Source of the DNA: Oleiharenicola lentus
Lineage (GTDB): Bacteria > Verrucomicrobiota > Verrucomicrobiia > Opitutales > Opitutaceae
DNA: 64,000 nt
Assembly (NCBI RefSeq): GCF_004118375.1
Contig: NZ_SDHX01000001.1
Coordinates: forward strand, 2,917,693-2,981,692
Reading direction: 5' to 3'
The translations under genes were made by a program, and so were the position numbers. The notes below the pieces were generated by a model. The model saw nothing but the letters and a program-made list of their open reading frames with translations, was not told where the DNA came from and did no database searches. Each line of letters opens with the position of its first letter. Position 1 is the stretch's first letter. Below, one piece after another: positions 1 through 64,000 of this stretch.

Positions 1-687
1 TTCGCCGAGCGTCGTCTGGTTGGAAATCTGGAAGATGCTACCGCTCGCGTCGGAGCCCTCGCCGAACAGGCCGCGCACGGCCATGCCGAGCTGGTTCACG
101 GCTCGCACGACCTTCTCCATCTGGCTGGAGATGACCAGCGCCGGCAGGTGCATCATCGCCGAGGCGCGGATGCCGGTGCCGAGGTTGGTGGGGCAGGCGG
201 AGAGGTAGCCAAGGTTGGGCGAGAAAGCGAAGTCGAGGTGCTCCTCCAGGTCGGAGTCGAGTGCGTTGATCGTGTTCCAGACCTTTTTGAACTGGAAGCC
301 GGCGCGGAGGACCTGGATGCGCAGGTGGTCCTCCTCATTGACCATGACGACACAGGACTGGTCCTTGCTGATGACGATGCCCGAGCCGGATTTGGCGTGG
401 CAAAGCTCGCGACTGATCAGATGGCGCTCCACCAAGATCTGCTTTTGCAGCTCGTCGAGACTCTCCACGGGAATCGCGAGGCCACGCTTCATCTGCGGCA
501 AGGCGGCGACGGCCTGCATGCATTGGTCGCGAATCTCCTTCTTCTGCGCCTCACGGGCCCAGCCGGGGAACGGCTGGGCGGCGAGATTGCGCGCGAGGCG
601 GATCCGCGTCATCAACACGACGGCGCTCTTGCTGGCGGCGGTGTCGGTCAGCTCGGAGGGAGAGTCGATGAGTTCGTTGATCTTCAT
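1..687 (-). CDS. mcsB: Protein arginine kinase McsB, C-terminus cut by window edge
   Basis: Guanido phosphotransferase-fold kinase. McsB phosphorylates arginine residues on proteins and marks them for Clp proteolysis in the family's known members. The 229 visible codons show the phosphagen-kinase phosphate-binding segment RIRLARNL near residues 28-35 and the conserved NEEDH motif in the middle. The ATG at 687 overlaps the mcsA stop (ATGA), so the pair is translationally coupled. Its partner McsA precedes it, which makes the assignment secure against creatine-kinase-like enzymes. The C-terminal part lies outside the window, so arginine-recognition residues there cannot be judged. Confidence 0.93.
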   Translation of the reverse strand, partial: MKINELIDSPSELTDTAASKSAVVLMTRIRLARNLAAQPFPGWAREAQKKEIRDQCMQAVAALPQMKRGLAIPVESLDELQKQILVERHLISRELCHAKSGSGIVISKDQSCVVMVNEEDHLRIQVLRAGFQFKKVWNTINALDSDLEEHLDFAFSPNLGYLSACPTNLGTGIRASAMMHLPALVISSQMEKVVRAVNQLGMAVRGLFGEGSDASGSIFQISNQTTLGE

Positions 688-1193
688 TTGCCCGCCTCCT
701 CCTTGCGTCCGGCGGCCTGGCGGACCTGCGTGATCTCGTCGCGGTAACGCGCGGCATCCTCGTAACGCTCGGCCTTGATGGCCTGGTCGAGCTCCGTCTC
801 CAGCTGGGTGAGTCGCTCGTAGAGCGAGCGGCGCGTGACGGCCTTCTGCGGAATCTTGCCGGTATGGGCGCTGCCCTTGTGCATCGAGTCGAGCATCGGA
901 TCGAGCAGGCGGCTGAAGTGCGAGTAGCACTCCGGACAGCCAAAGCGGCCGGTCTTCTTGAAGTCCTGCTGCGTGAAGCCGCAGGCCGAGCACTTGGCGT
1001 CGCCGGCCGGCTCCGGGTTGAGCGAGGCCTTCAGCAACAGATCGGCCAGCGAGAAGCCGCTCGGATCGGTTACGCCCTTGGCCTGCGCGCACGCCTCGCA
1101 GAGGTCCACCTTGTGTATCTTGCTGTTAACAATCTGGGTGAGATGGACGGTCGCGGGCTTGGAGCAGAGGTCGCACTTGAGAGAGTTGGCCAT
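684..1193 (-). CDS. mcsA: McsA: zinc-finger activator of McsB with UVR motif
   Basis: 169-residue adaptor that activates the McsB arginine kinase. Two zinc-binding Cys pairs are visible at C7/C10 and C32/C35, followed by a second pair of CxxC knuckles (CSAC and CPEC) around residues 65-90. A UvrB/UvrC-type UVR helix hairpin (LYERLTQLETELDQAI and what follows) lies near residues 125-155. Length and domain order match McsA of Firmicutes. It is first in a two-gene operon with mcsB, with the stop and start overlapping by four bases. Nothing else in the window (ctsR, clpC) belongs to the classical stress operon. Confidence 0.92.
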   Translation of the reverse strand: MANSLKCDLCSKPATVHLTQIVNSKIHKVDLCEACAQAKGVTDPSGFSLADLLLKASLNPEPAGDAKCSACGFTQQDFKKTGRFGCPECYSHFSRLLDPMLDSMHKGSAHTGKIPQKAVTRRSLYERLTQLETELDQAIKAERYEDAARYRDEITQVRQAAGRKEEAGK

Positions 1194-1309
1194 GGAAAAA
1201 GGTTAAGGCAGGATAAGCGCCGCGGCCCGGAAACGCAAATGCGCCGGACTGGCCCTTCCTTCTGCAAAAACTGTGCCCGTTGCGCAGCCCGAAGCAAGCG
1301 CGGAGGCCG

Positions 1310-2176
1310 TCAGATGCGGGTGCCTTCGACCAGCACACGCTGACGGAAACCGACGAGCACCTGGGCCGTGATCGGACCGGGCTTGCCGGTGCCGATGACG
1401 CGGCCGTCGAGCTTCACCACCGGGATGACCTCGGCGCCGGTGCCGGTGAGGAAACATTCGTCAGCGCACCAGACATCGTAGCGAGTGAGGTTGGCCTCGC
1501 GGATGGTGACGCCAATGGCCTTGGCCACATCGAAGATCGTGCCACGAGTGATGCCCTTGAGCGCACCGGCGGTGGAGGCGGGGGTGATGATCTCACCCTT
1601 GGAGATGACGAAGATGTTGTCCGCCGTGCACTCGGCCACGTAGCCCTGCTGGTTCAGCATGATGGCCTCAAGCGCGCCGGCCTGCTTGGCCTCGATCTTG
1701 GCGAGGATGTTGTTGAGGTAATTGAGCGACTTCACGGTCGGCGGCAGCGCGTCGGGCGCGATGCGGCGGGTGGGCACCGTGACGATGCTCAGGCCGTTGT
1801 CGTAATACTCCTGCGGGTAGAGCGAGATCTTGCTGGCGATGATGAACGTCGTGGGATGCGCGCAGGACCAAGGTGCGAGGCCGAGATCGCCAACGCCGCG
1901 GGTCACCACGAGACGGATGTAGCCGTCCTGAAGCTGGTTGCGACGGCAGGTCTCGCAGACGGCCTCGGCCAGCTCGGCGCGGGACTGCGGGATGGTGAGC
2001 ATGATGGCGCGGGCCGACAGCTCGAGGCGCTCGAGGTGTTCGTCGAGGCGGAACACGTTGCCGCCGTAGATGCGGATGCCCTCGAAGATTCCGTCGCCGT
2101 AAAGCAGGCCGTGATCGAAGACCGAAACCTTCGCATCGTTGGAGTCCACGTATTTGCCATCAAAGTAAACGACCAT
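1310..2176 (-). CDS. ilvE: Branched-chain amino acid aminotransferase
   Basis: Fold-type IV PLP enzyme of 288 residues catalysing the last step of valine, leucine and isoleucine synthesis. The PLP lysine is K149 in TVKSLNYLNNILAK, and the downstream NQQGYVAECTADNIF segment carries the conserved glutamate. The RGVGDLGL stretch near residue 93 is typical of the short archaeal/bacterial IlvE group rather than D-alanine aminotransferase. The ATG at 2176 gives the usual N-terminus (MVVYFDGK). It is transcribed away from the prepilin gene and stands alone. A D-amino-acid aminotransferase role is the only realistic alternative. Confidence 0.9.
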   Translation of the reverse strand: MVVYFDGKYVDSNDAKVSVFDHGLLYGDGIFEGIRIYGGNVFRLDEHLERLELSARAIMLTIPQSRAELAEAVCETCRRNQLQDGYIRLVVTRGVGDLGLAPWSCAHPTTFIIASKISLYPQEYYDNGLSIVTVPTRRIAPDALPPTVKSLNYLNNILAKIEAKQAGALEAIMLNQQGYVAECTADNIFVISKGEIITPASTAGALKGITRGTIFDVAKAIGVTIREANLTRYDVWCADECFLTGTGAEVIPVVKLDGRVIGTGKPGPITAQVLVGFRQRVLVEGTRI

Positions 2177-2305
2177 GGTGACCGGATGTGACCCCAAGCT
2201 ATGACGCTTGTCGAGTCCCGGGATGGGAGAATGGGCTTGTATCCGCTCCTCCGACGGGAGACTGTGACGGCGCACGGGCCGCAAACCTCCAACCCCAGTA
2301 AGTAT

Positions 2306-3040
2306 ATGCGCCCGTATCGAGCCGTTCACGGCTTCACGCTCATCGAGTTGCTCACGGTTATTGCCATCATCGGCATCCTGGCAGCCCTGATATTCCCCAC
2401 CATCGGAAAGGTCCGCGAGACCGCCCAACGCACGGTGGATGCCAACAACCTCCGCGAGGTCGTCAAAGCCGCGAGCATTTATGCCGCGGACAACAACGAC
2501 CGGCTCCCCGACCCTGCGGTGATCGCCACCCAATACCCCAACCTGGGATCCGGTCCCTACGCATGGGCGGGCATCCTGGCACAACGTGGCATCGTTACCG
2601 ACGCCGCGTTCTACTTCGCCAAGAACGACCCGTTCTACAGCGGCAGCGCCCCGGCCTCCGTCGTGCAACCCGCCAGCCCCACCACCATCGCCACCGATTT
2701 CGGCGCTCGCACCCTGAGCTTCGAATTCGTCGGCGGTCTGCGCATGGGCGACAGCGCCAACACGCCGGTGGCCTTCACCCGCGGACTGCAAACCTCGGGC
2801 GCATGGGACACCACGAGCGGAGCCTACAAGGACACCGGCGGCCACATCGCCTTCCTGGGGGGCAACATCCAGTTCTACCCCAACGTCAGCGCCACCGACA
2901 CCCAGTTGACGCTCACCAACGGCACCAAGGGCGCGAACATCCGCCAAGCCATACCGGTATCGGCGCGCATCTATGCGACGACCCCGTCGGGTGGCACAAC
3001 CATCGGATCGCTCACCGGCACGGCCGGTCTCGCGCCCTGA
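2306..3040 (+). CDS. Prepilin-type protein (type II secretion / type IV pilin-like)
   Basis: 244-residue protein with a class III prepilin signal: a short basic leader, then cleavage after Gly9 before FTLIELLTVIAIIGI, with Glu at +5 of the mature chain. The N-terminal hydrophobic helix is followed by a globular domain resembling the H-X9-DG-type pseudopilins common in Verrucomicrobiota and Planctomycetota. The ATG at 2306 is chosen because it places the leader at normal length; an upstream in-frame extension from 2201 would add 35 unrelated residues. It would need a prepilin peptidase encoded elsewhere. It is a single gene closed by a strong terminator at 3065-3096. Confidence 0.85.
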   Translation: MRPYRAVHGFTLIELLTVIAIIGILAALIFPTIGKVRETAQRTVDANNLREVVKAASIYAADNNDRLPDPAVIATQYPNLGSGPYAWAGILAQRGIVTDAAFYFAKNDPFYSGSAPASVVQPASPTTIATDFGARTLSFEFVGGLRMGDSANTPVAFTRGLQTSGAWDTTSGAYKDTGGHIAFLGGNIQFYPNVSATDTQLTLTNGTKGANIRQAIPVSARIYATTPSGGTTIGSLTGTAGLAP

Positions 3041-3064
3041 GTAGAACAGGCTTCTCCCAGTCCG

Positions 3065-3096
3065 GCCCGGCTGCCTCATGCAGCCGGGCTTTTTTC
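3065..3096 (+). terminator. Intrinsic terminator of the prepilin gene
   Basis: Perfect 10-bp stem GCCCGGCTGC / GCAGCCGGGC with a 5-base loop, followed directly by six T residues, 25 bases after the prepilin stop codon. It insulates the pyrophosphatase gene that starts at 3140. Confidence 0.93.
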
Positions 3097-3139
3097 TTCC
3101 CCCCGGAGCAGGCGCGGCCCAGTCTGGCCGGACCACACC

Positions 3140-4861
3140 ATGGCCCCCGCCAACCCCATTTACGTCATCGGCCACCGCAATCCCGACGCCGACTCCATTT
3201 GCTCGGCGATCGCCTATGCCGCCTTCAAGCAGGCGCGCGGGGAACATGGCTACCTGGCGGCCCGCTGCGGCAACTCCAACGCCCGCATCGATGCCATCCT
3301 CGAACGGTTCCACACCCCCCTGCCCCACTATCTGAGCGACGTCTATCCGCGCGTGCGCGATATGATGTCCTACGAGCCGCTGGTCGTGCACGAGGAGGCA
3401 ACCTGCGCCGAGGCGCTCAGCCTGATCGACCGCCACGGCATCACCTACGTGCCGGTGGTTTCCGACCAAAACAAGGCCGTCGGCTCGCTGACCCTCGCCC
3501 AGCTCGGCCACTTTTTCATCCCCCGCCTCGACGAACCCCGCGCCATGCGGCAGGTCCGCACCAGCCTCGCGCGCATCGCCCGCACCCTGCAGGGCGCCGT
3601 GCTCCACACCGCCGAGGAGAACCGCATTGAGGACCTCTACGTCCGCATCGGCGCGATGGATGTCCGCACCTTCTGGTCCATCTCGGAACGCGAACAGATT
3701 TCCGCCGCCCAATCCTTGATCATCGTCGGCGACCGGCGCGACATCCAGCATCGCAGCATCGAGCTCGGCGTGCGCGCGCTGGTCATCACGGGAAGCCTCC
3801 CCGTTGACCCTGAAATCGTCTCCCTCGCCAAGGAGCGCGGCGTCGGCCTCATCTCCAGCCCGCACGACACCGCCACCACCGCCTGGTTCGTCCGCACCGC
3901 CTCGACCGTGGGCAAGCTGGCCGACCGTCGCTTCAATTCGCTCAACGCCGAGGCCCGAATCGCGGACGTGCGCCGGAAATTCTCCCAATTCTCCCCGCAC
4001 GCCATGATGGTCACCGGCGAGGACAACCTGCTTCAGGGGATCCTCACCAAGTCCGACTTGCTCAAGCCCGTGCCCACGCGCCTCGTGCTCGTGGATCACA
4101 ACGAGCTCACCCAGGCGGTGCCCGGCGCCGACGAGGTCGTCATCACCGAGATCCTCGACCACCACCGCCTCGGGCCGGTCGCCACCTCGCAGCCCATTCT
4201 GTTCATCAACGAGCCCGTCGGCTCCACCTGCACGATCGTCGCCGACCACTTCCGCCGGCATGGGATCGCACCTTCCGCCGACCTCGCGGGCATCATGATG
4301 TCGGGCCTCATCTCCGACACGCTGCTGCTGCAGAGCCCGACCTCCACGCCGAAGGACGCCGACGTGCTCAACTGGCTCCAAAGTCACGCCGACATCAAGG
4401 CGCAGGAACTCGCCCACCTCATCTTCAGCTCGGGCTCCGTCATTCTCGCCAACCCCGCCGACAAGGTCGTGCGCTCCGACTTCAAGGTCTATGCCGAGGA
4501 GGGCGTGCGCTTCGCCGTCTCCCAGGTCGAGGAACTCGGTTTCGACAACTTCTGGCAGCACGCCACGCAACTCTCCCAGGCGCTCGCCGATCTGCGCGCG
4601 ACCGAGCGGCTGGCCTTCGCCGCCCTGCTGGTCACCGACATCAACACCCAGAACTCGCTCATGCTCGCCAAGGGCGACCCTGAGTTCATCCGCCGCATCT
4701 CCTATGCCCATGTGCAGCAGGACGAGATCTTCGACCTGCCCGGCGTCGTCAGCCGCAAGAAGCAGCTCATCCCCTACCTCACCGACGTGCTGAAGGCGAT
4801 GAGCCACGACGACGTGTCACCCGGCACCCGCAACCGGAGCGGCGCGCCCTTTACGCGCTGA
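3140..4861 (+). CDS. ppaC: Family II inorganic pyrophosphatase with CBS and DRTGG regulatory insert
   Basis: 573-residue manganese-type pyrophosphatase that hydrolyses PPi in the cytoplasm. The DHH catalytic domain is split: GHRNPDADS at residues 11-19, then a regulatory insert, then DHN at 319-321 and DHH at 340-342, and the DHHA2 domain with the SRKKQ substrate motif near the C-terminus. The insert reads as CBS (about 70-125), DRTGG (about 185-245, GDRRDIQHRS) and CBS (about 255-312). CBS-PPases of this layout are controlled by adenine nucleotides and diadenosine polyphosphates; that regulation is known for the family and inferred here. Simple family II PPases are about 310 residues, so the extra length is accounted for by the insert. 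Confidence 0.94.
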   Translation: MAPANPIYVIGHRNPDADSICSAIAYAAFKQARGEHGYLAARCGNSNARIDAILERFHTPLPHYLSDVYPRVRDMMSYEPLVVHEEATCAEALSLIDRHGITYVPVVSDQNKAVGSLTLAQLGHFFIPRLDEPRAMRQVRTSLARIARTLQGAVLHTAEENRIEDLYVRIGAMDVRTFWSISEREQISAAQSLIIVGDRRDIQHRSIELGVRALVITGSLPVDPEIVSLAKERGVGLISSPHDTATTAWFVRTASTVGKLADRRFNSLNAEARIADVRRKFSQFSPHAMMVTGEDNLLQGILTKSDLLKPVPTRLVLVDHNELTQAVPGADEVVITEILDHHRLGPVATSQPILFINEPVGSTCTIVADHFRRHGIAPSADLAGIMMSGLISDTLLLQSPTSTPKDADVLNWLQSHADIKAQELAHLIFSSGSVILANPADKVVRSDFKVYAEEGVRFAVSQVEELGFDNFWQHATQLSQALADLRATERLAFAALLVTDINTQNSLMLAKGDPEFIRRISYAHVQQDEIFDLPGVVSRKKQLIPYLTDVLKAMSHDDVSPGTRNRSGAPFTR

Positions 4862-4937
4862 ACCGCTTAGCCCCGGCGTGCGTAACCGGGGTTCCCGCCG
4901 GCCGTCTCGTTTTACGTTCTCCCAGCCCCACCCGCGC

Positions 4938-6665
4938 ATGCGCCGCCTCCTTCTCCGTCTTGCCGCCCTGCCGTTTATCGCCGCCGGTGTCCTCGACGCC
5001 CAATCGGGCGCAGATCTTCCCGCCACCGAGCCGATCTTCGAGCTGCCCAAGCTCACCGTCAACGAGCCCGCCGACCTGCCTGAGTTGGAACGATGGCACC
5101 ACACCCGGCTCGACTCGTTCGAAATCCTCGCCTGCGGAAACGAGCGCGACATCAAGCGCCTGCTCGTGGACTTTCAGAAGTTCCGGCAGGCGGTGAAACT
5201 CGTCTGGCCGGCGCCCATCAAGCCGCTCGCCGCCTCAACCTTGGTGCTCTGCGGTGAGAAGGGCCGTTACGATGCCTTCATCCCGAACAGTCTGAAAAAC
5301 GCCGACGCGCCCCTGCCGAGTCTCTTCCTGCGCAATCGCGAGCAGATCGCCATCGTCGTGGATCTTGAGACCACCCGGATGAGCATCCTTGATCCGATGG
5401 CGACGCTCAACGCCGCCTCCTCCGCGGCCGAGTATGAAGTGGACCACTACCGCCAACTCTACCGCGAATACATCCACTACCTGCTGAGCCAGTCCGAAGC
5501 CCGCATCCCTGCCTGGCTCAAGGAAGGTCTCGCCCAGATCATCATGGACGTGGAACTGAATGACCGTCGCCTGATCTACGGCAAAATCGACACCTTTAAG
5601 GGCGATGTCTCCGGCGTTTCCCCGCTCGAACCCGGCGAGGATGCCGATGCCGCCGCTCCCACCGCCGTCGTGGGCGAGCGTCCGTTCAACGCCGTGCTGC
5701 AGTTCCGCCGGCTCATGCCGCTGGACGAATTCTTCGCCGTCAGCGAAGACTCCGAAATCGCCCGCACTCCCCTGGGCAACAACCTCTGGGCCAAGCAGGC
5801 CTACGCCTTCGTCCACTACTGCATGTTTGGCGCGAATCTCCGCCACAAGGAAGCGCTGGTCACCTTCGTCGGCCGCCTCGTGCAGGAGCCGCTCAGCGAG
5901 GAGCTGTTCAAAGAATGCTTCAAGACGGGCTACAAGGGCATGGTCGAGGAGCTCAACGGCTACCTCCGCCACACCCGCCACAAATACCAGCAATACAACC
6001 TGCAGGCCGGCGACCGCCTCACCACGGCCGACATCGAGCTCACCGTGGCCTCCGCCACCCAGGTCGGACTGATCAAGGGCGACACGCTCCAGCTGGCCGG
6101 CCACCCCGAGGCCGCCTACACCGAATATCGCAACACCTATCGCCGCGGCAGTCGCGAGCCCGCGCTGCTCGCCGGCCTTTCCGCCACCGTGCCCAACCCC
6201 GAGATGGCCGCCAAGTTCGCCGACGAGGCAATCAAGGCCGGTGTCACGCGGCCCTCCGCCTTCGTCCGCCAGGCCCGCAACCGCCTCGCCGCCTTCCGCG
6301 CCGACCCGGGCCCAGACGGCAAGCTTACCCAGCAACAGCTCGCCGCGGTGCTTGGCCCCCTCTTCAAGGCCCGCAGTTTACCGCCTCCCATACCCGAACT
6401 ATACGAGACCATCGCCGAGGCCTGGGCCGCCAGTTCCATTGCCCCAAAACCCGAGCACCTCGCCGTGCTCGACGAAGGCGTGCGGCGCTTCCCCCGCAAT
6501 AGCGCCCTGCTTCACCAGACCGCCCTGCTTTACCACCGCATCGGCGCGGCGGACACCGCCGCCGCCATTGCGCGTCTCGGCCTGCGTTTCGCTGCCGACG
6601 AAGCCACCAAAGCCCAGTTCAACAGCCTCCTGTCGCTCCTGCCGGCCGGCGCCGGACTGAAGTAG
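4938..6665 (+). CDS. Secreted TPR-like protein with degenerate peptidase-MA (HExxH-like) motif
   Basis: 575-residue protein with a clear Sec signal (MRRLLLRLAALPFIAAGVLD, cleavage near AQS). Residues 170-200 look like the gluzincin peptidase-MA signature, in which an HExxH helix is followed by a W-L-x-E-G-L-A segment. Here the first metal ligand is replaced: REYIH (176-180), then AWLKEGLAQ (192-200). The second His and the downstream glutamate segment are kept. The C-terminal half is alpha-helical with TPR-like spacing. The ATG at 4938 is chosen because the upstream in-frame extension would bury the signal peptide. It probably binds rather than cleaves; no neighbour points to a substrate. Confidence 0.6.
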   Translation: MRRLLLRLAALPFIAAGVLDAQSGADLPATEPIFELPKLTVNEPADLPELERWHHTRLDSFEILACGNERDIKRLLVDFQKFRQAVKLVWPAPIKPLAASTLVLCGEKGRYDAFIPNSLKNADAPLPSLFLRNREQIAIVVDLETTRMSILDPMATLNAASSAAEYEVDHYRQLYREYIHYLLSQSEARIPAWLKEGLAQIIMDVELNDRRLIYGKIDTFKGDVSGVSPLEPGEDADAAAPTAVVGERPFNAVLQFRRLMPLDEFFAVSEDSEIARTPLGNNLWAKQAYAFVHYCMFGANLRHKEALVTFVGRLVQEPLSEELFKECFKTGYKGMVEELNGYLRHTRHKYQQYNLQAGDRLTTADIELTVASATQVGLIKGDTLQLAGHPEAAYTEYRNTYRRGSREPALLAGLSATVPNPEMAAKFADEAIKAGVTRPSAFVRQARNRLAAFRADPGPDGKLTQQQLAAVLGPLFKARSLPPPIPELYETIAEAWAASSIAPKPEHLAVLDEGVRRFPRNSALLHQTALLYHRIGAADTAAAIARLGLRFAADEATKAQFNSLLSLLPAGAGLK

Positions 6666-6710
6666 TTCCCACGGAAAGCCCCCGATAGCTTGATCGAATG
6701 TAGCAACAAG

Positions 6711-6730
6711 GGTCGGCCCTTGGGCCGACC
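6711..6730. repeat. Palindrome of the GGTCGGCCC type
   Basis: Perfect 9-bp inverted repeat GGTCGGCCC / GGGCCGACC with a 2-base loop in the gap before glnS. The same core recurs at 58893-58920 and 60241-60260, where it is part of larger TGTAGGG...CCCTACA elements. Here only a TGTAGC at 6699 hints at the outer arm, so this looks like a decayed or partial copy. Confidence 0.8.
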
Positions 6731-6853
6731 TCATGCACGAGGACGGCGCAGTCAACGCCCCTGCACGGCAACCCAGCCGGAAAACCAAAGGCCCCGACCG
6801 ATCCCAACTGCGCCATTGCCTTGCCGGGGCGGTTGGCCCTTTCATGGGTGCGA

Positions 6854-8629
<1,776 letters not shown>

Positions 8630-8635
8630 CCCGCC

Positions 8636-10129
8636 ATGGACCCCAGCCCGGCTCCCCGTTCCGCGCCCCCGGACACCTCGGAAACCGGTTACGATCTCCG
8701 ACAGCGCATCGGCGCGGGTCTGGGGGCCGTTCTTTTCGCGGCCATGCTATTTTTGCCGCCGCTCGGGACGCTGGACGCCGCCGCCACCAAGGTCGCCCTG
8801 CTCACGGCCCTGATGGCCGTGTTGTGGGTGACCGAGGCCGCGCCCATCCCGGCCACCGCGTTGCTGCCGCTGGTCCTGCTGCCCCTGCTCGGCATCGCGC
8901 CTATCCGGCAGGCCGCCACGCCCTACGCCGATCCCGTCATCTACCTTTTCATGGGCGGCTTCATGCTCGCGCTGGCGATGGAGCGCTGCCGCCTGCACCT
9001 GCGGCTCGCACTCGCGATCATCGCCACCGTCGGCACGAACCCGCGCTCGCTTGTCCTGGGTTTCCTGTGCGCCGGTGCGTTCATCAGCATGTGGACAAGC
9101 AACTCCGCCACGGCGATGATGCTCCTGCCCATCGGCGTCAGCGTTTACTCCCTCCTGCAATCTTCCTCCGCCGTTCGATCCGGTGCAGGTGAGACCGGTG
9201 CCGCCCTGGTCCTGGCCATCGCGTATGGATCCAACATCGGCGGCATGGGCACGCTCATCGGCACGCCGCCCAATGCCGTGCTCAAGGCCTACCTCGAACG
9301 CTCACACGGGATCAGCATCGGCTTCGGCCAGTGGATGATGCTGGGCGTGCCTCTGATCCTGCTCGCCCTGCCCGTGGCGTGGCTGATCCTCACCCGCCTC
9401 AGTTTCCGCGTGCCCGCGAGTGGTTCGGCCGGCGTGCGCGATGAAATTGCCTCCGCCCGCGCCAAACTCGGGCCGCTGAGCCGGGCGGAATGGACGGTCG
9501 CCGGTGCCTTCGTGCTCGCGGTCACGCTCTGGATCAGCCGCGAGTTCTGGAAGGGAATCCCGCCGCTCGGCCCGCTGCTCACCGATGAGGTCATCGCCAT
9601 GGGCACGGCGCTCCTCCTGTTTTTCATCCCGGCCGGACGCGGCCAAGGGTTCGTGCTGAGCTGGTCCGACATGAGGAAGCTGCCCTGGGACGTGCTTATC
9701 CTGTTCGGCGGCGGCCTGAGCCTCGCCGCTGCACTGGAAAAAACGGGCCTCGTGCTCGCGCTCGCCCAGGCCCTCGAGGGCATGAACGGCTGGCCACCGC
9801 TGGCGGTCGTATTTCTTGTGACCCTGGTCATGATTTTCGCCACGGCGCTCACCAGCAACACGGCCACCGCCACGGCATTTTTGCCGGTCACCGGTGCACT
9901 GGCGCTCGCCGTCGGCCAGCCGGCGCTGTTGCTGTGCGTGCCCGTCGCCCTGGCCGCGAGTGCCGACTTCATGCTGCCCGTCGGCACCCCGCCCAACGCC
10001 ATCGCCTACGGCTCGGGCCTCGTGCCGCTGCCCCGCATGGTGCGCGCCGGTCTTTGGATGAACCTCACTTTCGCGCTTCTGCTGCCTGTGCTCATGTGGA
10101 CGCTCGGCCGCTGGGTATTCAAACTTTGA
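8636..10129 (+). CDS. DASS family sodium/anion (dicarboxylate or sulfate) symporter
   Basis: 497-residue inner membrane transporter with about 11-12 hydrophobic segments. It carries the two SNT-type sodium/substrate motifs of the divalent anion:sodium symporter family (MWTSNSATAMM near residue 155 and LTSNTATATAF near 405), each followed by a GTPPNA loop (LIGTPPNAVL and VGTPPNAIAYG). This duplicated layout is diagnostic for SLC13/DASS. Substrate cannot be read from sequence; C4-dicarboxylates or sulfate are the usual ones. It starts six bases after glnS and converges on pyc. Confidence 0.88.
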   Translation: MDPSPAPRSAPPDTSETGYDLRQRIGAGLGAVLFAAMLFLPPLGTLDAAATKVALLTALMAVLWVTEAAPIPATALLPLVLLPLLGIAPIRQAATPYADPVIYLFMGGFMLALAMERCRLHLRLALAIIATVGTNPRSLVLGFLCAGAFISMWTSNSATAMMLLPIGVSVYSLLQSSSAVRSGAGETGAALVLAIAYGSNIGGMGTLIGTPPNAVLKAYLERSHGISIGFGQWMMLGVPLILLALPVAWLILTRLSFRVPASGSAGVRDEIASARAKLGPLSRAEWTVAGAFVLAVTLWISREFWKGIPPLGPLLTDEVIAMGTALLLFFIPAGRGQGFVLSWSDMRKLPWDVLILFGGGLSLAAALEKTGLVLALAQALEGMNGWPPLAVVFLVTLVMIFATALTSNTATATAFLPVTGALALAVGQPALLLCVPVALAASADFMLPVGTPPNAIAYGSGLVPLPRMVRAGLWMNLTFALLLPVLMWTLGRWVFKL

Positions 10130-10266
10130 CCAGCCGCCAGCGGCTTCCCGGCCAGACCGGATTTTGCAGCTGAACCGGCTTCAGACCATGGGAGCGGGCT
10201 TGCCGACGCGTTTGGACTTTCAACACCTCGGGCAAGCTCGCCTCCACAGGCTGTCCGCCAAACACC

Positions 10267-13200
10267 TCAGGCCTGCAAGCGCACGAGCAGGTCCTTGCTT
10301 TCGACGGTGTCGCCGACGGACGCGAGGACCTCTTTCACCATGCCGGTGGCGGAGGCGTAGAGCGTGGTCTGCATTTTCATGGCCTCGAGCGTGAGCAGCT
10401 TGTCGCCCTTGGTGACCTTGGCGCCGACACTGACGGCGAGCGCGGTGACCAGGCCCGGAATCGGCGCGCCGATCTGGAGCGCGTCGGCCGGATCAGCCTT
10501 GGTGCGAACCTTGGCGGGAGTGGCCACTGACCTGTCGGCGACGCGGGTTTCGCGCGGACGGCCGTTCAGCTCGAAGTTCAGCGTGCGGAAGCCGTCGCGG
10601 TCCACTTCGCTGACGTTGATGAGTTTGATGAAGAGCGTCTTGCCCTCCTCGATCTCGACCGTGATTTCCTCGCCGACGGACAGCCCGTAGAGAAATGCCC
10701 GCGTAGGCACGGCGCTGACGTCGCCGTAGGTAACTTGGAACTTCGCGAAGTCGGCGAACACCTCGGGATACATCAGGTGGCTGTAGAGCGCCGCGTCGCC
10801 GACCTCGATCTTGAGCTTCTTGTGCAGCGCCTCCTTTTCCTTTTCGAGGTCGACGGGCGGCAGGTTTGCACCGGGACGTCCGCGCCGAGGCTGGCGGGCG
10901 CCGAGCACGACTTTCTGCAGCTTCTTGGGCCAGCCACCGGGAGGCTGGCCGAGTTCGCCGGCCAGCATGTCCACGACCGAGGCCGGGAACGGCATCGAGC
11001 CGGGCTCCAGGTTGACCACGTCGGCGGTCTTGATGCCGCGTGAGACGAGGAAGAGAGCCATGTCACCGACCACCTTGGACGAGGGCGTGACCTTCACGAT
11101 GTCGCCGAACAGCAGATTCACCTCGGCGTAGGTGCGCACGACCTCGGGCCAGCGGGCGCCGAGACCCATCGAGGCGGCCTGCTCCTTGAGATTGGTGTAT
11201 TGGCCGCCGGGCATCTCGTGCTGGTAAACCTCGGCGCTGCCGGCCCGGGGAGCCGAGTCGAACGGCGCGTAGAGGTCGCGCACCTGTTCCCAGTAACCGG
11301 AGAATTCGTTGAGCGTGTCGAGGTTCAACCCTGTGTCGCGCTTGGTGTGGGCGAGCGCGGCGACGATCGAGTTGAGGTTGGGCTGGCTGGTCGAGCCCGA
11401 CATCGAGGCGAGCGCGAGGTCCACGACGTCCACGCCTGCGTCCACCGCGGCAATGACCGAGGCCGAGGCGATGCCGCTGGTGTCGTGCGTATGGAAATGG
11501 ATCGGCAGACCGACCTCCTCGCGCAGGGTTTTCACCAACTTCGCCGCGGCGTAGGGCCTGCACAGACCGGCCATGTCCTTGATCGCGAGCAGGTGGGCGC
11601 CGCGCTTCTCAAGGTCCTTCGCCATCTGCACGTAGTATTTGAGCGAGTATTTGTCGCGCTTCGGGTCGAGCAGGTCGCCGGTGTAGCAGACCGCCGCCTC
11701 CGCGAGCGCGTTCGTCTCCAGCACGGCGTCGAGGGCCACGTAGAGGTTGGGCAGGTAGTTGAGCGAGTCGAAGACGCGGAAAAGGTCCACGCCGGCCGCG
11801 GCCGCGTGCTTCACGTAGCCGCGCACGACGTTGTCGGGATAGAAGCTGTAGCCGACAGCGTTGGCGCCGCGCAGCAGCATCTGGAACAGGATGTTTGGCA
11901 CGCGGGAGCGCAGTGCGGACAGACGCTCGTAGGGATCCTCGCGCAGGAAGCGCATCGAGGTGTCGAAGGTCGCGCCGCCCCAGCACTCGAGGCTAAAGAG
12001 GTTCGGCGTGCGGCGGGCGACGGCATCGGCCACGCGGAGCATGTCGTAAGTGCGCACGCGGGCCGCCATGAGCGACTGATGGGCATCGCGCATGGTCGTG
12101 TCGGTGACGAGCAGGCGCTTCTCGGCCCGCACCCACTGGGCGAACTTCTTCGGCCCGAGTTTCTGCAGAAGCTGGCGCGAACCGGCCGGCGGCGGCAGTT
12201 CGGGCGGGAACGACGGCGCCGCGGGCTGCGTGGGCACCTTGGCCGGGCGACGGCCTTTCACATGCGGGTTGCCGTTGACGACAATGTCGCCGAGGAAGGC
12301 CAGCACCTTGGTCGCGCGGTCGCGGCGCTGCTTGAACTCGAAGAGCCCAGGGTTGTGGTCAATGAACCCGGTGGTGACCGCGCCGGACTTGAAGTCGGTA
12401 TGCGTGATCACGTTCTCGAGGAACGGGATGTTGGTCTTCACCCCGCGGATGCGGAATTCCTTCAGCGCACGGTCCATGCGCTGGAGTGCGATGCCCCATT
12501 TAGGACCAAAGGCGGTCAGTTTCACCAACAGTGAATCATAGAACGGCGTGATGACGCTGCCCGTGTCGCCCATCGCGCCGTCGAGGCGGATGCCGAGCCC
12601 GGCGGCGCTGCGGTAGCTGACGATCTTGCCGTAGTCGGGCGTGAACTTGTTCGCCGGATCCTCCGTCGTGATACGGGCCTGCACCGCGTAGCCGATGCGA
12701 GGCACCTCGGCCTGCACCGGCAGGTCCAGCTCCGGGCCGTGCAGGGTGTGGCCCTGCGCGATGAGGATCTGCGAACGCACGATGTCCACGCCGGTGACGA
12801 TCTCCGTCACCGTGTGCTCCACCTGGATGCGCGGGTTCATCTCGATGAAATACCACTCCGCCGGGTTGTCGGCGTTGACGAGGTATTCGAGCGTGCCGGC
12901 GTTGTCGTAACGGATCTCCTTGGCCAGCCGCACGGCCGACTCGCAGAGCTCCTTGCGCACCTGCTCAGGCAGGCCATAGGAAGGCGCGATCTCGATGACC
13001 TTCTGGTGACGGCGCTGGACGGAGCAGTCGCGTTCGTGGAGATGGAGGACGTTGCCGTGGCGGTCGCCGATCACCTGCACCTCAATGTGCTTGGCGCGCG
13101 GGAGGAACTTCTCGAGGAAGACGGCCGGGTTGCCGAAGGCCGTGGCGGCCTCGCCCTGCGCCTCGTCGAGGCGGGCGCGCAAGTCCTCCTCCTTGTGCAC

Positions 13201-13710
13201 GACGCGCATGCCGCGTCCGCCACCACCGAAGGCCGCCTTGATAATGAGCGGGAAACCGATCTTGCGCGCGAGCTTCATGGCCTCGGCCGGGTCACTCACC
13301 GGTTCCTCGGTGCCGGGCAGCACAGGCACGCTGAGTTTCTGGGCGAGCGCGCGGGCGGCGGTCTTGTCGCCCATCATGTCGAGCAGCTCAGGCCGCGGAC
13401 CGACGAAGGTAATGCCCGCATAGGCACAGGCGCGCGCGAAGGCGGCGTTCTCCGACAGGAAGCCGTAGCCCGGGTGGATGTGCGTCACGCCCTTGGCCTT
13501 GGCCAGCGCCACGATGCCGGGGATGTCGAGGTAAGCCGCGACCGGGCCCTTGCCCGCGCCGATCAGGTAGGCCTCATCGGCCTTGAAACGGTGCACGCCG
13601 AGGCGGTCCTCGTGGGCATAGATGGCAACGGTCGGGATGCCGAGTTCGGTGGCGGCGCGGAAGACGCGGATGGCGATCTCGCTCCGGTTGGCAACAAGCA
13701 GCTTGGTCAT
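10267..13710 (-). CDS. pyc: Pyruvate carboxylase
   Basis: 1147-residue single-chain biotin enzyme making oxaloacetate from pyruvate, bicarbonate and ATP. Domains in order: biotin carboxylase with ATP-grasp (about 1-460, including FGGGGRGMRVV), carboxyltransferase (about 540-830, beginning TDTTMRDAHQSLMA, with the metal-binding HFHTHDTSG segment), the tetramerisation region, and the biotin carrier domain with biotinyl lysine K1112 in EAMKMQTT. The ATG at 13708-13710 gives MTKLLVANRSEIAIR; the nine residues upstream are not conserved-looking. Full length matches the alpha4-type enzyme. It is the anaplerotic enzyme of this region; it converges with the DASS transporter gene. Confidence 0.96.
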   Translation of the reverse strand: MTKLLVANRSEIAIRVFRAATELGIPTVAIYAHEDRLGVHRFKADEAYLIGAGKGPVAAYLDIPGIVALAKAKGVTHIHPGYGFLSENAAFARACAYAGITFVGPRPELLDMMGDKTAARALAQKLSVPVLPGTEEPVSDPAEAMKLARKIGFPLIIKAAFGGGGRGMRVVHKEEDLRARLDEAQGEAATAFGNPAVFLEKFLPRAKHIEVQVIGDRHGNVLHLHERDCSVQRRHQKVIEIAPSYGLPEQVRKELCESAVRLAKEIRYDNAGTLEYLVNADNPAEWYFIEMNPRIQVEHTVTEIVTGVDIVRSQILIAQGHTLHGPELDLPVQAEVPRIGYAVQARITTEDPANKFTPDYGKIVSYRSAAGLGIRLDGAMGDTGSVITPFYDSLLVKLTAFGPKWGIALQRMDRALKEFRIRGVKTNIPFLENVITHTDFKSGAVTTGFIDHNPGLFEFKQRRDRATKVLAFLGDIVVNGNPHVKGRRPAKVPTQPAAPSFPPELPPPAGSRQLLQKLGPKKFAQWVRAEKRLLVTDTTMRDAHQSLMAARVRTYDMLRVADAVARRTPNLFSLECWGGATFDTSMRFLREDPYERLSALRSRVPNILFQMLLRGANAVGYSFYPDNVVRGYVKHAAAAGVDLFRVFDSLNYLPNLYVALDAVLETNALAEAAVCYTGDLLDPKRDKYSLKYYVQMAKDLEKRGAHLLAIKDMAGLCRPYAAAKLVKTLREEVGLPIHFHTHDTSGIASASVIAAVDAGVDVVDLALASMSGSTSQPNLNSIVAALAHTKRDTGLNLDTLNEFSGYWEQVRDLYAPFDSAPRAGSAEVYQHEMPGGQYTNLKEQAASMGLGARWPEVVRTYAEVNLLFGDIVKVTPSSKVVGDMALFLVSRGIKTADVVNLEPGSMPFPASVVDMLAGELGQPPGGWPKKLQKVVLGARQPRRGRPGANLPPVDLEKEKEALHKKLKIEVGDAALYSHLMYPEVFADFAKFQVTYGDVSAVPTRAFLYGLSVGEEITVEIEEGKTLFIKLINVSEVDRDGFRTLNFELNGRPRETRVADRSVATPAKVRTKADPADALQIGAPIPGLVTALAVSVGAKVTKGDKLLTLEAMKMQTTLYASATGMVKEVLASVGDTVESKDLLVRLQA

Positions 13711-13859
13711 GCGTGGGGTAGAAAGCTGCCTGCACAAAGGCGGGCGCGGCGGACGGCGTCAACTTTGCAGAGGTTGCCGGACAGTCCTAATTTGAAACCG
13801 CCGACGCCTGGCCCGGAAACCGGCTTCACATCCGGCGGGCATCGTGCAGCAATGGCGGC

Positions 13860-15545
13860 GTGTCACCCCGCTTCCTGCTTGTCCTGCTGATCTTCGTCAG
13901 CGTTGCGCGCCTCGGCGCGACCACCGACTGGCCCGATGCCGATGGCGTCCGTTTCCAGGGCGAACCGGCCGCGATCTTTGGCTCGCTCGCGCTGTTTCGC
14001 ACCACCGACCCGGTGCTCAAGCGCGTGCCGCTGCGCGCGCTCTCAATCGAGGAATGTCAGCGTTTCCACCAAGTCCTGGCCAGCCGTCCGGCCCGCGCGA
14101 CCCGTTGGTCGGAAGCGCAGAGCGCGGCGACCCGCGAACTCAACGGCGCCTTGAAACGCCTCGAATACCAATATCGCCGCATGATCCCGGCCGACCTCTC
14201 GGACCGGCCCGAGCCTGAGCTGCTCGTCGTCATCTACGGCTACCACGGCGACTCAGGCACCTGGATGCTCTCGAACAATCTCGTGCCGATCCATAACCGG
14301 CTGCAAAACGTCTATCCCGGTCTCACGGCCACGGTCTTCTATGGCATGTGGCACAACGAGCAGGAGCATGAGCGGGTCACCATCCAGTCTTGGACTCCGT
14401 GGCTGGTCACCGATTTCAAACGTCAGGCGGAGATGCCCACCCTCACCCGCCGGGCTCCGCCGGACGGCTCGGCCATGGTCGTCATGACGCGTGACGGCGA
14501 CCTGCTGCTGTGGGCCCGTCCGCTCAACCTTGCGGCCATCCGGAAGTTTATCGACGACCTATCCGATCTGGTCTGGGCCGCCAGCCCGCTCAACAGCCGC
14601 GCCTGGACCGATCGGGCGCACTACGGCCGCGCCGTGCGCTCCCTTGCCTACGCCAGCACCGACACCGGCCCCGAGCTCATTGGCAATCCCCTCCGCGCCG
14701 ACGGGCTGCGCCAGCGCGGCGTCGGTCGCGTCACCGCAAAGCTCGAAATCGACGCCGAGGGCAAGGTTACCGCCGCCACCCTGCAACCCGACGCCGCCGT
14801 GCCCGCGAAACTGGCCGGCCCGCTCACGGACGCGCTGAAACGCGCCATGTTCCTGCCCGCCATGAACGGGGGCCAAGCCGTCGCCTCCACCAGCGATTAC
14901 GTGCTCGAGGTCCCGCCCGCCACTCCGCAGGCCGACGCCGACCTCGCATGGCTCGACCGCAGCATCCGGGGCGAAGTGCCGTTGCTGGCCTGGAAAACCC
15001 TCGGGCCGATCCCGGTCAACGAACAGGAGTTCAGCGAAATCGAAAGCGTCGGTCCCGACGGGCGGGTCGTGTTGCGTGCCTTCGAGGTCTCTGACCGGCG
15101 CGTTTCCCGTGCCTCGCAGGAGAGCGCGTTCAACAGTGATTTCTTCGGCGAGACCGGCGCCGCGAACGTTGTGCCCGTGGACGGACAGGCCCAGATCGTG
15201 GACGGCAAGGCCTATGCCTGGAAGGCGATCCAGTCGCAGAACGGCTATGTCAACCTGCAGGAAGGCATCTACCCGCGGCCGGAATACTGCGTCGGCTACG
15301 CGTGGACCGAGATCGAGGTCTCGGCCGACACCCAGGCCTGGCTTGGCATCGGCAGTGACGACGGCCTGAAGGTCTGGCACAACGGCGAACTCGTAAACGA
15401 CCGCTGGACGCGCCGCATCAGCCGCATCGACGACGACATCGTGCCGCTGCGCCTGAAGGCCGGCAAAAACCACCTTTTGATCAAGATCCAGAATGTCGCC
15501 GGCGACTGGAGCTTCGTCACCCGCCTGCGCTTCCGCGACCGATGA
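13860..15545 (+). CDS. Secreted protein with TonB-C-like and C-terminal beta-sandwich segments
   Basis: 561 residues starting at a GTG, with a signal peptide ([20 protein letters not shown]). Three regions are visible. The first, to about 270, is unrecognised. Residues about 283-350 look like a TonB C-terminal domain ([20 protein letters not shown] then [13 protein letters not shown]). A C-terminal beta-rich segment (about 475-561) contains [18 protein letters not shown] and a closing [14 protein letters not shown], the pattern of PA14/glycoside-associated sandwich domains. There is no transmembrane anchor as in a real TonB. Its stop overlaps the start of the VF530 gene (ATGA). Function is unknown. 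Confidence 0.6.
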
Positions 15546-15772
15546 CCACGCCCCACCAATCCAAGGACCCGCTGCACGGAGTCACCCTCGAGAAAATCCT
15601 CACGGAACTCGAAGCCGCCTACGGCTGGGCCGAACTGGGGCGGCGTGTGCGCATCCGCTGCTTCAATTTTGAGCCGAGCATCGGCTCCAGCCTGAAGTTC
15701 CTGCGCCGCACCCCCTGGGCGCGACAGGAGGTTGAGGCGCTCTATCGCGAGCACCTGAGCCGCCGGTCCTGA
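15542..15772 (+). CDS. VF530 family small DNA-binding protein
   Basis: 76-residue protein matching the VF530/DUF2132 family throughout: [15 protein letters not shown] near the start, then [15 protein letters not shown], and [12 protein letters not shown] before the C-terminus. The family founder was solved as a small helical protein with proposed DNA binding; the role in the cell is not established. It overlaps the upstream gene by four bases and the next gene starts two bases after its stop, so the three are very likely one transcript. Confidence 0.85.
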
Positions 15773-15773
15773 C

Positions 15774-16184
15774 ATGCTCAAGTCCCGCCAACCGCCCGCC
15801 GCCCGCCTACCCCACCGTTACGAATGGCTGTGGGAGCCGCTCGCCGACGACGCGACCTTTGTGCTGCGTTCCATGTTTGGCGCCCGAGCCGTGTATCTGG
15901 ACGGCAAGATGGTGCTCTGCTTCAGCGCCGGCGAAGAGCCTTGGCGTGGCGTGCTGGTTTGCACGAGCCACGAACGCCAAGCGGCCCTGCAGACGGAGTT
16001 CGCTGCCCTCACACCACACCCGATCCTGCCGAAATGGCTCTACCTGCCCGAAACGGCCGATGCCTTTGAGGCGACCGCCACCAAGCTCGTTGCCTTGGCC
16101 CGTCGGCGTGACCCGCGGATCGGCATCACGCCGCAGCCCCGAAAGCGGAAGAAACCCTCCACCAAGCTCAGACTGAAAAGGTGA
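15774..16184 (+). CDS. Conserved hypothetical protein, TfoX-N/YjbR-like
   Basis: 136 residues. The core (LRSMFGARAVYLDGKMVLCF, then a VLVCTSHE strand and PKWLYLPE) resembles the small TfoX N-terminal/MmcQ-YjbR fold, in which a MFG motif begins the domain. The C-terminal 20 residues are a basic Lys/Arg tail. It directly follows the VF530 gene. I do not recognise a characterised homologue; a competence role cannot be inferred from the fold. Confidence 0.5.
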   Translation: MLKSRQPPAARLPHRYEWLWEPLADDATFVLRSMFGARAVYLDGKMVLCFSAGEEPWRGVLVCTSHERQAALQTEFAALTPHPILPKWLYLPETADAFEATATKLVALARRRDPRIGITPQPRKRKKPSTKLRLKR

Positions 16185-16287
16185 GCGTGGTGGGTGGCTC
16201 GGGATGGAACCGGGGCGCCCTCGCCCCGGGAATTGGGACCCGACCTGGCGGTAACCCGGACTTTCCGAAATCGCGCCGCCCGCAGCT

Positions 16288-17316
16288 TCACGGCTCCCGC
16301 GCTGTGCGTCCGCCGTCGTGCAGGACGGAACGCGTGGCCGGTTGCGAGGACTCGGAGGAAGCCGGCGGACTGTAGCTGGGCGGCGGCGTGTAACTGGGAG
16401 CCGGCGGAGAATAGGAACGGCTCTCCGTCGCGGTGGACGATTGCGACGATGGCGGCGGCGAATAATCGCGCCCACGGTTCGAAGAATTGTCCCCCGAGGT
16501 GCTGCGGTCGCGATGGAAATCTGAACGCGTGGCCGGTCGGTTCGAACCGGAGTTCGATGACGGAGAGTAAGTGCTGCCCGTGTTTTGCGCATCCGACCGG
16601 TTGTCGCGATCGCGCCAGTTCGGGCGGGTGCCACCGTTGTTCGAGGTCTGATTGCCGCGATCACGTCCCCGGTTGTCGTTGTCCCGGTTGTTGCCGCTCC
16701 AGCGGGTGCGATCGCCCTGGGAAGGCACGTAGGAAGGCTTCAGCGCGCCATTGGGCCGGCCGTCGGTGGTCGGCGGATCGCGATCCGGCCGATGATCCGG
16801 CCGGCGGTCCGGATGCCGCCAGTTGCCGGTGTAGTGCGGATACGTCCACGACGGATAATAGCTGCCATAGCCGTAGTAGGGATCGTCGTAGTAGCGGAAA
16901 GTGAAGGCATTGAAACCGAACCACCCGAAAGGCGAATAATCATAGGAATAGCGCGGATAGAGCGGATAGGAGGTGCTGGGATAGGACGCCACCATCCGGA
17001 CCTCCGCCTCCGGGAAGCGCGAGTAACGCACGACCACCCATTCATCCTTCGGCTGCCCCGCCTCCTCGGCCAGATTGATCTTCAGGTAGTAGTCGCCGCT
17101 GCCGGTCTGACCCTCGCGGTTGAGGTATTCAATGGCCTTGGCCCGCAGGTAGGCCATCTCCCGGTCGCTAAACGTGCGCTTGGTGGAGGTCTCGACAATT
17201 TCGAAGTCGTCGGCAGCTTGGCGGCGGTAGGCCGAGGACTGACTGGCGCAGCCGGCGAAAAGGCCGACGAGGCTGAGGACGAGGACCATCGCGCCGAGGC
17301 GGACGCAGGTTTTCAT
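16288..17316 (-). CDS. Lipoprotein with Pro/Ser/Arg-rich low-complexity C-terminus
   Basis: 342 residues. The ATG at 17316 gives a lipoprotein signal with lipobox LFAGC, acylated Cys at residue 23. Residues about 25-125 form a compact domain (SDREMAYLRAKAIEYLNREG and DYYLKINLAEEAG). This is followed by a Tyr/Pro-rich stretch (PLYPRYSYDYSP and similar) and about 150 residues of Arg/Asp/Asn/Ser-rich low-complexity sequence ending in Pro/Ser repeats. The disordered tail suggests a surface or peptidoglycan-contacting filament; this is inference. It converges with the upstream plus-strand cluster. Confidence 0.6.
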   Translation of the reverse strand: MKTCVRLGAMVLVLSLVGLFAGCASQSSAYRRQAADDFEIVETSTKRTFSDREMAYLRAKAIEYLNREGQTGSGDYYLKINLAEEAGQPKDEWVVVRYSRFPEAEVRMVASYPSTSYPLYPRYSYDYSPFGWFGFNAFTFRYYDDPYYGYGSYYPSWTYPHYTGNWRHPDRRPDHRPDRDPPTTDGRPNGALKPSYVPSQGDRTRWSGNNRDNDNRGRDRGNQTSNNGGTRPNWRDRDNRSDAQNTGSTYSPSSNSGSNRPATRSDFHRDRSTSGDNSSNRGRDYSPPPSSQSSTATESRSYSPPAPSYTPPPSYSPPASSESSQPATRSVLHDGGRTAREP

Positions 17317-17421
17317 GGGGAAGGGTTGGGGTGAAAAGGCCATCTTTGGGACCGGTCCCGCCTCACCCGGTTCCGCCGCAGCGCAGATTTGGCATGTATT
17401 TTCCATCTGCTTTGTGGCTGA

Positions 17422-18377
<956 letters not shown>

Positions 18378-18378
<1 letters not shown>

Positions 18379-18449
18379 CCACGAAAAGGCACGAGAATAC
18401 ACGAAAACAAACCATTCCTTTTCGTGGCTTTTTGCGCCTTTTTGTGGCC
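18378..18449. repeat. CACGAAA-family inverted array between hemF and hemE
   Basis: Left arm 18378-18408 consists of units such as CACGAAAAGG, CACGAGAATA and CACGAAAAC. The right arm 18418-18449 is their reverse complement (TTTTCGTGGC, TTTTTGTGGCC). It occupies nearly all of the 80-base gap, and its outer edge touches the hemF stop codon. Related arms lie at 52197-52308 and 52380-52412. Confidence 0.85.
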
Positions 18450-18458
18450 AATAACCTC

Positions 18459-19484
18459 ATGACCAGTCGCGAACGATTCCTCGCCGCCACCGCCTGCCAA
18501 CCGCTCGACCGCCCGCCCGTCTGGGTGATGCGCCAGGCCGGCCGCTACCTGCCCGAATACCGCGCCCTGAAGGGCAAGCACTCCTTCGTCGAAATGGTGC
18601 GAACGCCCGAACTCGCCGCCGAGGTCACGCTCCAACCGCTCCGCCGCTTCGCGCTCGATGCGGCCATCATCTTCTCCGACATCCTCGTGATCCCCGAGGC
18701 GCTCGGACAGAAATACCAGTTCCGCGAGGGCGGCGGCATCGGCATGGAATTCCGCCTGGAAACCCGCGCGCAGCTCGACCGGCTCGACCCGACGGGCGTG
18801 CAGTTCCGCCTCGATTACGTGGGCAAGGCCCTGGCGCGCGTGAAGGCCGAGCTCAAAGGCGAGCGCGCCCTGCTCGGCTTCGGCGGCTCCCCGTGGACGC
18901 TCGCCACCTACATGGTCGAGGGCGGCAGCTCCGACGATTACGTCCGCATCAAGGAGCTGTTCTACACCGACCGGCCGTTCTTCGACGCGCTGATGGAAAA
19001 ACTCACCGCCGCGCTCATCGAGTATTTCCAGATGCAGATCCGCTGCGGCGCCGACGCCATCCAGCTCTTCGACTCGTGGGGCGGTATCATCGCGGGGCAG
19101 GATTACGAGGCCGCCTCGCTCCGCTGGATGCGCGCGATCATCGCGGCCCTGCCGAAGGATTTCCCGATCATCCTCTACGCCAAGGGCGTCAACTCCCAGC
19201 TCACCGACCTCGCCTTCAGCGGCGCGCGTGTGCTCGGCGTGGACTGGACGGCCGATCTGTCCGTCGTGCGCCGCCTCGTGCCGGCCAACATCGCCTTGCA
19301 GGGCAATCTCGACCCGGTGCTGATGAACACCACGCCCGACATCGTGCGTCGCGAGACCACCCGCCTGCTCGAATCCCTGCGCGGCGCCCCTGGCCACATC
19401 CTCAACCTCGGCCATGGCATCATGCCCCAGGCCAAGATCGAGTGCATGGAAGCCCTCGTGGACACGGTCACCCGCTGGAAATGA
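18459..19484 (+). CDS. hemE: Uroporphyrinogen decarboxylase
   Basis: 341-residue enzyme of tetrapyrrole synthesis removing four carboxyl groups from uroporphyrinogen III. The N-terminal signature VMRQAGRYLPEYR (residues 23-35) and the FSDILVIPEALG segment with its catalytic Asp are intact, as is the C-terminal NLGHGIMPQ. The ATG at 18459 is chosen over a TTG 27 bases upstream, which falls inside the repeat array. It lies between hemF and the protoporphyrinogen oxidase gene in the pathway block. Confidence 0.96.
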   Translation: MTSRERFLAATACQPLDRPPVWVMRQAGRYLPEYRALKGKHSFVEMVRTPELAAEVTLQPLRRFALDAAIIFSDILVIPEALGQKYQFREGGGIGMEFRLETRAQLDRLDPTGVQFRLDYVGKALARVKAELKGERALLGFGGSPWTLATYMVEGGSSDDYVRIKELFYTDRPFFDALMEKLTAALIEYFQMQIRCGADAIQLFDSWGGIIAGQDYEAASLRWMRAIIAALPKDFPIILYAKGVNSQLTDLAFSGARVLGVDWTADLSVVRRLVPANIALQGNLDPVLMNTTPDIVRRETTRLLESLRGAPGHILNLGHGIMPQAKIECMEALVDTVTRWK

Positions 19485-19559
19485 CCCGTATCGGCGCAAC
19501 CATGGCCAAGATTTGCGCAGTCCCCGGGTCATGGTTTGAGTATCCTCGGAGCTAATCCG

Positions 19560-20933
19560 ATGTCCGACGCAACTTCCACGCACGTTGCCATCGTCGGGGC
19601 CGGCATCACCGGCCTCACGGCGGCGTTCCACCTCGCCCGGCGCGGCTGCCGCGTCACCGTCTTCGAAAAGGGCCCCCAGCCCGGCGGTTCCATCCGCTCC
19701 ACCGCCGAAGAGGGCTGGCTCTACGAGTCCGGCCCCAACTCCCTCCAATACGGCAAGGACATCAAGCAGCTGGTCTCAGACCTCGGATTGGAATCGTCCG
19801 TCGTGCCCGCCAACCCGCTCGCTAAGCGCCGTTTCGTCGTCCGCGGCGGCAAGTTCGTGCAGGTGCCATCCTCGCCGCCGGCCTTCCTCAAGACGTCGCT
19901 TTTCGGCCTGCGCACCAAGCTCTCGTTGCCGCTGGAAATGTTCAGCCGCCCGCGCGTGCGCACCACCGACCTCAGCCTCGCCGAACTCGTCCGCTCGCAC
20001 TTCACGCAGGAACTCGTGGACTACGCGGTCAACCCGCTCGTCGCGGGCATCTACGCGGGCGATCCGGAGAAACTTTCGGTTCGCCATTCCTTCCGCATGC
20101 TCTGGGAGGCCGAACGCTCGCACGGCTCGCTGATCCGCGGCATGATGGCCGGCGCCAAGGCCCGCAAGGCCGCCGGCGAAGGCGGCATCCCGCCCATCGT
20201 TTCTTTCACCGGGGGGCTTCAGACGCTCACCGACACCCTCGCCGCGAAACTCCCGGCCGGCTCGCTCAAGCTCAACGCCGCGGTCGAAACCCTGCTCCCC
20301 GGCCAGCCGCACCGCCTCGTTTGGAAACAGGACGGCCAGACCCAGTCCGGCGAGTTCGACGCCGTCGTGCTGGCCGCGCCGGCCGGCGCGCTGGCCCAGC
20401 TCACTATCGGCACGCTCGGCGAGCGCCCGCTCGCTTCGCTGGAAAACATCCCCCACCCGCCCGTCAGTTCGCTGTTCCTCGGCTACCGTCGCGACCAGGT
20501 CGCACATCCGCTCGACGGCTTTGGCGGACTCGTGCCCGCGGTTGAGCGTCGCAACGTGCTGGGCATCCTGTTTTCCTCAACCCTCTTCCCCAACCGTGCC
20601 CCCGACGGCCACGTTGCGCTCACCGTCTTCATCGGCGGTATGCGCCAGCCCGAATTGGCGCGGTTGACGTCGTCGGAACTGCTCGCCAAGATCGACCAGG
20701 ATTTGCGCGATCTGGCCGGCGTCAGCGGCGCGCCCGTGTTTCTCCGTCATACCTTTTGGCCGCGCGCCATCCCGCAATACGTCCTCGGCTACGAACGCTG
20801 GCAGGAGCAGTTCACCGCCCTGGAGAACCGCCACGCCCGCCTTTTCATCGGCGGCAACGCCCGCGACGGGATCTCCGTGCCGGATTGCGTGAAATCGGGG
20901 CTGCGGCTGGCGGAGCGAGCCTTGGACAAGTAA
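19560..20933 (+). CDS. hemG: Protoporphyrinogen oxidase (FAD, HemY type)
   Basis: 457-residue flavoprotein oxidising protoporphyrinogen IX to protoporphyrin IX. Rossmann FAD motif VGAGITGLTAAFHLARRG near residue 14, followed by FEKGPQPGGSIRS. The substrate region VNPLVAGIYAGDP and the C-terminal FAD loop LFIGGNARDGISVPDCV are present. Oxygen-type PPO is encoded by hemY in Bacillus nomenclature and by hemG in many annotations. It completes hemF-hemE-hemG. The TAA stop (20931-20933) is formed by the first heptad of the repeat array that follows. Confidence 0.94.
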   Translation: MSDATSTHVAIVGAGITGLTAAFHLARRGCRVTVFEKGPQPGGSIRSTAEEGWLYESGPNSLQYGKDIKQLVSDLGLESSVVPANPLAKRRFVVRGGKFVQVPSSPPAFLKTSLFGLRTKLSLPLEMFSRPRVRTTDLSLAELVRSHFTQELVDYAVNPLVAGIYAGDPEKLSVRHSFRMLWEAERSHGSLIRGMMAGAKARKAAGEGGIPPIVSFTGGLQTLTDTLAAKLPAGSLKLNAAVETLLPGQPHRLVWKQDGQTQSGEFDAVVLAAPAGALAQLTIGTLGERPLASLENIPHPPVSSLFLGYRRDQVAHPLDGFGGLVPAVERRNVLGILFSSTLFPNRAPDGHVALTVFIGGMRQPELARLTSSELLAKIDQDLRDLAGVSGAPVFLRHTFWPRAIPQYVLGYERWQEQFTALENRHARLFIGGNARDGISVPDCVKSGLRLAERALDK

Positions 20934-21004
20934 CAAGTAGCAAGTTTCCAAGTATCAAGGGGCTGTAGCGTCCTGATACCTGATACTTGATACTTGATAC
21001 TTTG
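20926..21004. repeat. AAGTAAC-family heptad array, locus A (two facing arms)
   Basis: Left arm 20926-20959 and right arm 20973-21004 in the 105-base gap between hemG and ileS. The arms are tandem 7-8 base units (AAGTAAC, AAGTAGC, AAGTTTCC, AAGTATC). The right arm is built from the reverse complement AAGTATC and AGGTATC units. The arms pair only approximately because they use different unit variants. Confidence 0.85.
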
Positions 21005-21038
21005 TAGCCCCGGAGTAGCGTCCGGCGCTTTTCTTTCC

Positions 21039-23897
21039 ATGGCCCAAGACCTGAAAAATTCCCTGCTGCTTCCGAAGACGGATTTCCCCATGCGGGCGGA
21101 CCTCGTCAAACGCGAGCCGGGCCGGGTCGCCCACTGGGAAAAGCTGGGCCTTTACGACAAAATCCAGGCCAAACGCGCCGGGAAACCCGCCTTTGTCCTC
21201 CACGACGGCCCCCCGTTCACCAACGGCGACGTTCACATCGGCACCGCGCTCAACAAGTCGCTCAAGGATTTCGTCAACCGCTACAAGTCCATGCGCGGCT
21301 TCCGCACGCCCTACGTGCCCGGTTGGGACTGCCACGGCCTGCCCATCGAGCAGAAGGTCAGCCGCGAGATCAAGGACCAGAACCTCACGCTCACGACCGC
21401 CGAGATGCGCGCGAAGTGCGACGAGTTTTCCGAAGGCTGGATCGCCAAGCAGAAGAGCCAGTTCAAACGCATCGGCGTGCTCGCCGACTGGGCGAACGAA
21501 TACAAGACCAAGGCCCCGGCCTTCGAGGCTGACATCCTTCGCACTTTCGCCGCCTTCGTTGAACAGGGTCTCGTCTATCGCAGCAAGAAGCCTGTTTACT
21601 GGAGCATCCCCTTCGAGACCGCCCTCGCCGAGGCCGAGATCGAATACAAGGACCACACCTCTGTCGCCATCTGGGTGAAGTTCGCCGTGCCCGCCGCCGA
21701 GGCTGCGAAGTTCGGCCTGCCGACGGACAAGCCGCTCTCCATCGTCATTTGGACGACCACGCCTTGGACGATTCCCGCCAACCTCGCGATCGCGCTGCAT
21801 CCGGAGGTGGAATACGCCGTCGCCGACCTCGGTGCCGAACGCATCATCGTCGCCTCGGCGTTGCTTGGCTCCGTCGCCTCTGCGGCGAAGATCGAGCCGC
21901 AGCCGTCGGTCGTGCAAACCGTCGCTGGCGCCAAACTCGAGAAGCTCGCGGCCCGCCACCCCTTAATTGACCGCGCCTCGCCCGTCGTGCTCGCGGACTA
22001 CGTCACGACCGACAGCGGCACCGGCGCCGTCCACACCGCCCCCGGCCACGGTGCGGAGGATTATCAGACCGGCCTGAAGAACGGCCTCGAGGTTTACTGC
22101 CCGGTTGGCGACGACGGCAAATACCTCAACGACGGCCGCGTCCCCGCCGACCTCGTCGGCCTGACCACGCTCGAAACCGTCGAGGACCTCGCCGCCAAGA
22201 AGCCCTCGCCCGCCAATCTCGCCGTCCTCAAGAAGCTCGCCGAGGCCAACGCGCTCCTCGCCAAGGCCAAATACCAGCACAGCTACCCGCATTGCTGGCG
22301 CTCGAAGACCCCGATCATTTTCCGCGCGGTGGACCAGTGGTTCGTCTCCTTGGACAAGGCCGGCCACCGCCAGATCGCCCTATCTGAAATTGCCAAGATC
22401 GCGGCCAACCAGGGTTGGATTCCCGCTTGGGGCGAGGCCCGCATCCGCGGCGCCGTCGAGTCGCGGCCCGACTGGTGCATCAGCCGGCAACGCTCGTGGG
22501 GCGTGCCGATCATCGCCTTCTACGGCCCTGACAAACAAGCCTACCTTGACGCCGGGGTTGTCCGCGCCGTGGCCGACAAGATCGCCGCCAAGGGCACCAA
22601 TTTCTGGTATGACGCCTCCGCCGCCGAGATTCTTGACGGTGTAAAGCTCCCCGCCGGCTGGCCCGCCGCGACCGAACTCACCTGCGGCCGCGACACTCTC
22701 GACGTGTGGATCGATTCCGGCTCCACCCAGGCTGCCGTGCTCAAGCGGGGTCAGGGCGGCACCTCCTGGCCGGCCGACCTCTACCTCGAGGGCAGCGACC
22801 AGCACCGCGGCTGGTTCCAGTCCTCCCTCTGGAACAGCGTCATCGCCTCGGGCGCCGCGCCCTACAAAGCCGTTCTCACCCACGGGTTCATCGTGGACAA
22901 GAACCGCCAGAAGATTTCCAAGAGCTCGACCTACCAAAAGCCCCAGACCGCCGACGCCTACATCGCGCAGCACGGCGCCGACGTCATCCGCCTCTGGATC
23001 GCCTCGCAGGACTTCCGCGACGACATCCCCGTGGACGACGAGATACTGAAGAACGTCGGGGAGGCCTACCGTCTTTTCCGCAACACCTTCCGGTTCCAGC
23101 TCTCCAATCTGTTCGACTTCGACGCCGCGCAGCACGCCGTCCCGGTCGCAGCGATGGACGCCCTCGACCGCTGGGCCCTGCACCAAACGGCTACGCTAAT
23201 TACCGAGTGCACCAAGGCCTACGACGCCTACGAGTTCCACCGCGTCTATCAGCTCTGCAACCAGTTCTGCTCGGTCACCCTGTCGGCCGTCTATCACGAC
23301 ATCCTGAAGGACCGCCTCTACACCCTCGGCGCCGCCCATCCGCTCCGCCGCTCGTCGCAGACCGCCATCGCCGCGATCTTCGAGGCACTGGTCAAGCTGC
23401 TCGCCCCCTTCCTCACTTTCACCGCCGACGAGGCTTGGAGCTTCGCCAAGACCGGCAAGGAATACTCCGACGACTCCATCCACCTGCAGGACTGGCCGCT
23501 AGCGCCATCTGAATGGACCAACCCGTCGCTCGCCGCCGAGTTCGATCAGCTGCTGAAGCTGCGCGCCAAGGCCACCGAGACTCTCGAACCGCTCCGCCAG
23601 GCCGGCTCGATCGGCAAGTCATTGGACGCTATTGTCACGATTCATCGGCAATCAGCCAATCCTACCCCTGATTCGGCACTCCTCGAAAAATACCTCTCCA
23701 AATTGCCTGAACTTTTCATCGTTTCTGATGTTTTGCTCTCCGAGACGACGAATCCCAATCTTGGCGAGTTAACCATCACAACTGCCACCGAGGCGGGCCT
23801 CACCCGCTGCCCGCGCTGCTGGCGCTGGGTCCCGAAAATCGTCTCCACCCCGCACGGAGAGGTTTGCCCTCGCTGTGCGGAAGCCCTTAACTCCTGA
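21039..23897 (+). CDS. ileS: Isoleucyl-tRNA synthetase
   Basis: 952-residue class I synthetase charging tRNA-Ile, with CP1 editing domain. HIGH box appears as HIGT at residues 66-69 in GDVHIGTALNK, and the KMSKS loop as KISKS at 625-629. The C-terminal zinc ribbon is present (CPRCWRW ... CPRCAE). The ATG at 21039 (MAQDLKNSLLLPKTDFPMRA) gives the standard IleS N-terminus. It is followed after 15 bases by the DksA-like gene and then lspA; ileS-lspA linkage is classical in many bacteria and supports both calls. Confidence 0.96.
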   Translation: MAQDLKNSLLLPKTDFPMRADLVKREPGRVAHWEKLGLYDKIQAKRAGKPAFVLHDGPPFTNGDVHIGTALNKSLKDFVNRYKSMRGFRTPYVPGWDCHGLPIEQKVSREIKDQNLTLTTAEMRAKCDEFSEGWIAKQKSQFKRIGVLADWANEYKTKAPAFEADILRTFAAFVEQGLVYRSKKPVYWSIPFETALAEAEIEYKDHTSVAIWVKFAVPAAEAAKFGLPTDKPLSIVIWTTTPWTIPANLAIALHPEVEYAVADLGAERIIVASALLGSVASAAKIEPQPSVVQTVAGAKLEKLAARHPLIDRASPVVLADYVTTDSGTGAVHTAPGHGAEDYQTGLKNGLEVYCPVGDDGKYLNDGRVPADLVGLTTLETVEDLAAKKPSPANLAVLKKLAEANALLAKAKYQHSYPHCWRSKTPIIFRAVDQWFVSLDKAGHRQIALSEIAKIAANQGWIPAWGEARIRGAVESRPDWCISRQRSWGVPIIAFYGPDKQAYLDAGVVRAVADKIAAKGTNFWYDASAAEILDGVKLPAGWPAATELTCGRDTLDVWIDSGSTQAAVLKRGQGGTSWPADLYLEGSDQHRGWFQSSLWNSVIASGAAPYKAVLTHGFIVDKNRQKISKSSTYQKPQTADAYIAQHGADVIRLWIASQDFRDDIPVDDEILKNVGEAYRLFRNTFRFQLSNLFDFDAAQHAVPVAAMDALDRWALHQTATLITECTKAYDAYEFHRVYQLCNQFCSVTLSAVYHDILKDRLYTLGAAHPLRRSSQTAIAAIFEALVKLLAPFLTFTADEAWSFAKTGKEYSDDSIHLQDWPLAPSEWTNPSLAAEFDQLLKLRAKATETLEPLRQAGSIGKSLDAIVTIHRQSANPTPDSALLEKYLSKLPELFIVSDVLLSETTNPNLGELTITTATEAGLTRCPRCWRWVPKIVSTPHGEVCPRCAEALNS

Positions 23898-23912
23898 CCC
23901 GTTTTACCGATT

Positions 23913-24836
23913 ATGGCCACGAGCAAGAAAACCACCGCCAAGAAGAAGCCTGTCGCAGCCAAACCGGCCCCGGCCAAAAAGCCCGCCGCCAAAGCCGCCC
24001 CGGCCAAACCGACCGCACCCGCCAAGGCCCCCGCGCCGGCGTCCGCTCCCGCCAAATCCACGTCCAAAGCACCCATGTCGTCCGCTGACATCAAGCGCAA
24101 GCTCCTCGAACGCAAACCCGCCACGTCCACCCGCGCCATCGCGTTCTCCCTCGATGAGGTGCGCGAGATCGCGCAGAAGAACGAGAAGCAGCTCGAGTCC
24201 TCGGCCAAGACCAGCAAGGCCGCCACGCAGGCCAAGACCAAGGCGCACGACCTCGCCCAGCTCGAGAAGCCGCACAAGCCGCACCATGTGAAAACCGCCT
24301 CGTTGTCGGACATCCTCGGCTTCAACCCGGCCAAGGGCAAGAAGGCGCCGACCGCCATGGTGGACGAGTCCGAGGTGCCCGAAAAATTCCGCCGCTATTA
24401 CCGACTCCTGCTCGAATTGCGCAGCCATGTGCTCCAGCAGCTCGGCGAACACACCGAGGAGACCCTGCTCAAGTCGTCCAAGGACGACTCCGGCGACCTC
24501 TCTGGCTACGGCCAGCACATGGCCGACGCCGGCACCGACACCTTCGACCGCGACTTCGCCCTGTCTCTCGTCTCCAACGAGCAGGAGGCCCTCGCCGAAA
24601 TCGAGGCCGCCATCAAGCGCGTCCACGCCGGCACCTACGGCATCTGCGAGGCCACCCAGAAGCCCATCGCCAAGGAGCGCCTGCTCGCCGTGCCTTTCAC
24701 CCGCTACTCCACCGAGGCCAAGAAACAGGTTGAGCGCCACTCTCACCGCGCCATCCAGCGCGGCGGTCTTTTCGGCGACGGCACCGACGAGGAAGGCGGC
24801 AAGATCGCCGACGACAGCGGCGGCGACGAAGAATGA
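23913..24836 (+). CDS. DksA/TraR-like protein lacking the zinc-finger cysteines, with Lys/Ala/Pro tail
   Basis: 307 residues. Residues 1-55 are an Ala/Lys/Pro-rich tail resembling histone H1. The C-terminal 130 residues follow DksA: a coiled-coil pair ending in NEQEALAEIEAAIKRVHAG, then TYGICEATQKPIAKERLLAVP. In DksA this segment carries four zinc cysteines; only C245 remains here and it is the only Cys in the protein. The fold may be kept without metal, as in some cysteine-poor DksA paralogues. The placement between ileS and lspA is common for traR/dksA-like genes. Role in transcription is inference. Confidence 0.8.
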   Translation: MATSKKTTAKKKPVAAKPAPAKKPAAKAAPAKPTAPAKAPAPASAPAKSTSKAPMSSADIKRKLLERKPATSTRAIAFSLDEVREIAQKNEKQLESSAKTSKAATQAKTKAHDLAQLEKPHKPHHVKTASLSDILGFNPAKGKKAPTAMVDESEVPEKFRRYYRLLLELRSHVLQQLGEHTEETLLKSSKDDSGDLSGYGQHMADAGTDTFDRDFALSLVSNEQEALAEIEAAIKRVHAGTYGICEATQKPIAKERLLAVPFTRYSTEAKKQVERHSHRAIQRGGLFGDGTDEEGGKIADDSGGDEE

Positions 24837-24841
24837 TATAT

Positions 24842-24965
24842 TTTTTGATTTTGGATTTCGGATTTTCGATTGAAGCCTGAATCCCAGACTCCCGGACCGA
24901 CGGGCGAGCCTGCTTCCGGCGATTCCGGCCAATCGAAATCCGGGCATCAAAGATCAAAAATTCAG
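24842..24965. repeat. GATTTTC-family heptad array, two facing arms at the lspA start
   Basis: Left arm 24842-24874 (units GATTTTG, GATTTCG, GATTTTC) and right arm 24929-24965 (units of the AATCGAA and GATCAAA type). The left arm contains the likely lspA start codon, and the right arm is translated within the LspA N-terminal extension. Confidence 0.8.
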
Positions 24966-25460
24966 CGGATCTGGGCGTATCGCCACCTCTGGATTGTCGG
25001 CGTGCTGGTTTTCGCTGCCGACCAGATCACCAAGCAGATGATCGCCGACCGCCTGCCCTTTGGCAGCTACGGCACGTTTGCGCAGATCGAGGTGATTCCC
25101 GGCTTCTTCAACCTCGTCCATGTGGGCAACACCGGCGCGGCATGGAGCATGTTCACCGGTCAAAGCCTCTGGCTCGCGGTGCTGGCGATCGTGACCCTCG
25201 GGGCGATGTTCTGGTGGCGGCACACGCTGGGCCTGCAATACCGGGCCGCTCAGCCCGCCTTCGGCCTGCTCGTCGGCGGCGTCGTCGGCAACATCGTGGA
25301 CCGGCTCGCCCACGGCCACGTCATCGATTTCCTCGACTTCCACTTCGGCGGCTACGTCTTCCCCACCTTCAACGTCGCCGACAGCGGCATCTGCGTGGGC
25401 GTGTTCTGGTATATCCTCTGGTCGTTGCGGCAACCGGCCGAGCCGGCTGCCGCAAAGTAA
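24870..25460 (+). CDS. lspA: Lipoprotein signal peptidase (signal peptidase II)
   Basis: Inner membrane aspartic protease removing signal peptides of prolipoproteins. Four membrane segments; the catalytic Asp pair is in GNIVDRLAHG and FPTFNVADSG. The core begins at about residue 37 (YRHLWIVGVLVFAADQ). No ATG is available; the only start codon before the core in this frame is TTG at 24870, which would add a 35-residue hydrophilic extension partly encoded by a heptad repeat. The C-terminus ends in the adjacent array, whose AAGTAA gives the stop. Several lipoproteins in this window are its expected substrates. Start position is uncertain. Confidence 0.92.
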   Translation: MKPESQTPGPTGEPASGDSGQSKSGHQRSKIQRIWAYRHLWIVGVLVFAADQITKQMIADRLPFGSYGTFAQIEVIPGFFNLVHVGNTGAAWSMFTGQSLWLAVLAIVTLGAMFWWRHTLGLQYRAAQPAFGLLVGGVVGNIVDRLAHGHVIDFLDFHFGGYVFPTFNVADSGICVGVFWYILWSLRQPAEPAAAK

Positions 25461-25529
25461 CAAGGATCAAGTTTTCAAGTATCAGGAAGAGTCCTGACGG
25501 TCTCTTGATCCTTGTTACTTGATACTTTG
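25455..25529. repeat. AAGTAAC-family heptad array, locus B
   Basis: Left arm 25455-25486 (AAGTAAC, AAGGATC, AAGTTTTC, AAGTATC, AGG) and right arm 25503-25529, between convergent lspA and yicC. The lspA stop TAA at 25458-25460 is the first unit's AAGTAA. Confidence 0.85.
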
Positions 25530-25551
25530 CACTTCGTGGAGTGAGCCATGC

Positions 25552-26421
25552 TCACTCCACGTTCGCCATCTGCTCCCGGACGCGCTCGAGCTCGTTCTTG
25601 AACTCGATCACCTTCTGCGAAACCGCGAGGTCGTTGGCCTTGCTGCCGATGGTATGGATCTCGCGCCCGATCTCCTGGAGAATGAACTCCGCCTTGCGGC
25701 CGATCTCGCCCTTGCTGCGCAATAGCTCCTTGAGCTGCCCCAAATGGTGCCGCAGCCGGGTGATTTCTTCGGTGATGTCGCAACGGTCGGCGAACAGCGC
25801 CACTTCCTTGAGCACGCGCTCGTCGTTCAGCTCCAGTTCCAGCCCGGCCTGCCGCAGCCGCTGCAGCAGCAGATCGCGGTAGGCGGTCGTGATACCGGGG
25901 GCCCGCTGCGCGATCACCTCGGTCGCGGCATGCAGCTTCTCCCAGCGACCGAGAAAATCCACCAGAAGGGCCTCACCCTCCTTCGCGCGCATGGCCGCCA
26001 GGCCCCGCAGGGCCTCGCCGAGCGCCTTGAGCACGACTCCCGCGGCCTCGTCGTCCGCCGGCAAGCCGCCGGCGGCACGCTGACTGTTCGCGATCTGCCA
26101 GAGCAGGTCGGCGCTGGGCTCGAATTTGATGCCCTTGCGTTTGGCGAGTTCCGCAAGTTGGTCCAGGCTCTCCTCGACTGCCGTCTCGTCCCAGTCGGTG
26201 GCCCCGGACGCTTTGCCCGTCACCTCGACAGCCACATGCACCTTGCCGCGCAAGGCGACCTTGCGAACCGCCTCCCCAACCGCCGCCTCAAAGCCATCCC
26301 ACTCGGCGGGCAGTTTCATCGTTAGATCCAGGTTCTTCCGGTTCACGGAATTCACCTGAACGGTGAGAGTCTGGTCACCCAGCGCCGCAGTGGCGCGGCC
26401 ATAGCCGGTCATGCTGTTCAT
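25552..26421 (-). CDS. yicC: YicC family endoribonuclease
   Basis: 289 residues, matching YicC over its whole length: MNSMTGYGRA at the N-terminus, VNSVNRKNLDLTMKLP, and the C-terminal DUF1732 part with GRKAEFILQEIGREIHTIGSKAND. YicC of Escherichia coli is an endoribonuclease affecting small RNA decay. The ATG at 26421 gives the conserved start; the listed upstream extension would run through the repeat array at 26428-26465. It faces lspA and is separated from it by repeat locus B. Confidence 0.92.
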   Translation of the reverse strand: MNSMTGYGRATAALGDQTLTVQVNSVNRKNLDLTMKLPAEWDGFEAAVGEAVRKVALRGKVHVAVEVTGKASGATDWDETAVEESLDQLAELAKRKGIKFEPSADLLWQIANSQRAAGGLPADDEAAGVVLKALGEALRGLAAMRAKEGEALLVDFLGRWEKLHAATEVIAQRAPGITTAYRDLLLQRLRQAGLELELNDERVLKEVALFADRCDITEEITRLRHHLGQLKELLRSKGEIGRKAEFILQEIGREIHTIGSKANDLAVSQKVIEFKNELERVREQMANVE

Positions 26422-26427
26422 GCAGGA

Positions 26428-26465
26428 GAAGTAACAAGTATCAGGTAACAAGTAGCAAGAACAGG
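26428..26465. repeat. AAGTAAC-family heptad array, locus C left arm
   Basis: Units AAGTAAC, AAGTATC, AGGTAAC, AAGTAGC and a terminal AAGAACAGG just upstream of yicC. The facing arm is not adjacent but lies at 26881-26915, on the other side of the broken four-helix-bundle gene. Confidence 0.8.
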
Positions 26466-26479
26466 GATGCCAAGCGCGT

Positions 26480-26841
26480 TTAGTCCTGGGTATCATCCTT
26501 CCCCGCGATCTTGGCGAAGATTCGCTTCAACTCCTCCGCCTCGACCAAAAGTTTGTCGTGGAGCACAGTCACGTCGACCTTCTGGGCAATTCCAACAGCC
26601 GCAGCCAGAGCCCTGACTCACGGGCCTCCTTGCGACATATCTTGATCCTGTAGAAGAAGTCTTTCCGGCTCAGCCCCTCCTGCGCCTCCAGGTAATTTGC
26701 AGCCACCGAGCCGGATGCCCTAACCAACTGCTTCGCATCCTCGATGTTCGATATGGTTCGCGGCAGTTGATTCACCAAACGCCTCACGCACTGGGCAAAC
26801 ACGAAGGTTCGCCTGAGAAGGTCATTGGATTCACGGGCCAT
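26480..26841 (-). pseudogene. Four-helix-bundle (23S rRNA intervening-sequence type) protein, frameshifted
   Basis: The reading frame from 26841 gives 90 residues matching the four-helix-bundle family: FVFAQCVRRLVNQLPRTI, ASGSVAANYLEAQEGLSRKDF and ICRKEARESGLWLRLLEL. It then stops with PRRST. In the next frame the expected C-terminus continues without interruption (VDVTVLHDKLLVEAEEL, KRIFAKIAG) to a TAA at 26480. One base appears missing near 26575 (a TTGGCCC reduced to TTGCCC would explain it). The gene is enclosed by facing AAGTAAC heptad arms. Family members are often accessory and mobile; a sequencing error is the alternative to true decay. Confidence 0.8.
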
Positions 26842-26880
26842 TTTATTTCCTCAATTGCGAGTCAATGGCCCGGTGACTCG

Positions 26881-26915
26881 TCTCTTGTTACTTGATCCTT
26901 GTTACTTGTTACTTT
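26881..26915. repeat. AAGTAAC-family heptad array, locus C right arm
   Basis: Reads on the minus strand as AAGTAAC, AAGTAAC, AAGGATC, AAGTAAC, AAGAGAC. The second unit supplies the trpB stop codon (TAA). It faces the arm at 26428-26465. Confidence 0.85.
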
Positions 26916-28125
26916 GCTCCGACAGGAGCCTTTGCACTTGCTGCACATCCTTGTCGCCGCGACCGGAAAGGTTCACCACGACGATCTTGTCCTTGCCGAG
27001 GGCCTTGGCGCGCTTGAGGCCGTGCACGAGCGCGTGCGTGGATTCGAGGGCCGGGATGATGCCCTCCAGACGTGAACACAGCTGGAAAGATTCCATCACT
27101 TCGTCGTCCGTGGCGTAGGCGTAGTCGATGCGCTTCGCGTCGCGGTAGTAGGCGTGTTCCGGGCCGATGGCGGCGTAGTCGAGCCCCGCTGACACGGAGT
27201 GCGTTAGCTCGATCTGGCCGTCGGGATTCTGGAGGATGTAGGTCTTGCTGCCTTGCAGCACGCCCAGCTTCCCACCCTCGAAGCGGGCCGCGTGCTCGCC
27301 CCGTCGGATGCCATGGCCGCCGGCCTCCACGCCGATGAGCTTCACGGCACTGTCCTGGAGAAAGTCGAAGAACACGCCGATCGCGTTGCTGCCGCCGCCC
27401 ACGCAGGCGACGATTTCGTCGGGCAGGCGCTTCTCCCGGGCGAGAATCTGCTCCTTTAATTCCTGCCCGATCACACGGTGGAAATCGCGTACCATCATCG
27501 GATACGGGTGCGCGCCCAACGCGGAGCCGAGGATGTAGTGGGTGTTGCGCACGTTGGTCACCCAGTCACGCATGGCCTCGTTGACCGCATCCTTGAGCGT
27601 CTTTTGGCCGGCCTCGACGGCAACGACCTTGGCGCCCATGAGCCGCATACGGAAGACGTTCAGCGCCTGACGCTCCATGTCCACCGCGCCCATGTAAACC
27701 GTGCAGTCGAGGCCAAACTTCGCGCAAACTGCCGCCGTGGCCACGCCGTGCTGGCCGGCACCGGTCTCGGCGATGATGCGCTGCTTGCCCATGCGCTTGG
27801 CGAGGATCGCCTGGCCCAGGGCGTTGTTGATCTTGTGCGCACCCGTGTGGAGCAGGTCCTCGCGCTTAAAATAGATCTTCGCGCCGCCGCAGTGCTCGGT
27901 CAACCGGCCGGCATAATACAACTCAGTCGGGCGACCGGCGAACTCCTTGAGGTGCGACTTCAGTTCCGCGACAAAAGCCGGATCCTGGCGCGCGTGCTCA
28001 TAGGCCGCCGTCAGGTCGGCCAGCGCCGTCATCAGTGTCTCCGGAACATAGACCCCGCCATAGGGACCAAAATGCCCGGCGGCATCGGGAAGCTGTGTGG
28101 GAGCGGGCGTGGCGGTGGCGGACAT
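26902..28125 (-). CDS. trpB: Tryptophan synthase beta chain
   Basis: 407-residue PLP enzyme condensing indole with serine. The PLP lysine is K98 in [15 protein letters not shown], the phosphate loop GGGSNAIG is present, and the C-terminal LSGRGDKD is intact. The ATG at 28125 is used; a TTG two codons upstream is less likely. trpA and the other trp genes are absent from the neighbourhood, so trpB is unlinked from its usual operon here. The last residues (QSNK) and stop are encoded by the repeat array. Confidence 0.95.
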
Positions 28126-28168
28126 GGCCAAATCGCAAGGCCGGGCCCCGGCAAAGGCAACGTGTTTC

Positions 28169-29608
28169 TCAGACCCGTTTGACCGTCAGCAACGTATAAT
28201 CGTCCCGCAGCCCGGCTGCACCGGTGAAATTTTGCACCGACTGCAGGATGGCGTCGTTAATCTGGCGGGCGGAACCGGCGTGCGCGCTGCGCAGGGCGTC
28301 CGCCAGGCGCGCGCCGCCAAACTCCTTGTCCTCGGCGTTGGGCGCCTCCGTCAGGCCGTCAGTGTAGAGCAACAGCGTTGCTCCGGGCAGAAACTCGGCG
28401 GCTTTGTCCTCGATCACCGACTCGAACAGGGCCGGTTCCACCAGGCCCAGTGGCATGCCCTCGCTCGCCACAAACTCGCTCACAAAGCCCCCCGCGCTGG
28501 CGCTGCGGCGCGACACCAGCGGACGCTCGTGTCCCGCGCGCGCGAAGATCAGGCTGTTGCGCGTGGCGTCCACCACGGCATAAACCATCGTGATGTAGGT
28601 TCCCTCCCGCATGTCGCCCGCCAGGGCCCGGTTCAACTCGGTGAGCACCTTGGCGGGCGAGAAGTGCGCCGGTGCAATCTGGCGGAGCGCCGTGCGGCAA
28701 CTCGCCATCAGCAGCGAGGCCGATACGCCTTTGCCGGAGACGTCGGCCACCGCGAGGCCCAGCCGGCCGTAGCCCAGCTCGAACACATCGTAGAGATCGC
28801 CGCTCACCTTCTGTGCCGCCAGGTAGCGGGCATCCAAGTCCACGCCGGGGACCATGGGCATGCTGCGCGGCAGGAGCATCTGCTGGATGTCGCTCGCCAG
28901 GCCGAGATCGAGGTCGAGCCGCTGTTTTTCCACCTGCAACGCGAGGAAGTCGGCGTTGTGCACCGCCAGGCCGGCCTGCTCGGCCAGGGCCTCGACCAGC
29001 GAATAGTCTGTCTCGGTGAAAGGCTGGCCGTCGGCCGGATTGCACACGCAGAGCACGCCGACGAGGCGCTTGCGGACGAGGATGGGCGCGGCGATGACCG
29101 AGCGCACCGCGAGCGCCGTGTCGTCGTGCCGGACCATGCGCGGGTCAGCGGCGGCGTTGGCGATCAGTTCGCCGCGACCCGTGGCGGCCACGCGGCCGAC
29201 AAGTCCTTCGCCGACGGGAAAGGTTTCCGACTTGAGCACCTGTTCGATGAACTTGGCGCGTGTGCCCATCTTCATGCGCTGGGTGTCGGGGATCGGCCGG
29301 TGCGGCGGGAACAGCCCCTCGACGGCCACGCCGCGCATCAGGTTATCGTTCCCCTTCTCGAAGATGCAGGCGCTCAGCGCCCCGGTGCTCAGGATCGCCG
29401 CATGCACGATGCGTTGGAACAGCTCGTCGCGCGGCAGCCGCTCGCCCACGGCGTCCACCATCGTGTGCATGTAGTCGATCACGATCTGCCGCTCCTCCAT
29501 TAGCACCTGGTTCTCCTCCTGCAGCCGCGCCGCCTCTCGCTGGGCACGCCAGTAGAACGCGTAAACGATCACCGCGCTCAGCAGGGCTCCGAGGAGGAAC
29601 AGGGACAT
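28169..29608 (-). CDS. GAF-domain PP2C (SpoIIE/RsbU-type) serine phosphatase, membrane-anchored
   Basis: 479 residues. One N-terminal membrane helix ([19 protein letters not shown]), a short coiled coil ([19 protein letters not shown]), a GAF sensor domain (about 50-220) and a PP2C phosphatase domain (about 250-479). Phosphatase metal motifs are visible: [32 protein letters not shown] and RDDYTLL. Such enzymes dephosphorylate anti-anti-sigma STAS proteins in partner-switching systems; the neighbouring gene encodes a STAS protein, so the two probably act together. The ATG at 29608 avoids an extension into the repeat array. Confidence 0.9.
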
Positions 29609-29619
29609 GCGTTCAAATT

Positions 29620-29737
29620 GAAGTAACAAGTATCAAGGAACAAGGAACAAGAGACCGAAGCGAAGGCCCGACCTTCGCAGATCCCGCAGCTGAGCCAGCT
29701 TTTCCTGATCCTTGGAAACTTGCCACTTGTTACTTGG
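29620..29737. repeat. AAGTAAC-family heptad array, locus E
   Basis: Left arm 29620-29652 (AAGTAAC, AAGTATC, two AAGGAAC, AAGAGACC) and right arm 29704-29737 (minus strand AAGTAAC, AAGTGGC, AAGTTTCC, AAGGATC). They sit between the STAS gene and the phosphatase gene, 51 bases apart. Confidence 0.85.
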
Positions 29738-29742
29738 CCGCG

Positions 29743-30246
29743 TCAGCGGCTTCCGAGCTGGTTGCGCAGGAAGGCCAGCACATCCTGGAACTTCGTGGCG
29801 TTCTCGGGATCGGTGGCCACGAGGTTCTCATGCGCTTCCAAAACGAGGCGGGCGTTCTCGATCTCACCCAGCTTGCGGGCGTCGAGTTGGTTCATGGCGC
29901 CCTCCGCCACGGTGCCGCCGGTGTCCACCGTCGCGAGGCGGTGGAGGCCGAGGTTGCGAATGAGTTCGAGGTTGCGCTCCCCCACCCGCACGAGCGTCAG
30001 CGAGCCGGGCGGGTTCAGCTTGCGCAGCTGGATCGCCGCGCCGGCGAGCACGCCAAGGAAGGTGCTGTCCATGCTGGCGCAGGCCTTGAAATCCACCGCA
30101 AAGCGCGTCTTCCCCTGCCCGACCATGGCGGTGAAGAATTCCTTCACCGCCGCACTGTTCAGAAAAGAAGCCCGCCCCTCGATGCGCACAACGACCGGAT
30201 CGGCGTAGGCATCGACGAGGAAAACGGGCTGGGCGGAGTCGGACAT
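29743..30246 (-). CDS. STAS-domain anti-anti-sigma-like protein
   Basis: 167 residues. The first 105 form a STAS domain (VRIEGRASFLNSAAVKEFF, then DFKACASMDSTFLGVLAG) with Ser58 and Ser61 at the position phosphorylated in SpoIIAA/RsbV proteins. The C-terminal 50 residues are a helical extension. It is transcribed just ahead of the PP2C phosphatase, its likely regulator. No anti-sigma kinase is in the window, so the third partner must be encoded elsewhere. Confidence 0.82.
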   Translation of the reverse strand: MSDSAQPVFLVDAYADPVVVRIEGRASFLNSAAVKEFFTAMVGQGKTRFAVDFKACASMDSTFLGVLAGAAIQLRKLNPPGSLTLVRVGERNLELIRNLGLHRLATVDTGGTVAEGAMNQLDARKLGEIENARLVLEAHENLVATDPENATKFQDVLAFLRNQLGSR

Positions 30247-30256
30247 GGGAGAGGCA

Positions 30257-30345
30257 GGAAGTAACAAGTGTCAGGTTTCCAAGTATCAGGATGGGAGCGG
30301 CGATCCTCTGGTTCTTGTCACCTGTTACTTGATCCTTGTTACTTC
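30257..30345. repeat. AAGTAAC-family heptad array, locus F
   Basis: Left arm 30257-30290 (AAGTAAC, AAGTGTC, AGGTTTCC, AAGTATC) and right arm 30304-30345 (minus strand AAGTAAC, AAGGATC, AAGTAAC, AGGTGAC, AAGAACC). It fills the 107-base gap between acnA and the STAS gene. A GC hairpin (GGCGCGCGCC) around the acnA stop abuts it. Confidence 0.85.
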
Positions 30346-30353
30346 GCGCGCCT

Positions 30354-33029
<2,676 letters not shown>

Positions 33030-33030
33030 A

Positions 33031-33067
33031 GGATTTTCGATTTTGGATTTACGATTCTCGATTGAAG
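33031..33067. repeat. GATTTTC-family heptad array upstream of acnA
   Basis: Single arm of five tandem heptads (GATTTTC, GATTTTG, GATTTAC, GATTCTC, GATTG) starting one base before the acnA start codon, so it occupies the expected ribosome-binding region. AT-rich in a GC-rich setting. Confidence 0.85.
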
Positions 33068-33105
33068 ATCGGCGCGGCGGGAGGCCATCACCCGCCCGGT
33101 CTGAC

Positions 33106-33140
33106 TGTTTGGCGTTTGGACCTTGGCGTTTGGATTTTTT
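33106..33140. repeat. GTTTGGC heptad array downstream of the peroxiredoxin gene
   Basis: Tandem heptads GTTTGGC, GTTTGGA, CCTTGGC, GTTTGGA followed by T6. It is a third sequence family with the same 7-base period, in the acnA-prx gap. Confidence 0.75.
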
Positions 33141-33146
33141 CCGCGC

Positions 33147-33617
33147 TCAGCTGCTGAGCGCGGTTTTGATTGCCGCAAAGTTCGGGAGATCCTTCGGCGT
33201 CGGGGTCTGCTCGACGTATTTGATCACGCCGTCCTTGCCAACCACGAAGGCGGCGCGGGCCGCGGTGTCGCCCACGCCGGCGAGCATCGGGAAGAGCACG
33301 TCGTAGGCCTTGGTGACGGTCTTGTTCAGGTCGCTGGCGAGAGTGACCTTGATATTGTTGGCCTTGGCCCACGCTTCCTGCGCGAACGGGCTGTCCACGC
33401 TAATGGCGAGGACGCTGGCGCCGAGCTTCTCGTATTCGCCGAGGCCGGCGGTCTGGTCGCACATCTCCTGGGTGCAGACGCCGGTGTAGGCCAGCGGGAA
33501 GAACAGGATCACGACCTGCTTGCCGGCATAGTCGCTCAGCTTGACGTCCTTGAGGCCATCGGCGGCTTTGGACTTGAGGGAGAAATCAGGGGCTTTGGAG
33601 CCAACAGCGAGGGGCAT
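33147..33617 (-). CDS. Peroxiredoxin (AhpE/BCP-like)
   Basis: 156-residue thiol peroxidase. Thioredoxin fold with the peroxidatic cysteine C48 in PLAYTGVCTQEMC, and a second Cys at 53. Typical TSA/AhpC-type blocks are present (GSKAPDFSL, VVILFFPLAYTG and AFVVGKDGVIKYVE). The ATG at 33617 begins MPLAVGSKAPDF; the upstream extension in frame has no similarity. It detoxifies peroxides in the cytoplasm. The stop codon lies in a strong GC palindrome (GCTCAGCAGCTGAGC), which lacks a T-tract on the coding strand. Confidence 0.9.
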   Translation of the reverse strand: MPLAVGSKAPDFSLKSKAADGLKDVKLSDYAGKQVVILFFPLAYTGVCTQEMCDQTAGLGEYEKLGASVLAISVDSPFAQEAWAKANNIKVTLASDLNKTVTKAYDVLFPMLAGVGDTAARAAFVVGKDGVIKYVEQTPTPKDLPNFAAIKTALSS

Positions 33618-34055
33618 GGTGAGGAGGGAGTGATGGTTCGTATTTGAACGACGGTCGGTCGTCGCGTGGAGCCGCAAACGTAGAGCCGGCCGGCGAGCCC
33701 CCGCAAACCATTTTGGGCGGGTATGACGACGCTTACTAAATCCGCACGTCGGGCTATAAGATTTGCTGCCCACCGTCCAAATCAGCGCGAAGTAACAAGT
33801 ATCAAGTCTCCAAGGAACAAGAGACAGGCCCCAGCCCTGACACTCGCCAGCAAACTTAGGCGATCCTAGACCTGATACTTCCGACAGCAGGCGACTCCCC
33901 CCGACGTCTGTCTTTCCTGCGCCAAGCGCATCCGCTGGCTTCGTCCTGATACTTGATCCTTGATCCTTGTTACTTTGCTTAGCGTCGCCTGGAATTTCCC
34001 CGGCTCACTTGCCACTTGTCACAGGCTGACGGGCTGCCGATAAACAGCGGCTTTC
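33618..34055. other. 438-base intergenic region holding repeat locus G
   Basis: Divergent gap between the peroxiredoxin and tyrS genes. No ORF, tRNA or T-box-like leader was recognised. The main content is heptad array locus G: arms at 33789-33828 and 33945-33977, a fragment CCTGATACTT at 33871, and a further short stretch (CACTTGCCACTTGTCACAGG) at 34005-34024 that resembles the same units. Promoters for both genes must lie here, but no clear -35/-10 pair could be singled out. Confidence 0.7.
33789..33977. repeat. AAGTAAC-family heptad array, locus G
   Basis: Left arm 33789-33828 (AAGTAAC, AAGTATC, AAGTCTCC, AAGGAAC, AAGAGAC, AGG) and right arm 33945-33977 (minus strand AAGTAAC, AAGGATC, AAGGATC, AAGTATC, AGG), separated by about 116 bases containing a partial unit. 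This is the widest spacing of the simple loci. Confidence 0.85.
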
Positions 34056-35345
34056 ATGAGCGACTTCATTTCCGACCTCGAATGGCGCGGCCTGCTGGCC
34101 GACTGCACGGATCTCGACGGCCTGCGCAAGCGGCTGGCGACCGGCTCGCCCCTCACGGTCTATTGCGGCTTCGACCCGACCGGCGACTCGCTCCACGTCG
34201 GCCACCTCATGGGCCAGCTCACCCTTGCCCGCTTCCAGCGCGCCGGCCACCACGTGATCGCCCTCGCCGGCGGCGCCACCGGCATGGTCGGCGACCCGTC
34301 CGGCCGTTCCGCCGAGCGCAACCTCCTCACCCGCGAGCAACTCGCCCACAACATCGCCTGCATCAAGGCCCAGCTCTCGCGCCTGCTCGACTTCACGGCC
34401 GCGGCCAACCCGGCGCGCCTCGTGGACAACGCCGACTGGATCGCGCCGTTCAGTTTCCTCGAGTTCCTGCGCGACGTCGGAAAACACTTCACGCTGAACG
34501 TCATGCTCGCCAAGGACTCGGTGAAGTCCCGCATGGAGGGCGACGGCGGCATCAGCTACACGGAGTTCAGCTATCAGCTGCTGCAGGCCTACGATTTCTT
34601 CCACCTGAAGAAGACCTTCGGCTGCGAGTTGCAGATCGGCGGCTCCGACCAGTGGGGCAACCTCACCGCCGGCACCGACCTCATCCGCAAGAAGCTCGGC
34701 CACGAGGCCACCGCCTGGGGCTGGACCTTCCCGCTCATCACCAAGAGCGATGGCACGAAGTTCGGCAAGACCGCCAGCGGCGCCGTGTGGCTCGACTCGC
34801 AAAAGACGAGCCCGTACCGCCTCTACCAGTTCTTCGTGAACACCGAGGACGCCAAGGTCTGCGAATACCTCCGCAAATTCACCTTCCTCTCCCGCGCCGA
34901 GATCGAACCGCTTGAGGCCGCCCACGCCGCCAACCCCGGCGCCCGCGAGGCCCACCGCGCCCTCGCCCGCGAGGTCACCACCCTCGTCCACGGCGCCGAC
35001 GCCCTCGCCGGCGCGCTCAAGGCCTCCGAAATCCTCTTCGGCGGTTCGCTCGACGGCGTCACCGAGGCGATCTTCAACGACGTGGTCGGCGAGGTGCCGA
35101 CGAAAGACCTCGAACGCGCCAAACTCGACGGCCCCGGCGCCTCGATCGTCGATCTCATCGTCCTCGCCGGTCTGGAAAATTCCAAGGGCGCCGCCCGCAA
35201 AGCTCTCGAAGCCGGCGGCGTTTACCTGAACAACGTCCGCATCCCCGACCACACCCGCGCGGTGACGTCCGCCGATTTGCTGTTCGGCAAGTATCTCCTC
35301 CTTCGCAAGGGCAAGAAGAGCTACGCGGTGCTGACGGTGAAGTGA
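34056..35345 (+). CDS. tyrS: Tyrosyl-tRNA synthetase
   Basis: 429-residue class I synthetase charging tRNA-Tyr. HIGH box HVGH at residues 47-50 (DSLHVGHLMG), KMSKS loop KFGKT (SDGTKFGKTASG), and an S4 RNA-binding domain at the C-terminus (ARKALEAGGVYLNNVRI). The GGSDQWGN signature is intact. The ATG at 34056 yields the normal start. It is preceded by the long repeat-bearing intergenic region and converges on the toxin-antitoxin pair five bases past its stop. Confidence 0.96.
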   Translation: MSDFISDLEWRGLLADCTDLDGLRKRLATGSPLTVYCGFDPTGDSLHVGHLMGQLTLARFQRAGHHVIALAGGATGMVGDPSGRSAERNLLTREQLAHNIACIKAQLSRLLDFTAAANPARLVDNADWIAPFSFLEFLRDVGKHFTLNVMLAKDSVKSRMEGDGGISYTEFSYQLLQAYDFFHLKKTFGCELQIGGSDQWGNLTAGTDLIRKKLGHEATAWGWTFPLITKSDGTKFGKTASGAVWLDSQKTSPYRLYQFFVNTEDAKVCEYLRKFTFLSRAEIEPLEAAHAANPGAREAHRALAREVTTLVHGADALAGALKASEILFGGSLDGVTEAIFNDVVGEVPTKDLERAKLDGPGASIVDLIVLAGLENSKGAARKALEAGGVYLNNVRIPDHTRAVTSADLLFGKYLLLRKGKKSYAVLTVK

Positions 35346-35350
35346 GTCGT

Positions 35351-35653
35351 TCAACGCTCCTGAAGATCGCGCAGACGAAGCAACTGCTCCCCGCGCATCA
35401 CATATACGATGAAGACCCGATCTACCTCCACCCGGTAGAAAATCCTAAGCGGGTTGATCACCAGCTGCCGGTAAGGCGTGTCGGCCAAGCCGGAGGGTTT
35501 TCCACCGGATAACGGGAAGATGGCCAGTTGATCCACCCGGGCAAAGACCCGTTGCACGAGCCGCTTGGCTGCCGTTGGTTTGTCCAACGCGATGTAGCTC
35601 GCAATGGCTTCGAGATCGGCGAGCGCTGGCTCCGTCCAAATTATTTGAGCCAT
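35351..35653 (-). CDS. ParE/RelE family toxin
   Basis: 100-residue toxin of the RelE/ParE superfamily. The N-terminal WTEPALADLEAIASYIALD, the middle YRQLVINPLRIFYRV and the terminal strand VFIVYVMRGEQLL follow the ParE pattern. ParE members inhibit gyrase, RelE members cut ribosome-bound mRNA; the first is more likely from the helical N-terminus. It is the second gene of a two-gene operon and overlaps the antitoxin gene by 13 bases, the normal coupling for such pairs. Confidence 0.88.
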   Translation of the reverse strand: MAQIIWTEPALADLEAIASYIALDKPTAAKRLVQRVFARVDQLAIFPLSGGKPSGLADTPYRQLVINPLRIFYRVEVDRVFIVYVMRGEQLLRLRDLQER

Positions 35654-35874
35654 CGGGCCATTCGCTTTTTGGCCCGTGAATGTGACACCACCCTGCCCTC
35701 GGCGATGGCTTTCTCGCCTTGCGCCAACCCTTCCAGCAGCCGTAGGCGCTTCGTCATCGCCTCGTAAGATTTCGCCTCAACCAGGTAGGCCGCCACGCCA
35801 TTCTCCTTCACCAGCACCGCGGGCGACTCGCCCTGCCTGTATTCGGAGCTTTTGCGCTTGGCCGCCACTTTCAT
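35641..35874 (-). CDS. Phd/YefM-type antitoxin
   Basis: 77-residue antitoxin paired with the ParE-like toxin. The core SYEAMTKRLRLLEGLAQGEKAIAEGRVVSH matches Phd/StbD-type antitoxins, preceded by PAVLVKENGVAAYLVEA. The C-terminus is basic (SRAKKRMARWLK) and would wrap the toxin. The ATG at 35874 is chosen because it starts the conserved part; an in-frame upstream extension to 35916 is unlikely. It should repress its own promoter together with the toxin; an operator could not be identified. Confidence 0.83.
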   Translation of the reverse strand: MKVAAKRKSSEYRQGESPAVLVKENGVAAYLVEAKSYEAMTKRLRLLEGLAQGEKAIAEGRVVSHSRAKKRMARWLK

Positions 35875-35926
35875 GGGGTGAATGAAGCTTTGGCCGACGT
35901 GTCGGTCAATCCACAAGCCAGTTTCC

Positions 35927-36322
35927 TCAGCACCCCTTCGGCGGCTGCCAGAGCTCGATACGGTTGCCCTCGCCGTCCTTGATCCAGGCGAACTGGCCGT
36001 ATTCGGATTTCTCGATCCCCTTCGGATCGATCCAGACCTTTTCCTTCTTCAGGGCGGCGAGCACCTTCTTCAGGTCGGCCACGCGGTAGTTGATCATGTG
36101 GCCCTGCTGGCCCTTCCCGAAATACTCCGTGTCGCGGGGGAACGGGCTCCACACGGTCGTGCCTTTCTTCTTCGGGTTCTTCGCCTCGCGCCACGCAAAG
36201 GAGCAGCCGCCCCAGGGCTCGATCGGCAGGCCGAGGTGCTTCTGATACCAGGCCGCGAGCTTCGTTGCGTTCTTAACCTTGAAGAAGATGCCGCCCAGCC
36301 CGGTCACGCGCGCTTTTTTCAT
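35927..36322 (-). CDS. VOC family (glyoxalase/bleomycin-resistance fold) protein
   Basis: 131 residues with the paired beta-alpha-beta-beta-beta units of the vicinal oxygen chelate fold: GLGGIFFKVKNATKLAAWYQKHLG near the N-terminus and the terminal FAWIKDGEGNRIELWQPP, the classical VOC ending. Metal ligands are incomplete by eye, so the activity cannot be stated. The ATG at 36322 is used. It stands upstream of the toxin-antitoxin operon on the same strand, 52 bases away. Confidence 0.85.
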   Translation of the reverse strand: MKKARVTGLGGIFFKVKNATKLAAWYQKHLGLPIEPWGGCSFAWREAKNPKKKGTTVWSPFPRDTEYFGKGQQGHMINYRVADLKKVLAALKKEKVWIDPKGIEKSEYGQFAWIKDGEGNRIELWQPPKGC

Positions 36323-36415
36323 GCCGTGAGCCAAACACAAAACGTCATGGAGGCACGCCGAAACCGGTGCGGCCGCGCCGACAGGCCGCGCACAAGTGAC
36401 ACTGCCATGGCCGGC

Positions 36416-36703
36416 TCAGGAGCGGGAACTCCGTTGGGCCGGCACGGCCTCGATCTCGACATAAACGGCGGTCGCCCCGGTCTGCGCCACGTCATCGACC
36501 GCACCGCCGACTTCCTTGAGCGTTTTGGTTTCGGCGCTCTCCGCGATCGGGCCCACGCGGCACATGAACTCCCACTGCATGAAGCCCTCGGGCACCGGCT
36601 TCCCCCGGCAGCGCCGCACGTATTTGTTGATCTCGTGACGGATTTTGTCGCGGACCCGGGCATCATCCTTTCCGGGGGCTTGCAGGGGGAAATTCTTCTT
36701 CAT
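36416..36703 (-). CDS. DUF6172 family protein
   Basis: 95 residues starting MKKNFPLQAPGKDDARVRD, followed by IRHEINKYVRRCRGKPVPEG and ending in a strand VYVEIEAVP. This matches the small conserved family in which a basic helix IKxEVKKYxKRER follows MKKTFPL. Function of the family is unknown. It is monocistronic-looking and close to the PD-(D/E)XK-like gene upstream. Confidence 0.7.
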   Translation of the reverse strand: MKKNFPLQAPGKDDARVRDKIRHEINKYVRRCRGKPVPEGFMQWEFMCRVGPIAESAETKTLKEVGGAVDDVAQTGATAVYVEIEAVPAQRSSRS

Positions 36704-36763
36704 GGGGTGACATCGTCGCGCGCCCCGGCCGCGACTCAATGAGATTTGTCGCCGCCGCTCGGT

Positions 36764-37420
36764 TCACGCCACCGGCCGGCCCGCCCGGGCCGCGATGCGC
36801 TCGAGCAGCGCCACCCGCTGCTCGGGGGTGCCCGGGTTCAAACCGGGCCGGACCAGAAGCTCCAGCCCCTCGCCGCGCCGCACCAACCAGCCCCAGCCGT
36901 CCGGCACTTCGGACGGTTCCATGACGCCCTCCTCCGTCACCACGTAGAGGAGACTCGCCGCCTGCCAGCGGCCCAGCTTGGCGAATTTCGTGCCTTCGTG
37001 TAGCTTGCGCTGCGCCGTCTGCAGATCGGCGGCAAGGCGGTCGTGGGTCTCATGCTTCAAGCCGCGCAGGTCGTAGGCGTCAAACTCGGCAAACAGTTCT
37101 TCGCCGCGGCGCAGATCCGGTCGGTGCGCGGCGATGAGCGCACGCAGCGCGTCGAGCCGCCGGGCCAGGGCGGCGACCTTCGCCCGTTCCTCGGGCGCGC
37201 TGTCCCGCTGAAAGTCCGCCCGCGAGGCCTTGCACTCGAAGACCGCCGTAAGCGCACCCTCCGACAGGATGCGGGGCGTGGCCGCCGCCACGTCAGCGCG
37301 ATACGCCGCGCGCGGCAACTTCACCTCGGTCGCCGCCAGCACCAACCGTCGCGCCCGGGCCCAGCCGAGCGCGAGGCGCTTCAGGTTCCGGTGCGCGTCG
37401 CTTTCTCCGCCCGTCGGCAC
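36764..37420 (-). CDS. PD-(D/E)XK nuclease-like protein (MmcB-like)
   Basis: 218 residues. A restriction-endonuclease-like active site can be read in the N-terminal third: E32 (ATEVKLP), D43 (YRADVAAAT) and E62-C-K64 (AVFECKASRADFQRD). The same E/D...ExK spacing occurs in the DNA-repair protein MmcB and related nucleases. The C-terminal part contains a strand-rich region (LLYVVTEEGVMEPSEVPDGW). Nuclease activity is inferred from the motif only. It lies three bases from the SnoaL-like gene, same strand, and is probably co-transcribed. Confidence 0.65.
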   Translation of the reverse strand: MPTGGESDAHRNLKRLALGWARARRLVLAATEVKLPRAAYRADVAAATPRILSEGALTAVFECKASRADFQRDSAPEERAKVAALARRLDALRALIAAHRPDLRRGEELFAEFDAYDLRGLKHETHDRLAADLQTAQRKLHEGTKFAKLGRWQAASLLYVVTEEGVMEPSEVPDGWGWLVRRGEGLELLVRPGLNPGTPEQRVALLERIAARAGRPVA

Positions 37421-37422
37421 GG

Positions 37423-37782
37423 TCAGGTGAAGAACCGCTCGGACACGATTTTGCCCTCCTTCACCTCATAAACGCAGAGCTCGGTCATCTGCATGCGGCC
37501 CGCGCCCTTCATGGTCACATCCATGCTCATCGTGCACGCAAACGAGCTGTTGGCGACGAGCGGATCCGACACACTCAGCGCGTGCATCGTCTCGACCATG
37601 GCCTCGAATTTCTTCCCCTTTTCCAGGATAGCGGCCAATCCCTTGGTCTCCTGGGCGAAGGCGGGGGTCGCGTAAGGTTCGAGGCTGACGGCTTGGTCGG
37701 CGTAGAGTTCACGCTGGGCAGATTCCCAGGCGGCCTTGCGGCAGTGGGCGACGAGTTTCTCGGCAATGGCTTGAGTGGTCAT
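37423..37782 (-). CDS. SnoaL/NTF2-like protein
   Basis: 119 residues with the cone-shaped NTF2-like fold: N-terminal helices (AIAEKLVAHCRKAAWESAQRE), then a FEAMVETMHALSVSDPLVA segment and strands ending TELCVYEVKEGKIVSERFFT, the typical SnoaL-like last strand. Such domains can be enzymes, or bind small molecules; no catalytic residues can be assigned. It is first of a two-gene unit with the nuclease-like gene. Confidence 0.78.
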   Translation of the reverse strand: MTTQAIAEKLVAHCRKAAWESAQRELYADQAVSLEPYATPAFAQETKGLAAILEKGKKFEAMVETMHALSVSDPLVANSSFACTMSMDVTMKGAGRMQMTELCVYEVKEGKIVSERFFT

Positions 37783-37853
37783 GATTGTGGCGGGGTTGCG
37801 GGTTGAATCGTCGGGAGGCTAACAGATCCTCCTGTCAGCCCTATGTCAGGAAC

Positions 37854-38246
37854 CTATCGCGCCAAGCTGCCGCGCACCTCGGGGAGCACCGGACTCTGGC
37901 CGATCACCTGTCGTACTTCGACCGTCATGCCGAGCGGCAGGCCGGGACACTGCTTGGCGATGGCGGTGGCCTCGTCGAGAGTGGCGACCGTGAGATGGAA
38001 ATACCCGCCGACCACCTCCTTGCCCTCGGCGTAGGGACCGTCGGTCACGCGTTCGCCGCGGGGGCCGGAGACAACGCGGCCGCCGGTGTCGAGCGGGTTG
38101 GCGTGCGCGACCTGGCCGCGGGCGGCGAGGCTTTCGAACCAATCGTTCCACTGCCCGGCGAGCGCGGTGCGCTGCTCCGGCGTGAGGTGCGCGTGCACGT
38201 CGGCACCGGAATTGCGGATGAGCAGGAGAAAGGAAGCGGAAGACAT
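37854..38246 (-). CDS. YciI (DGPF) family protein
   Basis: 130 residues of the YCII/DGPF-related family: FLLLIRNSG at the start, the TDGPYAEGKEVVGGYFHL core and EVRQVIGQ near the end. These small ferredoxin-like proteins are often associated with ECF42-type sigma factors; a second copy at 58431 sits directly upstream of such a sigma gene, but this one has no sigma neighbour. The ATG at 38246 is chosen. It is transcribed divergently from the DUF5107 gene. Confidence 0.85.
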   Translation of the reverse strand: MSSASFLLLIRNSGADVHAHLTPEQRTALAGQWNDWFESLAARGQVAHANPLDTGGRVVSGPRGERVTDGPYAEGKEVVGGYFHLTVATLDEATAIAKQCPGLPLGMTVEVRQVIGQSPVLPEVRGSLAR

Positions 38247-38428
38247 GGGCGCTTGGGGATTCAAGTAAACCGACGCACGAAACCAGCCCCGGCGGACATA
38301 TTCCACGAAAAATCCGCCTGGGTCCGGCCAGAGCGGAGACGGCTAATGGCAAAACATCCCCGCGAACAGTCCGACGCGTGCCGGCTCTTGCCGCGCCCGG
38401 CGATTCCCTCAGACTGCGCGTTCCACCC

Positions 38429-41400
38429 ATGCCCCGCCCCAGCGCCGTCCTCGTCCGTCGCGACACCGTCACCCTGCCCACCTGGCTGCCCGCCGCCCCG
38501 GACCGCAACCCGATGTTCCTGGAAAAGCGCGTCTATCAGGGTTCCAGCGGCCGCGTCTATCCCCTGCCCTTCACCGACCGCATCGCCGAAAAATCCGTGC
38601 CCCACGCCTGGGAGGCCGTGTTTCTGGAGAACGAATTTCTGCTCGTGATGATTCTGCCCCAGCTCGGCGGGCGCATTCACCGCGTGCTCGACAAAACCAA
38701 CGGCTACGACGCGGTCTATCACCAGCCGGTCATCAAGCCCGCCCTCGTCGGCCTCGCCGGTCCGTGGGCCAGCGGCGGCATCGAGTTCAACTGGCCGCAG
38801 CACCACCGCCCCTCGACCTTCCTGCCGGCCGACGTGGCCATTGAAAAACACCCCGACGGCTCCGCCACCGTCTGGCTCGGCGATCACGATCCGATGGCGC
38901 GCCTGAAAGGCATGCACGGCGTGCGCCTCCGCCCGGGTTGCTCGCGCCTCGATCTTCTCGTCCGCGCCTACAACCGCACGGCCGACGTGCAGACCTTCCT
39001 CTGGTGGGCCAACGTCGCGACCCGCGTCCACGAACACTACCAGTCCTTTTTCCCGCCCGACGTCACCCACATCGCCGATCACGCCAAACGCGCAACCGAC
39101 ACCTTTCCGCTCTCCTCCGGCCGCTACTACGGCGTGGACTACGCCGCCCGCGCCCGCGAGGGCGTGCCCGCCACTGAGCAGCCGCGCCAGTTTCAACCGC
39201 CGCCCGGGTCCTACGCCGCGAACGACCTTTCCTGGTATGCCAACATCCCCGTGCCCACGTCCTACATGGTCATGGGCTCGCAGGAGGATTTTTTTGGCGG
39301 CTACGATCACCGCGCCCAGGCCGGTCTTGTCCATATCGCCGACCACCACATCGCGCCCGGCAAGAAGCAGTGGACGTGGGGTAACCACGAGTTCGGTTAC
39401 GCTTGGGACCGCAACCTCACCGCTCCCGATGCCGCCGGCGAATACGCGCCCTACATCGAGCTCATGGCCGGTGTCTTCACCGATAACCAACCCGACTTCT
39501 CCTTCCTCCAGCCCGGCGAAACCAAGACCTGGACCCAATGCTGGTATCCCATCCGTGCCATCGGCCCGGCCCAGCAGGCCAACCCCGAAGCCGCCCTCAG
39601 CCTGCGCATCGCGCGCGGCCGCGTTCACCTCGGCGTGGCCGTGACCGCAGCGCACCCCGCCGCGCGCATCACGCTCGCCTCCGCCGGGCGCAAGCTGGCC
39701 GGCTTCACGCACGACCTTTCACCGGCCACTCCCTTTACCAAGACCCAGCGCTTGCCGCGCTCACACGACCTGACGCTGACCGTCCACACCCGCGACGGCC
39801 GCGAACTCATCCGCTACACGCCGAGGTCGCCGCGCGGGCAGCCGCCTCCGCCGCCCGCCACCGAACCCGCCGCGCCCGGCGACGTGGCCACCAATGACGA
39901 ACTCTACTTCGTCGGCCTGCACCTCGAGCAATACCGCCACGCCACCCGCCATCCGGAGGCCTACTGGCGCGAAGCCCTGCGTCGTGATGCCGGCGACGCC
40001 CGCTGCCATCTCGCCCTCGGCCGCTGGCACCTGCGCCGCGGCGAACTAGCCGCCGCTGCGCGCCATCTCCGCGCCAGCATTGCCCGGGCCACTTCGCGCA
40101 ATCCCAATCCCGCCGACGGGGAGGCGCACTACCAACTCGGCCGGTGCCTGCGGGCGCAGGCCGATTGTTCCGGGAGCGACCAGACTCGCGACTCGCTGCG
40201 CACCGACGCCTATGCCGCCTTCTCCAAGGCAACGTGGAACCACGCCTGGCAGTCCGCCGCCTTCCACGCCCTCGCCGAGATAGACAGCGCGCGTGCCGAC
40301 TGGAACACCGCGCTCGACCACCTCGACCGCTGCCTGCGCCTGAATGCCGACCATCTCCTCGCCCGCAACCTCAAGGCGCTGGTTCTCCGCCGGCTCGGCC
40401 GGCCCGCCGAGGCCGTCGCTCTGCTGCGGGAAACCCGCGCGCTCGACCCGCTCGATTGGTGGTCGCGGGATCTGCTCGGCGAAAAACTGGCCTGCGACAA
40501 CCAGGTGCGCCTCGACCTCGCGCTCGACTACGCCCGCGCCGGCTTCCACTCGGAGGCCGTCGCCGTCCTCGACGGCGCCCGCCCCGAACCGCACACGGGC
40601 ACGGCTCCGCTCATCGGCTATTACCGTGGCTGGCTCCTGCATCGCCTGGGCCGGAAGTCCGAGTCGCGCCGCACCCTCCGTGCCGCCGCCCAAGCCTCTC
40701 CCGACTATTGCTTCCCCGCGCGCCCCGAGGAGATCGCCATTCTCCAGCACGCAATCGATGCGAATCCTCGCGACGCCCGCGCACCATTCTACCTCGGCAA
40801 CCTGTTTTACGACCGCCGCCGCCACCGCGAAGCCATCGCCCTTTGGCGCCGCGCCGTGAAACTCGAACCGAAAAACGCCGTCGCCTGGCGCAACCTTGGC
40901 ATCGGCTGCTTCAACATCCTGGGCCAGCCCGCCGCCGCCCGCGCCGCCTACGAGCGCGCCTTCCGCGCCGCGCCACGCGACGCCCGCCTGCTCTTCGAGC
41001 GCGACCAGCTGTGGAAGCGCCTCGGCGTCACGCCGGCCCGCCGTTTGCGCGAACTGCGCCGGCACGAGCGGCTGGTCGCGCAACGCGACGATCTCACGGT
41101 GGAACTCTGCGCGCTCCTCAATCACCAGGGGCGGCCTGACCTCGCCCTCGCCACGCTCGGACCGCGACGCTTTCAGCCTTGGGAAGGCGGCGAAGGCCAG
41201 GTGCTCGGGCAGTATGTGCGCGCCCGGCTCGGCCTGGGTCGGGCCGCAATGGCCAAAGGCGACGCTGCCACGGCCGTCGGACATTTTCGCCAGGCCCTTC
41301 AGCCGCCCGAAAACCTGGGCGAATCCTGGCACCTGCTCGCCAACCGCAGCCACGTCCACTACTGGCTCGGCGCGGCCCTGGCCGCGACCGGAGAAAAAAG

Positions 41401-41797
41401 CGCGGCCCGTGAAGAGTGGCTCAAGGCGGCGACTTCCAAAGGTGACTTCCAGGACATGAGCGTGCGCGCCCATTCGGAGATGACCTACTACTCCGCACTC
41501 TCGCTGACCGGACTCGGCCGAAGGGCCGAGGCTCAAATACTCTTCCTCACGCTGTTCGCCTACGCCCGTCACCTCGCGCGCCAACCTGCGAAGATCGACT
41601 ACTTCGCGACGTCGCTGCCAACGATGCTGCTCTTCGACGACGACCTCGCCGCCCGCCAAGGCACCACGGCGCTCTTCCTCGAAGCCCAGGCCCGGCTAGG
41701 TCTCGGCGAAAGGCCCACCGCCCGCCGCCTGCTGCGCACCGTGCTGAAGCGCGACCCGAACCACGCCCTCGCCGCGGATCTGCTGGACAGCCAGTAG
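38429..41797 (+). CDS. DUF5107 and TPR-repeat protein, 1122 residues
   Basis: Large cytoplasmic-looking protein without signal peptide. Residues about 1-390 contain the DUF5107 domain (NEFLLVMILPQLGGRIHRVLDKTNGYD and GGIEFNWPQHHRPSTF), a galactose-mutarotase-like beta sandwich. The remainder is made of TPR helices (for example CHLALGRWHLRRGELAAAARHL, ARNLKALVLRRLGRPAEA and AVAWRNLGIGCFNILGQ). Proteins with this pairing are common in Verrucomicrobiota and are thought to bind or process carbohydrates. The first in-frame ATG giving the conserved start is 38429. The stop TAG (41795-41797) is the start of the 272-base palindromic element. Confidence 0.82.
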   Translation: MPRPSAVLVRRDTVTLPTWLPAAPDRNPMFLEKRVYQGSSGRVYPLPFTDRIAEKSVPHAWEAVFLENEFLLVMILPQLGGRIHRVLDKTNGYDAVYHQPVIKPALVGLAGPWASGGIEFNWPQHHRPSTFLPADVAIEKHPDGSATVWLGDHDPMARLKGMHGVRLRPGCSRLDLLVRAYNRTADVQTFLWWANVATRVHEHYQSFFPPDVTHIADHAKRATDTFPLSSGRYYGVDYAARAREGVPATEQPRQFQPPPGSYAANDLSWYANIPVPTSYMVMGSQEDFFGGYDHRAQAGLVHIADHHIAPGKKQWTWGNHEFGYAWDRNLTAPDAAGEYAPYIELMAGVFTDNQPDFSFLQPGETKTWTQCWYPIRAIGPAQQANPEAALSLRIARGRVHLGVAVTAAHPAARITLASAGRKLAGFTHDLSPATPFTKTQRLPRSHDLTLTVHTRDGRELIRYTPRSPRGQPPPPPATEPAAPGDVATNDELYFVGLHLEQYRHATRHPEAYWREALRRDAGDARCHLALGRWHLRRGELAAAARHLRASIARATSRNPNPADGEAHYQLGRCLRAQADCSGSDQTRDSLRTDAYAAFSKATWNHAWQSAAFHALAEIDSARADWNTALDHLDRCLRLNADHLLARNLKALVLRRLGRPAEAVALLRETRALDPLDWWSRDLLGEKLACDNQVRLDLALDYARAGFHSEAVAVLDGARPEPHTGTAPLIGYYRGWLLHRLGRKSESRRTLRAAAQASPDYCFPARPEEIAILQHAIDANPRDARAPFYLGNLFYDRRRHREAIALWRRAVKLEPKNAVAWRNLGIGCFNILGQPAAARAAYERAFRAAPRDARLLFERDQLWKRLGVTPARRLRELRRHERLVAQRDDLTVELCALLNHQGRPDLALATLGPRRFQPWEGGEGQVLGQYVRARLGLGRAAMAKGDAATAVGHFRQALQPPENLGESWHLLANRSHVHYWLGAALAATGEKSAAREEWLKAATSKGDFQDMSVRAHSEMTYYSALSLTGLGRRAEAQILFLTLFAYARHLARQPAKIDYFATSLPTMLLFDDDLAARQGTTALFLEAQARLGLGERPTARRLLRTVLKRDPNHALAADLLDSQ

Positions 41798-42065
41798 GGC
41801 CGGTCTCCGACCGGCCGATGCAGGCGCGCGCATCGTTAGAGCCTTTTCAGAAAAGGCGTAGCCGCGCTTGAGCCGCAGGCGAAAGCGTGGTCAGGGGACG
41901 ACCACTTTGTCGCTGCGCTCCAAAGCGGCTACACTTCTTTTTAACTGCTCTAGTGGCCGCGTTGCGGCACGGCAAAAACGTGGTCGTTGCCGGACCACGC
42001 TTTCGCCCTGCTGCGCAGGACTCAGGCGCGGTTACCAATAACCGGCCGGCGAAGACCGGCCCTAC
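41794..42065. repeat. 272-base compound palindrome with GTAGGGCCGGTC ends
   Basis: Begins GTAGGGCCGGTC and ends GACCGGCCCTAC, a perfect 12-bp terminal inverted repeat filling the convergent gap between the DUF5107 and sugar-binding genes. Internally GGCGAAAGCGTGGTC (41878-41892) pairs perfectly with 41993-42007, and a local hairpin (41902-41932) pairs CCACTTTG with CAAAGCGG. The left end contains the upstream stop codon. Confidence 0.9.
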
Positions 42066-42070
42066 CCGCC

Positions 42071-43018
42071 TCACTTCGGCAGCCACTTCTCCCAGTTCTT
42101 CGCGAAGGCGTCCACGTTGGCCTTGGTGATCGCGGTCAGCTCGGTGTCCTCGATCACTTTGGCCGGCGACTGCTTGAAGTGCAGTTTCTCGACCAGTCGC
42201 TCCACCGCGCGCCAGCCGTAGCCATAGACGTCCTGCGAGAGCAGCATCTGCACGTGGCCGCTGCGCACGTAGGGCAGCTGCGGCGGCAGGGCGTCAACCG
42301 ACACGCACTGGATCGTGCCCGGCGGCCACTTCAGCGCCCGGTCGGTGAAGAGCGGCCAGCCGCCGAGAAAACCCCAGCCCGTGATGTCGGGGTTGGCCTG
42401 CATGACCTGCTCGATCTTCGCGACGGCATCGAGCGGCGTCTCCTTGTGGTAGAAAATGTCGAGCAGCCTGATGCCCGGATGACGCTTCGCCGCGGCGCGG
42501 AAACCGGCGGCGCGTTGCTGGAGGTTCACGGCATTGGGATTGCCATCAATCGCCGCGACCACGCCGTGCCCGCCGAGCAATTTGGCCAGTTCGTCGAACG
42601 TGCGTTCGCCGCACGCGAAGTCATCAATGCCGATCGAGACCATGCGCTTGCTGGCCGGGGCGTCGCCGGAAAAAGTCACGACCGGGAGCCCGGCGTCCAC
42701 GGCTTTGTTGATCGCGTCGGTGAGTTTATTGGCGTCGGAGCAGCTCACGATGATGCCGTCGGCGCCCGACAGGACCAGCTGTTCGATGAAGTCGGCCTGC
42801 TTCTGTGCGTCCTCCTCGTTGGGCGTGCGCCAGTCGATCTTGATCGTGATGCCGTGCTTCGCACCGAGTTCGCGGGCCGCGTCGTTGGCGCCGGCGCGGG
42901 CCGCCTCGAAGAACTGGTTGCCCTGCGACTTGGCCACCATGCCGAGCGTGTAGGTGTCGGCCGCATGGAGCGCAGCGGTGAACAGGCCCAGGGCGAGAAC
43001 GAACAGGCGGGATAGCAT
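42071..43018 (-). CDS. Periplasmic sugar-binding protein (ABC-type, RbsB-like)
   Basis: 315 residues with an N-terminal signal peptide (MLSRLFVLALGLFTAALHA). The type I periplasmic binding fold is recognisable: YTLGMVAKSQGNQFFEAARAG at the start, DAQKQADFIEQLVLSGADGIIV, and GIDDFACGERTFDEL. It would bind a sugar for an ABC importer or a sensor. No ABC permease or ATPase is adjacent, so it may serve a distant transporter or a chemoreceptor. A GTG nine bases upstream is an alternative start. Confidence 0.85.
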   Translation of the reverse strand: MLSRLFVLALGLFTAALHAADTYTLGMVAKSQGNQFFEAARAGANDAARELGAKHGITIKIDWRTPNEEDAQKQADFIEQLVLSGADGIIVSCSDANKLTDAINKAVDAGLPVVTFSGDAPASKRMVSIGIDDFACGERTFDELAKLLGGHGVVAAIDGNPNAVNLQQRAAGFRAAAKRHPGIRLLDIFYHKETPLDAVAKIEQVMQANPDITGWGFLGGWPLFTDRALKWPPGTIQCVSVDALPPQLPYVRSGHVQMLLSQDVYGYGWRAVERLVEKLHFKQSPAKVIEDTELTAITKANVDAFAKNWEKWLPK

Positions 43019-43090
43019 GCGCCGCACCCTAGCGGTCGCCCGCCAAAATGAAACCGCAGAAACGCCGGCGGGCGTTTTTCACCCCGGACC

Positions 43091-43486
43091 TCAGCTCTGC
43101 TTCGGAATCCGGCGGCTGGCCTCGGCGGAGGCCTGCCAGGAACCCGTCCCGCGCGGTCGAGGCGGCAAAGCCACGGTTGCCACGCCGACATTCGTGTATT
43201 CCGCCTCTTCACCCAGCTCCGCGCTGCCGCCAATCTCCAACGGCCCCAGCACGATCTCCTCCACGGGAACGCTGAACTTTCCGGCCGCAGCTGCGCGCAA
43301 GGTTTCCCGCAACACGGATTGGGGCGGCATGAGACCGCCGCCGCCGGTGCTCACCTCTCCCAGCAGCACCAGCGACGGATCAGAGGGAGCCGCAAACGAG
43401 CGCATGTGCGCCTCCACGATGGCAGCGCAACCGGACACGATAATCACACAGACGACGAGCAGACCCAGGCGAAGGAGGGCTTTCAT
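43091..43486 (-). CDS. Small lipoprotein, unknown function
   Basis: 131 residues with a lipoprotein signal (MKALLRLGLLVVCVIIVSGC, lipidated Cys20) from ATG 43486. The mature part contains a short conserved-looking stretch (VPVEEIVLGPLEIGGSAELG) and no recognisable domain. It is transcribed in the same direction as the sugar-binding protein gene, 72 bases ahead of it, and divergently from the esterase gene. I do not recognise the family. Confidence 0.55.
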   Translation of the reverse strand: MKALLRLGLLVVCVIIVSGCAAIVEAHMRSFAAPSDPSLVLLGEVSTGGGGLMPPQSVLRETLRAAAAGKFSVPVEEIVLGPLEIGGSAELGEEAEYTNVGVATVALPPRPRGTGSWQASAEASRRIPKQS

Positions 43487-43622
43487 GCAGACGGGGTTAG
43501 GGGATAATGATTGCCGGTGGCCCAACCGACACCGTTACGACACAGGCACTCTGCCCAAGTTCCTCAGCAAATTTTTTGCATACCGCCGCGAACCGCCCAT
43601 CCTGACCGCGCCCCCTTACCCA

Positions 43623-44759
43623 ATGCCTACCCTGCCCCGCCTTGTCTTCGTCCTCGCCTTGATTGTCGCTGCTTCCGCCTTTGCCACCGACGCGTCCCTC
43701 CCGCCCCTCCCCGCCCCACAGCGCGTCCCGGCTCCCGGTCCGAAGAGCGACGCCCCTTACGCGCCGCAGGCCGTGCTGCCCGGCGGCGTGGTCATCCCGC
43801 TTTACCCCGCCGGCTCGCCTTACCTGAAACCCGACAAGATCACTGAGCCCGAAGTCTATCAGCTGTGGGGGCCCGCGCTCGTCGGCGCCGTCACGAACAT
43901 CCACAACCCCTCGCTCGAGTTTCACGCGGGCAACAGCCAGCTCAACACCGGCGCGGTCGTCATCCTCGCGGGCGGCGGCGGCCACCGCACGCTCAACGTC
44001 GGCGAGGCCTCCCCGCTCGTGCAGTTCCTCGCCCATCAGGGCGTGAGCAGCGTCATCCTCCGCAACCGCCTGCGCAGCGACGGCTACGAGCCCAAAACCG
44101 ACGGGGTGAACGACGCCCTCCAGGCCATCAAGCTCGTGCGCGCCTACGCCAAGGAATGGAAACTCGATCCGGCCAAGGTCGGCATCATGGGCTTCTCCGC
44201 CGGCGCCGAGCTGGCCATGAACGCCGCACTGCGCTGGGAGGACTTCGACCGCGTCAACGACACGCCCGGCAACCCGCTGGCCAAGGTTTCATCGCGCCCG
44301 GACTTCGTCGGCAGCATCTATCCCGGCCCATCGCTCTTTTTCCGCGCCGAGCAAAAACCCGCCATCCCGCGCGCCATGCCCCCGGTCTTCATCGCCTGCG
44401 CCGGTCAGGGCGACTGGATCCACGCGGTGTGGGCGATCGAGTTCTACGAGGCCCTGCTGATGGACGGCGTGCCCAACATCGAGATGCTCCTCTACGCGCG
44501 CGGCCGCCATCCCGGCGACAAGACCGCGCCCGGCGAGCCGCCGGCCACCGGCAGCATCAGCAACATGGGCGGCATCCCCTACGGCACCTGGTCGGCCCGT
44601 TTCCTCGACTGGTTCCGTGACCTCGGCTTCCTCGGCGCCCCCGGCGTCGAAACCTTGGCCGCCCGGGACGTCGCCGCCAGTCTGGACCGCCAGCCGCGCT
44701 CCTTCCGCCCGCCCGGACCGCCTCCCGCGCCCGCGCCCGCGCCGGCCAAGGCGCCGTGA
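43623..44759 (+). CDS. Secreted alpha/beta-hydrolase, acetyl-xylan-esterase-like
   Basis: 378 residues with a signal peptide (MPTLPRLVFVLALIVAASAFA). The catalytic machinery of an alpha/beta hydrolase is readable: oxyanion-region VVILAGGGGHRTL, nucleophile Ser192 in GFSAG, a candidate Asp264 in CAGQGDWIHAV, and His296 in YARGRHPGDK. The sequence style resembles bacterial carbohydrate esterases (CE10-like) rather than lipases. A Pro/Ala-rich low-complexity tail ends the protein. Export next to a sugar-binding protein suggests polysaccharide deacetylation; the substrate is inference. Confidence 0.8.
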   Translation: MPTLPRLVFVLALIVAASAFATDASLPPLPAPQRVPAPGPKSDAPYAPQAVLPGGVVIPLYPAGSPYLKPDKITEPEVYQLWGPALVGAVTNIHNPSLEFHAGNSQLNTGAVVILAGGGGHRTLNVGEASPLVQFLAHQGVSSVILRNRLRSDGYEPKTDGVNDALQAIKLVRAYAKEWKLDPAKVGIMGFSAGAELAMNAALRWEDFDRVNDTPGNPLAKVSSRPDFVGSIYPGPSLFFRAEQKPAIPRAMPPVFIACAGQGDWIHAVWAIEFYEALLMDGVPNIEMLLYARGRHPGDKTAPGEPPATGSISNMGGIPYGTWSARFLDWFRDLGFLGAPGVETLAARDVAASLDRQPRSFRPPGPPPAPAPAPAKAP

Positions 44760-44806
44760 AAGCCTGATCTTTGCACGAGCTCTGCCGTACGTCGAAAGTT
44801 TCGCAA

Positions 44807-47257
44807 TTATTGCGGGAGAAGCCCAAGTCTCGCCTTTGACTGCTCGTGGCCGGCCTCGGCTGCTTTCTCATACCATTTCCGAGCCTGCTGAAAATCCTGC
44901 ACCAGCCCTTCGCCGCGCTGATATAGCGAGCCGAGGAAAAACATCGCATCCACAACTCCGGCTTCAGCCGCCTTCTCACACCATTCTCGGGCCTGCTGAA
45001 AATCCCTTTCTCCGCCTGCTCCTCGCCCATACATGATCGCGAGATTGAACATAGCTTGGCCGTCGCCTACCAACGCCGCTCTTTCATACCAGATCCGCGC
45101 CTGCACTTCGTCTTTTGGGGCATCATCCGCACCACCATAGGATGCTCCGAGGCTAAACATGCCCGAAGCGTTCCCTTGACGAGCGGATTGTAAATACCAA
45201 TGCCGCGCTGTCGTGTAATCGCGCGGCACGCCTCGGCCAGTGGCATAGAGCACACCGAGATTGTTCATCGCGGTAACGTCCCCCGCGGCGGCAGCCTTTT
45301 CATACCATTCCCGAGCCCGCTGATAGTCTAACTCTACTCCTTCTCCGGCCTCAAACATGAGACCCAGGTTGTTCATCGCCTTGCCACTGCCCGCGGCGGC
45401 AGCCCGTTCATACCAATGACGTGCCAGTTGAAAGTCCTGCGCCCCGCCCTCGGCCCGCTTATACATCAGGCCGAGATTGAACATAGCCTCCCTTTCTCCG
45501 GCTTCAGCCGCCTTCTGATACCACTGCCGCGCCCGCTGGTAATCCCGATCTCCTCCATCGCCGTCTGCATACATGGCCGCGAGATTATACATGGCCAGAC
45601 GGTGGCCCGCCAATGCAGCCTTTTCATACCAAACACGCGCCTGCACCTCGTCTTTGGACGCGCCATTGCCGCTCGCATGGGAGGCACCTAGATTAAACAT
45701 AGCCAGCGCGCTTCCGTTGGCTGCGGCCTTAAAATACCACTGCCGCGCCAGAGCGACGTCCTGCACGACACCCTTTCCGTCGGCATAAATCACACCCAGA
45801 TTGACCATGGCACCGTCATCACCGGCGTTGGCCGCTCTTTCATACCATTCTCGGGCGCGATGGTAGTCCTGCGGCACGCCGGTGCCATGCTCGTAAAGTT
45901 TAGCCAGAGCAGCCATACCTTCGCGGCTGCCGGCCACCGCCGCTTTCTCAAACCATTCTCGGGCCAACATGTAATCTTGCGGCACGCCATCGCCAAAATA
46001 GTAGAGAATTCCTAGATTGTGCATCGCGTCGAAGTTTCCCTGCGCGGCGGCCATCTCCTGCAAATCTCGATTTTTCCCGAGATCGCGCACGCCCATGCGT
46101 CCGCTGAAATAGATCACACCGAGCTTGACCATCGCGTCGCTGTTCCCCGCTGCAATCGCGCGTTCATACCACGCACATGCCTTCGACAAGTCCGTCGGTC
46201 CTCCCCGACCATTTTCGAGAAGCCCAGCCAGAGCGACTATGGCGGTGACGTCACCAGCCTCAGCCGCCTTTTCATACCAATGGCGGGCTTGCGGAAGATC
46301 CTGCGGACCGCCGTGCCCTTGCTCGAGGAGCAAACCAAAATTATACATCGCGTTCATGTCACCGGCCTCAGCCGCCTCTTCAAACCAATGGCGGGCCATA
46401 CCCAGATCTTGTGCACCGCCTTTTCCATCAAAGTAGAATTCCGCCAGTTTTCCCATGGCAACCTTGTTGCCAGCCACCGCTGCGCTTTTGAAATACTGAC
46501 GGGCGAGTTCCAAGTCCGCCGACACCCCGTCGCCATTCTCATACATCTGTCCAAGGTTGCCGATTGCATCGGGATCTCCCAGGGCGGCGGCAGTTTCGAA
46601 CAACAGAAGGGCCTTGGCATAGTCCTGCGCAACTCCATGGCCTTGGCTATAAAGGCGGCCCAGATTGTTCATCGCTAACCTGTTTCCAAGAGCGACGGCT
46701 TGCTCATACCAATACAGGGCTCCGACGAAGTCCGGTGCACCATCCCCGTTCTCATGACAGAGCCAACCCAGATTGTTCATGGCGTCACTCACTCCCTTCT
46801 CGGCCGCCCGCATATACCAATAGCGGGCCTTTTCGAGATCACGCGGCACTCCGTCCCCGTTGGCATAATGCCAGCCCATCGTGTAGAGAGCGTTGGCACT
46901 GCCAGCGTTGATCGCCCGGTCATACCACTCCCGCGCCACCGCGAAATCAGCGGGGACCCCATGCCCCCTTGAATGCAGCATTCCCAGTCGATACATTGCC
47001 TCGCTGTTGCCTGCCTTGGCGGCCTCCTCGAAGTGCCCCTTTGCCGAGGCATAATCCTGCTCTTGCTCGCTTACCAATCCCATCAACAGCGCCATTGCTC
47101 CCGTTTCAGGATCAGCTCCCTCCTTGGATTCGGAACCCTTCGCCGAGGCCGGGTCTCTTTGCGACCGATCACCCGGTGATTGACACCCAGGAAACAGGGC
47201 GAAGCTGCCGATGAACAGGAGAATGACCCAGGGTCTTTTTCGAATGCTCGAACACAT
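44807..47257 (-). CDS. Lipoprotein with 20 consecutive Sel1-like repeats
   Basis: 816 residues from ATG 47257, which has a Shine-Dalgarno-like AGG six bases upstream and gives a lipoprotein signal ending FALFPGC (Cys25). After a short linker the protein is made entirely of 20 Sel1-type TPR-like repeats of exactly 36 residues (AMxNLGxLYxxGxGVxxD followed by ARxWYEKAAxAG). Blocks of five repeats look duplicated. Sel1 proteins act as scaffolds for protein complexes, often in secretion, cell-envelope or host-interaction contexts. GC content is somewhat below the surrounding genes. An ATG at 47284 is a possible alternative start. Confidence 0.9.
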   Translation of the reverse strand: MCSSIRKRPWVILLFIGSFALFPGCQSPGDRSQRDPASAKGSESKEGADPETGAMALLMGLVSEQEQDYASAKGHFEEAAKAGNSEAMYRLGMLHSRGHGVPADFAVAREWYDRAINAGSANALYTMGWHYANGDGVPRDLEKARYWYMRAAEKGVSDAMNNLGWLCHENGDGAPDFVGALYWYEQAVALGNRLAMNNLGRLYSQGHGVAQDYAKALLLFETAAALGDPDAIGNLGQMYENGDGVSADLELARQYFKSAAVAGNKVAMGKLAEFYFDGKGGAQDLGMARHWFEEAAEAGDMNAMYNFGLLLEQGHGGPQDLPQARHWYEKAAEAGDVTAIVALAGLLENGRGGPTDLSKACAWYERAIAAGNSDAMVKLGVIYFSGRMGVRDLGKNRDLQEMAAAQGNFDAMHNLGILYYFGDGVPQDYMLAREWFEKAAVAGSREGMAALAKLYEHGTGVPQDYHRAREWYERAANAGDDGAMVNLGVIYADGKGVVQDVALARQWYFKAAANGSALAMFNLGASHASGNGASKDEVQARVWYEKAALAGHRLAMYNLAAMYADGDGGDRDYQRARQWYQKAAEAGEREAMFNLGLMYKRAEGGAQDFQLARHWYERAAAAGSGKAMNNLGLMFEAGEGVELDYQRAREWYEKAAAAGDVTAMNNLGVLYATGRGVPRDYTTARHWYLQSARQGNASGMFSLGASYGGADDAPKDEVQARIWYERAALVGDGQAMFNLAIMYGRGAGGERDFQQAREWCEKAAEAGVVDAMFFLGSLYQRGEGLVQDFQQARKWYEKAAEAGHEQSKARLGLLPQ

Positions 47258-47459
47258 GCACCTAATCCGCCTGACGTTGATCATTTCAGAAACCTTATGG
47301 GTAAGGGCAACTTCGTCGAACCAGTATTCGGCCCCTGAAAGCAATGTCGCACCCGAGTAAGAATGAATGTGCCCCCGCGCCGCAATGGCGGATGAAAACT
47401 ACCCCAATGTGGGAACGCCCATGTCCGGCAACACCTAGCCGATCCGAAGGCCACCAAAC

Positions 47460-47996
47460 TCAATCCAGCCGCGGGAACAAAAACGTGCCCATCGACTGGA
47501 ACACCGGGCCGAAAAAAGTCGGCTTGAGCTTCTGCACGTTCACCTGGAGCAGGCGGTGCGTGGTGACGTTTTCGAGGACGAGCACATACTCGTCGTTGCC
47601 GAACTTGCCAGGCTTGAGGTGGAGCTGGACGCGCCGGTCGCGCACGGAGTAGCCGCTCTCGCGGGTCCAAACCGGGTTCCAAATCTTTTCGCCGTCGCGG
47701 TCGAGGAATTCGACCGAAAGCGCCTTTTCGTCGTGCGTGATCCGGATCTCACGCGTCCGCTCCTGCAGCAGTCGGGCCATGCCCGGGTTGAACTCCAGGC
47801 TCAGGAGCGCATGCAACGAGATCACGGCCGGAGTCGGCTGACCCTCGGGGATCGACGCGGCCGTGCCGGCATCGTCATAGACCCCGGTCAGGTCAGGCGG
47901 CGCCGGTGGCAGGGCGACCTGCGCGGCAGGGAGCCGGTGCGCGCCAAAAAATACGGAGACAAGTGCACAAAGAAGAAGGCGGCGGTGCATAGACAT
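47460..47996 (-). CDS. Secreted hypothetical protein
   Basis: 178 residues with a signal peptide (MSMHRRLLLCALVSVFFGAHRLPAAQ). The mature part has alternating strands (REIRITHDEKALSVEFLDRDG, RRVQLHLKPGKFGNDEYVLV and LLQVNVQKLKPTFF), suggesting a beta-rich secreted domain. I do not recognise the family. The upstream side carries a TGTAGGG repeat element; the downstream gene, 200 bases away, is the Sel1 lipoprotein. Confidence 0.5.
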   Translation of the reverse strand: MSMHRRLLLCALVSVFFGAHRLPAAQVALPPAPPDLTGVYDDAGTAASIPEGQPTPAVISLHALLSLEFNPGMARLLQERTREIRITHDEKALSVEFLDRDGEKIWNPVWTRESGYSVRDRRVQLHLKPGKFGNDEYVLVLENVTTHRLLQVNVQKLKPTFFGPVFQSMGTFLFPRLD

Positions 47997-48056
47997 GGGA
48001 GACGTCCTCGCGTCCATTATCGCCGGATTTCGCCGCAAAGCCACCCCTTTTCCGTC

Positions 48057-48162
48057 TGTAGGGCGGGTTCTCCGACGGAGGCTTGGCGGAGATGGCGAAG
48101 CAACCCCGCCTACGTTCGTTCGTGATGCCACCCAAGGCGGGGTTCGGAGACCCCGCCCTACA
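48057..48162. repeat. TGTAGGGCGGG...CCCCGCCCTACA element
   Basis: 106-base element starting TGTAGGGCGGG and ending CCCGCCCTACA. An internal 49-base stretch (48070-48118) is repeated in inverted orientation at 49561-49609 with one mismatch. It lies between divergent hypothetical genes. Confidence 0.88.
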
Positions 48163-48256
48163 GGCTTGATACTGGAGGAGCCCGGGCATCAGGCCATTGT
48201 TTGACCGGAACGACATTTGCGGGGACTGTGCCGGTGACCACGTTGCCCCCTTCCCC

Positions 48257-49018
48257 ATGAAACTGCGCCTCCTTCCCGCCCTGCTCCTTGCTTCGCTGCT
48301 CGCCCCTCTCCCAGCCCTTTTTGGACAGGCCGCCACGCCTCCGGAGACCATTTCCGCCTCCTGCCTGATCGCGCTGGGCCGGCCGGCCGGCGAAGCCGAT
48401 CTGACCCAGCAAGCCTACGCCGGCAAAGCCCTGGCGCAGTTGATCGAAATGCACCGGGACAACCTGCGCAGTGATGCCGCACTTCAGGACGCCGTGTATG
48501 TGCAGGCCTATCGGGATGCGACGGGCGCGCACCAGGGATTCAAGGCCGGCAGCGCGCACCCCAAGGGCGTCACCTATGCCGAGGCTGTGAAGGCCGAATT
48601 GGCCAAACTGGCCACCCAGCCCGACGCCTACCGCGAGGTCATCAACCGCGCCTACCAGCTCGTGATCCGGCGCGACGCCTATCCCGAGGAGATCGCCTAC
48701 TGGAAACCCTACGGCACCCTGCCCTACGTCGTCCTCGTCGGCGCGATCGAGAACTGGGCGTTTCGCAACCAGCCCGGCCTGATGGTCACGACCGGCACGC
48801 CCTCCATCGCCGTGAACAGCCGTTTTCTCCGCACCCAGCGCGTGCCGCTCGCGCTCGCCAACGAGGCCCGCGAACTCCTCGGGCTGCCGGTCTGGACCGA
48901 CGTCGCCCGCCAGCACAGCCCCGGCCGCAACATCGTCGCCGTCGGCGCCAAGGACATCGAAAGCGTCGGCGGCGTGCACTTCCTGCTCGTCGGCGGCGGT
49001 CCCCTGTCGGGGAACTGA
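48257..49018 (+). CDS. Secreted protein with DUF4214-like segment
   Basis: 253 residues with a signal peptide (MKLRLLPALLLASLLAPLPALFGQA). The middle portion (REVINRAYQLVIRRDAYPEEIAYWKPYG) resembles the helical unit of DUF4214-type or phycobilisome-linker-like modules, in which YxLVxxRxAxPEExxYW recurs. The remainder is unrecognised. No lipobox or anchor is visible. It is bracketed by repeat elements at 48057 and 49038. Function unknown. Confidence 0.55.
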   Translation: MKLRLLPALLLASLLAPLPALFGQAATPPETISASCLIALGRPAGEADLTQQAYAGKALAQLIEMHRDNLRSDAALQDAVYVQAYRDATGAHQGFKAGSAHPKGVTYAEAVKAELAKLATQPDAYREVINRAYQLVIRRDAYPEEIAYWKPYGTLPYVVLVGAIENWAFRNQPGLMVTTGTPSIAVNSRFLRTQRVPLALANEARELLGLPVWTDVARQHSPGRNIVAVGAKDIESVGGVHFLLVGGGPLSGN

Positions 49019-49037
49019 TCCCTGGGTTGAGCCTGGG

Positions 49038-49120
49038 TAAGGTGGAGCGACCTGCTCCTCAGGGCGCTTCTTGCGGCGTGAACCGCCTCGGCGCGTTGGG
49101 GAACAACGCGCCCCACCTAA
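49038..49120. repeat. GGTGGAGCG...CCACC inverted element
   Basis: Starts TAAGGTGGAGCG and ends CGCGCCCCACCTAA, an imperfect terminal inverted repeat around GC-rich internal hairpins (GCGGCGTGAACCGCC). A related pair of arms lies at 61815-61834 and 61872-61893. Confidence 0.7.
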
Positions 49121-49178
49121 GGCCGCCCGCCCACTTTACTCTTTAACCCGACACGGTGACGCCTTTCGCTCGTCGGCT

Positions 49179-49502
49179 ATGACCAAGCCCGCCTGCCCGG
49201 CCTGCACCCTCGACGATGTTCTCTCGCATCCCAACCACTGGGAATGCGCGACCTGCGGCCACGAATGGCCCAAAGAGGAAGTCCCCGAGGCCGCGCGCGT
49301 CGTCAAGGATGCCCATGGCAACGTGCTTGCCGAGGGCGACAGCATCACGGTCATCAAGGACCTCAAGCTCGGCGGCGCCCAGGTGCTCAAGGCGGGCTCC
49401 AAGGCCAAGAACATCCGCCTCGTGGACGGCGATCACGAGATCGACTGCAAGATCGACGGCATCGCCTACGGCCTGAAAGCCTGCTTCGTGAAGAAGGCCT
49501 GA
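49179..49502 (+). CDS. yjdM: PhnA/YjdM family zinc-ribbon protein
   Basis: 107 residues. An N-terminal zinc ribbon with two CxxC-type knuckles (CPACTLDDVL and WECATCGHEWP) is followed by the PhnA C-terminal domain (LAEGDSITVIKDLKLGGA, VLKAGSKAKNIRLVDGDHEIDCK and IDGIAYGLKACFVKK). It matches YjdM of E. coli throughout. Despite the historical phnA name it is not linked to phosphonate use. The ATG at 49179 is chosen because it starts the zinc ribbon. Confidence 0.92.
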   Translation: MTKPACPACTLDDVLSHPNHWECATCGHEWPKEEVPEAARVVKDAHGNVLAEGDSITVIKDLKLGGAQVLKAGSKAKNIRLVDGDHEIDCKIDGIAYGLKACFVKKA

Positions 49503-49514
49503 GTGCTCATTGAA

Positions 49515-49622
49515 TGCAGGGCGGGGTCTCCGACCCCCGCCTCGAATGCGGCACCGTCTTCGAACATAGGCGGGGTTGCTTCGCCATCTCCGCCAAGCCT
49601 CCGTCGGAGACGCCGCCCTACA
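49515..49622. repeat. TGCAGGGCGGGG...CGCCCTACA element
   Basis: 108-base element related to the one at 48057; starts TGCAGGGCGGGG and ends CGCCGCCCTACA. Contains the inverted 49-base copy (49561-49609) and hairpin GGCGGGGTCTCCGACCCCCGCC. It follows the yjdM stop codon. Confidence 0.85.
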
Positions 49623-49669
49623 ACATCCGTCGTCATCCTTAAGCGCGCCCGGAGGTCGTGCTCCCGCGC

Positions 49670-50191
49670 TCAGGCTGGCGGCAGCTTCGTCAGGCGGACC
49701 GTCGCCCGGGTCAGTTGCTCGACGCGGCGAACCTGCTCGGGATTGCTCACCCGATCGTCGGCGAAGTCTTCCGCCTCCGCATAGACAAAACGCGGCACGA
49801 TCAGGCAGCGGAAATCCAGCATCAGGCTGTTCGCCAGCGCCATCACCGACATGTAGCTCGACTTGCCGCCGGCCGCACAAAGAAACGCGACCGGCTTGTT
49901 CTCCCACGCCGAGCCGGTCAGCTCGATGAGGTTCTTCAGCGCGGCGCTGCCGTCGTAGTTGTAGATCGGCGTGGCCACGATGAGCGCGTCGGCCGCAGCG
50001 AGACGGGCTTGCACCCGCCCTACTTCGGGATCGGCGTAGGCGGACCCGCCGTCGCACAGCGGCAACGGATGCTCGCGCAGGTCGAGCACCTCGGCGGCGA
50101 CGCCTTCGGCCGCGAGCACGCGGGCGGCTTCGTGCGCCAGCAGGCGGCTCTTGCTGTCGGGATTCAGGCTGGTGGAGAGGATCAGGATCAT
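49670..50191 (-). CDS. NADPH-dependent FMN reductase
   Basis: 173-residue flavodoxin-fold reductase. FMN-phosphate loop STSLNPDSKSR near residue 7, and the central ATPIYNYDGSAALKNLIELTG block typical of NADPH-dependent FMN reductases and azoreductases. The ATG at 50191 starts MILILSTSL. It is transcribed divergently from soxR under a promoter with MerR-type geometry, so it is very probably a SoxR target responding to redox-cycling compounds. Confidence 0.88.
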   Translation of the reverse strand: MILILSTSLNPDSKSRLLAHEAARVLAAEGVAAEVLDLREHPLPLCDGGSAYADPEVGRVQARLAAADALIVATPIYNYDGSAALKNLIELTGSAWENKPVAFLCAAGGKSSYMSVMALANSLMLDFRCLIVPRFVYAEAEDFADDRVSNPEQVRRVEQLTRATVRLTKLPPA

Positions 50192-50224
50192 GAGGTTTGG
50201 TTTGCAGGTTGGTGGAAGGCCCGC

Positions 50225-50255
50225 AGGGTAGCGCCTTAACCGCACTTGAGGTCAA
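50225..50255 (-). promoter_or_regulatory. SoxR-regulated promoter of the FMN reductase gene, with SoxR box
   Basis: Read on the minus strand: -35 TTGACC (50250-50255), a 19-base spacer, and -10 TACCCT (50225-50230). The 19-bp spacer is the over-long spacing typical of MerR-family activators. The 18-base palindrome on the plus strand, CCTTAACCGCACTTGAGG (50234-50251), matches the SoxR box CCTCAAGTTAACTTGAGG at 13 of 18 positions and lies in the spacer. The soxR ATG is at 50258, so SoxR binding would also block its own transcription. Confidence 0.85.
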
Positions 50256-50257
50256 CC

Positions 50258-50734
50258 ATGCCCGCCAAAAGAAGCTCCTGCACCGACTGCGTCCGTGAAC
50301 TCGGGGTCGGCGAGATCGCCCGCCGCAGCGGCGTCGCTGTCTCTGCCATCCACTTCTACGAGACCAAGGGTCTGCTCTACAGCTGGCGCAACGCCGCCAA
50401 CCAGCGCCGCTACCCGCGCGAAGCCCTGCGGCGCGTGTCGCTCATCAAGGTTGCGCAGCGCCTCGGTATTCCGCTCGCCGCCATCAAGGCCGCGCTCGAC
50501 GCCCTGCCGCGCGGTCGCACCCCCACCGAGGCCGACTGGCGCAAACTCTCCGCCCGTTGGCAGGCCGACCTCGCCCGTCGCATCACGGAACTGACGCGCC
50601 TGCGCGACCAGCTCGGCGAGTGCATCGGCTGTGGCTGCCTCTCGCTGCAATCCTGCCCGCTCCGCAATCCCGGCGACCAGCTCGCCCGCCGCGGCCCCGG
50701 CCCGCACCTGCTGGCCTGCAAGACGAAGGACTGA
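50258..50734 (+). CDS. soxR: SoxR, redox-sensing MerR-family activator
   Basis: 158 residues: MerR-type winged HTH (ELGVGEIARRSGVAVSAIHFYETKGLL), dimerisation helix, and a C-terminal 2Fe-2S cluster with Cys at 122, 125, 127 and 133 (CIGCGCLSLQSCP). These match SoxR of E. coli. It senses redox-active compounds through the cluster and activates a target promoter. No soxS is present; the divergent FMN reductase gene has a SoxR box, the arrangement seen in non-enteric bacteria where SoxR drives reductases or efflux pumps directly. Confidence 0.96.
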   Translation: MPAKRSSCTDCVRELGVGEIARRSGVAVSAIHFYETKGLLYSWRNAANQRRYPREALRRVSLIKVAQRLGIPLAAIKAALDALPRGRTPTEADWRKLSARWQADLARRITELTRLRDQLGECIGCGCLSLQSCPLRNPGDQLARRGPGPHLLACKTKD

Positions 50735-50742
50735 CCACATCC

Positions 50743-50826
50743 CAATCGTTCTCGTTCTCCTGCTCGTGATCGTTCTCGCGGCAGAACGCCTGCCTGCTCA
50801 GAGGAGAACGAGAAAGAGAGCGATTT
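50743..50826. repeat. TTCTCG hexamer array with inverted arm
   Basis: Left arm 50743-50780 made of 6-base units (TTCTCG, TTCTCC, TGCTCG, TGATCG) and a facing arm 50801-50826 (AGAACGAGAAAGAGAGCG). It lies eight bases past the soxR stop. The 6-base period differs from the 7-base families. Confidence 0.75.
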
Positions 50827-50845
50827 CCTGTCAGCGCCCTCCGCT

Positions 50846-50882
50846 CCCTCTTGATACTTATTACTTGTCCCTTGTTACTTGG
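50846..50882. repeat. AAGTAAC-family heptad array, locus H (single arm)
   Basis: Minus-strand units AAGTAAC, AAGGGAC, AAGTAAT, AAGTATC, AAGAGGG. It lies between the hexamer array and the MFS gene end. No facing arm was found nearby. Confidence 0.8.
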
Positions 50883-50905
50883 CTGCCCCGCGGCCCCGCC
50901 GCCCC

Positions 50906-52072
50906 TCAGGTGATCCGGTTCAGGTGCCGGATGCAGGCCATCATGCCCAGCCACACGACGAACGCAATCCACGGCACGGTCGAAATGGAATGCTGCGCGA
51001 ACCAACCGGCCACGGCCGGCACCACCGCCGCGCCGAAAGCCGCGCTGCCCGACTGGCGCCCGATGACGGTCTGCACCGCGGCCGGCGCAAACCGCCGCGG
51101 CACCTCGTGCATGAGCGCGGGATAAATCGGCGCCATGCCCAAGCCGACCAGCGCGAGCGTGAACACGGCCGCCGGCACCACCGCCGCAAAGGCGAAGCCC
51201 GCGATGCCGATCGCGGCAACCCCCGCGCCGATCGCGATGGTCCGGCGGTTGCCCCAGTGCTCGATCACGAAGCCCACGCCGATGCGCCCGGCCGTCAGCG
51301 CGCCGAAGAACCCCGCCACGCACAGCGCCGCCGTCTCCGGCGCAAAGCCGCGCCGCACCACCAGCACCGTGCCCGCCCACACGCCGATCGTGGACTCGGC
51401 GGCGACATACAGCGCGAAAATGAAGGGCGACAGCCAGCCGGCAAAAGAGTTGGCCGGCATCGTCGGCACCTTGCCGCCCGCGGCGTGATGGTCCGCAAAG
51501 CTCCGCTCCGGCACCTTGTTCCACAGGCCGAGCGTGAGCAGAAAGAGCACCGCCAGCGCGGCCTGCACGCCGCTGATGAGCAGGTAGCCGGCGCGCCAGC
51601 CGTGGCCCGATCCGAGCGCCCAGCCGATGAAAAACGGCCCGCTCGTCGCGCCGATGCCCCAACACGCGTGCAGCCAGTTCATGTGCCGGCCGCTGTAGTG
51701 GCGCGCCACGTAGCCATTGAGTCCGGCGTCCACCGCGCCGGCGCCGATGCCCAGCGGCACCGACGCCGCATAAAGCCACAGCGCGCCCTCGGCCTGCGAC
51801 AGGATGAACATGCCACCGGCCGTGAGCAGCCCGCTCACAAACACCACCGGCCCCGTGCGAAACTTCGCAATGATCCACCCGCTCGCGAATCCTGCCGAGC
51901 CGGTCAGGATCGTGCCGATGGTGATGATCGTGCCTGCGAGACCGATCGGCAGGTTCAGCTCCGGATAAATCGCCGGCCACGCCACGCCCAGCGTGCCGTC
52001 GGGCAACCCGAGGCTGATATAGCCGAGGTAGATGATCAGCAGCAGGAGAAGCGAAGCGCGACGTTGGTCCAC
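50906..52072 (-). CDS. Major facilitator superfamily transporter
   Basis: 388-residue inner membrane protein with about 12 helices and the MFS signature in the first half (IYLGYISLGLPDGTLGVAWP, then GFASGWIIAKFRTGPVVF). No ATG precedes the hydrophobic core; GTG at 52072 is likely because a GGGGA Shine-Dalgarno-like sequence lies seven bases upstream. A listed longer frame to 52216 would run through repeat arrays. It resembles sugar/fucose-type permeases (FucP-like), but substrate cannot be assigned. Its stop is next to repeat locus H. Confidence 0.8.
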   Translation of the reverse strand: MDQRRASLLLLLIIYLGYISLGLPDGTLGVAWPAIYPELNLPIGLAGTIITIGTILTGSAGFASGWIIAKFRTGPVVFVSGLLTAGGMFILSQAEGALWLYAASVPLGIGAGAVDAGLNGYVARHYSGRHMNWLHACWGIGATSGPFFIGWALGSGHGWRAGYLLISGVQAALAVLFLLTLGLWNKVPERSFADHHAAGGKVPTMPANSFAGWLSPFIFALYVAAESTIGVWAGTVLVVRRGFAPETAALCVAGFFGALTAGRIGVGFVIEHWGNRRTIAIGAGVAAIGIAGFAFAAVVPAAVFTLALVGLGMAPIYPALMHEVPRRFAPAAVQTVIGRQSGSAAFGAAVVPAVAGWFAQHSISTVPWIAFVVWLGMMACIRHLNRIT

Positions 52073-52154
52073 GATGAAGTCCCCACGCAGACAGCCGCGC
52101 CCAAGAATGACAAGGCGCGAGCCCGCTCTATCAATCCAGCACCCGGTCAATTTC

Positions 52155-52362
52155 GCCACGGATTGCACGGATGGGCACGGATTCAAGGCCAGCGGATTTT
52201 TGCCACGAAAAGGCACAAAAGGCTCCGCTCTGCTTCTTAAATCTTCCGCGCACCTATAGGCGCCTTGAGAGTCTCATTGTGGTCGATTTATTGAGCCTTT
52301 TTGTGGCCATCAAATGCCTTGGGCTTGTTCGGAATCCGTGCCCATCCGTTCCGTCCGTGGTC
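52155..52362. repeat. Nested inverted array (CACGGAT outside, CACGAAA inside)
   Basis: Two inverted repeat pairs, one inside the other: outer arms 52155-52184 and 52331-52362, inner arms 52197-52223 and 52293-52308. Units are of 9-10 bases. The inner pair belongs to the same family as 18378-18449. Confidence 0.8.
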
Positions 52363-52379
52363 AAATTCTTCCGCCGCCC

Positions 52380-52460
52380 CCTTTTCGTGTCTTTGGTGTG
52401 TTTCATGGTTGATCAACCCAACCCCTGCCTTGGTTCCTTTCCGTGTGTTCCGTGGGCCAC
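52380..52460. repeat. TTTCGTGTC and TTCCGTGTG nonamer arms
   Basis: Two single-orientation arms: 52380-52412 (CTTTTCGTGT, CTTTGGTGTG, TTTCATGG) and 52434-52460 (TTCCGTGTG, TTCCGTGGG, CCACC). Matching arms occur at 54908-54938 and 54955-54996. Confidence 0.75.
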
Positions 52461-52514
52461 CCCCTCAGCCACTGCCGCCTAGACAAATCGCCGGCACCCG
52501 ACACTGTATCCCCC

Positions 52515-54425
52515 ATGCAAAAATCCACCCTGCTGATGCTGCTCCCCTTCACCGCCCTCACCACCTTTGCCGCGACTTCGACGGCCAGCCTGAAACCCGC
52601 GACGCGCGTCCGGGCCGAGATCCCCGCCCAATACCGCTGGGATTTCTCGCCCATCTACGCCGACTGGGCCGCGTGGGAGGCCGGCATGAAGGAGATGGAG
52701 GGCAAGATGGACACGTTCGCCGCCCTCAAGGGCAGCCTCGCCACCGGTCCCGCCGCCGTGCTCAAGGCCTACAAGCTCTACGACGAGATCGGCATGCTCC
52801 AATACCGCGTCTATCGCTACCCGCAGCTCCAGCGCGACGTGGACACCCGCAACCAGGAGATCGCCGGCAAGTTCCAGCGGGTCGGCGTCATCTTCGCCAA
52901 GTTCGGCACCGCCACGGCCTGGTTCAACCCCGAGCTGCTCACCATCCCGCAGGCGAAGATGGAGGAGTGGATCAAGGCCACGCCCGAACTCGCCCCCTAC
53001 GCGTTCACCATCCTCGACACCTACCGCCAGCAGAAACACGTCCTCGATGAACAGGGCGAGAAGCTCCTTTCCTACGGCTCCCGCTTCAACTCGACCCCCG
53101 GCGCCATCTTCCAGGAACTCAGCACCTCCGACATCAAGTTCCCGGCCATCAAGCTCGCCGACGGCACGGAAGTGACCGTCTCGCCCGCCAACTACGGCCA
53201 CCTGCTCGAGACCAATTACAACCAGGCGGACCGCGCCGCGGCCTTCACCGCCCACCTCAACACCTACGCCGCCACGGCCAATACCTACGCCGCGATCTAC
53301 AACGCCATCCTCCAGCGCGGCTGGGCCAACGCCCAGGCCCGCAACTACCCGACCACCCTCGACGCCGCGCTCGACGGCAACGCCATCCCGCCCGCCGTCG
53401 TGCAGACGCTCGTGGACACCACCCGTGCCGGCACCGCCCCGCTCCAGCGCTACCTGCGCCTGCGCAAGAAGCTCCTCGGCCTGGAATCCTACCACCTCTA
53501 CGACGGTTCGGTCCCGCTCTTCAAGTCCGACGCCCGCTATCCCTACGACTCGGCCAAGGACACTGTCATCGCCTCCGTCGCCCCGCTTGGCGCCGACTAC
53601 ACGGCGAAATACCGCCAGTTCGTCTCCGGCGGCCGCATTGACGTCTATGAGAACGAGGGCAAGCGCAGCGGCGCCTATTGCGCCGGCGTCTATGGCGTCG
53701 GTCCCTACCTGTTGATGAACTACAACGACACGCAGGACGCCATGTTCACGCTCGCCCACGAAGCCGGCCACGCGATGCACACCGTGCTGTCCTACGAGAG
53801 CCAGCCCTTCGTCACTTCCAGCTACACCATCTTCGTCGCCGAGGTCGCCTCGACCACCAACGAACGTTTCCTCCTCAACCACCTGCTCGGCCAGACCTCC
53901 GACCCGAAGGAGCGCTTTCTCCTCCTCCAGCACGCGGTGGACTCCATCTTCCGCACCTTCTACACGCAGGTGCTCTTCGCCGACTTCGAGCTCCAGGCCC
54001 ACCGCCGCGTCGAGCAGGGCCAGCCCATCACCGCCGAGGTGCTCAATGGCATCTACCAGAAACTCCTCCAGGACTACTACGGCGACGCCGCCACGATCGA
54101 CGATCTCTACAAATACACCTGGGCCCGCATCCCGCACTTCTACAATTCGCCCTACTACGTCTATCAGTATGCGACCTGCTTCGCCTCGTCGGCCCAGCTC
54201 TTCAAGGCGATGAACACCGGCACGCCTGCCGAGCGCGCCGCCGCCACCGAGCGTTACCTCACCCTTCTGCGCAGCGGCGGCAACGACCACCCGATGAACC
54301 AGCTGCAGAAGGCCGGCGTGGACCTCACCAAGCGCGAGACCGTGCAGGCCGTCATCGACCAGATGAACGAACTCGTCTCCCAGCTCGAAATCGAAGCCGC
54401 CAAGATCGCCCCCGCGGCGAAGTGA
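52515..54425 (+). CDS. Exported oligoendopeptidase F-like M3 metallopeptidase
   Basis: 636-residue zinc peptidase of the M3 family. The zinc helix is HEAGH at residues 415-419 (TLAHEAGHAMHTVL), with the third ligand in AEVASTTNE about 25 residues later. N-terminal helices match PepF (DWAAWEAGMKEMEGKMDTF). Unlike typical cytoplasmic PepF it begins with a signal peptide (MQKSTLLMLLPFTALTTFA), so it probably acts in the periplasm on imported or secreted peptides. The ATG at 52515 is used. A terminator at 54520-54551 follows. Confidence 0.93.
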   Translation: MQKSTLLMLLPFTALTTFAATSTASLKPATRVRAEIPAQYRWDFSPIYADWAAWEAGMKEMEGKMDTFAALKGSLATGPAAVLKAYKLYDEIGMLQYRVYRYPQLQRDVDTRNQEIAGKFQRVGVIFAKFGTATAWFNPELLTIPQAKMEEWIKATPELAPYAFTILDTYRQQKHVLDEQGEKLLSYGSRFNSTPGAIFQELSTSDIKFPAIKLADGTEVTVSPANYGHLLETNYNQADRAAAFTAHLNTYAATANTYAAIYNAILQRGWANAQARNYPTTLDAALDGNAIPPAVVQTLVDTTRAGTAPLQRYLRLRKKLLGLESYHLYDGSVPLFKSDARYPYDSAKDTVIASVAPLGADYTAKYRQFVSGGRIDVYENEGKRSGAYCAGVYGVGPYLLMNYNDTQDAMFTLAHEAGHAMHTVLSYESQPFVTSSYTIFVAEVASTTNERFLLNHLLGQTSDPKERFLLLQHAVDSIFRTFYTQVLFADFELQAHRRVEQGQPITAEVLNGIYQKLLQDYYGDAATIDDLYKYTWARIPHFYNSPYYVYQYATCFASSAQLFKAMNTGTPAERAAATERYLTLLRSGGNDHPMNQLQKAGVDLTKRETVQAVIDQMNELVSQLEIEAAKIAPAAK

Positions 54426-54474
54426 GTCTTCCCCCGGAAGGCTGATAAAAAACGTCCATAGCTTTTAGACTTTT

Positions 54475-54513
54475 GTCATCGCGAGGCCCGCAAGTCGGGC
54501 CGTGGCGATCCAG
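54475..54513. repeat. GTCATCGCGAGG...GGCGATCCAG palindrome
   Basis: An inverted repeat around a GGCCCGCAAGTCGGGCC stem: GTCATCGCGAGGCCC and GGGCCGTGGCGATCCAG. It resembles a palindrome I recall from many bacterial genomes (GTCATTGCGAGG...GGCAATC); the link is from memory and unverified. Confidence 0.7.
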
Positions 54514-54519
54514 CTAGAC

Positions 54520-54551
54520 AAACCGGCCCACCCTCGGGCCGGTTTCTTTTT
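54520..54551 (+). terminator. Intrinsic terminator downstream of the M3 peptidase gene
   Basis: Perfect 10-bp stem AAACCGGCCC / GGGCCGGTTT with a six-base loop, followed by CTTTTT. It lies about 95 bases after the peptidase stop, past a separate palindrome. Confidence 0.88.
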
Positions 54552-54558
54552 GTATCGA

Positions 54559-54589
54559 GTAGCCGCCTTGGAGCGCAGCGACAAGGTGG
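54559..54589. repeat. GTAGCCGC...GGTGG hairpin, second copy
   Basis: 31-base hairpin that is the reverse complement of 41902-41932 with two differences. The differences fall on opposite stem arms (CCTTG/CAAGG here, CTTTG/CAAAG there), so the pairing is preserved. Confidence 0.85.
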
Positions 54590-54615
54590 CCTCTGGAAAA
54601 GCCCCGGAATTTGTG

Positions 54616-54816
54616 AACCACTGATGCACCGCCTAACGGCGCTGCTACTTGGTGCAGCTCCGCCTAATCGGCTCCGCCCCTGAGCTTCGGGGGCCGGCTA
54701 ATCACCGGCTGCCAGTATCTCCAGCGGCGATTAGCCGCTCCCCGGAACCCAAACCGGAGCCGATTAGGCGGAGGGGATCCAATCAGATTCGCCGTTGGCG
54801 AATCCCATTAGTGGTT
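54616..54816. repeat. AACCACTGAT...ATTAGTGGTT compound palindromic element, copy 1
   Basis: 201-base element bounded by AACCACTGAT and ATTAGTGGTT. Central stem 54658-54676 pairs perfectly over 19 bases with 54755-54773 (CTCCGCCTAATCGGCTCCG). Inside it are hairpins built from GCCGG and GCGGC stems. A terminal hairpin ATTCGCC-GTT-GGCGAAT (54787-54803) is shared with copy 2 at 58144-58342. Confidence 0.9.
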
Positions 54817-54907
54817 CACTTCTGCCTTTCCCTTCGCGCCTCTATGCTTTGGTGGTTCAACCGCCATAATCACCTTCACGCGTTGGACCAATTCACTGCT
54901 TTGGCCC

Positions 54908-54996
54908 CCTTTCGTGTCTTTGGTGTATTTCGTGGTTACTCCCCCTGCCTGCTTCCCTTCCGTGTGTTCCGCGTGTTCCGTGTGTTCCGTGGGCCA
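54908..54996. repeat. TTTCGTGTC / TTCCGTGTG nonamer arms
   Basis: 54908-54938 contains TTTCGTGTC, TTTGGTGTA, TTTCGTGG units. 54955-54996 contains four tandem nonamers (TTCCGTGTG, TTCCGCGTG, TTCCGTGTG, TTCCGTGGG), ending six bases before the stop codon of the luciferase-like gene. Confidence 0.78.
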
Positions 54997-55001
54997 TCCC
55001 C

Positions 55002-56030
55002 TCACCCCGTCTCGAGCTCCTTCCGCACCAGCGGCGCGACCTTCGTCCCGAGCAACACGATCGCCCGCATGATCTGCGCGTGCGTGAGCAGGCGGTTGTC
55101 GATCAGCACCGTCAGGCGGTCCAAGCCACCGAACCACCGGCTCTCCTGCACGATCTTCTCCGCCACGGCCTCGGGGCTGCCCACCAGCAACGCCCCCAGC
55201 TGACTGCACTGCGCGTCGAACTGCTCGCGCGTGGGCGCCGGCCAGCCGCGCTCGCGACCGATCCGGCCGAAGGCATCGCGGTAGGCGGGCCAGAAGGTCT
55301 CCGCCGCGTCCGACGTCGTGTCGGCCACGAAGCCGATGTTGTGGACGCCGACAAAGGCCTTCTCCGCCGGATGCCCCGCCTCCCGCCAGGTCGAGCGATA
55401 CAGGTCCACCAACGGACGAAACTGCCGCGGCGAGCCGCCGATGATGGCCACGATGAGCGGCAGCCCGAGCCTGGCCGCGCGCACGACCGACTCCGGCGTG
55501 CCGCCGACGCCGATGAACACCGGCAGCGGATGCTGCAGCGGACGCGGATACACACCCTGCCCGGTCAGCGCCGCGCGGTGCTGACCCGACCAATGGACCT
55601 TCACCTGATCGCGCACCTTGAGCAGCAGGTCGAGCTTCTCGGCCGCCAGCGCCTCGTAGTCGTCGAGATCGAAGCCAAAGAGCGGGTAGGATTCGATGAA
55701 CGAGCCGCGCCCCACGATGATCTCCGCCCGCCCCTGCGACACGAGGTCCACCGTGGCGAACTGCTGGAACACCCGCACCGGATCGTCGGAGCTGAGCACC
55801 GTCACCGCGCTGGCCAGCCGGATGCGCTTCGTCCGCGCCGCCGCCGCCGCCAGCAACACCGCCGGCGCCGAAGACACATAATCCGGCCGGTGGTGTTCGC
55901 CCACGCCGAAGACATCGAGCCCGACCTGATCGGCCAGCTCGATCTCCTCGAGCAGTTCCTGCACCCGCCGCGCATCCCCCGGAGGCCCCGGCTGCGCCGT
56001 CGCGACAAACGTATCCACGCCAATTTGCAT
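55002..56030 (-). CDS. LLM-class flavin-dependent oxidoreductase
   Basis: 342-residue TIM-barrel flavoprotein of the bacterial luciferase-like family. The start MQIGVDTFVATAQPG is typical, with VGEHHRPDYVSSAPAVLLAA, TVLSSDDPVRVFQQFATVDLVSQGRAE and VGRGSFIESYPLFG. The subgroup looks like the Atu2307/SP_0267-type proteins. It would use reduced FMN, possibly supplied by the FMN reductase elsewhere in the window; substrate is unknown. The start codon is ATG 56030. The stop sits next to the nonamer repeat. Confidence 0.9.
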   Translation of the reverse strand: MQIGVDTFVATAQPGPPGDARRVQELLEEIELADQVGLDVFGVGEHHRPDYVSSAPAVLLAAAAARTKRIRLASAVTVLSSDDPVRVFQQFATVDLVSQGRAEIIVGRGSFIESYPLFGFDLDDYEALAAEKLDLLLKVRDQVKVHWSGQHRAALTGQGVYPRPLQHPLPVFIGVGGTPESVVRAARLGLPLIVAIIGGSPRQFRPLVDLYRSTWREAGHPAEKAFVGVHNIGFVADTTSDAAETFWPAYRDAFGRIGRERGWPAPTREQFDAQCSQLGALLVGSPEAVAEKIVQESRWFGGLDRLTVLIDNRLLTHAQIMRAIVLLGTKVAPLVRKELETG

Positions 56031-56200
56031 CCGGGGGACATAGCCCTGCTTCCTCGAATTGGCCAGTCATCGCTTTGCCTGCTCCCGAGAATTGCCTGCG
56101 CTCGCGAATCCGAGATTGAAAACGAACAGCTTAACCTCCCTCATTTCTTCAAAAGACCAACTTACGCGTAAGCGGATCAACCCCGTCAGGGTAATGCCCT

Positions 56201-56464
56201 ATGTTTATGAGCAGAAAGGAGCAATTTGCACTGATGTTTTTGCTGACTCTCGCGCAGACCAGCACAGCGAACGCACACATGCCTCATGTCGAGCCATGGA
56301 AAAATGTGACAGCCGTTAGTGTAGCTGGAGTCGCAGCATTTGTTATCCCCTTTCTGCTTCGCAAGAGAGTGAATAATGGTTTCGTAATGCTGGTGATTGG
56401 AGTGCTAACGTTTATTATCCTCTCAGCCGGAGGATTGTTTTTTAGCTTTGTATCCTCTTTCTAA
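56201..56464 (+). CDS. Small membrane protein, unknown, AT-rich
   Basis: 87 residues with an N-terminal hydrophobic segment or signal (FALMFLLTLAQTSTANA) and two C-terminal hydrophobic helices (VSVAGVAAFVIPFLL and VMLVIGVLTFIILSAGGLFF). Base composition is visibly lower in GC than every neighbour, as is that of the 100 bases upstream, suggesting recent acquisition. ATG 56201 and ATG 56207 are both possible starts. I do not recognise the family and expression is not assured. Confidence 0.5.
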   Translation: MFMSRKEQFALMFLLTLAQTSTANAHMPHVEPWKNVTAVSVAGVAAFVIPFLLRKRVNNGFVMLVIGVLTFIILSAGGLFFSFVSSF

Positions 56465-56468
56465 GGCG

Positions 56469-56487
56469 AAAAGCCCCCGAAAGGGGC
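56469..56487 (-). terminator. Putative terminator of the AlkD-like gene
   Basis: Minus strand: stem GCCCC / GGGGC with a five-base loop and a following T4 run, eight bases past the alkD-like stop. A short, weak-looking but well placed hairpin. Confidence 0.6.
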
Positions 56488-56494
56488 ACATGCT

Positions 56495-57202
56495 TTACAT
56501 TTTACCTCGGAGCTTCGCGAACTCCCTTAGGGCTTCCCGGCCGATCCAATGGGCGGAGGCGGACTCGGATTCTGTGAGGCGCTTGGCCAGGGCGGTGCAA
56601 GCCTTGCGGAGGCCGGGGCTTTGGAGGCCGACCATACGCAGGGCCCAGCTCACGCCTTTCTTCACGAAGTTGCGCTCGTCGGTCGCGCCGCGCTCGATCA
56701 GGGGCAGGTAACGGAGGAATTTTTCGTCGGGGATGCCGTCGTTGTGCGCGGCCACGCAGGCGAGCAACACGTAGCCGGCGCGGCATTGGAACTCGCCCTT
56801 CAGCTTCGTCCACGGTTCGATGCGGTCCCACGCGTGCGGGCTCTGTTCGAAGAGTTTGAAGCACACCGTGTCCACCACGCCCCAGTTGTCGAAATCCCGG
56901 CACCAACGGTCCATGAGCCTCGGCGTGAGCCGGTCGGCCTCGCCCACGAACGACGCCAGCAGCCGCGCCTCATAGACGTCGGTCGCCCACAGCGCCTCGG
57001 CCAGCGCTTGGTTTTTGCCGAGCCGTTTGCCGAGCTTCTGGATCTCCCCCACGCCCACACCCCAGGCCTTGTCGTTGGGCAGACCGTAACGGGCCATGCC
57101 GTCGCGCACCTTCGCGCTGCTCAGGCGTTTCAGTTCGGCGAGGGCTTCCTTGGCCCCGGTGGCGGGGTCACCGGTGAACAGGGCTGGTTTCTTCGCGGGC
57201 AT
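56495..57202 (-). CDS. DNA alkylation repair protein (AlkD-like, HEAT-repeat)
   Basis: 235 residues of HEAT-like helices. The family-specific segments are present: WGVGVGEIQKLGKRLGK, then EARLLASFVGEADRLTPRLMDRWCRDFDNWGVVDTVC, in which the Trp and Asp of the AlkD active-site cleft can be recognised (FDNWGVVD). AlkD glycosylases remove N3- and N7-alkylated bases. The ATG at 57202 is chosen. It is monocistronic with a short terminator at 56469. Confidence 0.85.
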   Translation of the reverse strand: MPAKKPALFTGDPATGAKEALAELKRLSSAKVRDGMARYGLPNDKAWGVGVGEIQKLGKRLGKNQALAEALWATDVYEARLLASFVGEADRLTPRLMDRWCRDFDNWGVVDTVCFKLFEQSPHAWDRIEPWTKLKGEFQCRAGYVLLACVAAHNDGIPDEKFLRYLPLIERGATDERNFVKKGVSWALRMVGLQSPGLRKACTALAKRLTESESASAHWIGREALREFAKLRGKM

Positions 57203-57258
57203 GTTGGCTGTGATGCGATGAAATGCAGACCGAGCCAAGGCACTTTCAAGGCAGGTTA

Positions 57259-57312
57259 AACGCGGAGAGCGCGAAGGGCGCGGAGACGATCATTACCAAG
57301 GTCACCAAGGTG
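57259..57312. repeat. CGCGGAGAG and ACCAAGGTC nonamer units
   Basis: 57259-57288 has three 9-base units (CGCGGAGAG, CGCGAAGGG, CGCGGAGAC). 57291-57312 has two (ACCAAGGTC, ACCAAGGTG). A small single-orientation array in the 262-base gap upstream of the AlkD-like gene; otherwise that gap shows nothing recognisable. Confidence 0.65.
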
Positions 57313-57464
57313 GCTCGCGTTGCTCTCAACGCGTTGGGCAAGTCACATGCTCAAACCAGCGTCTTGGAGACAAGCCGCTCCACCTCGACCGAAGCGCTGC
57401 GGTTCAAATTCAGTGATTCTTGTGGCTTTTCCTGCCCAGGAGAGACGCTGCCGAGCGGGCTGCA

Positions 57465-57668
57465 TCAGGATGGGCCTACCACAGCACCCCCCGCTTCATC
57501 CCAGCCATCCTCGGCGGCCAGCTCGCGCACGCGGGTATCAATCTGCATCACGACGTCGGCCGCGTCGAGCCGACCCTGGCGTTCGAGGTCGTAGGCGAGG
57601 TCGGCCAGCTCGGTGCGCAGCCGGTCGAGCACGGTGGGCGCAGTGCAGACAGGAGAATCGGCGGGCAT
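57465..57668 (-). CDS. Small hypothetical protein
   Basis: 67 residues, mostly one helical stretch (RLRTELADLAYDLERQGRLDAADVVMQIDTRVRELAAEDGW). It follows the DUF1428 gene by 15 bases on the same strand, so it is likely part of one transcript. No recognisable domain. The acidic C-terminus and Leu/Arg-rich helix suggest a small helical partner protein; this is inference. Confidence 0.5.
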   Translation of the reverse strand: MPADSPVCTAPTVLDRLRTELADLAYDLERQGRLDAADVVMQIDTRVRELAAEDGWDEAGGAVVGPS

Positions 57669-57683
57669 GGCGGGCGAATCGGG

Positions 57684-58055
57684 TCAGCCGGAGACCAGCA
57701 CGTTGAAGCCGCCGAAGGTCATGCGGGCCATGTCGAAGGGCATCTTCTGCGGATCGCACATCGCGGCGAGACGGGAATCGGCCATGACCTTGGCGTTGAC
57801 GCGGTCGCGGTGCGCACGGGAGCGGTAGCGGATGTAGGCGAAGACGACCGTCTCGGTCGGCTTGGTCTTGGCGAGTTTCTTGAACAGATCGCCGGGCACG
57901 CCCTTGGGTTGCGGCGAGGGGTCCATAACGCACTCCTGGTAGTCGAGTGCGCCGTGTTCGCGCCAAACCTTTGCGGCCTGGGTCGCGATCTTCTTGTAGA
58001 GCGCGAGTTTCTTGCGGGGGAGCGGGATGACAAATCCGTCAACATATTGGGCCAT
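57684..58055 (-). CDS. DUF1428 (YbaA-like) family protein
   Basis: 123 residues with a ferredoxin-like dimeric alpha/beta barrel pattern: YVDGFVIPLPRKKLALYKKIA, CVMDPSPQPKGVP, then VVFAYIRYRSRAHRDRVNAKVM and MPFDMARMTFGGFNVLV. These match the DUF1428 family, whose function is unknown. Start ATG at 58055. It heads a two-gene unit with the small ORF downstream. Confidence 0.88.
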   Translation of the reverse strand: MAQYVDGFVIPLPRKKLALYKKIATQAAKVWREHGALDYQECVMDPSPQPKGVPGDLFKKLAKTKPTETVVFAYIRYRSRAHRDRVNAKVMADSRLAAMCDPQKMPFDMARMTFGGFNVLVSG

Positions 58056-58430
58056 GGGGGGAGTCTCCTTGGGAATGGGTGGATGAGGGGTGGTTCAATC
58101 CCTCAACGAACGACCCGAACGCTTCCGGACACCGAGTTTGAGGAACCACTGATCAATTCCGCCAACGGCGGAATTTTAAGAATCCCCTCCGGCTAATCGC
58201 CTCCGTGATTGGTTCAAGGGGCCCGCTTATCGCGGGCATTTGATCCCGGTCTGCGATAAGCAGACCCCGCAGCTACTACCCCGAAGGCGATTAGCCGGAG
58301 GGCACACCGGAGATTCGCCTTTGGCGAATCTCATTAGTGGTTACCTCTAATCCGAAAAACCACCCAAACTCTGTCCTTCCGGCATGGGGCGCTTCGTCGT
58401 AGCCTGTGAACACCCAACCCTCTTCCCGTC
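58056..58430. other. 375-base intergenic region holding the second compound palindrome
   Basis: Divergent gap between the DUF1428 and YciI genes. Beyond the AACCACTGAT element (58144-58342) it holds only unremarkable sequence. Promoters for both genes are expected in the flanks but none could be read with confidence. Confidence 0.7.
58144..58342. repeat. AACCACTGAT...ATTAGTGGTT compound palindromic element, copy 2
   Basis: 199-base element with the same bounding sequences as copy 1. Hairpin AATTCCGCC-AAC-GGCGGAATT (58155-58175). The central stem CCCTCCGGCTAATCGCC (58185-58201) pairs perfectly with 58286-58302 and encloses CCCGC/GCGGG and GGTCTGC/GCAGACC (58248-58266) hairpins. A terminal hairpin GATTCGCC-TTT-GGCGAATC lies at 58312-58330. 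Confidence 0.9.
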
Positions 58431-58844
58431 ATGAGCACGTCCCCCGCCCCCGCTTCCACGCCGTTCATGCTGATCTTCCGCAACACCGGCGCGGAGAACT
58501 ACCGGCACCTTTCCGCCAGCCAGCAACAGGAACTGGTCGGACGCTGGAACGCTTGGTTCGAGAACCTCGTCAACCAGGGCAAGGCGACCATCGGCCAGCC
58601 CCTCGAAGATGCCACGCGGATTGTCGCGGGCCCCGGCGGCGCGCGCATCGTGGACGGCCCCTTTCCCGAGACCAAGGAAGCCGTTGGCGGCTTCGTGACC
58701 CTGCAGGTCAGCGGCCTCGCCGAAGCCACCGCCATCGCCCAGCGCCACCCCGGCCTCGACTACGGCATGCTGATCGAGGTCCGCGAGATGACCCCGCACT
58801 GCCACCTCGGCGTGAATACCAAGAGCGTGCCCGCCACGGCCTGA
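58431..58844 (+). CDS. YciI (DGPF) family protein next to ECF sigma factor
   Basis: 137 residues: FMLIFRNTGAENYRHLSASQQQ at the start, the VDGPFPETKEAVGGFVTLQ core and LIEVREMTPH near the end. These define the DGPF/YCII-related family that accompanies ECF42-type sigma factors in many genomes. The sigma gene begins eight bases after its stop, which supports a functional pair; how the small protein influences the sigma factor is not established. Start ATG 58431. Confidence 0.9.
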   Translation: MSTSPAPASTPFMLIFRNTGAENYRHLSASQQQELVGRWNAWFENLVNQGKATIGQPLEDATRIVAGPGGARIVDGPFPETKEAVGGFVTLQVSGLAEATAIAQRHPGLDYGMLIEVREMTPHCHLGVNTKSVPATA

Positions 58845-58851
58845 GCTTCTC

Positions 58852-60219
58852 GTGTCCAAGGATTCCCATGTAGGGTCGCCGCTTGCGGCGACTTCCGAGG
58901 TCGGCCCAAGGGCCGACCCTACAAAAACGGAGCCCACCCAGCCCGCTCTGCTGGTGGAGCACTTCTTCCGCCACGAGAAGGGCCGCCTGCACGGCGCGCT
59001 GGTGCGGTTGCTCGGCGTCCACAATCTCTCGCTCGCCGAGGATGTCGCCCAGGAGGCCATGCTCCGCGCGCTCCGCACCTGGTCCATGGGCGGCGTGCCC
59101 GCCAATCCCTCGGCGTGGATCACGCAGGTCGCGATGAACCTCGCCCGTGACGCCCTGCGTCACCGCAAGATGGCCACGGGCAAGGAGGCGGCGATCATCA
59201 CCCATCACGAGCAGATGACCGCCCCGCTCCCCGTCGCCGGGGAGACCTCCCAAGAAATCCGCGACGACGCCCTGCGCCTGATGTTCGTCTGCGCCCACCC
59301 GGAGATCGCGCCCGACGCCCAGGTCATCCTCGCGCTGAAAATTCTCTGCGGTTTCAGCACCGGCGAAATCGCGCGCGCTTTCCTCGCCACCGAGGCGGCC
59401 ATTGAAAAGCAGCTCACGCGCACCAAGCAACGCATCGCCGATGCCGGCATCGGCTACGAGCTGCCCGAGGGCGAGGACCTCGCCCCGCGGCTCGACGGCG
59501 TGCTCGCCGCGATCTACCTGCTCTTCAACGAAGGCTACAAGGCCTCCTCCGGCGACCGCCTGCTCCGCGAGGAACTTTGCCAGGAGGCCATCCGCCTCGC
59601 CGCGCTGATCATCACCCACCCCGCCGGCCGCGCCCCGCGCAGCCATGCCCTGCTCGCCCTGATGCTGCTGACCGCCGCCCGCTTTCCCGCCCGGCTCGAC
59701 GAACAGGGCGGACTGCTCCGCCTCGACGACCAGGACCGTTCCAAATGGGACCAGCAGCTCATCGCGCAGGGCCTGATGCACCTCGGCCATGCTGCGCAAG
59801 GGACGGAGATCAGCGAATACCACCTGCAGGCCGGCATCGCCGCCCTGCACTGCCTCGCCCCGGATTACACCTCGACCGACTGGGAAAAAATCCTGCTGCA
59901 CTACGACGAGCTGCTGCGCCTCAAGCCCTCGCCCGTCGTCGCGCTCAACCGTGCCGTCGCCGTGGCGCACCTGCACGGGCCACAAGCCGGCCTCGACACC
60001 ATCGCCGCCATCCCGCAGCGCGAGAAGCTCGAGGGCCACTACCTGCTCTACACCGTGACCGGCGAACTGCACTGGCGGTTGCAAAACCACCAGGCCGCCG
60101 CGTGGAATTTCCGCAGGGCGCTCAGTCTCTCGCAGGTCGGTCCCGAGCAGGCTTACCTCGCGCGCATGATCGAGCGCAGCGGCGGCGCGCTTCCGGAGGC
60201 CGAGCGCTCGGCGGGGTGA
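58852..60219 (+). CDS. ECF42-type RNA polymerase sigma factor with long C-terminal extension
   Basis: 455 residues from GTG 58852. Sigma-2 and sigma-4 domains occupy about residues 35-200 (LAEDVAQEAMLRALRTW and ALKILCGFSTGEIARAFLATEAAIEKQLTRTKQRI). They are followed by a conserved helical extension with SHALLALMLLTAARFPAR and TPR-like helices. ECF42 sigma factors have this layout and a DGPF neighbour, as here. They lack an anti-sigma factor and are regulated through the C-terminal extension. Residues about 6-24 are encoded by a TGTAGGG repeat element, so the true start may lie downstream of it. Confidence 0.9.
   Translation: MSKDSHVGSPLAATSEVGPRADPTKTEPTQPALLVEHFFRHEKGRLHGALVRLLGVHNLSLAEDVAQEAMLRALRTWSMGGVPANPSAWITQVAMNLARDALRHRKMATGKEAAIITHHEQMTAPLPVAGETSQEIRDDALRLMFVCAHPEIAPDAQVILALKILCGFSTGEIARAFLATEAAIEKQLTRTKQRIADAGIGYELPEGEDLAPRLDGVLAAIYLLFNEGYKASSGDRLLREELCQEAIRLAALIITHPAGRAPRSHALLALMLLTAARFPARLDEQGGLLRLDDQDRSKWDQQLIAQGLMHLGHAAQGTEISEYHLQAGIAALHCLAPDYTSTDWEKILLHYDELLRLKPSPVVALNRAVAVAHLHGPQAGLDTIAAIPQREKLEGHYLLYTVTGELHWRLQNHQAAAWNFRRALSLSQVGPEQAYLARMIERSGGALPEAERSAG
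58869..58923. repeat. TGTAGGGTCG...CGACCCTACA element inside the sigma ORF start
   Basis: 55 bases: starts TGTAGGGTCG and ends CGACCCTACA, with GGTCGGCCC/GGGCCGACC inside, and a GTCGCC/GGCGAC hairpin at its left. It overlaps the N-terminal coding region of the sigma gene. Confidence 0.9.
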
Positions 60220-60235
60220 GAACTTTATCGCTTCG

Positions 60236-60323
60236 TGTAGGTTCGGCCCTTGGGCCGACCTCAGCCGCGAAAGCGACGCATGCCGCGCTTGCGGCCGAGG
60301 TCGTCGCAAGCGACGACCCTACA
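60236..60323. repeat. TGTAGGTTCGG...CGACCCTACA element after the sigma gene
   Basis: 88-base element ending CGACCCTACA, with the TCGGCCCTTGGGCCGA palindrome and a GTCGTCGCAAGCGACGAC hairpin. Together with 58869-58923 it brackets the sigma gene. Confidence 0.85.
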
Positions 60324-60420
60324 CTTGAAGTGGAGGGCCCATCTCCCGATGGGCCGCGGTCCCTCGACAGGCTCGGGACCTTGAGCCAGCCGAAACGGCT
60401 CAGCGGGAGCAGAGCCCTCC

Positions 60421-60453
60421 AAATAAAAAGGGCGGGATTAGGAGATCCCGCCC
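60421..60453 (-). terminator. Intrinsic terminator of the aminotransferase gene
   Basis: Minus strand: stem GGGCGGGAT / ATCCCGCCC with a six-base loop, followed by T5 and ATTT, about 40 bases past the stop codon of the aminotransferase gene. Confidence 0.88.
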
Positions 60454-60492
60454 GACAAGAAAGCCAGCCCACGCGAAGCGCGGGCTCCACCT

Positions 60493-61683
60493 TCACTTCT
60501 TCAGCGTGGCGCAGAAGCGGGCGAGGCGCTCGACGCCCTTCTGGAGGACGGCGTCGCTCGTCGCGTAGCTGAGGCGCAGGTAGCCCTCGAGGCCGAAGGC
60601 CGAGCCGGGGACGGCGGCGACGCGCTCCTTCTCGAGGAGTTGGGCGCAGAAGTCGGCGTCCTTGAGGCCGAAGCTGGAAATGTTCGGGAAGAGATAGAAC
60701 GCGCCCTGCGACAACAGGCAGGTGACACCGGGGATCTTGTTGAGCTCGGTGTGGAGGAACTTGCGGCGGCGGTCGAAGGCGTCGGTCATGACCTTCAGCG
60801 CGGCGGCAGTCTTCTCCTTCTCCTTGAGCGCGGCGAGCGCGCCGAACTGGGCGAAGGTCGTCACGTTGGAGGACATCTGGCTCTGGAGCTCGGCGATGGC
60901 CTTGGCGATGGGCAGCGGGGCCACGAGCGTGCCGATACGCCAGCCGGTCATCGAGTAGGTCTTGGAAAAGCCGGCCACGACGATCGTGCGCGCCTCGATC
61001 TCCGGGCTGAAGGTCGCCACGCAGGTCGGGGTGACGCCGTCATAGACGAGGTGTTCATACATCTCGTCGGAGAGGATGTAGAGGTTGTGCTTCAGCGCGA
61101 CGGCGGCGATGGCCTGCAGCTCGGCGCGAGTATAGACGGCGCCGGTCGGGTTCGAAGGGGAATTAAGAATGAGCAGGCGGGTCTTCGGCGTGATGGCCGC
61201 CTCGAGCTGCGCGGGCGTGAGCTTGAAACCGGCCTTGTCGTCGCAGGCGACGTACTTCGGCACCGCGCCGGCGAGCTTCACCATCTCCGGGTAGGAGACC
61301 CAGAACGGCGCGGGGATGATGACCTCGTCGCCTGGCGAGCAGGTCGCGAGCACGGCGAGGTAGCAGGAAAACTTGCCACCCGGGGAGACGACGACCTGGG
61401 CGGGCACGACCTTGAGGCCGTATTCGGCAACGTAGCGGTCGGCGATGGCCTGGCGCAGCGGCTCGATGCCGGGCGTGGGCGCATACTTGGTCTTGCCGCC
61501 CTTGAGCGCGGCGATGCAGGCCTCCTTGATGTGCTCCGGGGTGTCGAAGTCGGGCTCGCCGGCGGCGAAACCGCAAACGTCCTCGCCCGCCGCGGCCAAG
61601 GCTTTGGCCTTGGCATCAATGGCGAGGGTCGGCGAAGGCGACACGTTGCGGGCCCAGACGGACAGAGGATGCGGAGTGCTCAT
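60493..61683 (-). CDS. Aspartate aminotransferase (class I, Ib-type)
   Basis: 396-residue fold-type I PLP enzyme. PLP lysine K241 in [15 protein letters not shown]; substrate region [11 protein letters not shown]; the N-terminal [17 protein letters not shown] is typical of the AspAT Ib/prephenate aminotransferase group. It transaminates aspartate with 2-oxoglutarate and may act on prephenate or other amino acids. The ATG at 61683 is used. A strong terminator follows, so it is monocistronic. Confidence 0.92.
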
Positions 61684-61814
61684 GGAGGTATTGGGCGGGA
61701 GGTTTAAGGGAGCGCGCGGGACGAACGCAAGCCGACCGTTGGCCGGGGGGATGTCATAGGCGAAACTGTATCGGTGGAAGCGAGACCATCAGTCCCTGAC
61801 CGGGTCCTGCCCGG

Positions 61815-61893
61815 AGGTGGAGCGACTTGACCCCAAGGCGCTGGTTCGGAGCGGCAGCACCGCAACGCGCCGGGGTCAGCGCGTTCCACCTTT
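61815..61893. repeat. AGGTGGAGCG...TTCCACCT inverted element
   Basis: Arms AGGTGGAGCGACTTGACCCC (61815-61834) and GGGGTCAGCGCGTTCCACCT (61872-61891) around a GC-rich centre. The right arm contains the stop codon of the ribbon-helix-helix gene and encodes its last residues. Related to 49038-49120. Confidence 0.75.
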
Positions 61894-62358
61894 CCGAACC
61901 TTCCGCTTCGGCGCGGGCTTCTTCTTCGCCGCCGGTTTCTTCCTGGAGGATTTCTTCTCCGGCTTCCGCTTGCGCTCCGGGCGCTTCGGCGCGGGGGCCA
62001 GCACGGATTCCGTCGGCGGCACCGGCGGCACCGCCGGGATTTCCAGCTGATTGACCGCGCCGCTCTCCAACTGCGGCAGATAGGCTTCGACCGCGGCCCG
62101 CACGAGCTGGCCGACGCTGGTGTGCTTGGCGCGGGCAATGCGACGGAGGTTTTGCCGGATCGCGGCGGGCAACCGCACGGAAATCAGCAACTGCGAGGGC
62201 TTCAGCACGATCACGTTGGCGAAATCGTAGCGCTCCAGGGCGGTGCGGATGATCGCGCTCACGGACTTGGCCTTGCCGTCGCGGACGGGCTCGCTGATCC
62301 GGTCGAGAAACTCGACCTCGAGCTGGATGGGGAACGGGCGGGAAGTTTGGTCGGCCAT
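61876..62358 (-). CDS. Tandem ribbon-helix-helix protein with basic tail
   Basis: 160 residues from ATG 62358. Two ribbon-helix-helix-like modules follow each other: strand FPIQLEVEF with helices up to residue 45, and strand LLISVRLP with helices IRQNLRRIARAKHTSVGQLV (58-96). A Pro-rich linker (about 107-124) leads to a Lys/Arg/Pro-rich tail of 35 residues resembling histone H1-like domains. This would give a single-chain pseudo-dimer that binds DNA specifically and holds it non-specifically through the tail. It may be a nucleoid or partition-type regulator; no target is known. Confidence 0.75.
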   Translation of the reverse strand: MADQTSRPFPIQLEVEFLDRISEPVRDGKAKSVSAIIRTALERYDFANVIVLKPSQLLISVRLPAAIRQNLRRIARAKHTSVGQLVRAAVEAYLPQLESGAVNQLEIPAVPPVPPTESVLAPAPKRPERKRKPEKKSSRKKPAAKKKPAPKRKVRKGGTR

Positions 62359-62360
62359 GG

Positions 62361-63215
62361 TCAGAAGCGGACGACCTTCTCGCCCGGCACCAGGGGCGCG
62401 GGGGTGGTCAGGGCGGACGGGCTGAAAACCTCGGCCGCCCAGTCCAAATCGAGGGCGGCGGCACGCACCGTGAAACGGGTCTTGTCGCGGGTGCGGTGGT
62501 CGCGCACGTCCACCGCCTTCACGAGCCATTGCTCGCCCACTTTCTTGAGGTCGAGCAGCGAGATCGACTTCAGCACGGTGTTGGCCCGGTCGAGCAGCTC
62601 CGCCTGCACCATCGCCTGAAACTGCGTGTCAATCAGCACGCGCACGCCGGTCAGCTCCGCCACGGGCAGGGCCTGTCCGACGGGCGGACGCAGGATGAAA
62701 CTGTAGGTCGGACGCCCGCGCACGCGCGCCTGGCCCTCGTAGGTGAAATCCTTCCAGTAAAGGAAGGGCATCTGGAGATCGAAAACCGTGACCCCGGTGT
62801 CGGCGAGGGCCTGCCCGGGGGCGGCGGCTTCGACGACCTCACCGTTCACCGTCCACGCGGAAGGCTGCGGCCCGGCCTCGATCAGCCACGCGCCGTCACC
62901 GGTCGTGATGCGGGTCAGCGGTCCGGCCGCTCCCGGCGTGCCCAGTAGGGCGCCGGTCACGGTGCGCTCCGCGCCCTTGCGCGGCATGACCCGCAGCTCA
63001 AACGACAGCCAATAGTCGCCCGCGATCTGGGCCTGCCGGAACTCCGACAGGATGCGGGCGCCCTCGGCCTGATCGGCCTTGCCGGAGGCGGCCTTGTCCT
63101 GGGGCTGGCCGAACTTGTCGGCCTGCGCCGGGGCCGAGACGGCCCAGAGCAGGCCGACGGCCAATAAAAAAGCCCGGTGGTGAACCGGGCTTGAAAGCGT
63201 CTTACTTGTTTTCAC
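62361..63215 (-). CDS. LolA-like outer membrane lipoprotein-sorting family protein
   Basis: 284 residues from GTG 63215, which overlaps the end of secG and gives a normal signal peptide ([20 protein letters not shown], cleavage after PAQA). The mature part has the LolA/LppX-like unclosed beta barrel pattern: [40 protein letters not shown], then [30 protein letters not shown] and a final VFSPSALT. It is a periplasmic protein probably binding lipid. The coding start overlaps the secG terminator (63166-63192), whose hairpin is therefore translated. It is followed after two bases by the ribbon-helix-helix gene. Confidence 0.75.
63166..63192 (-). terminator. Intrinsic terminator-like hairpin after secG, inside the next coding region
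   Basis: Minus strand: AGCCCGGT stem and ACCGGGCT with a short loop, followed by six T residues. It follows the secG stop by nine bases but lies within the signal-peptide codons of the downstream LolA-like gene, where it encodes SSPVHHRAF. Confidence 0.85.
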
Positions 63216-63576
63216 CCGGCTGAGGCGTGGCGGGCTGGCTCGTGGCAGGCAGCTCGACCGTCGGCGCGGGGGCCGGCGTGGTCGCCGGAGCGTTGACGGT
63301 GGGCAGGGCGGCGTTTTCAGCGGCCCGATTCTTGGCCTGATGCACATTGGCCAGATAAAGTCCGAAGCTCAGGACAAAGAAGATGATAGCGCCCTTGATG
63401 GTCGCGCCGCTCAGCACGTTGTTGGTCTCGGCACCGAAGGCCGACTCCGTGGCGCCGCCGGCCATGGCCGCACCGATGCCGCCGTCGGTCTTCGCGCGCT
63501 GCATGAGCACGATCATCACCAAAAAGATGGATGTGAGGACCAGGATGAGGGTAAGGACGCCGATAACGATACTCAT
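63202..63576 (-). CDS. secG: SecG, protein translocase subunit
   Basis: 124 residues. Two membrane helices ([22 protein letters not shown] and [19 protein letters not shown]) flank the family loop [23 protein letters not shown]. This matches SecG of the SecYEG channel. The C-terminus is an Ala/Pro/Thr-rich tail ([19 protein letters not shown]). Start ATG 63576. It is transcribed with the LolA-like gene, whose start codon overlaps its end. Confidence 0.93.
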
Positions 63577-63730
63577 AAGGGAGCAGGACTTTCCGACTCA
63601 GACGGGCTTTGTCAACCAAAGTTCCGATTGGACGAGAACAGGCATCGAGGGGGAACCTGCGCACCGCCGCAGGTTATTGGCCGGCCGGTCTCCGCATCGG
63701 CCGCCAGAACGTCCGGAAACCGGGCTAGCC

Positions 63731-64000
63731 TCATTCCCGGCGCTTCGGCAGCTGGTGCCCGTGCTGCACCAAACCCTTCTTGCCGCGGTCGTTGAGCTTG
63801 TCCAAAACCGCGGCCAGTCGGCGTTTCCGTTCGTCGGTCTGGGCGAACATCTCCAGCTGGGTCCCCTGCTCCTCCACGTTGGAAAACCGGACGCTCACCA
63901 GCCGCAGCGGCCGGCGCTTGGTCCAGGCCGCCCGGAGCAACGCCCCCACCAGCGGGTAAAACGGCGCTTCCAGATCGGTCGCCTCGGTCAGGCTGCGGCC
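63731..64000 (-). CDS. Y-family DNA polymerase (DinB-like), C-terminal fragment
   Basis: 90 visible codons, continuing off the right edge. The sequence contains the little-finger domain end of a DinB-type polymerase: LTEATDLEAPFYPLVGALLR, LRLVSVRFSNVEEQGTQLEMF, then a charged helix ERKRRLAAVLDKLNDR and a basic tail. The active site is outside the window. DinB and ImuB cannot be separated fully from this piece, though the length favours DinB. Confidence 0.7.
   Translation of the reverse strand, partial: GRSLTEATDLEAPFYPLVGALLRAAWTKRRPLRLVSVRFSNVEEQGTQLEMFAQTDERKRRLAAVLDKLNDRGKKGLVQHGHQLPKRRE

Follow-up and report, generated by a model that had tools for sequence, protein, structure and literature searches.

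The described systems closest to the elements presented here are the REP/REPIN repeats, associated with TnpA-REP (RAYT) and comprising GTAG and CGTC families. In the parts of PMC3733652 drawn on here, they are short, gene-free intergenic hairpin repeats, occurring in single and inverted-dimer forms, with variable spacers and with sub-families distinguished by complementary stem changes, all features found again in our family. TnpA-REP has been proposed to act on REPs in single-stranded or cruciform DNA (PMC8266576, in part), and Opitutus terrae (Verrucomicrobia) is described as rich in GTAG repeats (PMC3733652). The same source presents the TIRtrons, or double-palindromic terminal repeats of RAYT-like genes, which are likewise palindromic, dispersed, in some cases self-complementary and beyond plain REPs, and the bacterial MITEs ERIC, NEMIS, RUP and Nezha, which resemble our elements in their length of 70-300 bp, their terminal inverted repeats, their position near genes and their foldability.

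The family described here works like REP/REPIN, but the GTAG tag is absent from most of its units and no linked Y1 transposase was found among 49 loci. In particular, a REP/REPIN has one hairpin in 20-40 bp, whereas the unit found here has three in about 97 nt and ends in AACCAC (PMC3733652, the family consensus sequences lying outside this comparison). In GTAG REPs the hairpin foot carries GTAG or a close variant; here GTAG stands at about 12 of the 62 terminal hairpins, that is, at 7 of the 51 that a program could score (AA precedes the stem in 28 of the other 44) and, by eye, at some 5 of the 11 that it could not score. TIRtrons, for their part, flank a Y1 gene, whereas our family is present at none of the Y1 loci scanned. 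Finally, compared with MITEs of the ERIC, NEMIS, RUP and Nezha type, the family has single-ended units and conserved inner hairpins, and neither a related IS nor a consistent target duplication was found.

Architecture of the two elements

The two elements lie in a window of 64,000 nucleotides of the Oleiharenicola lentus genome (contig NZ_SDHX01000001.1), the whole stretch of DNA that was analysed. E5 occupies positions 54616..54816 (201 bp) and E6 positions 58144..58342 (199 bp), and each is an inverted dimer of a three-hairpin unit. The basic unit of about 97 nt starts with a terminal AACC(A/G)CTRAT, followed by H1, a mostly perfect 9-bp stem with a loop of 3-4 nt, by H2, of the form GNC-TRATC-GNC, and by H3, a longer stem with a TRATC loop. 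Two inverted units make up a six-hairpin palindrome of about 200 bp, the form observed in the genome of O. lentus and in most carriers. In the copies inspected from two other genera (13 in G024 and one in G096), every unit stands alone, with no mirrored partner; the unit occurs both alone and as an inverted dimer, as in REPINs. Specifically, the left unit of E5 (end, H1, H2, H3) spans 54616..54709 on the plus strand (64.3 bits with model R1) and its right unit (end, H6, H5, H4) 54723..54816 on the minus strand (94.2 bits), while the units of E6 span 58144..58237 on the plus strand (98.9 bits) and 58249..58342 on the minus strand (86.3 bits); as R1 derives from E5, E6 and further copies, these matches arise by construction.

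As single-stranded DNA, both palindromes are far more foldable than shuffled sequences. E5 reaches -63.4 kcal/mol against a mean of -36.0 in 200 dinucleotide shuffles (z -8.25), and E6 -60.2 kcal/mol against -30.5 (z -9.80). The two copies are diverged, the best inverted match between them being 91 nt at 71% complementarity. They have in common, as the earlier note had pointed out, the ends AACCACTGAT (54616..54625 and 58144..58153) and ATTAGTGGTT (54807..54816 and 58333..58342). The terminal hairpin ATTCGCC/GGCGAAT, also considered common to both, is shared on the right side only, the left terminal hairpins matching neither the right ones nor one another. A long inverted repeat around two small hairpins is present in both copies. 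In E5 its arms are CTCCGCCTAATCGGCTCCG (54658..54676), containing the local hairpin H2 GCC-TAATC-GGC, and CGGAGCCGATTAGGCGGAG (54755..54773), containing H5 GCC-GATTA-GGC; in E6 they are CTCCGGCTAATCGCCTCCG (58187..58205), with H2 GGC-TAATC-GCC, and CGAAGGCGATTAGCCGGAG (58282..58300), with H5 GGC-GATTA-GCC. The perfect pairing attributed to this central stem holds in E5 and E6 for the quoted 15-nt arms; over its entire 19 bp, however, the stem of E6 contains a single mismatch (CGAAGG).

Covariation in the local hairpins

The central stem had been credited with two independent compensations, on account of the differences between CTCCGCCTAATCGGC and CTCCGGCTAATCGCC. However, the C to G and G to C changes lie inside the small hairpin of each arm, on its opposing sides (GCC-TAATC-GGC versus GGC-TAATC-GCC); they are thus the two sides of one local hairpin and not two independent events across the long stem. 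This assignment was followed in an alignment of 31 rows, drawn from 51 regions after exclusion of 20 that were truncated, insert-bearing, chimeric or extra near-identical G013 copies; one additional G013 row was removed for the scores on 30 full-length copies. At the noted positions the local partners are Watson-Crick in 30/31 copies on the left and 28/31 on the right, with three pair types, whereas across the long stem each position has a Watson-Crick partner in no more than 16/31 copies. Across the 30 full-length copies, covariation in the local hairpins is 0.325 versus 0.089 when shuffled, with 68 double-changed cells, and in the long stem 0.120 versus 0.091, with 17 such cells. The 60 half-elements score 0.410, against 0.158+-0.009 in shuffles and no more than 0.118 after sliding. 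Four pair types occur in the 60 halves both at columns 54:62 (GC26 AU15 CG15 GU3) and at columns 86:100 (CG30 UA21 GC8 AU1). The relatedness of the copies inflates the covariation controls: for the local hairpins of the full-length copies, pair types are no more numerous than in shuffles (17 versus 17.7, 400/500). Selection on the long stem as the main constraint was therefore rejected, given its weak covariation and its loss, for the most part, in 10/31 copies. Complementary stem changes between copies, as in REP/REPIN, are borne out at the level of the small hairpins, and so is the existence of a dispersed family.

Replication errors templated by a hairpin can look like compensation. When a polymerase switches template within a quasi-palindrome, a process described in PMC8794818 (in part), one arm is copied onto the other, and the paired changes would then show no selection on the fold. 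The short-loop hairpins H1 and H6, of which 46 out of 62 have a fully paired 9-10 bp stem and which show many stem types, look like good substrates, and in 10/31 copies H2 has grown into a local hairpin of 7-8 bp. The most informative H2 pair, on the contrary, belongs to a hairpin of 3 bp beyond which the adjacent position is unpaired in 49/60 halves; such a hairpin is probably too short to be copied efficiently, and the pair still forms in 59/60 halves, with four types. Moreover, orthologous copies display, by eye, mismatched or wobble states. Mechanical compensation is held to be quite improbable.

Copy number, gene junctions and ends

At least nine copies reside in the O. lentus genome: the 15 BLAST matches of E5 correspond to eight elements, and other searches yielded a ninth at C1 1181878. 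E6 has matches in 14 of 57 genomes, the own genome included (13 of 56 relatives), and a model search across the class returned matches in at least 8 of 236 genomes, all within the same taxonomic family; these class-wide counts are lower bounds, since filters were strict and at most 18 candidates were scored per genome, so that weak relatives elsewhere may escape. G013 has fourteen sites, with flanks that differ from site to site; thirteen of the copies are closely alike and form a single type, three being truncated or chimeric. The family consists of scattered, gene-free, hairpin-built DNA repeats, observed so far in one taxonomic family of Opitutia (Verrucomicrobiota). No published description of it appeared in titles or abstracts among the matches listed, subscription papers lying outside this scope, and the text of PMC12306157 has no occurrence of Verrucomicrobi, Opitut, Planctomycet or TAATC.

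Orthologous junctions differ between genomes in having or lacking a copy. The divergent junction holding E6 measures 375 bp here and 169 bp in G003, where it is empty, the DUF1428 neighbour being 86% identical. The xdhC junction holds a copy in G000, G020 and G012 and none in G003, G013, G006 and G008; the copy in G000 shares 77-80% identity with those in G012 and G020, and these orthologous copies have, by eye, two-sided changes in H4 and H6. The flanks of the empty orthologous junctions are too diverged for a base-level alignment that would give the exact insertion point.

A copy kept in three species at the xdhC junction is also compatible with a fixed, useful element, and with a transcribed structure (operon-junction RNA, mRNA stabiliser or attenuator) held in place by selection at the RNA level. 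The covariation of the local hairpins agrees with such a role, and so do the tight gene junctions that several copies fill and the location of 21 of 44 scorable copies between co-directional genes (simple ORF calls; 3 of 51 regions excluded). Against it, orthologous sites vary in presence and absence, and 16/44 copies lie between convergent and 7/44 between divergent genes. In addition, G-T mispairs are not much commoner in the stems than A-C mispairs (25 and 12 of 1078 cells), and this rarity of both does not favour RNA. Known structured RNA was rejected, the window having no Rfam 15 match above gathering score, and so was an intrinsic terminator: positions 54300-58700 contain seven terminator-like sites (4.1+-2.4 in shuffles), none inside E5 or E6. 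The same scan found no promoter-like site. The structured RNA envisaged at the outset survives as an improbable alternative.

As to the ends, an ordinary MITE would be cut at the 10-bp AACCAC.../...GTGGTT termini by the DDE transposase of a lost or unrecognised IS, the inner hairpins being passengers. Terminal inverted repeats are indeed kept in the dimers, their 10-bp ends pairing in 89.7% of cells (30 copies) with weak covariation (0.124 versus 0.085). Furthermore, another class of elements in the O. lentus genome, of smaller length, likewise terminates in AACCACTRAT (37 exact sites versus 1 of the reversed pattern), the inward pairs at kilobase distance being the ends of separate complete elements. 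Nevertheless, it is the inner hairpins and not the ends that covary most, the single units are one-ended and lack terminal inverted repeats, and the copies of the family revealed no target-site duplication of a consistent kind. The flanks of some copies prolong the palindrome instead, and TTAA is seen by eye on both sides of the own copies 859912, 1059663 and 1683578, whereas E5, E6 and C2 751542 are not flanked in this way. A MITE origin is regarded as unlikely.

The AACCAC end is also shared by short CACTAAT heptamer arrays of the O. lentus genome, repeated close upstream of start codons. They resemble the TAACTGA arrays of Beggiatoaceae, whose heptamers lie near upstream of start codons (PMC4679880, in part); the latter, as described there, repeat in direct orientation save for one inverted case, have another sequence, and are not a counterpart of the 200-bp elements. 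Among the matches listed for five heptamer-array strings in the literature, one paper contains one of the strings.

Candidate machinery and significance

A link to RAYT or IS200-type transposases, suggested in the earlier note, was not found: the O. lentus genome and 17 others give 101 Y1_Tnp matches, and none of the 49 loci scanned among them (4 own and 45 from relatives) has a copy within a flank of up to 1.5 kb; nor were two units seen to bracket any gene. RAYT linkage was rejected on the basis of these 49 loci. In G024 a weak Y1 match lies about 2 kb from a unit, and is treated as incidental because that unit is alone in the surrounding 7-kb stretch at E up to 0.5.

On balance, and with slightly more confidence than doubt, the sequence evidence argues for E5 and E6 being copies of a non-autonomous mobile interspersed repeat recognised through its hairpins, and an enzyme probably spreads copies of the family through the genome. 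In this mechanism, the enzyme would act in trans and would recognise both the AACCAC end and the small hairpins, the latter as single-stranded or cruciform DNA, and would copy the element into new intergenic sites. Selection for enzyme recognition would keep the hairpins paired, and the long central stem would be largely a by-product of two inverted units. Mobilisation through the folded form thus stands as a plausible route, and the branched shape is indeed unlike a plain REP hairpin.

A lesson is that a compensation between two copies, however striking, may be credited to the wrong helix as long as no larger set of copies has been aligned. For the origin and spread of REP-like repeats with no adjacent transposase, the single units, dimers, orthologous copies and empty sites represent a comparative set. 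A more tentative possibility, which we consider rather doubtful, is that the three-hairpin unit is a distinct kind of mobile repeat, recognised through its hairpins and served by an enzyme outside both the RAYTs and the known IS transposases. As the AACCAC end is common to palindromic heptamer arrays abundant across the family, one trans-acting machine may then shape intergenic DNA family-wide.

Copies and distribution of the 200-bp elements

The two palindromic elements of about 200 bp, E5 (window 54616-54816) and E6 (58144-58342), are found where the earlier note had placed them. Both have the same 10-bp ends and the same terminal hairpin on the right, and in both a long inverted repeat encloses two small hairpins. 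As single-stranded DNA, E5 folds at -63.4 kcal/mol (shuffle mean -36.0; z -8.25) and E6 at -60.2 kcal/mol (shuffle mean -30.5; z -9.80), and for neither element did any of 200 shuffles fold as stably.

In the source genome (G000; 4.71 Mb, two contigs; window at C1:2917693-2981692), the 15 BLAST matches of E5 correspond to eight elements when judged by their ends, namely C1 135577 (right end decayed), 548585-548780, 859912-860179, 1059663-1059867, 1683578-1683796, 2972308-2972508 (E5) and 2975836-2976034 (E6), and C2 751542-751738; a ninth, also decayed at its right end, starts at C1 1181878. The own genome has at least nine elements. A covariance model of the half-element (R1), of the kind proposed in the earlier note, had matches in 8 of the 236 genomes searched in the class, under strict filters and with no more than 18 candidates scored for each genome. 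All 8 belong to the own taxonomic family, presumably Opitutaceae, in which 16 other listed genomes gave no R1 match under these filters. With E6 as query, matches were obtained in 14 of 57 genomes (own included) and 4 of 37 genera, and a pattern scan over genome contigs gave five stretches with Opitutia or Verrucomicrobia bacterium as title, at least one of which belongs to genome G010.

Some copies carry additional sequence. An insert of about 60 bp with its own hairpins occupies an inner-hairpin loop at C1:859993-860053, 1181991-1182051 and 135660-135720 and, by eye in the same hairpin, in one copy of the relative G012 (L110); its sole further own-genome match is a 28-bp fragment. In the relative G013 (L085-L098), inspection by eye indicates an outer palindromic shell, AGGGAGTGTCTTCAAACC...GAAAACACTCCCT, around most copies, with TA on both sides in 4 of the 9 shells retaining both ends, and two shells within the terminal ATTAGTGGT of apparent short elements.

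A second, shorter palindromic class in the own genome has the same end as the 200-bp elements, AACCACTAAT, and is built of three CACTAAT-like heptamers with a period of about 10 bp, a loop and three inverted heptamers. Outside the window, its sites include C1:240270-240356, 356143-356214 and 2207589-2207661, and C2:22016-22099 and 442221-442296; of the 15 scored, 13 have co-directional genes on their two sides, and most nearly fill the junction. Across the family, the degenerate form AACCNCNRATNNNCNCNRAT occurs often (in 36 of the 57 genomes, the own one and relatives taken together; reversed-pattern control, 0-1 per genome and strand), in flavours such as CACGAAT, CACGGAT, CACAGAT and others. 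Upstream of P0002 orthologues (L219-L231; 12 of 14 strong matches read), the flavour differs by species or the array is absent. In the window, heptamer arrays of CACGAAA/CACGGAA and CACGGAT type lie at 54911-54991 (minus strand), close to E5, and at 52157-52181 (plus strand).

Local hairpins and the long stem

The earlier note based its argument for selection on, or mobilisation through, the folded form on two compensatory changes across the long central stem. In an alignment of 31 full-length copies in common orientation, these cross-stem partners are Watson-Crick in only 16 of 31 copies at each position, whereas the same-arm partners, which close a small GNC-TRATC-GNC hairpin, form Watson-Crick pairs in 30 of 31 copies on the left (AT 13, GC 11, CG 6) and 28 of 31 on the right (GC 17, CG 9, AT 2). 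The compensatory change lies in the local hairpins. With the hairpin cores set aside, 205 of 310 cells of the long stem are paired; in 10 of the 31 copies (for example L100, L113, L118 and L120) the left arm forms a 7-8 bp hairpin of its own, and in these same copies the outer long stem is paired at no more than 5 of 10 positions.

Local hairpins and long stem were further scored on one and the same alignment with a counting tool. Over 30 copies, covariation in the four inner hairpins is 0.325 (shuffled, 0.089), with two-sided changes in 68 cells and pair types not above shuffled (17 vs 17.7), compared with 0.120 (shuffled, 0.091) and 17 cells for the long stem and 0.124 (shuffled, 0.085) for the element ends. 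The long-stem value also exceeds all 500 shuffles, by a small margin. For all these scores the shuffles exaggerate significance because the copies are related, as the tool itself warns. In 60 half-elements, the three local hairpins reach 0.410 (shuffled, 0.158; at most 0.118 when slid); three of the four H2 outer pairs, as specified, are unpaired in most halves. The long-stem argument is to be abandoned, and the local hairpins taken in its place.

Single units, dimers and REP-like repeats

The half-elements can be aligned with each other over their full length, in the order end, H1, H2, G-rich box and H3. Searches for a mirrored partner (E up to 0.5, about 0.7 kb on each side) show that this unit occurs singly in the 13 inspected copies (at least 18 matched) of G024, a genome of another genus, and in one copy of G096; the fetched copies of G218 (n=2), G015 and G013 are dimers. 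The single units commonly have GGAGGACGGA plus a T run upstream, GGAGGACGGA being exact in 4 of 14 and similar in others. By eye, H2 and H3 both carry GGCC-AAT-GGCC in four G024 copies and both the TRATC form in seven copies; two copies, one of them from G096, are mixed and one further is unclear. The closest resemblance to REP and REPIN repeats lies in this relation between single units and dimers.

PMC3733652 describes GTAG and CGTC repeats, palindromic TIRs and dimers whose spacers are structured, and reports Opitutus terrae as rich in GTAG repeats. The present repeat resembles them in look and variation. Unlike GTAG REPs, however, it has no constant tag and, at 49 Y1 loci, no linked transposase, and it is therefore not classed among them. 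It may overlap with one of that paper's O. terrae families, the comparison resting on the text rather than on Figure 1.

Gene context, empty junctions and probable mobility

By simple ORF calls, the flanking genes are co-directional for 21 of the 44 copies that could be scored, convergent for 16 and divergent for 7 (another 4 copies lie at contig edges), and the 14 single units are in mixed orientation relative to neighbouring genes. Since both contexts and orientations are mixed, one fixed regulatory role is disfavoured.

Orthologous junctions differ in occupancy. The gene adjoining E6, which we take to be DUF1428, is 86% identical to its orthologue in G003, and the divergent neighbour is the same in both genomes; the junction measures 169 bp and holds no element in G003, compared with 375 bp including E6 in the own genome. 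Among the 9 of 10 strong matches that were read, the junction at a gene that is presumably xdhC is occupied in G000, G020 (86% protein identity) and G012 (73%) but empty in G003 (79%), G013, G006 and G008; in G009 and G016 the upstream context differs. The G000 copy is identical to that of G012 at 151/196 positions and, with the left part missing, to that of G020 at 127/159. By eye, two-sided changes distinguish H4 in G000 from G020, and H6 in G000 from G012 and G020; wobbles or mismatches also occur, in H1, H3 and H4. The elements may have been lost from the empty G003 junctions, or never acquired there.

The RAYT-type link that the earlier note had raised was looked for and not found at 49 loci: Y1_Tnp genes are present in 16 of 16 carriers tested, and also in G003 and G011, two genomes with no repeat match, but no unit lies at any of the 49 Y1 loci fetched. 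At 56475-56517 the window contains a single sequence resembling GGGGTCATGCTTTACCTTTTACC, the terminal repeat that flanks the Y1_Tnp gene of L016 on both sides.

The dispersal of the copies, the near-identity of those in G013 and the empty sites suggest that an enzyme would move these repeats. The E5/E6 family is genuine, dispersed and under structural constraint, and it is probably mobile.
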